A DNA stretch of 31,346 nt, taken from a virus. Shown here piece by piece: positions 1-31,346 of the stretch (within the stretch, counting starts at the first letter, position 1; each line of letters starts with the position of its first letter). A program made the position numbers and the translations under genes. The notes under the pieces are model-generated. The model was not told where the DNA came from and searched no databases. It worked only from the letters and a program-made list of their open reading frames with translations. The stretch covers positions 1-31,346 of IMG/VR virus record IMGVR_UViG_3300024999_000283; one strand, written 5' to 3'.

Positions 1-2
1 AA

Positions 3-185
3 GGGGTAGCTGATGCAGCAGTTATCAAAGCAAAAGGTGAAGCAGAAGCTAATAATCTATTACAAGCATCTTTAACTGATACACTTGTTAAATATCAATC
101 TGTATTGAAATGGAATGGAGCATATCCGCAAGTTGTTGGTGGAAATCAAATGATTCAATTGCCAATTACAGATGGATCAAAATAA
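3..185 (+). CDS. SPFH/Band 7 (prohibitin-like) protein, C-terminal end
   Basis: The reading frame enters from the left edge and stops at 183-185. About 60 residues are visible: an Ala/Glu/Lys-rich helix (AKGEAEANNLL) leading to a WNGAYPQV-x-GG-NQMIQLP tail. This layout, a coiled-coil helix followed by a W-N/D-G-x-x-P turn and a Gly-rich end, is typical of the C-terminus of phage and bacterial SPFH/Band 7 proteins, which form membrane-associated oligomers. The membrane anchor and SPFH domain would lie upstream of the window. The role in phage is not established. The family call rests only on the tail. Confidence 0.6.
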   Translation, partial: GVADAAVIKAKGEAEANNLLQASLTDTLVKYQSVLKWNGAYPQVVGGNQMIQLPITDGSK

Positions 186-226
186 TAAGTAATAATAAAT
201 TCAAAAAAAAGAAAGAGGTAATAAAT

Positions 227-472
227 ATGTTTAGTAAATTAATTGAATTAGTGATGTCAAATCCTAAGTTAGCTAAACCAATGGCGAGTGAATTGGTTGA
301 TCAATATAAGCCTCTATTGTATGGAGTTGCTGAAGAATTCTTCAATATCTACAAGGATTATGCTAACAATACTGAATATTTTGCTACTACTGCAACTGCT
401 AAAAAGAATCAGTATGATTCTTATATTGCTATTGGGTTTAGTCCAGAGCAATCTATGAGTTTAGTATATTAA
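227..472 (+). CDS. small hypothetical protein, 81 aa
   Basis: The start is the ATG of MFSKLIELV because a GAAAGAGG ribosome binding site lies about 10 nt upstream; an in-frame ATG at 110 would overlap the SPFH gene and has no such site. The protein is mostly helical with no signal peptide or long hydrophobic run. It follows the SPFH gene after 41 nt and is probably co-transcribed with it, so it could be a partner of that protein. The family was not recognised. Confidence 0.7.
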   Translation: MFSKLIELVMSNPKLAKPMASELVDQYKPLLYGVAEEFFNIYKDYANNTEYFATTATAKKNQYDSYIAIGFSPEQSMSLVY

Positions 473-525
473 ATAAATTATCTTCTGGGGTAAAATCTAA
501 GAAGTAATTATAAGATTTGGGATAT

Positions 526-543
526 GGGGAGTTAATTCTCCCC
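526..543 (+). other. intercistronic hairpin, TTAATT loop
   Basis: GGGGAG and CTCCCC form a perfect 6-bp GC-rich stem around a TTAATT loop in the gap after the 227-472 gene. It is followed by CCTTAAATAAAA, so there is no U-tract and it is a poor intrinsic terminator. It stands out in this AT-rich sequence. It may protect mRNA 3' ends or attenuate transcription weakly (inference). Confidence 0.5.
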
Positions 544-572
544 CTTAAATAAAAATAGGAGAGTGTTAAACA

Positions 573-857
573 GTGGATATAAATAAAACCATAAAAAAAC
601 TTGAAGAATATAAGGCGTATGAGCGTAGTATAGACCCATTTAATATTGAAATGAACAGATTGATGAGCGATGTATATCCTTATGAAAAATTGTATAGTAT
701 TTTTAAACTAGGTCAAGCACAAATGTTAGCAATATTTAAAAATAATTTATATAAATATTTCTGCAATGATGATAAAGATTATGTTGATGCTATTGTTAAA
801 CAGTCAAAAGAAGATATAGAAATGAAAAGTTTTTTGGATATCTTGATTAAAGAATAA
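573..857 (+). CDS. hypothetical protein, 94 aa
   Basis: Starts with GTG, chosen because AGGAGAG lies about 9 nt upstream and no ATG is available nearby in frame. The product is a charged, helix-rich soluble protein (VDINKTIKKLEEYKAY at the start) with no Cys cluster, membrane segment or recognised motif. It sits in a same-strand run of small genes 20-100 nt apart, consistent with one early operon. Function unknown. Confidence 0.7.
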   Translation: MDINKTIKKLEEYKAYERSIDPFNIEMNRLMSDVYPYEKLYSIFKLGQAQMLAIFKNNLYKYFCNDDKDYVDAIVKQSKEDIEMKSFLDILIKE

Positions 858-886
858 ATTATTAGATTAAAAGGAGAATGATAAAT

Positions 887-1135
887 ATGTATGGAATTAA
901 TAAAATAAATACTGAAGATATGCAAATTGGGAATTATGCTTATAGTAATTATACGGGACAATGGTATATAGTTTCTGCACTACCTAATTTTATTAAAGAA
1001 GGTTATCATATTTATGCCTTAATAAGATTAGATGGGCAAGGATATTATTATAAGAGTGAATCACTGAAAGAATTAAAAAATAATATTTTTAATGATGGTG
1101 GTGAAACAATTATTTATAAAGATTTTAATTGTTGA
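887..1135 (+). CDS. hypothetical protein, 82 aa
   Basis: Two in-frame ATGs are possible, at 878 and 887. GGAG at 873-876 is 1 nt from the first and 10 nt from the second, so 887 (MYGINKINTEDM) is preferred. The middle of the protein (NYTGQWYIVSALPN, then YHIYALIRLDGQG) reads as beta strands and could be a small SH3-like barrel; this is inference from pattern only. It is likely part of the surrounding small-gene operon. Function unknown. Confidence 0.65.
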   Translation: MYGINKINTEDMQIGNYAYSNYTGQWYIVSALPNFIKEGYHIYALIRLDGQGYYYKSESLKELKNNIFNDGGETIIYKDFNC

Positions 1136-1177
1136 ATAAAAAAATTCAATTCATTGATGTTACAAAAGGAGAAAAAT

Positions 1178-1447
1178 ATGGAGTCTCAATATATAGAATT
1201 TACAAATAGAAGTAGAATTAATGTTATTAAAACAGAAAATAATATCAGAGGGAGAGTAAGAAGTATTATGGATTTAAAGAAAGCACAGGCAACAAAAGGT
1301 GGGAAAATACATATTGCATATCTAAATTCTAATATGAGTCTATGCTTACAATATATTGGGACAGAAGTACAAAATATTCAAGATAAAAATATAACTTGTA
1401 AAAAGTGTTTAAAAGCTTATCAAAAGATAGAAAAGGCGAATAAATGA
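1178..1447 (+). CDS. hypothetical protein with a single CxxC, 89 aa
   Basis: The ATG at 1178 follows AAAAGGAG with good spacing; an in-frame ATG at 1154 lies before that site and is rejected. The C-terminal part holds a TCKKC pair, which alone is not enough for a zinc finger but could pair in a dimer. The stop overlaps the next start as ATGA, indicating translational coupling with the 1444 gene. Function unknown. Confidence 0.65.
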   Translation: MESQYIEFTNRSRINVIKTENNIRGRVRSIMDLKKAQATKGGKIHIAYLNSNMSLCLQYIGTEVQNIQDKNITCKKCLKAYQKIEKANK

Positions 1448-1668
1448 AAAGATTAGAAAAAGCATATCGACAATATCCGAATGGAATAGTTTTATCAAAA
1501 GGCAATGTGTTAATAAAAGATATGTTAATTGAAGATTGTTGCCCATATTTTCTAGATTGTGGAGAAGATGATTTGGATGAAGAAACTAAAATTGGTGATT
1601 ATGGTAATATTAAAGGTTGTCGAGGGATTACTTGTGAACGATGTTGGGATGAAGAATATGTCCTTTGA
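1444..1668 (+). CDS. small Cys-rich protein with CxxCW tail, 74 aa
   Basis: Begins inside the stop of the preceding gene (ATGA). Six cysteines: CCPYFLDC in the middle, then GCRGITCERCW near the C-terminus. The C-x-G-x2-C-x2-C-W end followed by acidic residues recurs in many tiny phage proteins and resembles the SCNECW tail of the 23531 gene in this window. The cysteines probably bind a metal (inference). Function unknown. Confidence 0.65.
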   Translation: MKRLEKAYRQYPNGIVLSKGNVLIKDMLIEDCCPYFLDCGEDDLDEETKIGDYGNIKGCRGITCERCWDEEYVL

Positions 1669-1682
1669 ATCATTCATTTCAA

Positions 1683-1751
1683 ATGACAAAAGAAAAGAAG
1701 TTTGACTTAAATTTTTACAGAGAACTTGAAGAACATAGATTTAGAAAATAA
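1683..1751 (+). CDS. possible 22-aa peptide
   Basis: A short ORF (MTKEKKFDLNFY and on) fills the gap between two better supported genes. It is highly charged and looks protein-like, but no ribosome binding site precedes its ATG, so expression would depend on coupling to the upstream gene. Weak support. Confidence 0.25.
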   Translation: MTKEKKFDLNFYRELEEHRFRK

Positions 1752-1778
1752 ATTTAAATAGAAAGGAGAACCACATTA

Positions 1779-1928
1779 ATGTTAATTCATTGCAGAAATT
1801 CGCTTTGTAAATATTATTGGGAAGATTCATGTACTATTATTTTAGAAAATAAACTTGTAGCACTCGATGAGAATGGTAAATGTGAAGAGCAAAAAGAAGG
1901 GATTAGCGATTATTATAAAGAAGGATGA
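1779..1928 (+). CDS. small Cys-rich protein, 49 aa
   Basis: GAAAGGAG lies about 10 nt before the ATG. The sequence has a spaced Cys pattern, HCRNSLC-x3-YWEDSC, and a later GKC, similar to tiny phage proteins with a C-x4-C-x7-C-x(n)-C layout that probably bind zinc. It is the last gene before promoter P1. Function unknown. Confidence 0.6.
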   Translation: MLIHCRNSLCKYYWEDSCTIILENKLVALDENGKCEEQKEGISDYYKEG

Positions 1929-1955
1929 TTTTATTAAATATAAAAATAAAAATAT

Positions 1956-1984
1956 TTGACATTGGTATGATAATGGAGTATAAT
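1956..1984 (+). promoter_or_regulatory. promoter P1, sigma-A type
   Basis: TTGACA, a 17-bp spacer and TATAAT: both hexamers and the spacer match the consensus exactly. An A/T-rich tract precedes the -35 box and could act as an UP element. The first gene downstream starts at 2023. The perfect match implies strong recognition by host RNA polymerase early in infection. Confidence 0.85.
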
Positions 1985-2022
1985 TATTATGAGTCAAAAA
2001 TTAAAAGAAGGGAGAATTAAAT

Positions 2023-2277
2023 ATGGCTGATTTAGTAGTTGGACGGTCAGAAGGGTTTGCTTATTCTAATAATAATCTTACATATAAGCAATTTAAACAA
2101 GTTAAACCAATTCTAAGAGAAACAGATACACACTTTATTGACTTGATGATCGAAGAGATTAAAAATTCTAAGAGTGATAAGGAACTTAAAGATGTTCTAT
2201 ATAAGGTTTATATTACTACACAATATGATTCTATGGTAAGAGCAGAGTTCAATAATTATTATATAAATACAAAATAA
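2023..2277 (+). CDS. hypothetical protein, 84 aa
   Basis: First gene after promoter P1; GAAGGGAG precedes the ATG with good spacing. Mostly helical and charged (EEIKNSKSDKELKDVLYKV), without recognisable motifs, cysteines or membrane segments. Being first under a consensus promoter suggests high early expression. Function unknown. Confidence 0.7.
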   Translation: MADLVVGRSEGFAYSNNNLTYKQFKQVKPILRETDTHFIDLMIEEIKNSKSDKELKDVLYKVYITTQYDSMVRAEFNNYYINTK

Positions 2278-2312
2278 AAATATTTACTTTGAATCGAGGT
2301 GATTAGTCTTAA

Positions 2313-2798
2313 TTGAATTTTAATAGACCACGAAACGAAACAGAAACACATTTTCTACTAAAAGAAATTAGCAAATATATATTATTTGGTTGGGGTTATA
2401 AAATGTTAGCCACAGAAGTACATGGTATGTGGGATTTAGATATTGGCAAGAAACGAAAAGAAATAATTGATGCCGTTGGTTTGAAGAATGGATTCTGCTG
2501 TGCTCCTGCAATGAACTATATAATTTGTCCGATAAATACAATTCCTATAGAACTTATTCCTGACAAAGTTGGCTGTATTATTGTTGATCTTGATAATTTT
2601 GAATTAAAGAAATGGTCACAAAAGATACCAGACATGAAGGGCGTTACATTGGTAAAGAAAGCGCAAAAGAGAATTGATTCCAGGTTTAAAGACGAAGAAG
2701 CATATAGGAAATGGTGTGAAAAGAGCATAGAAGGAATTGCTTATAGGTCTACTAGTGAATTGTTGTTTTGGAGGAACTATATTGAGTTTAGTAAGTAG
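2313..2798 (+). CDS. PD-(D/E)XK/MmcB-like protein with a probable core deletion, 161 aa
   Basis: TTG start; a stop codon lies directly upstream in frame, and GAGGTGATT is the likely ribosome binding site. The N-terminus (RNETETHFLLKEISKYIL, then GYKMLATEVHG) and the IIDAVGL strand resemble MmcB-like PD-(D/E)XK nuclease-fold proteins found in phages. In that family a catalytic E-x-K strand (VEVKVSxxDF type) normally follows the IDAVG strand before the GFC-x-A motif. Here IIDAVGL runs straight into KNGFCCAPAMNY, so that segment appears to be missing, leaving the Asp but no Glu-Lys. The protein may be catalytically dead. The family assignment is from memory of conserved blocks and is moderate. 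Confidence 0.55.
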   Translation: MNFNRPRNETETHFLLKEISKYILFGWGYKMLATEVHGMWDLDIGKKRKEIIDAVGLKNGFCCAPAMNYIICPINTIPIELIPDKVGCIIVDLDNFELKKWSQKIPDMKGVTLVKKAQKRIDSRFKDEEAYRKWCEKSIEGIAYRSTSELLFWRNYIEFSK

Positions 2799-2832
2799 AA
2801 TATAATTAATAATAAGCGGGAGGATATAATGA

Positions 2833-3267
2833 TTGGATAATGTAAACATAGAAAAAGAAACATCAAATCCGTATGAAAATAAATATGGTTCAAGAGAAGT
2901 ATATAATTATGAAATATATGATAATAATGACAATCTTATTACAAGAATTGATACAGTACAAAAAGATGCTTTAATTATTGTAAATGGTAGATGTTTATTA
3001 AGGGTTTCAGATGCATTGATTGATAAGAAGTTTTTAGATTATGTTTGTAAGAATACACAATTCGAAGGATACATAAAAGCCAATACCATATTTAGAGATT
3101 CCAAAGGAATGAATGACCATGATGTATTTTTGAGTCTTCCAAAGGTAAAGTTGATTAATTATATCGTAAGAAATGTGATAGGGGAATTTACAGTTGTTAG
3201 CTTTATGTTTGAGACATTCCCTATTAACGATTCAAAAGATTCAGCATTTGTGTTTGATGTTGAGTAA
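2833..3267 (+). CDS. hypothetical protein, 144 aa
   Basis: TTG start, chosen because GGGAGG is about 8 nt upstream; the ATG four bases earlier opens only a four-codon frame. Predominantly beta-strand-like sequence with alternating hydrophobics (YNYEIYDNNDNLITRID; FTVVSFMFETFP). No recognised family. It lies in the P1 transcription unit between the nuclease-like gene and a run of short ORFs. Confidence 0.65.
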   Translation: MDNVNIEKETSNPYENKYGSREVYNYEIYDNNDNLITRIDTVQKDALIIVNGRCLLRVSDALIDKKFLDYVCKNTQFEGYIKANTIFRDSKGMNDHDVFLSLPKVKLINYIVRNVIGEFTVVSFMFETFPINDSKDSAFVFDVE

Positions 3268-3310
3268 TAGGTTGAAAGTTTAGTTTTAAGGGATGGGAAA
3301 GGAGGTAAAA

Positions 3311-3514
3311 ATGAATAAAAATAAAATGCTATTGACTATATTAATGGGCGTTTTAGTAGAAGAATATAAATATAGACCAACGCAATTATCTAATGCAATG
3401 GGAGATAAATATGAATTATATCTATCTTGGGCTAAAAATACTCAAAAACAAAGTGATGAAGAAATAGAAAAAGCAATATATGAATTATTTTTAGAATACG
3501 TTAATTTACTTTAA
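3311..3514 (+). CDS. hypothetical protein, 67 aa
   Basis: The ATG at 3311 follows AAAGGAGG; an earlier in-frame ATG at 3293 lies before that site. The N-terminus has a short hydrophobic stretch (MLLTILMGVLV) too short and too charged around it to be a confident membrane segment, then helical charged sequence. Function unknown. Confidence 0.65.
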   Translation: MNKNKMLLTILMGVLVEEYKYRPTQLSNAMGDKYELYLSWAKNTQKQSDEEIEKAIYELFLEYVNLL

Positions 3515-3543
3515 ATCAGTTATTTTATTTGAGGAGGTGAATT

Positions 3544-3708
3544 ATGGACGAAGACTTTATAAAAAACTTGAAAATTTTTATGGAAGATTATGAAAAGCTA
3601 AATAAGTTTTGTAAAGAAATGTTTAATGATAAGTTAATTTCTGACAAAGTTAAAAATGTGTATTCAGAAAAATATAATGCTCTTAATATTCATAGAATTG
3701 GTAAATAA
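3544..3708 (+). CDS. hypothetical protein, 54 aa
   Basis: A short ORF (MDEDFIKNLKIF and on) preceded by GAGGAGGTG with tight but normal spacing. Helical, charged, no motifs. The strong ribosome binding site and fit between neighbours support it as a real gene. Function unknown. Confidence 0.6.
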   Translation: MDEDFIKNLKIFMEDYEKLNKFCKEMFNDKLISDKVKNVYSEKYNALNIHRIGK

Positions 3709-3725
3709 TTAAGGAGGTAATAATC

Positions 3726-3902
3726 ATAAGAAAAGTAAGATTCCTAAAAGACCCTAATTCATTCAAGAAAGATACTTATAGAGTTATTATGGAAGAAACT
3801 GCATTGCATTATCGTATTCAAGTTAATTTGGATAGGGATGAGTTATATTGGTTGAATAAAATAGATAATGGAGATTTGTTTCAGGTAGTAGAGAGGAGTT
3901 AG
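3726..3902 (+). CDS. hypothetical protein, 58 aa, apparent ATA start
   Basis: AAGGAGG is 8 nt before an ATA at 3726. The frame (IRKVRFLKDPNSF and on) is open for 59 codons to a TAG just before the next gene. No ATG, GTG or TTG exists in frame between the upstream TAA and the 22nd codon; the first ATG would remove a third of the protein and has no ribosome binding site. The protein continues as TYRVIMEETALHYR and ends QVVERS. Function unknown; notable mainly for its start codon. Confidence 0.6.
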   Translation: MRKVRFLKDPNSFKKDTYRVIMEETALHYRIQVNLDRDELYWLNKIDNGDLFQVVERS

Positions 3903-3905
3903 AGA

Positions 3906-4631
3906 ATGAAGAGAGAAGATATTATTGTGGGAATGAAGGTTGTCCCTCATTCAAAAAGTGTTCCTAATTATGGAAATTTGGAGAATAGTCATTTTTGGAA
4001 ACAGGCAAAACAAAATAATCAATATTATTTATTTGTTATTGAAATTAGAAATAATAAAATTGTTTTAAGTGTTGATAATACAGGTATTTTTGGAGATTTT
4101 TTCTTACCAGAAGATTTTGAACAATACATAGAGAATAATACGAATCAAGAAAATGATAATGAAAGTGAGGATATTAAAATGAAGAAATCAGAGTTAAATA
4201 GTTCAATGCTTTTTAAAATGAGAAATGGTAATTTATGTGTTTTACTGGAAACAATTGATGATAAGGTGTTTTATAAGAGACAAGAGATTATAGATGGTTC
4301 ATATTCTGGTCAAATTTCGTTGAATGATTATAATGATGATATATCACTTATAGGAGATCAATATGAATCTGACTTAGAGTATGAAATTGTAGCTATTAAA
4401 CAATGTCAAAGTTGCACAGAATCACTACGATTAGTTGTCATTAGTACAGAACCAGAAGAATGGGATTGGGTTGAAGAGGTAGCAAAACAAGTAAAAGAGG
4501 AAATAGTAGAAAACACTGTCCAAAATATCACAATTAATATTACCATTGACTCATCTAATAAAGATTCGTCACAATTTAGAGAATTGATTAATGGACTTAG
4601 CAAATATGCAACTCAATATTCAAAAGTGTAA
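3906..4631 (+). CDS. two-domain hypothetical phage protein, 241 aa
   Basis: The ATG is preceded by GAGAGGAG. The sequence looks like two small beta-rich units joined by a Glu/Asn-rich linker near residues 75-92: an N-terminal unit opening KREDIIVGMKVVPHSK and a second opening KKSELNSSMLFKMRNG. Each resembles short stand-alone phage proteins of the 'I-x-x-GM-x-V' SH3-like type, so a fusion is likely (inference). The C-terminal third has EPEEWDWVEE and a low-complexity NITINITID segment. No catalytic motif seen. It is the last gene before promoter P2. Confidence 0.65.
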   Translation: MKREDIIVGMKVVPHSKSVPNYGNLENSHFWKQAKQNNQYYLFVIEIRNNKIVLSVDNTGIFGDFFLPEDFEQYIENNTNQENDNESEDIKMKKSELNSSMLFKMRNGNLCVLLETIDDKVFYKRQEIIDGSYSGQISLNDYNDDISLIGDQYESDLEYEIVAIKQCQSCTESLRLVVISTEPEEWDWVEEVAKQVKEEIVENTVQNITINITIDSSNKDSSQFRELINGLSKYATQYSKV

Positions 4632-4696
4632 AACTGAGAATCAAGCTATGAGTGCGTTACAGGGTTCGGTACTTGGCATGAAATCAAAATTTGGTG

Positions 4697-4721
4697 GGAT
4701 TGTTTGAAAAGGCTTAAATGA
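4697..4721 (+). repeat. short repeated element, copy 1
   Basis: This 25-base stretch matches 26560-26584 at 22 of 26 aligned columns, with the core AAAAGGCTTA identical. It ends 12 nt before the -35 box of promoter P2. The block just upstream (4640-4690) is richer in G and C than its surroundings and has no convincing ORF. It may be a regulatory site or a relic of a duplicated segment. Confidence 0.35.
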
Positions 4722-4733
4722 AAAAATAATTAT

Positions 4734-4762
4734 TTGACATGGTTTGTTGATTATGATATACT
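4734..4762 (+). promoter_or_regulatory. promoter P2, sigma-A type
   Basis: TTGACA, 17 bp, TATACT: a perfect -35 box and a 5/6 -10 box. It shares an A/T-rich ATTATTTGAC entry with P3. It is the only strong promoter seen before the replication module and leaves a long leader of about 170 nt before the SSB-like gene. Confidence 0.8.
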
Positions 4763-4805
4763 TATTAAGTGATTAAAAATAAATAATATTTTATAGAAAG
4801 GATTG

Positions 4806-4949
4806 ATGCCTATTAAGATGACATCGTTCGGGATGAAACCTATTAAGAGAAATAAAGGGCCAAGTTCTTTCAATATATTTTTTAAAGTTTGTACATTAAA
4901 TAGTAAAATAAAAATATTGAAAGAGGGAATCAATACATATGGCAAATAA
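4806..4949 (+). CDS. possible 47-aa basic leader ORF upstream of the SSB-like gene
   Basis: In the P2 leader an ORF starts MPIKMTSFGMKPIKR and overlaps the start of the next gene by 11 nt. GAAAGGA lies close before the ATG (spacing short; an in-frame ATG at 4818 is an alternative). Its 5' end contains the ten-base repeat CCTATTAAGA twice. It could be a leader peptide coupling translation to the SSB-like gene, or the repeats may act as RNA. Moderate to weak. Confidence 0.35.
   Translation: MPIKMTSFGMKPIKRNKGPSSFNIFFKVCTLNSKIKILKEGINTYGK
4866..4924 (+). promoter_or_regulatory. inverted repeat touching the SSB-like gene's ribosome binding site
   Basis: TCTTTCAATAT (4866-4876) and ATATTGAAAGA (4914-4924) are perfectly complementary 11-mers with a 37-nt loop; T-run and A-run bases can extend the stem past a small bulge. 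The right arm covers the 5' part of the AAAGAGGG ribosome binding site of the 4939 gene, so folding could block its translation. This would suit autoregulation of an ssDNA/RNA-binding protein, by analogy with T4 gp32 (inference). Confidence 0.4.
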
Positions 4950-6165
4950 TACTTTTGAAATAATTGGTAAATTAAATATCGGCAAAGAATCAGAAAAGTT
5001 TAAACCATATAAAGCTACTACCTATGATACTGGTTGGGCAGCAAAAGAATTAATTTTTAATGCTGTTGCAGGGGATAATAGACACATGATGAAAATTAAA
5101 GGTGGATATTTCAGTAATGGAAAAGGAAAAGTATACTCCTTTTCTAAATCTGGAAAATCAGATAGTGGAGAAACTATCAAAGGAGAAAAGTTAGAAATTG
5201 CTTGGGCAGATAGATTTAAACCTGAAATTATAGAAAATGTAGCAGAGTTTAAAAAATTTGTAATTGACTTAGAAGAATATGGACGTAGATTTAAACTTGA
5301 AAAAGCACTAGAAAAATTTAATGAAGGAAGTTTGACTCCAGAAGAAATGGTCGAGTTAGGAACAGAAGACATTTCGCAAGAACTTGAAAATAGTAAAAAT
5401 AAACGCAAAGAATTTATTGCTGAATCTGACTTTGCAGAATATATGCATAAATTAATTATATCTGGAAAGATAGATAATAGATTATTTAGAATCAGCGGAG
5501 ATATTGTTTATTCAGAATATAATGGTAAATTTTATAAAACATTAATACCTAGCAGAATTTATCTTGCTGAAAAAAGTGCGGTTCCATCTTCTACTGGACA
5601 AATAACTGTATTTTACAATAAAGATGGTCTAGATAGCAATAGTTTGAAAGAAAAACAAAAGCATTATATTAATTGCTTTGCTCGTAATTATGATAGTCAA
5701 AGAAAAGCAGAAACTCCTTTCCCAATTCAATTAGTAATTGATGTATCAAAAGATGAGTTGGATGAAAATAATAAGAAACTAAATTCATTAATGGTTAAAC
5801 AATTCACAGTTAAGGATAAAACTTGGAAGGAATTCGGAGTAAAAATAAATCTTCTTGACGGTGCTCAAAAAACTAAAATTACAGACGATATACTGACCGA
5901 TCTTCAAAAAGAATTACTTGAACTTGGTGCTATCACAATGAATGAAATCAGAAAAGAAATTGGTGCAGATGTCTATGGTGAAAAAGTAGAAGAGATGATT
6001 GTTGTTAATGTTGCCAGAGGATTTACCAAAGGAAGTAAACCAACTGTGTTTATTGATAGTGATTTTGTTATTAAACCATTGGAGATAGTGGATAAAAAAG
6101 AAAAAGTAACAGAAGATGAAGAAGACATTTTTGCAGGATTAAATGACTTAGACATTCCTTATTAA
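4939..6165 (+). CDS. putative ssDNA-binding/replication protein, 408 aa
   Basis: Starts at the ATG (MANNTFEIIGKLNIG) after GAAAGAGGG. It does not look like the small OB-fold SSB family: it is much longer, with an N-terminal beta-rich region (about 1-110), a charged helical middle (120-175) and a beta-rich C-terminal half. The end is an acidic tail, EDEEDIFAGLNDLDIPY. The DLDIPY tip closely resembles the D-D-x-I-P-F tip through which bacterial SSBs recruit replisome partners. Its place directly before the ATPase, helicase and primase genes fits a DNA-binding organiser of replication. No catalytic motif seen. The role is inferred from tail and context. Confidence 0.55.
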   Translation: MANNTFEIIGKLNIGKESEKFKPYKATTYDTGWAAKELIFNAVAGDNRHMMKIKGGYFSNGKGKVYSFSKSGKSDSGETIKGEKLEIAWADRFKPEIIENVAEFKKFVIDLEEYGRRFKLEKALEKFNEGSLTPEEMVELGTEDISQELENSKNKRKEFIAESDFAEYMHKLIISGKIDNRLFRISGDIVYSEYNGKFYKTLIPSRIYLAEKSAVPSSTGQITVFYNKDGLDSNSLKEKQKHYINCFARNYDSQRKAETPFPIQLVIDVSKDELDENNKKLNSLMVKQFTVKDKTWKEFGVKINLLDGAQKTKITDDILTDLQKELLELGAITMNEIRKEIGADVYGEKVEEMIVVNVARGFTKGSKPTVFIDSDFVIKPLEIVDKKEKVTEDEEDIFAGLNDLDIPY

Positions 6166-6175
6166 AATATATAAT

Positions 6176-6196
6176 AAAGGGGTGAAATTCCCCTTT
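6176..6196 (+). other. intercistronic hairpin
   Basis: AAAGGGG and CCCCTTT form a 7-bp stem with a TGAAATT loop, 10 nt after the stop of the SSB-like gene. Only three T residues follow the C run, so it would be a weak terminator at most. It may set relative expression of the SSB-like gene and the downstream ATPase or stabilise the upstream mRNA. Confidence 0.5.
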
Positions 6197-6240
6197 CCAA
6201 TACCATTAAATAATAAAATAAAAAAGGGGATTAAAATAAC

Positions 6241-7404
6241 ATGGCATTTCAAAAACCGACGATAAATAAGATTAAAACTGATATTAAGGCATTAAGTATT
6301 TATATTAGAACAATTAAGAAATTTGGTAAATCGACTCTTTTTAGAGATGTAGTTCTTGAAAAATATGGGGATCCATTAAGAGGATTATTGGTAGGTATTG
6401 GGGCTGAAATGGGGTATACATTGCTTGACGAACTAAATCATACTCATGTAGAAACATGGCAGGAATTAGTTGAAATGAAAGAATGGTTAATAGAACAAAA
6501 AGGTAAAGAACATAATATTGAGATTGTAGCTTTTGATGTTGTGGATGAGTTTCTTCCAATTCTAGATAGAGAAGTAGTCAGACTGTCAAATATTGATAAC
6601 CCTAAAAAATTATGCAAAAGTGTTAAAGGGGCATATGGTGGTTATAACGCAGGAATTGAAATTGTAGTACAAATGGCAAAAGATTATTTTCTTGATCTTA
6701 AAAAAGCAGGAGTTGGAGTATGGTGTGTGGCTCATACAAAATACAAAAATATTAAACAAAAGGGTGATATTGATGATGGATATATGAGTCTATCTTCCAC
6801 TTTAACATCAAATTATGAAAGCATTTTTGGAGATGTATTTGACTGTGTATTAACTGGATATATTGATAGAGACTTAGAAGAAGAAACTATTACAATGCAG
6901 GATGACAAGGAAAAGAAAATTCGTCACGCTACAGGAGAAACAAGAAAATTGTATCTTCGTGGGAATACTTTTATTGATGCTGGTTGTAGATTCAAAGATG
7001 GTTCTGTTCCTGAATACATAGTATTTGATCAACCAAATATGGCTAAAGAATTTATTAGAGTTCTTGAAGAAGGTATGAGATTATCTAAGTCAACTATTGT
7101 TTCTGTAGAGGAATTTAAAAAAATTCAAGAAGATGATCTAATTGAGGAGGAAGTAAAAGAACAAGAAATAATTAAGGATGAAATTAAAGATAATGAAATA
7201 GCAGAAGAAACGGTAGAAGAAAATAACGATACTATTGATGTTGAAAAAAATAAAGAATTAATTAAAAATATTACTACTCATTATAAAGGAGCAACAGATG
7301 AACAAAAAACAAAAGTAAAAGCTATTTTAAATGCTAATGGTGCTTCAAAATTTGATGCTAGTTTACCAACTAAAGTATTTGAAGAAATTTTAAGTATATT
7401 TTAA
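6241..7404 (+). CDS. RecA/Sak4-like AAA ATPase with altered Walker A, 387 aa
   Basis: Resembles phage AAA/Sak4-type recombination ATPases: N-terminal strand KALSIYI, P-loop FGKSTLFRD near residues 35-43, Walker B strand IEIVAFDVVDEF near 98-109, and a sensor-like VWCVAHTKY strand around 160-168. Family members promote strand annealing or exchange with an SSB. The canonical P-loop is G-x4-G-K-S/T; here the first Gly position is Thr (TIKKFGKS), so nucleotide binding may be weakened. Residues from about 290 to 335 are a very acidic Glu-rich linker before a short helical C-terminal domain. It lies between the SSB-like and helicase genes. A GGGGA ribosome binding site precedes the ATG. Confidence 0.65.
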   Translation: MAFQKPTINKIKTDIKALSIYIRTIKKFGKSTLFRDVVLEKYGDPLRGLLVGIGAEMGYTLLDELNHTHVETWQELVEMKEWLIEQKGKEHNIEIVAFDVVDEFLPILDREVVRLSNIDNPKKLCKSVKGAYGGYNAGIEIVVQMAKDYFLDLKKAGVGVWCVAHTKYKNIKQKGDIDDGYMSLSSTLTSNYESIFGDVFDCVLTGYIDRDLEEETITMQDDKEKKIRHATGETRKLYLRGNTFIDAGCRFKDGSVPEYIVFDQPNMAKEFIRVLEEGMRLSKSTIVSVEEFKKIQEDDLIEEEVKEQEIIKDEIKDNEIAEETVEENNDTIDVEKNKELIKNITTHYKGATDEQKTKVKAILNANGASKFDASLPTKVFEEILSIF

Positions 7405-7414
7405 ATAACTGAAT

Positions 7415-7435
7415 AGGGAGGTTTAGGGCCTCCCT
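7415..7435 (+). other. intercistronic hairpin
   Basis: AGGGAGG and CCTCCCT form a 7-bp stem around TTTAGGG, 10 nt after the ATPase stop. The left arm contains a GGGAGG resembling a ribosome binding site that would be hidden when folded. A TTTCCC tract follows rather than a U-tract. Same class as the hairpins at 526, 6176 and 22174. Confidence 0.5.
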
Positions 7436-7463
7436 TTCCCTATCTATTAGGAGGTAGATATTA

Positions 7464-7943
7464 ATGCTTGTTAAATGTAAATGTCATAGTGTTAAAATTG
7501 ATAGAGATATTGCTTTTAAAGTAGTTGTAAATAATAAAAATGAATACTATTGTTCAGAGCGAGAATATCTCGAATTAAAAGAGAAAAAAGAGGGCAGAAA
7601 AATTATTCTAGAAAAGATAAACAATGTGTTTGGATATACAATTACAAATACTATCTTAAATAAAGAATTAAGTGAATTATCCAAGGTTTATTCTTTTACA
7701 AAAATGAATTCATATGTTAATGAAAATATGATTGAATTGCAAAAGTTTATGAGTAAATCATTTACTAGTGAATATGGAAAAATAAAATATTTTACAACAA
7801 TATTAAAAAATAATCTTAAAGATTATATAGTTGCAAATTCAGAAATTATTAAAGAGTCTACAGAGCAAGAAGTAATTATTACAAAATATAAACCTAGAAA
7901 TAGAAAAAAAAGTTTAGACGAATATATAAGTGATTTGGAGTGA
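7464..7943 (+). CDS. small Zn-finger replication protein, helicase-loader candidate, 159 aa
   Basis: AGGAGG precedes the ATG. The N-terminus has KCKCH and, about 25 residues later, YYCSEREY, giving a probable zinc site (C-x-C-H ... C). The rest is helical with a basic KPRNRKKS patch before the acidic end. The stop overlaps a GTG in the helicase gene by 4 nt, so the two are translationally coupled. Its size and its place just before a DnaB-like helicase fit a helicase loader or primosome protein; that role is inferred from position only. Confidence 0.5.
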   Translation: MLVKCKCHSVKIDRDIAFKVVVNNKNEYYCSEREYLELKEKKEGRKIILEKINNVFGYTITNTILNKELSELSKVYSFTKMNSYVNENMIELQKFMSKSFTSEYGKIKYFTTILKNNLKDYIVANSEIIKESTEQEVIITKYKPRNRKKSLDEYISDLE

Positions 7944-9496
7944 TTAATATAGACGGATTTCTTACTGGTTGCTCAAAATATCCTCTAGAACTGCTCAGTG
8001 GTAGAATAGCAATAGAAGGTAATGTTATATCATGTATTGCAAAAGACCTTCTTCTTCTAGATGAGGCAGATATTGATACTAAAGATTTTATAAGTGAAGA
8101 TGCATGTTATTACTTTGGGTTATTTAAAAATATTAGAGCAAGAGGATTTAGTTCGTTAGATGAAATAACCATATTATCAAATATATCGGAATTTATAGAA
8201 ATAGGATTTCAAGAACGTGGTGGTTGGAATGCCATACAAAATTTAATTGATATCATTAATATTAAAAATTGGGATACATATTTAGATATTTTATGTCGAG
8301 AGAATATTATAATTAATCTATATAATGATGGATTTAATTTATTGAGTCCAATTGAAGAAAATGGAAAACAGATAATCCCATTAGAATTGTTTAGAAAAAT
8401 GGACAGCGAAAGTGTTATGGATTGGTATGAAAGTAGATTAAGTGGTTTTGGGACAGGATATTCAAATAAAGTTCTAGAGGAAGAAGAAATTGATATTGAT
8501 AATGAATTCTTAGAGCGTCTAGAAGAAGGACTAGAAAATGGAGTGCCATTTGATATATTTGGTGAAGATATTGATGGGAAAGAAGTTAAATGTCTGCCAT
8601 TTTTATCAAGACAGTTAAATGGACTTATGGATGGAACAACTACGGTTTTAGGTGGATATTCTTCGGCAGGAAAAACTACAGCTTGGATAACTGTGATTAT
8701 GGGATTAATATACAGAGATAGGAAAATTCTTATTATATCTAATGAACAAAAAGCAAAAGTATTCAAAATACAATTTGTAGTATGGTTATTAGCTAAAAGG
8801 TTTAAGTATTTTAATCTTACAAAAAAGAAACTTATGAGTGGAGATATATCTGAACAAGACAAGGCATATCTTAAAAAAGCACAAGAATATTGGAACACAG
8901 AAATTAAAGGCAAGGTTAAATTTATTGCTATTCCAGATGCAGATATGACTTTAGTAAAAAAGAAAATAAGAGAAAATGTTTTAAAACATGGGTATGACAC
9001 TGTATTATATGACACACTCAAACTTGATTTAAACACAGACAATAAGCAATATTATCTAGAACTAATCAAGGACTCTAGAGAATTTGATAAGATGTCGAAA
9101 AAATATAATATTATTATGTTGCTTTCTCTCCAATTGGCAATTAATACTCTAGGAAAACTATTTTTAGATGCGTCTGTTTTATCTATGTCAAAACAAATTA
9201 AAGAAGTATTGGAGAATCTTTTACTTATGAGAACTGTATATCCAGAAGAATTAGATCCTGAGAATAAAAAATATTATTGCAAACCATTTCAAAGAAAAAA
9301 CATTGCAGGTAAATGGTGTGAAGAAGAATATATTCCAGATCAAACAGCAGTATGGCGTATGCTCTTCGTAGATAAGGCTAGGAGTGGCGAGAATAGTTCG
9401 GACAATGGTATAGCATATCTCCTGAGATTTGACGGAGCACATGGCACATTTTTAGAGGCAAGTATGTGTAGACCGAAACATGCAACTATTGTATAA
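7940..9496 (+). CDS. DnaB-like replicative helicase, 515-518 aa
   Basis: A helical N-terminal region resembling the DnaB N domain (about 1-120), a linker, and a RecA-fold motor from about 215: Walker A GGYSSAGKTT (238-247), the strand LIISNEQKAKVF with the catalytic-type Glu, Walker B YDTVLYDT near 355-362, and LLSLQLAINT resembling the DnaB SQL sensor. The reaction is ATP-driven 5'-3' unwinding at the fork. The start is uncertain: GTG at 7940 overlaps the previous stop but has no ribosome binding site, while TTGGAG sits 8 nt before an in-frame ATA at 7949. It is flanked by the putative loader and the primase. Confidence 0.8.
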   Translation: MINIDGFLTGCSKYPLELLSGRIAIEGNVISCIAKDLLLLDEADIDTKDFISEDACYYFGLFKNIRARGFSSLDEITILSNISEFIEIGFQERGGWNAIQNLIDIINIKNWDTYLDILCRENIIINLYNDGFNLLSPIEENGKQIIPLELFRKMDSESVMDWYESRLSGFGTGYSNKVLEEEEIDIDNEFLERLEEGLENGVPFDIFGEDIDGKEVKCLPFLSRQLNGLMDGTTTVLGGYSSAGKTTAWITVIMGLIYRDRKILIISNEQKAKVFKIQFVVWLLAKRFKYFNLTKKKLMSGDISEQDKAYLKKAQEYWNTEIKGKVKFIAIPDADMTLVKKKIRENVLKHGYDTVLYDTLKLDLNTDNKQYYLELIKDSREFDKMSKKYNIIMLLSLQLAINTLGKLFLDASVLSMSKQIKEVLENLLLMRTVYPEELDPENKKYYCKPFQRKNIAGKWCEEEYIPDQTAVWRMLFVDKARSGENSSDNGIAYLLRFDGAHGTFLEASMCRPKHATIV

Positions 9497-9511
9497 GGAG
9501 GAATAATCAAT

Positions 9512-10531
9512 ATGTTGTCGGAAATAAAAAGTACACTCATAAATAATCCACAACATATTGAAAATATTCTTGAGGAGTATGGGTTTAGCAATATATCTAT
9601 TAAATCACAAGAAATTCGTTGTGGAATAGATGAAAAGACAAACAAAAGTTCTATTAAGATAAAACTTATTAAAAATGATTATCTTTATGTTACAGATTAT
9701 GGCAGGTCAATCAACTGTGACTTCTTTAGTTTTATTATTAAAAGTAGAAGTGTAGATTATAAAGATGTAATAAATGTAGTTAAAAAAGAATTGGGCATTG
9801 AGCATCTATGTTATACAAAAAAGAAATCAATATTTGGAGGATTTTATGACAAAATTAGAGTTAAAAAATCACCCTCCATAGAATTAAATTATCATAATGA
9901 TAATATTCTGATTCCATTTAGTAATAAATTTAATATGAAGTTCATTATAGATGGCATATCAATTGATAGTCAGAAAAAATTCAATATAGGATTTGATGTA
10001 TTATCTCAAAGAATTACATGCCCTTGGTGGAGTTTTGATGGAAGATTAGTAGGAATCACAGGAAGATATAACGGTGATTATGAAGAGGATAATACATTGA
10101 AATGGTTTCCAGTTATTCCTCATCCCAAATCACAGACACTATATGGATATACTGAAAATTATCAATATTTACAAGGATGTGAAGAGTTATATATTGGTGA
10201 ATCAGAGAAATTTGTTCTCCAATTAGACACAATGGGTATTTATACTGGATTGTCTTTAGGAGGTAATTCAATTCATGCCCCTCAAATAATACATATTATT
10301 AATCTAAATCCTAAAAATATTTTATTCGGGTATGATGAAGGATTGGATGAGGAAGTGATACTAAATCAAATACACAAAGTAAAAGCAATGGTTAAGTTCT
10401 TTGATATAAAAATAGGATACATAATTGATAGAAAAAATAAAATATTGCCTAAAGAATCAAAGATGAGTCCAACAGATTTAGGTAAAGAAATGTTTTTAGA
10501 ACTAATAAATAATTTTGTAGAATGGGTGTGA
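9512..10531 (+). CDS. DnaG-type DNA primase, TOPRIM, 339 aa
   Basis: AAGGAGG precedes the ATG by the usual distance. The N-terminal 80 residues hold IRCGIDEKTNKSSI and INCDFFSFI, resembling the zinc-binding/template region of DnaG-type phage primases. The centre has WWSFDGRLVGITGRY, typical of the primase core. The TOPRIM metal site is seen as LYIGESEKFVLQLDTMGI (Glu) and ILFGYDEGLDEE (Asp-x-x-x-Asp) near residues 230 and 275. It would synthesise RNA primers on the lagging strand together with the upstream helicase. Shorter than bacterial DnaG because the helicase-binding C domain is absent. Confidence 0.75.
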   Translation: MLSEIKSTLINNPQHIENILEEYGFSNISIKSQEIRCGIDEKTNKSSIKIKLIKNDYLYVTDYGRSINCDFFSFIIKSRSVDYKDVINVVKKELGIEHLCYTKKKSIFGGFYDKIRVKKSPSIELNYHNDNILIPFSNKFNMKFIIDGISIDSQKKFNIGFDVLSQRITCPWWSFDGRLVGITGRYNGDYEEDNTLKWFPVIPHPKSQTLYGYTENYQYLQGCEELYIGESEKFVLQLDTMGIYTGLSLGGNSIHAPQIIHIINLNPKNILFGYDEGLDEEVILNQIHKVKAMVKFFDIKIGYIIDRKNKILPKESKMSPTDLGKEMFLELINNFVEWV

Positions 10532-10535
10532 CTTT

Positions 10536-12164
10536 TTGAAACAAAACTGGAAGGTTTTAGAACCTAAAGAAGAATATAGTGAATATGATTCAATGACTGA
10601 TAAAATTTTAAAAATAAGAGGAATTAAAGATAAAGAGAAATTTCTTAAGCCTAGTGATAATGATATTAATAGTCCTTGGGAATTATCTAATATGGAATTA
10701 GCAGTTGATAAAATTATTAATGCAATAGAAAATAAATTAACAGTTGGTATCTATGGGGACATAGATACCGATGGCGTAACTTCTCTAACAATAAAATATA
10801 AATATTTGAAAAATTGTGGTATTAGTCCAATTGTCTTGTATCATCAAAGAAATAAAGGGCATGGAGTTATTGTAGATAATGTTCCAAAAGATTTAGATTT
10901 ACTCATTATTGTTGATAGTAGTAGTAATTCTGTTGAAGAATGTAAAGAATTAAGTAAAGATATGGATATTATAATTTTAGACCATCATAATATAGAAAAA
11001 GATAATCCATATGCTATAGTAGTTAATCCTCAATGTAATGATTATCCTAATAAAAATCTTAGTGGTGCAGGAGTTTCCTATCAGACTTGCAAAGCTATTG
11101 ATGAGAAAATGCTTACTTTTTATGCTGATAATTACATTGATATTTGTGCAGTTGGATTAATCGGAGATATGATGGATGTGTCTGATCCAGAAACAAGAGC
11201 TTTAATACAAAAAGGGTTACTAAAAATACATAATAATTGTGATAAATCTCTCAAAGCAATTCTTAAACACTTAAAGAAAGAATATAAACCTAATGCCACA
11301 ACAATTGCATTTTATTTAGTACCATTCATAAATTCAATTATTAGGTTGGGTAAAATTGAAAACATTATAGAAATACTAACAACTGAAGATGAAAAAAGAC
11401 TAAAAGTTTTAATTAAGTCTTGTGGTGGAATGAATGATAAGAGAAAAATACTTCAAGCAGAAATTGTTGAGAAGATAGAAAGTATAATAAATTTAGATCA
11501 TAAAATAATTATTGTAGATGTTACTGAATTAAAAGCAAATACAACGTTAAATGGTTTAATTGCACAAAATGTTGCTCAAAAATATCAGAAATCAACATTG
11601 GTTGTTAGTTTAGATAAAGAGACTGGTACATTAGGAGGTAGTGGTAGGGGATATGGTAATGAGTTTGACTTTAAAGAAGCATTATCCCGTACAGGGTTGT
11701 TTGAGAGCGTAGAAGGGCATAGTGGGGCTTTTGGAGTGGAATTTAAACCTGATAATTTAAATCAAATATATGAAATTATTGATTTAGAACTTGAACATAT
11801 GAAACAAGAATATGTTGTTGAAGCTGACATGATTATTAAGGTTGAGGATATTACGTGGGATTTATTATATGAAATCCAAAGACTATCTTTTATAGCAGGG
11901 CAAGGATTTAAAGAGCCTTTATTTATTATTGAAGACTTGCCTGTTGGAGATGTGAAAATTATGAAAGAGATACATATAAAATTTGATGCAGAAGATTTAG
12001 AATGTGTAAAATTTAATGTTAGTGAAGATGAAATTAGTGGTATAGAAAGATCAATGTTTGTAGATGTATTAGGAAGTTTGAGTGTTAATTCTTGGTATAA
12101 TTTTGGAACAAAAACAACTATAAGAAGCAAACAAGTAATGATAAAAGATGTTCAGGTATATTAA
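10536..12164 (+). CDS. RecJ-like DHH single-strand exonuclease, 542 aa
   Basis: TTG start, four bases after the primase stop. RecJ-family motifs are clear: YGDIDTDGVTS (motif I) near residue 75, IIVDSSSN (motif II), IILDHHN (the DHH signature), NLSGAGVSYQ, and AVGLIGDMMD near 210. The later GGSGRGYG-x5-FKEAL segment matches the DHHA1 domain that grips ssDNA. The family degrades single-stranded DNA 5'-3' with Mn/Mg in recombination and repair. RecJ commonly adds a C-terminal OB domain, consistent with the beta-rich tail here. Part of the replication operon. Confidence 0.8.
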   Translation: MKQNWKVLEPKEEYSEYDSMTDKILKIRGIKDKEKFLKPSDNDINSPWELSNMELAVDKIINAIENKLTVGIYGDIDTDGVTSLTIKYKYLKNCGISPIVLYHQRNKGHGVIVDNVPKDLDLLIIVDSSSNSVEECKELSKDMDIIILDHHNIEKDNPYAIVVNPQCNDYPNKNLSGAGVSYQTCKAIDEKMLTFYADNYIDICAVGLIGDMMDVSDPETRALIQKGLLKIHNNCDKSLKAILKHLKKEYKPNATTIAFYLVPFINSIIRLGKIENIIEILTTEDEKRLKVLIKSCGGMNDKRKILQAEIVEKIESIINLDHKIIIVDVTELKANTTLNGLIAQNVAQKYQKSTLVVSLDKETGTLGGSGRGYGNEFDFKEALSRTGLFESVEGHSGAFGVEFKPDNLNQIYEIIDLELEHMKQEYVVEADMIIKVEDITWDLLYEIQRLSFIAGQGFKEPLFIIEDLPVGDVKIMKEIHIKFDAEDLECVKFNVSEDEISGIERSMFVDVLGSLSVNSWYNFGTKTTIRSKQVMIKDVQVY

Positions 12165-12181
12165 GAAAAATAGGAGGAAAT

Positions 12182-13411
12182 ATGAAAGAAATTCAGTATT
12201 GTAGTATATGTGGTGTATCAGAAAAGGATACAAGGTTTTATTATAATAACAAATGTGGTAAAAATTTGTGTAACAAACATTATACGCAATTAAATAGAAG
12301 TGGAAAAGTTACTGATTCTTCTCAACCAGATACAACTTTTAAAAAGATATATTGGACTCCTGAAGAAGAAAAGATGTTAATAGATTTAGTAGATAATAAA
12401 ACTCCCTATGAAGAAATTGCAATAATATTAAATAAAAGATCAAGTGGTTCTATAAGTAGTAAAGTTGCTAGTATGGGTATTGAAACAAAATATACAAATA
12501 GCTCAAAATTTAAAGCAATTTATCAAGATTATGATTGGTGTTATCAAAAATATATGATTGAGGGATTAAATCACGAAGAAATGGCGTCGGAAGCTAAATG
12601 TTCTATGAGAGTTATTGAAAAGTGGTGTTCAGAAAGACATAGATTAACTCAAGAACATAGACAAGTACATAAACAACTAAACGACAAGCAAAAAGATTTA
12701 ATAGTTGGTTCAATGTTAGGAGATGGGCATATTGATAAAAGAGAAACACAACCTATTTTCATAGTCGTACATGCAGAAGATCAAAAAGATTATTTGTATT
12801 ATAAATATGAATTATTGAAAGAATTCTGTAATATATCTCCAACAAAACAAGAAGCAGGATTTAGAGAGTTTAATGGGAAATTATATCCTTGCCAAGCTAC
12901 ATATAGAATATGCACAAGAATATACGATTGCTTTTTAGAATATAGAGGTAAGACATATACACATCTATTAAATTTAATGAATGAATTCTCTTTTTCAATA
13001 TGGATGTTGGATGATGGATATAGGAGTAGTTCTAATTGGGAATTATGTATTTGTGAATATACAGAAGAAGATATTAATAATGCTTTAAATATTTTTAAAG
13101 ATAAATTTGGTCTAGTGGGTAAATTTAAAAAAGATATAAGGTATCTAATGTTTGATGCAATTTCATCACGTAAAATAGATGAGATTATATTGAAAAACAT
13201 CCCAAATGAATTAGATATAATAAAAAATAAAATTACTGAAAATAATATTTCAGCAGGACAGAAGTTTATATATGTGCAATATAATAATGAGGATATAAAA
13301 CTGCATGAATTATGTAAAGATTTAGAGTTAGATTATAAATATGTTTGGCAGAAATTAAATAGAGGTGGTTCTATAGAAGAAATACTTAATAAAAGGGCGG
13401 TAAATTTATGA
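12182..13411 (+). CDS. LAGLIDADG homing endonuclease with N-terminal zinc module, 409 aa
   Basis: Three parts are visible. (1) A zinc-type module at residues 7-40: CSIC, then LCNKHYTQLNRSGK. (2) A Myb/SANT-like DNA-binding segment, YWTPEEEKMLIDLV, near 58-100. (3) Two LAGLIDADG helices: IVGSMLGDGHI (about 174-184) and FSIWMLDDGY (about 271-280), giving a single-chain double-motif nuclease that cuts long asymmetric sites. The C-terminus has a further helical DNA-binding segment. It stands between recJ-like and dnaE-like genes, and its stop overlaps the polymerase start as ATGA. No intron or intein boundary was seen, so it appears free-standing. Confidence 0.8.
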   Translation: MKEIQYCSICGVSEKDTRFYYNNKCGKNLCNKHYTQLNRSGKVTDSSQPDTTFKKIYWTPEEEKMLIDLVDNKTPYEEIAIILNKRSSGSISSKVASMGIETKYTNSSKFKAIYQDYDWCYQKYMIEGLNHEEMASEAKCSMRVIEKWCSERHRLTQEHRQVHKQLNDKQKDLIVGSMLGDGHIDKRETQPIFIVVHAEDQKDYLYYKYELLKEFCNISPTKQEAGFREFNGKLYPCQATYRICTRIYDCFLEYRGKTYTHLLNLMNEFSFSIWMLDDGYRSSSNWELCICEYTEEDINNALNIFKDKFGLVGKFKKDIRYLMFDAISSRKIDEIILKNIPNELDIIKNKITENNISAGQKFIYVQYNNEDIKLHELCKDLELDYKYVWQKLNRGGSIEEILNKRAVNL

Positions 13412-16400
13412 AAGATAATTATGTAACTTATCATTTACATACTGAATTATCTTTATTAGACTCATGTACTAATTTTAAGCTATATGTTGATAAAGCAGTA
13501 GAGTTAGGACAAAAAGCAATATGTTTTTCAGAACATGGTAATGTATATAATAATGTAGAGAAGAAGATATACTGTGACAAGAATAATATTAAATATATTC
13601 ATGGGTGCGAAGTATATCTCACTGAAACATTAGATGAAAAAGTAAGAGACAACTTTCACACCATCCTTATTAGTCGTAATTTTGAAGGTGTAAAAGAAAT
13701 TAATAAATTAATAGATATATCTACTCAAGATGATCATATGTATTATAAAAATAGAATATCATTTGATGAATTTCTTAATGTATCTAATAACATTATTTGC
13801 ATCTCTGCCTGTTTAGCTTCACCGCTGAACAGGCTAGAGGAAACTAACCCATACTATGAAAAACTATTACATAAATATGATTACTATGAAATTCAACCAC
13901 ATGTTCATTCAGAAGATCAAAAGTTATACAATAAAAAACTATATGAATTATCTCTTAAATATTCTAAACCACTGATTTGTGGCACAGATACACACGCACT
14001 GAATAGTTATAAAGAAGAGTGTAGGAGTATTTTACAAAAATCTAAAAAAATTGAATATGGAGACGAAGATAAATATGATCTAACCTATAAAAGTTATGAA
14101 GAAGTAGTAGAAATGTTTAAGCAACAAAATGTATTACCTGAGTCTATTTATCTAGAAGCAATCAATAATACTAATGTAATGGCTGATTCTGTTAGTGAAT
14201 ATAATTTAGACTTTTCTTTTAAGTATCCTAAATTATATGATAATGAAGAAGAAGTTCTTAAAAAACTTATCAATACTAAATATAAGTATAAGGTTAAGAA
14301 GGGAATTATACCCAAAGATAAGATTTATAAAACAAATATGCTAGAAGAATTTAGGGTGTTTAAAAAAATTGGTATGATTGGTTTTATGTTATTCATGTCT
14401 GAGCTGGCTACTTGGTGTAGAGAAAATAATATACCTTTTGGTAATTGCAGAGGCTCTGTTGGAGGTAGTACGATTGCTTTCATACTTGATATTATTGATT
14501 TAGATCCAGTCAAATGGAATACTGTATTTTCAAGATTTGCCAACGAAGACAGGATTGAAATCGGGGATATCGACATGGATTTTAGTCCTTCTCAAAGGGA
14601 GTTAGTTTACAATTATATCATTGATAGATTTGGTAGTGATTACACTTCATATATATTAGCAATTGGCACAATGGCAGAGAAGGGTACTATTGATGCTATT
14701 GGAAGAGCTTTAAATATACCCATACCAGTTGTTTCAAAGATTAAAGAGGATTATGAAAAAGATCCTGAAGAAACTAAATTAAAAAATCCAGACTTATTTT
14801 ATTATTTTGATGGATTATTAAATACTGCTGTTTCTCAATCAATGCATCCGGCAGGTATGATAGCTAGTCCTATCTCTTTGCCTGATAATTATGGGACTGT
14901 ATGGAAAGATGGCAAGAGAATACTTTGTATTAACATGGAAGAGGTGCATGAAGTATCATTAGTAAAATATGATATTCTAGGTTTAAAAAATATTGAAATT
15001 ATTAAAGATACTTGCGAATTTATTGGTGCTCCTTATCCTTTATCTCATGAAATAGATTGGGAAGATAAAAAAGTGTGGGATGATATTATTACTTCTCCTG
15101 TCGCGATCTTCCAATTCGAAGGCAATTTTGCTTTTGATTTATTGAAAAGATATATACCACTCAAGATTAACGACCTATCGTTAGTAAACGCATGTTTGAG
15201 GCCATCTGGAGCAAGTTATAGAGATAGACTAATAGCAAGAGAATTTAATAAAAATCCATCTGAATTAATTGATAACCTATTAAAAGATAATAATGGATTT
15301 TTAGTTTTTCAAGAGGATTGTATTGCATTCCTACAACAAATTTGCGGGTTGAGTGGTAGTGAAGCAGATAATGTTAGAAGAGCAATTGGACGTAAACAAA
15401 AGGATAGAATTGAAGAAGCATTACCTAAAATACTTGAAGGTTATTGCGGAAAATCAGATAAACCGAGAGAAATATCTGAATTAGAAGCAAAAGAATTTTT
15501 AGATATTATCGAGTCGGCCAGTTCGTATATGTTTGGTTTTAACCATTCTACGGGGTATTCGATGATAGGTTATTTATGCGGTTATTACAGATACTACTAC
15601 CCCCTCGAATTTATTACTGCGTATCTAAATAATGCAAACAATGAAGACGACATTAGGGATGGTACAGAATTAGCAAAATTAAAAGGTATTAAAATTAGTC
15701 CTATCAAGTTTAGATATTCAAAAGCAAAATATTTCCCAGATAAAGAAACAAATACAATTTACAAAGGGATAGGAAGTATCAAGTTTTGTAATGAAGATAA
15801 TGGAAGTAAATTATATGAATTAAGAGATAAAAAATATGATACTTTTTATGATGCAATGACCGATATTTTATCTACAGGTATTAATTCTAAACAATTAGAT
15901 ATACTTGTAAAACTAAATTTCTTTAGTGAATTTGCTAAATCAAAAAAGATATTAAGATTTATTGAATTATATGGCATTATAAATTCTGCAAAACAATTAT
16001 CTAAAGATAAGGTTACAAAATTCAATATTAATGTTGATATAATAATTAAATATTCAAGACAAACTGAAAAGAAATTTATTTTATCTGATAATGCAAAGAT
16101 ACTAGAGGAATTATGGGAAGAAATACCCAACAAAAGCATTAATATTAAAGATAGAATACGAACAGAAGTTGAATTTTTAGGTTATCCAGGAACTAAATCA
16201 AGTGAAATATCAAAGGAATATGCTATGGTGGTTGATATTAATACAAAGTATAAAAATCCTGTAGTTACATTATACGAAATGAATAGTGGTAATAAAGAAA
16301 TCATTAAAATAAAGAATAAGCAATTCAATCTGAATCCGTTTGAATTATATGATGTAATCAAAACTAAAGATAGGAAAAGAGAAAAGAAATGGAAAAAGAC

Positions 16401-16491
16401 AGCAGATGGTTTTGAACAGATTGATGAGAAAGAAAATATATTATCATCATGGGTAGTAGTTAAACAAAAAGAGGAGGAATTACAATCCTAA
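13408..16491 (+). CDS. dnaE: DNA polymerase III alpha subunit, DnaE type, 1027 aa
   Basis: Replicative family C polymerase. The PHP domain is at the N-terminus with TYHLHTELSLLD (residues 7-18), CFSEHGN and CGTDTHAL. The palm carries FGNCRGSVGGSTIAFIL and the catalytic IGDIDMDFS with Asp 387, 389 and 391. MHPAGMIAS and SYMFGFNHSTGYSM further along match conserved finger regions. PolC-type exonuclease insertions are absent, so it is DnaE-like; at 1027 residues it is somewhat shorter than typical bacterial DnaE, mainly at the C-terminus. Start chosen at the ATG overlapping the homing endonuclease stop; GGGCGG is a weak ribosome binding site. The 3' end overlaps the next gene by 7 nt. Confidence 0.9.
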   Translation: MKDNYVTYHLHTELSLLDSCTNFKLYVDKAVELGQKAICFSEHGNVYNNVEKKIYCDKNNIKYIHGCEVYLTETLDEKVRDNFHTILISRNFEGVKEINKLIDISTQDDHMYYKNRISFDEFLNVSNNIICISACLASPLNRLEETNPYYEKLLHKYDYYEIQPHVHSEDQKLYNKKLYELSLKYSKPLICGTDTHALNSYKEECRSILQKSKKIEYGDEDKYDLTYKSYEEVVEMFKQQNVLPESIYLEAINNTNVMADSVSEYNLDFSFKYPKLYDNEEEVLKKLINTKYKYKVKKGIIPKDKIYKTNMLEEFRVFKKIGMIGFMLFMSELATWCRENNIPFGNCRGSVGGSTIAFILDIIDLDPVKWNTVFSRFANEDRIEIGDIDMDFSPSQRELVYNYIIDRFGSDYTSYILAIGTMAEKGTIDAIGRALNIPIPVVSKIKEDYEKDPEETKLKNPDLFYYFDGLLNTAVSQSMHPAGMIASPISLPDNYGTVWKDGKRILCINMEEVHEVSLVKYDILGLKNIEIIKDTCEFIGAPYPLSHEIDWEDKKVWDDIITSPVAIFQFEGNFAFDLLKRYIPLKINDLSLVNACLRPSGASYRDRLIAREFNKNPSELIDNLLKDNNGFLVFQEDCIAFLQQICGLSGSEADNVRRAIGRKQKDRIEEALPKILEGYCGKSDKPREISELEAKEFLDIIESASSYMFGFNHSTGYSMIGYLCGYYRYYYPLEFITAYLNNANNEDDIRDGTELAKLKGIKISPIKFRYSKAKYFPDKETNTIYKGIGSIKFCNEDNGSKLYELRDKKYDTFYDAMTDILSTGINSKQLDILVKLNFFSEFAKSKKILRFIELYGIINSAKQLSKDKVTKFNINVDIIIKYSRQTEKKFILSDNAKILEELWEEIPNKSINIKDRIRTEVEFLGYPGTKSSEISKEYAMVVDINTKYKNPVVTLYEMNSGNKEIIKIKNKQFNLNPFELYDVIKTKDRKREKKWKKTADGFEQIDEKENILSSWVVVKQKEEELQS

Positions 16492-17015
16492 GTTACTATA
16501 AATACACAGACAAGCAAAAAGAAGAATTACTAAAATCAATTGTAATACTTGTAGATACTCGTGAACAGTCATGGAATCATATCGCCAAATATTTTGATGA
16601 AAAGAAAATACCTTATAAAGTAAAGAAATTAAACTATGCTGATTTCTCATACTATATCCCAAAGAATGACGAACTTAATATACCTCGTGATATGTATATG
16701 GATCAAATTATTGCTGTTGAGAGGAAGGGTTCTCTAGAAGAATTGTCTGGTAATTTCTCAAATGATAGAGATAGATTTGAAAAAGAACTAAGTCTCTACA
16801 AAGGTAAAATGCACCTACTAATTGAAAATTCTTCATACGATGACATCTACAACAATAATTATAAAACTCAGTATAATAAGAAGTCATATATGGGAAGTCT
16901 ACATAGTTTTGCATTGAGATATGATTTATCGGTTATGTTCATGCCCAAGAATGAATGTAGTGGAGTTTATATATTCTGTGTTTGTTATTATCATCTTAAA
17001 AGTTTATTGCATTAA
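16485..17015 (+). CDS. ERCC4-type nuclease, 176 aa, apparent ATC start
   Basis: ERCC4/XPF-family nuclease core: VDTREQSW (residues 23-30), LNYADFSYYI, and IAVERKGSLEELSGNF with the catalytic ERK at 79-81, followed by RDRFEKEL. Such proteins cut branched or flapped DNA. GGAGG lies 7 nt before ATC at 16485. The frame opens after TAA at 16461 and contains no ATG, GTG or TTG before the DTREQ motif; the first ATG is at residue 70, inside the catalytic domain. An AUC start inside the last codons of the polymerase gene is therefore the most economical reading. Last gene of the replication operon, just before promoter P3. Confidence 0.75.
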   Translation: MLSYYKYTDKQKEELLKSIVILVDTREQSWNHIAKYFDEKKIPYKVKKLNYADFSYYIPKNDELNIPRDMYMDQIIAVERKGSLEELSGNFSNDRDRFEKELSLYKGKMHLLIENSSYDDIYNNNYKTQYNKKSYMGSLHSFALRYDLSVMFMPKNECSGVYIFCVCYYHLKSLLH

Positions 17016-17033
17016 ATCAATAAATAAAATTAT

Positions 17034-17062
17034 TTGACTTACTATTCCCCACATGCTATAAT
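17034..17062 (+). promoter_or_regulatory. promoter P3, sigma-A type
   Basis: TTGACT, 17 bp, TATAAT in the gap after the ERCC4-type nuclease: 5/6 and 6/6 hexamer matches with ideal spacing. The -35 entry TTATTTGACT resembles that of P2. It would drive the small paralogous genes and possibly the ribonucleotide reductase operon. Confidence 0.8.
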
Positions 17063-17150
17063 ATTCACAGGAAGTAAACAAATCTCAAAACTATATTCAA
17101 CTTAACGGATTATAATTTATACTAATGTAAAGGAGGTGAAAACAAACAAA

Positions 17151-17300
17151 ATGAACACTCAAAAAGTTATCAATCGTATTGACGGAGTATGGACTACGTG
17201 TGATTCCACAGAATACAACTCCCAAGACACAGCAAATTTCATGTTCAGCAAAAATCGTGAAACCAATGTTACTACATACTTTAAGAAAATCGGTGAATAA
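17151..17300 (+). CDS. small protein, 49 aa, paralog of the 17429 gene
   Basis: AAAGGAGGTGA precedes the ATG by 10-11 nt. The sequence has IDGVWTTCDSTEYN, which lines up with RDGDWIQCSSEEYN in the gene at 17429 (shared D-G-x-W-x2-C-x-S-x-E-Y-N, then T-N and Y-x-K-K). Both probably fold as a tiny beta-rich unit. Under a strong promoter, so likely abundant early. Function unknown. Confidence 0.65.
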   Translation: MNTQKVINRIDGVWTTCDSTEYNSQDTANFMFSKNRETNVTTYFKKIGE

Positions 17301-17329
17301 TTGACACAAATATCAGTCATAATTAACAT
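17301..17329 (+). promoter_or_regulatory. weaker promoter candidate
   Basis: A perfect TTGACA begins right after the stop of the 17151 gene, with TAACAT (4/6) 17 bp downstream. If active it would transcribe the hairpin at 17351 and the ATT-start gene. The poor -10 box makes this tentative. Confidence 0.35.
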
Positions 17330-17350
17330 ACTTAAAGCATAAAATAAAAT

Positions 17351-17407
17351 GTAGCAAGAGTTTGATTACACACAGATTAATTATAATACTAATCAAATTC
17401 TTGCTAC
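17351..17407 (+). repeat. inverted repeat, 18-bp arms, in the 5' leader of the 17429 gene
   Basis: Left arm 17351-17368 (GTAGCAAGAGTTTGATTA) pairs with right arm 17390-17407 along all 18 positions with one G-U wobble; the loop is 21 nt. The ribosome binding site of the ATT-start gene begins about 9 nt after the stem. No U-tract follows, so it is not a standard terminator. It may be an RNA control element or an RNase III-type processing site. Confidence 0.7.
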
Positions 17408-17428
17408 AATCAAAAGAGGTGATTACAT

Positions 17429-17626
17429 ATTAAAATTTTACATGGTAGAGACGGAGATTGGATTCAATGTAGTTCCGAAGAGTACAATAAAAATTATACC
17501 GACAAGACTAATTACTACGCATTCATTGTAGATCAAGACACTAATAAAGGACATTATTATAAAAAGGTAAGAATTGAAGTTTTTGATAAAGAATCAGAAA
17601 TTAAGAATGAAAGGATGGAAGATTAA
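17429..17626 (+). CDS. small protein, 65 aa, apparent ATT start
   Basis: GAGGTGAT (complementary to the 16S tail) is followed, 9 nt after GAGG, by ATT. The frame begins just after an in-frame TGA at 17420, so only TTA, CAT and ATT codons are available ahead of the conserved block; the sole in-frame ATG is three codons before the end. The block RDGDWIQCSSEEYN matches the paralog at 17151, which has a normal ATG at about the same distance from this block. That supports both the gene and the ATT start. The C-terminus adds a charged KESEIKNERMED tail. Function unknown. Confidence 0.65.
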   Translation: MKILHGRDGDWIQCSSEEYNKNYTDKTNYYAFIVDQDTNKGHYYKKVRIEVFDKESEIKNERMED

Positions 17627-17629
17627 AGT

Positions 17630-17836
17630 TTGGTTAGTTTTGGATTATGTTCTCGTGACATTTGTGAAAAATCTAATGAATGTAAAAGATATTTAAATAG
17701 GGACTCTCCCAATGCAAATCCAGTTTATTTTAGATTCAAAAATATTTGTAGTGAAAGTAATGAATATCAATGGTTGATAAAAGTAGAGTCTAGTGACTTA
17801 ATTCCAAAAGAAGAAGGTGATACACAATCTATATAA
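17630..17836 (+). CDS. small Cys-rich protein, 68 aa
   Basis: TTG start with GGAAG about 8 nt before it, three bases after the previous stop. The N-terminal CSRDICEKSNEC (C-x4-C-x5-C) followed by KRY resembles tiny phage zinc-binding proteins. A further Cys lies in KNICSES. It overlaps the next gene by 10 nt in another frame. Function unknown. Confidence 0.55.
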   Translation: MVSFGLCSRDICEKSNECKRYLNRDSPNANPVYFRFKNICSESNEYQWLIKVESSDLIPKEEGDTQSI

Positions 17837-18075
17837 ATAATATATCTCTAGAAGGCATTGATTTTAATAAATATATAGTCATAAAACAAGAGGATTTATA
17901 TAAATATACTTCTGAGCAAGATCAAATTGATTTAGCAAGGATTATTAAAAATATTAGAGTTAGTAGAGTTAAGTTTAATAAGAAACCTAGCAATAAGTAT
18001 TTAGTTATAAATATTGATGAGGATTATGCAGGAGATGTTATTGAGATTTTGAAGAAGAATAATCATTGGGGATAA
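17827..18075 (+). CDS. hypothetical protein, 82 aa, apparent ATC start
   Basis: AAGAAGGTGA ends 6 nt before ATC at 17827. The frame starts after an in-frame TGA within that same site and has no ATG, GTG or TTG until a TTG near the C-terminus, so no ordinary start can produce the protein. It reads as a soluble protein: IYINNISLEGIDFN, charged DLARIIKNIRVSRVKF, then a beta strand KYLVINIDEDYAGDV. Function unknown. Its place in a packed operon supports a real gene. Confidence 0.55.
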   Translation: MYINNISLEGIDFNKYIVIKQEDLYKYTSEQDQIDLARIIKNIRVSRVKFNKKPSNKYLVINIDEDYAGDVIEILKKNNHWG

Positions 18076-18095
18076 GGGAAGTAGGTGATTATATA

Positions 18096-18269
18096 ATGAC
18101 AATGAATTATGGAGATATGGATATCTTAGACATCGTAAGAGAAATTAAAGTGTTACTAGATAAATTTTCTGGAAGTATTAGTAAAACCGAAATTGAACAA
18201 ATAAGAATATTATCAAACAATTTAAGCAAAGAATGTGGAAATATTTTATATGATTGGAGTAAGTGTTAA
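18096..18269 (+). CDS. hypothetical protein, 57 aa
   Basis: The ATG at 18096 follows GTAGGTGAT with good spacing; the earlier in-frame ATG at 18066 precedes that site and overlaps the upstream gene. Helical and amphipathic (DILDIVREIKVLLDKF; TEIEQIRILSNNL), suggesting a helical bundle or dimer. Function unknown. Confidence 0.6.
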   Translation: MTMNYGDMDILDIVREIKVLLDKFSGSISKTEIEQIRILSNNLSKECGNILYDWSKC

Positions 18270-18331
18270 CTTAAAATAATCTTTTCTTGGGATAAATGTA
18301 AATATAAAAATAAAAATATTGGAGGATACAT

Positions 18332-18526
18332 ATGGTATTATATTCAAATGATTGCCCTAAATGTAAAATACTAAAATTTAAACTAGATAGTAAAAACATC
18401 CAATATAAATTATGTTCTGATATAGACACAATGACATCAAAAGGTTTTCAATCAATGCCAATGTTAGAGGTAGAAGATAAAACTATGAATTATTTAGACG
18501 CAATAAATTGGGTAAAGGAGCAATAA
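18332..18526 (+). CDS. NrdH-like glutaredoxin, 64 aa
   Basis: Short thioredoxin-fold redoxin: strand MVLYSN followed by the redox motif DCPKCKILK (Cys 8 and 11), then SMPMLEVEDK, which supplies the cis-Pro strand, and YLDAINWVKEQ as the last helix. GGAGG precedes the ATG. It ends two bases before the NrdD start, so it is probably the electron donor for that reductase. Some class III reductases are known to use thioredoxin- or NrdH-type redoxins instead of formate; the same is inferred here from gene order. Confidence 0.75.
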   Translation: MVLYSNDCPKCKILKFKLDSKNIQYKLCSDIDTMTSKGFQSMPMLEVEDKTMNYLDAINWVKEQ

Positions 18527-18528
18527 TA

Positions 18529-20433
18529 TTGGATATTAGATTAAAACTTAACAAAAATTTTGTAGCTTGCTTAAATAAAATGGAACAAAAATATGGAGAA
18601 AAATTTGAGCGTATTAATGGATTTCATAATGAAAACTTAAATTTCAATTCTTTTATTGATAATTTTATAGATAGTAAAACCGTTGCCGATGTTAGTATTG
18701 ACGCAAATGCTAATAGTAGTACAAAAGATATTAATACATTAAAATCAGATATGACAAAACCTCATCTAAAACTTCTTTCATTCAATAAAATTTTCTATGA
18801 AATTACTAAAAAATATGGATTAGCAACAGCAGAAGAATGGTTAGAATCAGAATGGAATGGTGATTATTACTTACATAATGCCACAACAAGTACATATTTA
18901 CCATACTGCTATGCTTATGACTTAGATCAAATTGTAGAAAAAGGATTATATTTCATTGATAAATTCAAATCCACTCCTGCAAAACATTTAACAACATATA
19001 ATGACCATGTATTAGAGTTTATTAGTTGGACTGCCAATCGTAGTTCTGGTGCAGTTGGTCTACCAAGTTATTTAGTATATTCATATTATTATTGGAACAA
19101 TGATGTAAAAAACAATTTCTTTTTAAAAGACCCTGAATATTATAGAGAGCAATGTTTTCAGAAATTTATATATGATTTAAATCAACCATATTTACGTGTT
19201 ACAGAGTGTGGTTTTACTAACATCTCAATTATGGATAAAAATTATTTAGCAGAATTGTTTGGTGCAAGACAATTTCCTGATGGAGAATTTGTAATTGATC
19301 ATATTGATGGAATTATTGAACATCAAAAAGTATTCATGGAAGTGACTGCTAAAATTAGAGAAAAGCTAATGATGACATTCCCTGTATTAACATATTCATT
19401 ATTGTTCCAAGAAGGCAAATTTGTTGATGAAGAGTTTGCTAGATGGTGTAATAAACATAATATGAAATGGTTTGATAGTAATTTTTATGTTGGCAATGAT
19501 GTTACAACCCTCTCAAATTGTTGCAGACTATTAAGCAATACTTCTAAATTAAATGGATTTATCAATAGTATTGGAGGAACTTCTCTTTCCGTTGGTAGTG
19601 TTCAAGTTAATACAACTAATTTACGTAGAATTGCATTATTATCTAACAAAAATAAAGAAAAATATATCAACATTTTATCAAAAAGAATTAATTTAAGTAT
19701 TAAGGTATTAGATGTGGTAAGAAATATTATCAAGAGAAACATTGAGAAAGGACTACTTCCAAACTATACCTATGGGCTTGTAAAGATGGAGAATCAATAT
19801 AATACTTTAGGTATTACAGCAATGTATGAAGCAATTAGAGATATGGGATTAATTCAAGAAGATGCTTTTGGTAGTAATTCTTATACAGATGAAGGATTGG
19901 ATTTTGCTACAAAAATTCTTAGAACTATTAATGAAATCAAAGATAGCTATAGTTTTGATTATAGTATAAACGTCGAGGCTGTACCTGCCGAACGTGCAAA
20001 TTCAATTCTATGTACTAAAGATAATCTACTATATCCAGAATTTGAACAAGATTTTCTTTATAGTAATCAATGGATACCATTAATGGAAAATAGTACAATT
20101 CAAGAAAAAATAAAACTTGGTGCTGTATTGGATAAAGAATGTGGGGGAGGACAGATCCTTCATGTAAATTTACAAGGCAAATTTGCTAGTGAAGAACAAT
20201 CATGGGATATGTTAAATCATTTAGCTAATTCAGGTATAATTTACTTCGCTTATAATGTTCAAATATCTGTATGTGATGAAGGACATGGATTCTTTGGAAA
20301 TATTTGTCCAATAGAAGGAAAACAAGTTCAAGATGTCTTCAGTAGGATTGTTGGGTATCTTGTTCCTACACAATCATATAGCAAAGAACGTAAACAAGAA
20401 TTTGATAAACGTAAATGGTTCTTATTAGATTAA
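18529..20433 (+). CDS. nrdD: anaerobic (class III) ribonucleotide reductase, NrdD, 634 aa
   Basis: TTG start at 18529, 8 nt after AAAGGAG (an upstream in-frame TTG at 18508 precedes that site). Reduces ribonucleotides to deoxyribonucleotides by a glycyl radical mechanism. Visible motifs: ANRSSGAVGLPSYLVYSYYYW, RVTECGFTNISIMD-x5-AELFG, and the C-terminal glycyl radical loop FSRIVGYL with Gly 609, ending KERKQEFDKRKW. Just before it lies the usual metal site, here CDEGHGFFGNICPIEGK. Relatives known to me have CPxCGK at that point; the second Cys is Glu 596 in this protein. No ATP-cone is apparent at the N-terminus. Operon with NrdH-like and NrdG. Confidence 0.9.
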   Translation: MDIRLKLNKNFVACLNKMEQKYGEKFERINGFHNENLNFNSFIDNFIDSKTVADVSIDANANSSTKDINTLKSDMTKPHLKLLSFNKIFYEITKKYGLATAEEWLESEWNGDYYLHNATTSTYLPYCYAYDLDQIVEKGLYFIDKFKSTPAKHLTTYNDHVLEFISWTANRSSGAVGLPSYLVYSYYYWNNDVKNNFFLKDPEYYREQCFQKFIYDLNQPYLRVTECGFTNISIMDKNYLAELFGARQFPDGEFVIDHIDGIIEHQKVFMEVTAKIREKLMMTFPVLTYSLLFQEGKFVDEEFARWCNKHNMKWFDSNFYVGNDVTTLSNCCRLLSNTSKLNGFINSIGGTSLSVGSVQVNTTNLRRIALLSNKNKEKYINILSKRINLSIKVLDVVRNIIKRNIEKGLLPNYTYGLVKMENQYNTLGITAMYEAIRDMGLIQEDAFGSNSYTDEGLDFATKILRTINEIKDSYSFDYSINVEAVPAERANSILCTKDNLLYPEFEQDFLYSNQWIPLMENSTIQEKIKLGAVLDKECGGGQILHVNLQGKFASEEQSWDMLNHLANSGIIYFAYNVQISVCDEGHGFFGNICPIEGKQVQDVFSRIVGYLVPTQSYSKERKQEFDKRKWFLLD

Positions 20434-20447
20434 GAGAGGTATTTTAG

Positions 20448-20927
20448 ATGTGGATTAAAAACATAATGAATGAGAATTTCCAAGACTATAAAAAAACATC
20501 AATGATGATAGCAACTTGTAAATGTGATTGGAAATGTGCCATAGAAGGAGAATTTGACATTTCAGTTTGTCAAAACTCTGAATTAGCAAATCAGAAAAAT
20601 ATTGAGGTATCTATTAAATCTATTATAAATAGATACCTCAATAACCCCATTACCCAAGCTATAGTTATTGGTGGATTAGAACCTATGCTACAATTTGATG
20701 AAGTTTTAGAATTTATAGATGCATTTAGATTGGTATCTGAGGATGATATAGTTATTTATACTGGTTATTATCCTAATGAGTTAATAAATAAATTGTGTAA
20801 ATTAGTTAAACATAAAAACATTATAGTTAAATTCGGCAGATATAAAGAAAATAGTAGCAAGGTGTTTGATGATGCATTGGGTGTTTGGTTGTCATCAAAT
20901 AATCAATATGGAATAAAAATAAGTTAG
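20448..20927 (+). CDS. nrdG: anaerobic reductase activating enzyme, NrdG, 159 aa
   Basis: Radical-SAM activase that makes the glycyl radical on NrdD. The cluster region is ATCKCDWKCAIEG with Cys 24, 26 and 30, then VCQNS with Cys 41. The classical C-x3-C-x2-C spacing is not present: C26-x3-C30 is followed by Glu at the third position, and the third ligand may be Cys 41 (inference from similar divergent activases). The VIGGLEPMLQFDEVLEFI segment matches the GGEP SAM-binding motif, and DDIVIYTGYYP is also typical. GAGAGGT precedes the ATG. A perfect 16-bp inverted repeat lies inside the coding region. Confidence 0.8.
   Translation: MWIKNIMNENFQDYKKTSMMIATCKCDWKCAIEGEFDISVCQNSELANQKNIEVSIKSIINRYLNNPITQAIVIGGLEPMLQFDEVLEFIDAFRLVSEDDIVIYTGYYPNELINKLCKLVKHKNIIVKFGRYKENSSKVFDDALGVWLSSNNQYGIKIS
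20600..20643 (+). repeat. perfect 16-bp inverted repeat inside nrdG
   Basis: 20600-20615 (TATTGAGGTATCTATT) and 20628-20643 are exact reverse complements with a 12-nt loop, all within codons for IEVSIKSIINRYLNN. Such perfection in coding sequence is unlikely by chance. It could be an RNA control or processing element, or a protein binding site. Confidence 0.75.
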
Positions 20928-20942
20928 AAGGAGAAGAGAAAA

Positions 20943-21740
20943 ATCGAGAGATTTTGTGAAATATGTAATAGTAATAAAGGTGTTAGATTTAATGAAAAAT
21001 TAAATAAAAATATCTGTAAAAGACATTATTGGCAATTATGGAAATTTGGAAATATATTACCGATTAAAGATAAAATAAAACATATTTGTGAAGTTTGTGG
21101 TAGTGATACACAAGTTGGTTGCATAGCAGATAAATATTATTGCAGAAGACATTATCAACAAATGAAAACATTTGGTTATACAAAACAGAGAACTAATAGA
21201 GATTTAAATGAAATAGTTTTACATGATACATATGCTGAAATAGTTTTATATGATGAAAATCAAATAGAAGAAGCAAGATCCCCGATAGACCTAGAAGATG
21301 TAGAAAATTGTAAAATTCATAGATGGAATTTAACTGTAGAAAAATATGTTACTAATCACACTGTAGGAAGATTACATAATTATGTAATGAATTTTGATCC
21401 TCCGGAAGACAAATCTAAAGTTGTCAATCATATAGATAGAGACAGAAAAAATTGTAGAAAATATAATCTTGAAATTACTACATATCAAGTAAATGGTATT
21501 AATAAAGGAAAACAGTCAAATAATACTTCTGGATTTCCTGGAGTATCTTGGGACAAATCAAAAAATAAATGGGAAACCTATATAAAATTGAACGGCAAGA
21601 AGAAATTTCTAGGTTATTATATTGACATAGAAGATGCCGTTAAAGCAAGACAGGAAGGAGAAGTGAAATATTTTGGTGCAGTAGTTAATAGAGATAATGA
21701 TGTAAATACTATCTTTAAAAACAAATCATTAAATAATTAA
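20943..21740 (+). CDS. HNH-AP2 homing endonuclease, 265 aa, apparent ATC start
   Basis: Two zinc-type modules open the protein: C5-x2-C8 ... C25-x2-H28 (CEIC, ICKRHYWQL) and C49-x2-C52 ... C67-x2-H70 (CEVC, YCRRHYQQM). An HNH domain follows at about 145-176 (GRLHNYV, VVNHIDRDRKNCRKYNLEI) and an AP2 DNA-binding domain at about 195-244 (SGFPGVSWDKSKNKWETYI, FLGYY). The frame opens directly after the nrdG TAG, and the only plausible start ahead of the first Cys module is ATC at 20943, 9 nt after AAGGAG; the first ATG comes after both zinc modules. Free-standing between nrdG and dut. Confidence 0.75.
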   Translation: MERFCEICNSNKGVRFNEKLNKNICKRHYWQLWKFGNILPIKDKIKHICEVCGSDTQVGCIADKYYCRRHYQQMKTFGYTKQRTNRDLNEIVLHDTYAEIVLYDENQIEEARSPIDLEDVENCKIHRWNLTVEKYVTNHTVGRLHNYVMNFDPPEDKSKVVNHIDRDRKNCRKYNLEITTYQVNGINKGKQSNNTSGFPGVSWDKSKNKWETYIKLNGKKKFLGYYIDIEDAVKARQEGEVKYFGAVVNRDNDVNTIFKNKSLNN

Positions 21741-21758
21741 TTGGAGGAATACAAAAAT

Positions 21759-22190
21759 ATGAATATTAAAATCAAATACCACTCAAAAGAGATTGATAAA
21801 ATTACAAACATTGAAGGTAAATCAGATTGGTTTGACCTAAGATCAGCAGAAAATATCTCCCTAAAAGCAGGAGAATTCAAACTAATTTCTCTTGGAGTGT
21901 CAATGGAATTGCCGGAAGGATATGAAGCTTATATTGTACCTCGTTCAAGCACATATAAAGCTTTTGGTATTATTCAAACTAATCATCAAGCTGTAATTGA
22001 CGAATCGTATAAAGGGAATAATGATATCTGGAAATATCCTGCTTATGCATTAAGAGACACAGACATTAAAATTAATGATCGTATTTGTCAATTTAGGATT
22101 CAAAAGAAAATGCCAAAAGTAATATTTGAAGAAGTTGATTTTCTTAATAATAAAGATAGAAATGGATTAGGGAGTACAGGAAGGGCTTAA
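21759..22190 (+). CDS. dut: dUTPase, 143 aa
   Basis: Hydrolyses dUTP to dUMP and pyrophosphate. All five trimeric dUTPase motifs are present: WFDLRSA (24-30), [12 protein letters not shown] (60-71), [12 protein letters not shown] (75-86, catalytic Asp 81), DRICQFRI (107-114) and NGLGSTGRA at the end, where the usual aromatic residue of motif 5 is missing. An insert after motif 3 ([14 protein letters not shown]) is seen in other phage enzymes. The start is the ATG at 21759 after TTGGAGGA, not the TTG at 21741. The stop codon lies in the loop of a hairpin. Confidence 0.9.
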
Positions 22191-22205
22191 TTGCCTTTCC
22201 TGTAC
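22174..22205 (+). other. hairpin over the dUTPase stop codon
   Basis: GTACAGGAAGGGC (22174-22186) pairs with GCCTTTCCTGTAC (22193-22205): 13 bp with one G-U pair. The TTAATT loop contains the dUTPase TAA. There is no U-tract. The loop sequence matches that of the hairpin at 526. Confidence 0.65.
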
Positions 22206-22229
22206 CCTCACAGAAAGGAGCAACTACAA

Positions 22230-22706
22230 ATGCAAATAATAAATTGGGATGATTATTTCATGTCAGTAGCATACATATCATCATTACGTAGTAAAGATCC
22301 AAGAACACAAGTTGGTGCTTGTATAGTGGATAAAAATCATCGAATCATATCAACTGGTTATAATGGCATGTCTAACAATTGCAATGATTCAGAAATGCCT
22401 TGGGAATCAAAAGAAGGATTAGAAAGTAAATATCTATATGTAGTACATAGTGAACTCAATGCAATACTTTATGCAAAAAATGATTTAAATGGATGTATTC
22501 TTTATTCTACATTATTTCCTTGCAATGAATGTGCTAAAACAATTGTTCAATCTGGAATATCTGAAGTCGTATATCTGAGTGATAAATACAAGGATATGGA
22601 ACAAACAATTGCTTCTAGATTTATTCTAAATATGGCAGGAGTAAAATATAGACAATTGGTTAGTGATATTAAAATTGAAATAAAATTACATGATAATTTA
22701 GAATAA
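22230..22706 (+). CDS. dCMP deaminase, 158 aa
   Basis: Zinc deaminase converting dCMP to dUMP for dTTP synthesis. The metal and catalytic motifs are VVHSELNAIL (His 73, Glu 75) and PCNECAK (Cys 98 and 101); VGACIVDKNHRIISTGYNG near 28-46 is the typical substrate loop, and MSNNCNDSE corresponds to the regulatory/extra metal region of this family. The start is the ATG at 22230 after GAAAGGAG. Directly after dUTPase, so dUMP production from both sources is clustered. No thymidylate synthase is visible in the window. Confidence 0.9.
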   Translation: MQIINWDDYFMSVAYISSLRSKDPRTQVGACIVDKNHRIISTGYNGMSNNCNDSEMPWESKEGLESKYLYVVHSELNAILYAKNDLNGCILYSTLFPCNECAKTIVQSGISEVVYLSDKYKDMEQTIASRFILNMAGVKYRQLVSDIKIEIKLHDNLE

Positions 22707-22750
22707 ACACTTTATAAGAAAAATAAATTAAATTTAAGGAGAAGATAAAT

Positions 22751-23023
22751 ATGTTTGGATTAATTTCAAAAAAGAGAGTCATTAATGCTTTTGCAAAAGA
22801 TTTGGCTTATAAACAAAAGAAAGCTGATAAATTATATTATCTAAACAATAATCAAACAAGAAGTTCTTGGATGCTAGATGGTGTATATCATATGCAAGAG
22901 TTAATGAAGAATTTAGGAATTACTAAAGAAGTATATAATCAGGCATACAAAATTTATGATTTTAGAAATAGTGGAAAGAAAGATCATAAACCAAATTTGG
23001 ATGAATTAACTAAAATGAATTAA
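22751..23023 (+). CDS. hypothetical protein, 90 aa
   Basis: AAGGAGA precedes the ATG by about 10 nt. Basic helical protein (KKRVINAFAKDLAYKQKKADKLYYL, broken by TRSSWMLDGVYHMQELM). No motif recognised; the basic N-terminal half could bind nucleic acid (inference). A long perfect inverted repeat begins 9 nt after its stop. Confidence 0.65.
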   Translation: MFGLISKKRVINAFAKDLAYKQKKADKLYYLNNNQTRSSWMLDGVYHMQELMKNLGITKEVYNQAYKIYDFRNSGKKDHKPNLDELTKMN

Positions 23024-23031
23024 ATATATGC

Positions 23032-23083
23032 ACATACTACATATAGTATTCAACTAACTTTACAACCACTATATGTAGTATGT
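23032..23083 (+). repeat. perfect 16-bp inverted repeat, intergenic
   Basis: ACATACTACATATAGT (23032-23047) and its exact reverse complement (23068-23083) flank a 20-nt loop just after the 22751-23023 gene. A-rich sequence follows, so there is no forward U-tract and it is not a standard terminator. Arm length and loop size resemble the repeat at 17351. Confidence 0.75.
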
Positions 23084-23133
23084 AAAAACCCATAAAAACG
23101 AGATTTTACGGTAATAAGAAAGGAGCAAAACAT

Positions 23134-23280
23134 ATGTATTTTATTTTAGAAGTTTACATAGAAGTAGATTCTGAAAAAGATGCTAAAAACATAGCACATG
23201 ATATTCATGAAATATTAGGAGACAATGGAATAACCAATAGTGTTAAAGTTATAAATGATACTAATGAAGAGGAGGGTTAA
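23134..23280 (+). CDS. hypothetical protein, 48 aa
   Basis: AAAGGAG precedes the ATG. The sequence MYFILEVYIEVDSEKDAKNI then NGITNSVKVI reads as a beta-alpha-beta unit resembling small ACT- or ferredoxin-like folds (pattern inference only). The stop lies inside the ribosome binding region of the next gene. Function unknown. Confidence 0.6.
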   Translation: MYFILEVYIEVDSEKDAKNIAHDIHEILGDNGITNSVKVINDTNEEEG

Positions 23281-23283
23281 TTT

Positions 23284-23469
23284 ATGGGATTTTATACTGA
23301 AGATTGGAGTCACTGGTGTAATTGGTTTGACAAACCATTAAATAGGGTTTCATCACAGGAATGTAATTCTAGATGTGAAAATTGTAAACATTTGATTACT
23401 AAACAAAAAGAATCTTATAGATCCAATCATGGTACTAGTCATTGTGGTGGCATGTGTGATGATGATTAA
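23284..23469 (+). CDS. small Cys/His-rich protein, 61 aa
   Basis: GAGGAGGG precedes the ATG. Metal-ligand-like residues: SHWCNW, then CNSRCENCKH (C-x3-C-x2-C-x2-H), then HGTSHCGGMC near the end. Two zinc sites are plausible. Function unknown; one of several tiny Cys-rich products in this region. Confidence 0.6.
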   Translation: MGFYTEDWSHWCNWFDKPLNRVSSQECNSRCENCKHLITKQKESYRSNHGTSHCGGMCDDD

Positions 23470-23530
23470 ATAAATTAAAAATGGAATTTGACCCTATTTA
23501 ATTTGAATTTATTAAGGAGTAAATAATAAA

Positions 23531-23719
23531 ATGACAGGGAAAGATAAATTAATAGAATATCTACAATTAGAACCAAATTCTAAAATTAGTCATCTGTTTG
23601 GAATATTCCCTCATTCAGTAGGATTAAATGAAAATCAACATCATAAATGTATTGCAGGAAGTGACCCCAGTTGTAATGAATGTTGGAAACTAGCATTGGA
23701 TGAAGAATATGATACATAA
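23531..23719 (+). CDS. small protein with CxxCW tail, 62 aa
   Basis: AAGGAG precedes the ATG. The C-terminus reads HHKCIAGSDPSCNECWKLALDEEY, sharing C-x2-C-W plus an acidic DEEY end with the gene at 1444 (CERCWDEEY), so the two may be distant paralogs. It overlaps the next gene by 20 nt. Function unknown. Confidence 0.6.
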   Translation: MTGKDKLIEYLQLEPNSKISHLFGIFPHSVGLNENQHHKCIAGSDPSCNECWKLALDEEYDT

Positions 23720-23987
23720 ATTACCAAAACCAAAATGGGATAGACCTCCTGCAAACAATAAGAAAGTAAATATGGAAAATAAATTATTATCTCTAAAAAA
23801 ACAATTTTGCAAATGGTATTGCCCAAATAAAGATGCTGTTTATAATCCAAATGAAAATTGTGACAGAACAATTAAATGTGATGATTGTGGTGAGATTACT
23901 ATTTGTGAACAATCTAATGGATATATAGAACTTTGTAATGAATGTAAAGTCGAAGACTTTATTGTCTTCATCAAAGATGAATTATAA
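23700..23987 (+). CDS. zinc-ribbon-like protein, 95 aa
   Basis: Two cysteine pairs, IKCDDC and LCNEC, about 20 residues apart form a likely zinc ribbon; CKWYCPNKD precedes them. The start is uncertain: ATGs at 23700 and 23709 (MKNMIHKLPKPKWDRPP) overlap the upstream gene and lack a strong site, while the ATG at 23772 has only a weak AAGAAAG. The longer form is kept because its extra residues look coding. Function unknown. Confidence 0.55.
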   Translation: MKNMIHKLPKPKWDRPPANNKKVNMENKLLSLKKQFCKWYCPNKDAVYNPNENCDRTIKCDDCGEITICEQSNGYIELCNECKVEDFIVFIKDEL

Positions 23988-24064
23988 TGTTCACCATTTT
24001 AGTTAAATAATCATAAAATAAAACATCAGAAGGGAGGTGGCATAAAAGAAAGGAGTAAACAATA

Positions 24065-24229
24065 ATGGAAGAACTGAAAGAATGGTTGATTAATGAAATT
24101 AATTCGATCTGCAAAGATTATCATAATGAGAGTACATATATGTGGAGCAAGGGATATAAGAAATCATGTTTAGAAGTTTTAGATAAAATAAAAAAGATTG
24201 AAATTGAAAAATCAAATACCAAAAATTGA
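24065..24229 (+). CDS. hypothetical protein, 54 aa
   Basis: AAAGGAG precedes the ATG; a second strong AGGGAGGTGG lies about 20 nt further upstream. Helical charged sequence (MEELKEWLINEINSICKDY; VLDKIKKIEIEK). No motif. Function unknown. Confidence 0.6.
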   Translation: MEELKEWLINEINSICKDYHNESTYMWSKGYKKSCLEVLDKIKKIEIEKSNTKN

Positions 24230-24261
24230 TAGTTTTAAAGGATAAGAAAGGAGAATTAAAT

Positions 24262-24729
24262 TTGAAATATATAAGATTTAATGAGAAAGATTACAATGAA
24301 CTAAATAAAATATTTGACAAGTTATATGAACTATCTAATGAACATAATGAATTAGACGATTTATTTATTATTACTGAAGAACTTGCAACTCTACAAATCA
24401 CACTAGGTCGAGAATTTGAAATATTAGAAAATGAAGTGTTTATTAAAGATATAAATAAATACAAATTAGTAAATAGAAAAGCACTAGTTGGAGATATTGT
24501 ACAAATAATTAATACTAATGAAACTTCTCCGTTTAACCAAAGACATAATAATAGATTCTTTAAAGTAACAGATGAGGCAGATAAGGGATTATTAGAATGG
24601 GTAGTTAGTTGTGTAATAGTAGGCAATATGTGTTTATACGATACCCAATATGTTGTTTTAGAATCAATAAAAAATGATTTTATGTTATATTCATCTCAAA
24701 ATATCAAGTACGCCAATAATAACGCTTGA
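24262..24729 (+). CDS. hypothetical protein, 155 aa
   Basis: TTG start at 24262 chosen because AAAGGAGA is about 9 nt upstream; a TTG at 24226 is in frame but precedes that site. The N-terminal half is helical with a heptad-like pattern (YNELNKIFDKLYELSNEHNEL), suggesting a short coiled coil. The C-terminal half is beta-rich (DIVQIINTN, NRFFKVTDEADKG, EWVVSCVIVGN), perhaps SH3-like. The 3' end overlaps a candidate gene on the other strand. Function unknown. Confidence 0.65.
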   Translation: MKYIRFNEKDYNELNKIFDKLYELSNEHNELDDLFIITEELATLQITLGREFEILENEVFIKDINKYKLVNRKALVGDIVQIINTNETSPFNQRHNNRFFKVTDEADKGLLEWVVSCVIVGNMCLYDTQYVVLESIKNDFMLYSSQNIKYANNNA

Positions 24730-24867
24730 TGTAAATTCAACTAGTAAAACAAATATTGTGGTTTTGAAAACATGTTGAGGAATATTTTTCTTATTCCAAT
24801 ATTTTATTGCTACACTAATAAAATAAATAAGGAGAATCAGTTGTAATATAATTATGGTTAAATTCAC
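24691..24867 (-). CDS. candidate small two-TM membrane protein, opposite strand, 58 aa
   Basis: The only plausible minus-strand gene. GTG start at 24867 with GAGG 9 nt before it; an in-frame ATG at 24915 gives 74 aa but lacks a ribosome binding site. Two hydrophobic segments, TIIILQLILLIYFISVAI and TTIFVLLVEFTSSVIIGVL, are separated by a basic loop (KYWNKKN), as in small holin-like or toxin-like proteins. TATAAT lies at 24927-24932 on this strand, with only a weak -35 (TTGATT, 19-bp spacer). It fills a gap of about 270 nt that has no good forward ORF. Confidence 0.4.
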   Translation of the reverse strand: MNLTIIILQLILLIYFISVAIKYWNKKNIPQHVFKTTIFVLLVEFTSSVIIGVLDILR

Positions 24868-25003
24868 TCTAAATAACCTCACTTCAAATAATTTAGTTCT
24901 TAATAATGTTTCCATTATTTAACCAAATTATACTATATCTTACCAAGCATTAATCAAATCAAAAACCTTTTGCTCGTATTAAAAACAATTGGAGGAATAG
25001 AAA

Positions 25004-25327
25004 ATGTTTAATGAATTAGCAAAAGAGATATACAATACTGCAACAGAAAAAGGGTGGCGCGATAAACCTCTTGCTTTTGGAGACGCAATTGCAAATATTC
25101 ATGGCGAGGTGTCAGAAGCATTTGAAGATTATCGTAATAATAAAGGTTTAAATGAAATATATTTTGAGGGTGATAAACCGTGTGGCATCCCGTCAGAATT
25201 TGCAGACATAATCATTCGTATCTTGGATAACTGTCATACATATAATATTAATATCGACTACGCAATAAAAATGAAGATGGATTATAATAAGACCAGAAAA
25301 TTCAAACATGGTGGCAAAGTAGTTTAA
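25004..25327 (+). CDS. MazG-like nucleotide pyrophosphohydrolase, 107 aa
   Basis: All-alpha NTP pyrophosphohydrolase: metal-binding HGEVSEAFE (Glu 35 and 38) and EFADIIIRILD (Glu 65, Asp 68) match the E-x2-E ... E-x2-D pattern of MazG/HisE-type enzymes. A GWRD loop near residue 17 and the tail KFKHGGKVV are usual for the phage group. Family members hydrolyse (d)NTPs, and some phage forms are suggested to alter nucleotide or alarmone pools. GGAGG precedes the ATG. Confidence 0.85.
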   Translation: MFNELAKEIYNTATEKGWRDKPLAFGDAIANIHGEVSEAFEDYRNNKGLNEIYFEGDKPCGIPSEFADIIIRILDNCHTYNINIDYAIKMKMDYNKTRKFKHGGKVV

Positions 25328-25364
25328 AAGATAAAATTTATCGGACAAGAAAGGAAGAGAAAAA

Positions 25365-25586
25365 ATGGATATAAAAATTATTAATCCATATCAACACAAT
25401 GAGGATAGAATCGTAGAATTTGATGGTTTTTCATCAATTTATCTTAGAGGAGAAGAAGTAGATAATCTATTTAAGGAATTAGACAATGAATTAAACTATG
25501 GCGATACAAGAGAAGAATTGCAAAAGAAAATATTTGAATTAGAAGATGAAGTTAGTATGTTGCAAAGAGAACTAGGTTTAAGATAA
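25365..25586 (+). CDS. hypothetical protein with C-terminal coiled coil, 73 aa
   Basis: AAAGGAAGAG precedes the ATG. The C-terminal third, ELQKKIFELEDEVSMLQREL, has clear heptads and probably forms a coiled coil that mediates oligomerisation. The N-terminal part is beta-like (RIVEFDGFSSIYLRG). Function unknown. Confidence 0.6.
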   Translation: MDIKIINPYQHNEDRIVEFDGFSSIYLRGEEVDNLFKELDNELNYGDTREELQKKIFELEDEVSMLQRELGLR

Positions 25587-25630
25587 AACGTTCAATCAAC
25601 TGTATTATCAAATCAAAGGAGGAGATTAAC

Positions 25631-25822
25631 ATAGACATTTTACTCTACAACTCAAAAGATGAAGTAGTAACCGCATATACTTCTAACAATCCAGATTATG
25701 AAAACAATGACCAAATCATTATCAAAGGAAGTAATAAAAACTACAAAGTCGTTGATATTAACAAATACCATGTTATGGGAAGAGAACAGCGTATAGCGTT
25801 GGAATTAAAGGTTATTAAGTAA
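25631..25822 (+). CDS. hypothetical protein, 63 aa, apparent ATA start
   Basis: GGAGG is 8 nt before ATA at 25631, the same spacing as at 3726. The frame (IDILLYNSKDEVVTAYTSNN and on) has no ATG, GTG or TTG until codon 51, which would remove most of the protein. It reads as a compact beta-rich protein: DILLYNSKDEVV, QIIIKG, YKVVDINKYHV, IALELKVIK. Function unknown. The clean ORF between two genes and the strong site support expression from an AUA start. Confidence 0.6.
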   Translation: MDILLYNSKDEVVTAYTSNNPDYENNDQIIIKGSNKNYKVVDINKYHVMGREQRIALELKVIK

Positions 25823-25852
25823 ATCATAGACAATATTAAGAAGGTGATTATT

Positions 25853-26041
25853 ATGGATAATAATGAACGTGTTACCTGTACAGATTGTGTAAATTGGGAT
25901 CAATTAAAAAAGAAGTTAGAAAATTACTTCAGTTGTAATACTGCACTATGTTTTCGATGTGAGTGTAATAATTGCAGTTGTTATGATCCTACCAACACAA
26001 GAATATTTGAAACTCGACCATTATTTGTAAGGAAGAATTAA
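25853..26041 (+). CDS. small Cys-rich protein, 62 aa
   Basis: AAGGTGA precedes the ATG at 25853 (a GTG at 25844 overlaps that site). Nine cysteines: CTDC, then SCNTALCFRCECNNCSC, a dense cluster suggesting two zinc sites or a structural metal cluster. Function unknown. Confidence 0.6.
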   Translation: MDNNERVTCTDCVNWDQLKKKLENYFSCNTALCFRCECNNCSCYDPTNTRIFETRPLFVRKN

Positions 26042-26045
26042 TATT

Positions 26046-26219
26046 ATGTATCAAGATTGCAATCTTATCGAATGTATTCATAATCAAGCAAATTCTATTG
26101 CATTGTGTTTAGGATTAAAGAAATTATCTTATGATTATATGGATGTTTGTTGGTTAAATCAAGGAATAGCACCTAATAGTTTAAATTGTTTGAAATATAA
26201 AGTATCTAAAGTGAAATAA
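26046..26219 (+). CDS. small Cys-containing protein, 57 aa
   Basis: AAGGAAGAA precedes the ATG, starting 4 nt after the previous stop. Five cysteines: DCNLIEC, ALCLG, DVCW and NCLKY, similar in spread to the neighbouring gene. The stop codon is part of a 14-bp inverted repeat. Function unknown. Confidence 0.55.
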   Translation: MYQDCNLIECIHNQANSIALCLGLKKLSYDYMDVCWLNQGIAPNSLNCLKYKVSKVK

Positions 26220-26251
26220 GCAATAGAAAATATAATTCTTATTTCACTTTA
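26207..26251 (+). repeat. perfect 14-bp inverted repeat over a stop codon
   Basis: TAAAGTGAAATAAG (26207-26220) and CTTATTTCACTTTA (26238-26251) are exact reverse complements with a 17-nt loop; the first arm contains the stop codon of the 26046 gene. No clean U-tract follows. Fourth member of the long inverted repeat set in the 17-26.5 kb region. Confidence 0.65.
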
Positions 26252-26294
26252 CTAATATTTATGAAATAAATAAATTTAAAGGAGAATGATTAAT

Positions 26295-26471
26295 ATGAGA
26301 AATAATGTAAATATATTAAACAAATAAATTTTAACAAATAAAGAACTCGAAGTTAAACATTATGACCGCATGATGGAATTTTTAATTTCAGATTTTGAAG
26401 GAAGAGATTTTAATGAGTGTGATATTATTTTGAGACAAATCATTAAGGTCGCATATGAACTTGCTAAATGA
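26295..26471 (+). pseudogene. broken small gene, in-frame TAA after 10 codons
   Basis: AAAGGAG leads to an ATG at 26295, but the frame stops after MRNNVNILNK at TAA (26325-26327). The same frame then continues open for 47 codons (ILTNKELEVKHYDRMMEFLI and on) to TGA. The downstream part looks coding. It is a decayed gene, or it is re-initiated at the ATT directly after the TAA, which would fit the AUH starts elsewhere here. No second ribosome binding site is seen. Confidence 0.5.
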
Positions 26472-26607
26472 ACATGATTTATTGAAGTAGAAATGCTTTG
26501 TGAGCGACAGAATGATGTGTATAATCGTTTATAATTTTGTTAGGGTAGAATCGTGTCAAGGATTTGTTTAAAAGGCTTAGATAAGACAAATTAGAGGAGT
26601 GATATAT
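26472..26607 (+). other. degenerate non-coding stretch with repeat copy 2
   Basis: With the region from 26220, this makes nearly 390 nt without an intact gene. Short broken frames are seen (for example LCERQNDVYNRL and then stops), as in a decayed gene. TATAAT at 26520-26525 has a weak TTGTGA 16 bp upstream. Bases 26560-26584 repeat the element at 4697-4721. The ribosome binding site for the next gene follows. Confidence 0.4.
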
Positions 26608-26820
26608 ATGTTGGTAAAGATAAATGATGTAATTTATGACTCTACTCAAATTCCTATTTTATTAATATTTGATGCAAAAGAAATTAAAGATATGCAAAAT
26701 TTAGCAGACAACAATCATAAATATTGCTCATTTCCAGATGACTATAAAGAGAAGGGGATAGATATTGAAGAATTTATGAGAACTGATGGAGTTGAAATTA
26801 CTGGTTTTGTGCAATATTAA
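26608..26820 (+). CDS. hypothetical protein, 70 aa
   Basis: GAGGAGTGA precedes the ATG at 26608; a GTG at 26599 lies inside that site. A mixed alpha/beta small protein (LVKINDVIYDSTQIPILLIF, then KEIKDMQNLADN) ending DGVEITGFVQY. No recognised family. Confidence 0.65.
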   Translation: MLVKINDVIYDSTQIPILLIFDAKEIKDMQNLADNNHKYCSFPDDYKEKGIDIEEFMRTDGVEITGFVQY

Positions 26821-26860
26821 CTTGAATATAATTCATAAATAATATATAATAAAGAAAGGA

Positions 26861-28273
26861 ATGATACCTGTAGAAATATTTGATAAAGATGAAGAAAAAA
26901 GAAAATTAAAAACTCGCCTACCTCTACACTCGAACGGAAGAGTTGATTGGATGAAAACGGAGAATATGATTATAGAAACATGCTGTGAAGGAAAATTATA
27001 TAACATATATATTAAATACTATAACCCTGAAACATATCTCTTAACTATAGCATTGTTAAAAGATACAGATACATATCAAGAATGGGATTACTATAGTATT
27101 TCAACATCTAATTTTTTATATAATTCGTTTTATAATCTCATTGCAGAAAAATTTTATAATTGGATTGAGTTAAACAATTCAATATTTGAAATTGATTATG
27201 AAAAAAGTTTATTAAGGTTGAATCGTGACAAAACGTTTATTAATAAATTAACATGTCATTCAAATAAAAGTATTTATGTAAAATGTAAAAAATGTAATGT
27301 TAGTAGTGCAAAAAAACCTAATGCTATAACAAATGGAAGTAAATGTGGTATATGCGCTGGAAAAGTAGTAGAAAAGGGTGTAAATGATTTAAATACAACT
27401 CACTTTCATTTAAGTAAATATTTATCCGATATCGAAGATGGATATAAATTTACATTCGGATCAAGAAAGAAAATAAAAATACGATGCCCAGATTGTGGAT
27501 ATGAAAAAAATATTATAATAGGAGATTTTTCAAGATACGGTTTTTCTTGTGATGTGTGTCATGATCATATAACTTACCCAGAAAAATTTTTAATAAGTGT
27601 TTTTACGCAGTTGAATGTAAAATTTAAACCACAAGCTTCCAAACAAATATTGGGTTGGTGTTCACAATTTAGATATGATTTTTATATAAAAAACAAAAGT
27701 TGTATTATAGAAACGCACGGAATACAGCATTATGAGGAGAATAAAATTTGGAAAGCCACTTTGTCAGACACTCAAGACAATGATAAAATCAAAGAAACAT
27801 TAGCTAAAGATAATGGGATAGAAAATTACATAATTATTGACTGTAGAAAATCTAATATAGAATGGATTAAAAACAGTGTTATAAATAGTAAGTTAAGCGA
27901 ATTGTTTGATTTAAGCAAAATAGATTTTGAGGAATGTGGTATTTATGCTAGTAAAAATTTATTATTAGAAACTTGCAAATTATACAATACAGGAGCAACC
28001 CCTAAAGAAATTACTAAGATATTACAATTGGGTAGAACAACGATTGGTCGATATCTAAATAATGGAGATAAATTGGGATTATGTAAATACGATGGTCAAT
28101 CAAATTTAGGCATAATGCAAAGGAGAAAAGTTAAAAATCTAAGTACAGGAAAAATATTTAATTCAATTAGCGAGGGAGGAAGATATTATTCAGCAAACGT
28201 TTCTTCTATAATGAGAGTGTGCAAAGGAACGCAAAACGCCTCAAAAGGATATAAATGGTCTTATGTAGATTAA
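26861..28273 (+). CDS. EDxHD/Vsr-like homing endonuclease with two zinc ribbons, 470 aa
   Basis: Order of parts: a helical N-terminal region; zinc ribbon 1 (C142-x2-C145 ... C162-x2-C165); zinc ribbon 2 (C209-x2-C212 ... C230-x2-C233); a nuclease core with YPEKF (Glu 241), RYDFYI (Asp 273) and IIETHGIQHY (His 286), followed by a basic/acidic DNDKIKETLAKDNG helix; a helix-turn-helix near 370-400; and a NUMOD1-like tail VKNLSTGKIFNS ending GYKWSYVD. The E ... D ... x-H ... D arrangement is that of EDxHD homing endonucleases such as phage I-Bth0305I. Free-standing, just before the topoisomerase genes. The ATG directly abuts AAAGGA, so the true start is uncertain. Confidence 0.75.
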   Translation: MIPVEIFDKDEEKRKLKTRLPLHSNGRVDWMKTENMIIETCCEGKLYNIYIKYYNPETYLLTIALLKDTDTYQEWDYYSISTSNFLYNSFYNLIAEKFYNWIELNNSIFEIDYEKSLLRLNRDKTFINKLTCHSNKSIYVKCKKCNVSSAKKPNAITNGSKCGICAGKVVEKGVNDLNTTHFHLSKYLSDIEDGYKFTFGSRKKIKIRCPDCGYEKNIIIGDFSRYGFSCDVCHDHITYPEKFLISVFTQLNVKFKPQASKQILGWCSQFRYDFYIKNKSCIIETHGIQHYEENKIWKATLSDTQDNDKIKETLAKDNGIENYIIIDCRKSNIEWIKNSVINSKLSELFDLSKIDFEECGIYASKNLLLETCKLYNTGATPKEITKILQLGRTTIGRYLNNGDKLGLCKYDGQSNLGIMQRRKVKNLSTGKIFNSISEGGRYYSANVSSIMRVCKGTQNASKGYKWSYVD

Positions 28274-28333
28274 AAATAGTTATATAAATTTACAAAAATA
28301 TAACATTAAAGAATGAGGTGGATATACTTCTAT

Positions 28334-30367
28334 ATGACTAAAAAAATTAATTACCTAGACAGTAGAAGTCAAGTAAGAAACAAGATAGGTATTTGGTTAG
28401 GATCAAACACACACCAAGCAGTTCTACATACCATTAAAGAATTAACAGCAAATTCTGGTGATTTATTAATGGAAGGAGTCGGCACTCAAATAATATGGAC
28501 TTTGTATGATGAAAAAACTGTGGAGATTTATGATAATGGAAGTGGTTTGCCAATTGAAGGTGAAACAATTATCACAAAAAAAGATTCAAAAGGGAATGAA
28601 ATTATTGAAACAAAATCAAATGTAGAATTATTACTATTAACTTTATTCGCAGGAACAAAGCATAATGGGTTAGATACTGGTGAAGAGAATACAGGAACTA
28701 ACGGTGTTTTCAATACCATACTAACATACTCATCTAAAGAAGTAGAGTACGAGATTGGAAGACCAGATGGGAATATATATTATTGTTCATTTGAAGAAGG
28801 ATTTATCAAAGAAGATTTACATATTATTGGTAAAACAGAAAAAACATATACTAAAATAAAATACACTTTATCTGATGAGATATTCGTAGATAATTATTTT
28901 AAATTTGAAGAAGTATGCGATATTTGTGAAAAACAATCTGCTTTAATCAATAAAAATATTACAGTTATTGATAAGATAAATAATTTAGAAAAAACATTTA
29001 CTTTTGAAAATGGTATTGAGGAATTATTAAATAAACTCATAAACATTGAAGAGAAAATATACGATAATATCATAATTAAAAACAATTCAGAACAAAGTAT
29101 TCGATATGACAACAAAGATTATACTGATAGAATTAACTTTCGTATGGTAATGAATTACATGAAAGAAGATTCTAATAATATTCAAATAGAATTCTTAAAT
29201 AGAAGTGAACTCGTTAATCATGGAACTATTCAAGAAGGTATCCATGATGGATTGAGAAAAAGTTTTAATGAATTTATAAAAAAGAAAGGACTCTATGTTA
29301 AAAATGAAAAAAACATTACAAAAGAAGATATTTTATGTGGATTAAACTATATAGTTGATTTTAAATCTCTTCATCCAAATATGTTTGCTAATCAAACTAA
29401 GTTATCGTCAATTATAGAATATTTTAAACAATTTATAATTGACTCTATTGTTAAATATTTTGAAATATTTTCTATTGAAAATCAAGAAATAATGAATTTA
29501 ATTGTGAATCAAATCCTCCTGAATAAAAGAGTTAGAGAGAAAGCAGAAGTAAACAGAAAAAATATAAAAAAAGAATTGGAAGAAAAAATCACTAATCAAT
29601 CCAATAGACCAGCAAAATTTGTACCATGTAGAAGTAAAAATTATTCAGAAATTAAACTTACATTAATTGAAGGAGATTCTAGTTTAAATAGTGTAAAGTT
29701 AGCTAGGGACGCTTATGATACTTGCATTTTCCCACTAAAGGGTAAGCCAATAAATCCCTTTAAAAGCAAGCTAGATGCTTTATTAAATAATGAAGAAATA
29801 CGATCAATCTTTAAAATATTAGGTTGTGGTATGGAATACAAAGGCAAAGCAATCAAAGGTGTTCCTAAATTCAATATTGATAATCTACAAGTTGATAGAA
29901 TACAAATTGCAACAGATTTTGATGATGACGGTTATCACATTCAAGTATTATTGATTGGTGTATTCTATATGTTATCACCTGAATTATTAAAACAAGGTAA
30001 AATCTATATTCTTTATACTCCATTGTATGTTATTAAAACAAAAAAACCTGTAGAATATAAAAATGAAACTACAGATACATTATTAACTTATAGCGAAATG
30101 GAAAGAAATGAGATTGTAAATAAATTGCATAATGAAGGCGTATCATTTAAAGAAACAAGGTTTAAAGGATTAGGAGGTTTACCTGTTTCTATCATGTCAA
30201 AAGCATTAAGTGATGAAGGAATGATTCTAAAACAAATAACTATGGATGATGTCGAAGAAAGCAAAAAATGGTTGGAATTATTTCTATCAGAAGAAAAGTT
30301 AAAAGATAGAAAAACTTATATTGAAACAAACGGTGATAAATACTTCGATTATTCGTTATTAAAATAA
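28334..30367 (+). CDS. type II topoisomerase ATPase subunit, GyrB/ParE-like, 677 aa
   Basis: GHKL ATPase motifs: IKELTANSGD (Asn-box region), YDNGSGLPI, and TGTNGVFNTI in place of the usual G-x-H-G-V-G lid. TOPRIM motifs near the C-terminus: LIEGDSSLNSVKLARD, PLKGKPINPFKS, DFDDDGYHIQVL (metal-binding DxD) and RFKGLGGLPV. Together with the next gene it should form an A2B2 enzyme that relaxes or decatenates replicating phage DNA. GAGGTGG lies about 12 nt before the ATG at 28334 (MTKKINYLDSR), preferred over the ATG at 28313, which lies before that site. At 677 residues it is near the usual ParE length. Confidence 0.85.
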   Translation: MTKKINYLDSRSQVRNKIGIWLGSNTHQAVLHTIKELTANSGDLLMEGVGTQIIWTLYDEKTVEIYDNGSGLPIEGETIITKKDSKGNEIIETKSNVELLLLTLFAGTKHNGLDTGEENTGTNGVFNTILTYSSKEVEYEIGRPDGNIYYCSFEEGFIKEDLHIIGKTEKTYTKIKYTLSDEIFVDNYFKFEEVCDICEKQSALINKNITVIDKINNLEKTFTFENGIEELLNKLINIEEKIYDNIIIKNNSEQSIRYDNKDYTDRINFRMVMNYMKEDSNNIQIEFLNRSELVNHGTIQEGIHDGLRKSFNEFIKKKGLYVKNEKNITKEDILCGLNYIVDFKSLHPNMFANQTKLSSIIEYFKQFIIDSIVKYFEIFSIENQEIMNLIVNQILLNKRVREKAEVNRKNIKKELEEKITNQSNRPAKFVPCRSKNYSEIKLTLIEGDSSLNSVKLARDAYDTCIFPLKGKPINPFKSKLDALLNNEEIRSIFKILGCGMEYKGKAIKGVPKFNIDNLQVDRIQIATDFDDDGYHIQVLLIGVFYMLSPELLKQGKIYILYTPLYVIKTKKPVEYKNETTDTLLTYSEMERNEIVNKLHNEGVSFKETRFKGLGGLPVSIMSKALSDEGMILKQITMDDVEESKKWLELFLSEEKLKDRKTYIETNGDKYFDYSLLK

Positions 30368-30378
30368 GGGGTGAGAAC

Positions 30379-31346
30379 TTGGCAAATATCACAAAAATTG
30401 AAGCAGGTTTACACACAAAAGAATCTTATATGCCTTATGCTATGAGTACAATATTGGATAGGGCTTTACCGGATGTTAGAGATGGAATGAAACCTATTCA
30501 CAGAAGGATTCTTTATTCTATGTATCATGCTGATATTATACATAATAAAGATAGAGCAAAAACTACTGAACCTATTGCAGAAACAATGAAAATACATCAT
30601 CGTGGAGACACTTCTATCCTAGAAGCACTTGCTTTAATGACTGAACAAAATGAATCCTTACTTCATCCTTATGTTGACGGAGAAGGAGCATTTGGCAAAG
30701 TTTATTCAAAGGATAGTCCATCAGCCCCAAGATATACATATTGTAGATTAAATAAATTCTCTGAAGAATATTTTAAAGATGTAAATAATGGAGTCATTCA
30801 ATTAATTGGCGAAGATAAAAAACATTTGCAACCGATAGTTTTGAGTTCTAGCTTCCCTAATATTCTCATTAAGAATAATTCTGGAATTGCTTGTGCAGAA
30901 GCATGTAATTTTCCAAGTTTTAATTTATCAGAAGTATGTGATACAACAATTGCATATATAAAAGATAAAGAAATTAATTTACTAGATACATTAAAATCTA
31001 TGGACTTCTCCACAGGTGGAGAATTGATTTATAATGAAAATGAATTAAATAAAATATATAATGTTGGTCAAGGTTCAATTTCATTAAGATCAAAATATTC
31101 CTATGACAAAGTTAATAATTGCATAGATGTTTATGAAATCCCATATAGCACAACTGTGGACACTATAATATCAAAAATAACTGAATTAACAAAAAGAGAT
31201 AGCAGTTTTAAGGATATTATAGATGTAAGGGATGAAACTGGATTTAACAAGAAAACAAACAGAGAAGAAATGAAAATTACTATTGATGTAAAAAAGAATA
31301 CTAATATTAATTTATTAATGAAAAAGCTTTTTAAGAAAACTCCATT
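30379..31346 (+). CDS. type II topoisomerase breakage subunit, GyrA/ParC-like, partial
   Basis: TTG start with AGGGGTGAG just upstream, 11 nt after the ATPase subunit stop. The N-terminal breakage-reunion domain is clear: YAMSTILDRALPDVRDGMKP, HRRILYSMY, HHRGDTSI, YVDGEGAFGKVYSKDSPSAP and the active-site RYTY with Tyr 119. Gly-Glu-Gly in YVDGEGAFG matches the DGxGNFG motif with variation. The gene runs off the right edge after 322 codons, so the C-terminal part is not visible. Operon with the ParE-like gene. Confidence 0.85.
   Translation, partial: MANITKIEAGLHTKESYMPYAMSTILDRALPDVRDGMKPIHRRILYSMYHADIIHNKDRAKTTEPIAETMKIHHRGDTSILEALALMTEQNESLLHPYVDGEGAFGKVYSKDSPSAPRYTYCRLNKFSEEYFKDVNNGVIQLIGEDKKHLQPIVLSSSFPNILIKNNSGIACAEACNFPSFNLSEVCDTTIAYIKDKEINLLDTLKSMDFSTGGELIYNENELNKIYNVGQGSISLRSKYSYDKVNNCIDVYEIPYSTTVDTIISKITELTKRDSSFKDIIDVRDETGFNKKTNREEMKITIDVKKNTNINLLMKKLFKKTP

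What the first reader, a model, noticed from the sequence alone, without database searches (positions are those of the whole stretch)
17151..17626. A paralog pair independently supports the ATT start
The products at 17151 (normal ATG) and 17429 share D-G-x-W-x2-C-x-S-x-E-Y-N and downstream T-N and Y-x-K-K residues. In the first gene the ATG lies about ten codons before the DG; in the second the ATT after GAGGTGAT lies about seven codons before it. The pair gives an internal reference for where translation should begin and shows the ATT copy is conserved coding sequence. The copy with the unusual start also has a long hairpin just upstream, so one duplicate may have gained a different expression control.
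Basis: partly seen in the sequence, partly recalled or inferred. Interest (0 to 1): 0.6.

Follow-up and report, generated by a model that had tools for sequence, protein, structure and literature searches.

The report
Conserved AUU start codon in phages
A small gene in a large clostridial-type phage really does begin with the rare start codon AUU, its relatives in other phages keep AUU or AUA there, and about seven genes in this window alone use such weak starts, far more than in the bacterial chromosomes checked, so standard gene finders miss or mis-start them.

Summary
The 17151 (ATG) and 17429 (ATT) products are adjacent paralogs (39% identity, E 8e-6). The 17429 frame has no ATG/GTG/TTG before codon 63 and is closed just upstream of ATT. 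From codon 2 on, relatives differ mostly synonymously (pN/pS 0.12). In 12 aligned relatives the start position reads ATT (10) or ATA (2); one more (L015) has ATG with a three-residue extension.

The ATT is not isolated. Seven window genes start with AUH (AUU/AUC/AUA), and at homologous starts AUH alternates with ATG, TTG or GTG. Across related contigs, 32 of 71 strong-SD ORFs lacking a canonical start have AUH (6.6 expected, p=4e-15). In 80 Bacillales chromosome loci the only AUH excess is infC, the known case. AUH starts have longer SD matches than ATG starts.

The hairpin is real and conserved, but the ATG-bearing relative keeps it and the other AUH genes lack it, so it is a separate control.

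Best explanation: ordinary host initiation at a weak codon rescued by a strong SD, giving low, probably IF3-sensitive expression. The mechanism is inferred from bacterial precedents; the codon-level facts are well supported; drift remains a live rival.

The parts
17034..17062 (+). sigma-70-type promoter TTGACT-17-TATAAT (TG before the second hexamer) upstream of gene A
   Evidence: 11 of 12 consensus matches; the scan's total count is at chance level; a TATAAT-like element is retained upstream of gene A in relatives
17151..17300 (+). gene A, 49 aa, ATG start, SD AAAGGAGGTGA; paralog of gene B
   Evidence: ATG in every relative listed
17351..17407 (+). RNA hairpin between the paralogs: 18-bp stem here (15-bp conserved core), 21-nt loop
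   Evidence: z -7.2; 209 of 210 cells paired, 14 one-sided changes that keep a pair, 2 two-sided changes
17416..17423 (+). Shine-Dalgarno GAGGTGAT of gene B
   Evidence: 8-nt match to AAAGGAGGTGATC, spacing value 10
17429..17431 (+). ATT (AUU) start codon of gene B
17429..17626 (+). gene B, 65 aa, DGxW small protein; function unknown
3726..3902 (+). 58-aa gene with ATA start; aligned codon is ATG in L038, L055, L060
7949..9496 (+). DnaB-like helicase; ATA start likely (GTG at 7940 lies inside the SD); ATC in L011 and TTG in L106 at the aligned codon
16485..17015 (+). ERCC4-type nuclease, ATC start; TTG in L014 and L023, ATT in L024
17827..18075 (+). 82-aa gene, ATC start; ATT or ATC in several relatives, other N-termini in the rest
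20943..21740 (+). HNH-type protein, ATC start; ATA in L020/L052
25631..25822 (+). 63-aa gene, ATA start; ATA in L013, L014, L017, L044; GTG in L016; TTA in L036

Best explanation
Gene B is translated from AUU at 17429. Shown by comparative sequence: the start position is AUH in nearly all relatives, with a strong SD at the right distance, a closed frame upstream and protein-level constraint from codon 2 on. Inferred: the host ribosome and host initiator tRNA (anticodon CAU) initiate there with a third-position mismatch, the long SD compensates, and the result is low expression of gene B relative to its ATG-started neighbour A, sensitive to host IF3, as for infC. The same device is used on about seven genes of this window and recurrently in the related phages, including replication genes.
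For: No canonical codon before codon 63 and a stop just upstream. ATT or ATA at the start in 12 aligned relatives, with frame-breaking length changes immediately upstream (GGTGATACAT, GGTGAATACAT, GGTGATTACAT) and synonymous changes from codon 2 (pN/pS 0.12). AUH aligned with ATG/TTG/GTG starts of homologs in about ten gene families. AUH excess at strong SDs: 32 of 71 against 6.6 expected, p=4e-15, with ATA, ATT and ATC each enriched and no other codon. The same method recovers infC's ATT in Bacillales and only 3 other AUH sites there; phage versus chromosome p=5e-8. AUH starts have longer SD matches than ATG (7.3 vs 6.3 nt, p=0.0015) and spacing 8-10 in 20 of 21. Precedents: S. aureus AUU/AUA starts with extended SDs give about 10% of AUG output (PMC13009471); Listeria ATG > ATA > ATT (PMC13068326); IF3 represses non-canonical starts (PMC5472188). 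No IF3 domain above cut-off and no initiator tRNA on the phage contigs.
Against: No expression data: low output and IF3 sensitivity are inferred. The host is unknown. In L003, L004, L005, L006, L011 and L016 an in-frame GTG lies inside the SD and could in principle start there (it is blocked by a stop in the window and in L008, L012, L013, L017, L020). The few observed changes at the start (ATT to ATA, ATG once) do not prove selection for weakness. Many relatives come from one metagenome series and are not fully independent.
Confidence: 0.7

Rival explanations
1. Neutral tolerance: AUH starts arise by mutation from AUG/UUG in an AT-rich genome and persist because a strong SD buffers the loss; no regulatory role.
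For: AUH, TTG, GTG and ATG interchange at homologous starts; genome is AT-rich (GC 0.28).
Against: Gene A is ATG in all relatives listed while gene B is almost always AUH, a consistent asymmetry; AUH starts carry stronger SDs than ATG. Neither excludes drift with compensation.
Confidence: 0.3
2. The host or phage makes AUH starts efficient (relaxed IF3, modified ribosome or phage factor), so these are ordinary strong starts in this system.
For: High frequency of AUH in one phage group; used on helicase and nuclease genes.
Against: No IF3 domain and no initiator tRNA found on the phage contigs; strong-SD compensation suggests AUH is still weak. Host unknown, contigs possibly incomplete.
Confidence: 0.12
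3. Gene B starts at another codon: GTG inside the SD, or a +1/-1 product such as the out-of-frame ATG at 17442.
For: In-frame GTG exists in some relatives; ATG 17442 lies close by in another frame.
Against: A stop codon blocks GTG in the window and five relatives; GTG would sit in the SD with no SD of its own; synonymous constraint follows the ATT frame from codon 2.
Confidence: 0.04
4. Pseudogene or assembly error.
For: Three relatives (L010, L017, L020) carry frameshifts in gene B.
Against: Frame intact with pN/pS 0.12 in many separate contigs.
Confidence: 0.01

Closest known systems
infC (IF3) AUU/AUA/AUC start codon and IF3 autocontrol
   Same: AUH codon with strong SD at optimal spacing, conserved in orthologs; recovered by the same scan in Bacillales
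   Different: not an IF3 gene, in a phage, several genes per genome, IF3 response untested
S. aureus cvfC1 (AUU, 61 aa) and ccpN (AUA) starts with extended SD (PMC13009471)
   Same: small protein or regulator, extended SD, start class conserved among relatives
   Different: only four such sites reported in that bacterium; here seven in 31 kb of phage
Streptomyces sigR GTC start repressed by IF3 (PMC5472188)
   Same: weak start sets the ratio of two co-encoded proteins, a model for the A/B pair
   Different: different codon, proven by experiment there, inferred here

Membership tests
infC-type (AUH) non-canonical start | AUU/AUC/AUA at a start position conserved in orthologs | tested here: met
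   ATT or ATA in 12 aligned relatives; L015 ATG
infC-type (AUH) non-canonical start | no usable ATG/GTG/TTG in frame | tested here: met
   first ATG is codon 63; TGA closes the frame upstream in the window
infC-type (AUH) non-canonical start | strong SD at optimal spacing | tested here: met
   (8 nt, spacing value 10); for the set
infC-type (AUH) non-canonical start | reduced initiation relative to AUG | not testable with these tools
   needs reporter fusions
infC-type (AUH) non-canonical start | repression by IF3 | not testable with these tools
   needs IF3 overexpression or fidelity mutants
Known protein family for gene B | match in Pfam, PHROGs or known folds | tested here: not met
   none for gene B; no fold match below E 0.001 (model mean pLDDT 70)
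Intrinsic terminator (hairpin) | G+C stem followed by T run | tested here: not met
   none found in 16900-18400

The most novel reading that the evidence does not exclude
A group of large Firmicutes phages places a set of genes, including replication genes, under weak AUH starts as a regulon that reads host IF3 or translation state, a use of the infC device not found in the phage literature searched here.
Probability: 0.25. Interest if true: 0.75.

Novelty: new variant of a known kind. Interest (0 to 1): 0.55.

Why it matters
AUH starts are treated as rare exceptions in bacteria (under 0.3% of Listeria core ORFs use rare or flexible starts, PMC13068326). Here they make up about 13% of strong-SD starts in the phage group (roughly 4-5% of all alignable starts) and occur on helicase, nuclease and, in other phages, DNA polymerase genes. 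Gene callers limited to ATG/GTG/TTG miss these genes or place the start on a GTG inside the SD, as in the deposited phage LIBA6276. It gives a direct test of whether phages exploit IF3-dependent initiation.

Tried and rejected
Hairpin as SD sequester: the SD lies outside the stem. Hairpin as terminator: no T run. Hairpin tied to AUU: L015 has ATG plus hairpin; other AUH genes lack one. L010's ATG as supporting evidence: rejected, because two extra G put it out of frame. Phage-encoded IF3 or initiator tRNA: none found (one tRNA-Thr only). Host identification through genome contigs with the polymerase: no relatives. Five ATA counts came from the shifted L010 query, and L015:2277 lacks a proper SD; both are discounted. 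The helicase start was one base off and redone. SPO1 and phage K stretches (49 kb each) showed no AUH starts, so the habit is not universal in large Firmicutes phages. Structure model of gene B: beta-beta-alpha-beta-beta, modest confidence, no fold match.

Full report
What the window is. It is one complete IMG/VR record of 31,346 bases, a fragment of a large phage. Its polymerase III alpha gene (13408-16491) is 46% identical to that of Clostridioides phage LIBA6276. No close DNA relative is in the phage collection, but viral contigs hold many relatives, the largest 230 kb.

The pair. The B product finds A on the same contig at E 8.4e-6. The match starts at B residue 2 and places A's ATG three codons further out, so the paralogy shows that coding extends at least to codon 2 but does not by itself fix the start.

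The start. The B frame contains no ATG, GTG or TTG before codon 63. Upstream it is closed by TGA within the SD (TGA TTA CAT ATT). In relatives the bases between SD and start change length (GGTGATACAT, GGTGAATACAT, GGTGATTACAT), so no upstream frame is conserved. From codon 2 on the changes are mostly synonymous (AAA/AAG, TTA/CTA, CAT/CAC, GGT/GGC; pN/pS 0.12 over codons 2-25). Codon 1 is ATT or ATA (ATA in L004 and L018). L015 has ATG with a three-residue extension in another leader. L010 shows ATG but is frameshifted shortly after it and is not counted. Gene A is ATG in all relatives listed.

Not isolated. Six further window genes start with AUH: ATA 3726, ATA 7949 (helicase), ATC 16485 (ERCC4-type nuclease), ATC 17827, ATC 20943 (HNH-type), ATA 25631. 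Relatives carry ATG, TTG, GTG or another AUH codon at the same aligned position. A radical-SAM-like gene (my reading of its CxxxCxxC motif) of contig G001 has ATA where L023 has ATG, and one family has ATA in G001 and ATC in G005. In an automated comparison, homologs lacking a canonical start but having an SD read AUH in 19 cases and any other codon in 10; one of the 19 (L015:2277) has no real SD.

Statistics and controls. Among ORFs without a canonical SD-linked start but with an SD match of 7 or more at spacing 8-10, AUH occurs in 32 of 71 against 6.6 expected from codon use (p=4e-15). The same scan on 80 Bacillales chromosome loci centred on infC found 33 AUH sites, 30 of them infC itself, a positive control, and three others. 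Against 214 and 257 canonical strong-SD starts this gives p=5e-8 for phage versus chromosome without infC. Clostridial and Bacillus phage controls gave 4 and 3 AUH cases, weaker but pooled p=0.006, and their polymerase genes appear to start with ATA in L083, L086, L095, L097, L098 and L101, possibly ACG in L094 and L104. SPO1 and phage K stretches gave none. AUH starts have longer SD matches than ATG starts. Limits: many contigs share a metagenome series, duplicates were removed only by exact context, the chromosome control is one neighbourhood, almost all from Bacillales, not the host, and conditioning on strong SDs raises the percentage (about 4-5% of all alignable starts).

Hairpin. An 18-bp stem with a 21-nt loop sits between A and B (z -7.2). 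Fourteen sequences keep a 15-bp core with 209 of 210 cells paired. Changes are mostly A to G giving G-U pairs, plus two two-sided changes, which points to RNA rather than a DNA palindrome; shuffles reach the covariation score in 23 of 500, so the covariation alone is modest. It leaves the SD free and has no T tract. A processing or 5'-stabilising element is my inference. It is present in the ATG relative L015 and absent from the other AUH genes, so it is independent of the start codon.

Mechanism. No IF3 domain above cut-off and no initiator tRNA were found on the phage contigs, so host machinery is the simplest agent. In S. aureus AUU/AUA starts with extended SDs give about 10% of AUG output (PMC13009471), in Listeria ATG > ATA > ATT (PMC13068326), and IF3 represses such starts (PMC5472188). 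By analogy gene B is made at a low level relative to A. That step, and any regulatory purpose, is inferred; drift buffered by strong SDs remains possible.

Novelty. AUH starts are known singly in bacteria. Paper searches for phage use of AUU/AUA/AUC starts found none, within an open-licence library only. Recurrent use in one phage group is a new variant of a known kind.

Noticed in passing
26296-26469: A short gene has an in-frame TAA at 26326 where relatives (L052, L017, L013, L044, L010) have GAA or GAG: a nonsense change in this copy.
   Followed up: yes
L068:7281-7946: Deposited Clostridioides phage LIBA6276 phosphatase gene is annotated at a GTG inside its SD; the homolog-supported start is ATT three codons downstream.
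   Followed up: yes
L094 and L104, about 9998: Polymerase III alpha genes of two Bacillus-type phages appear to start at ACG after a good SD.
   Followed up: partly
L010:9976-10177; gene B copies in L017 and L020: Three relatives carry frameshifts in gene B, two of them after the motif, so the gene may be dispensable in some phages.
   Followed up: partly
12182-13411: The gene just upstream of the polymerase looks like a homing endonuclease by sequence; not tested against a library.
   Followed up: no
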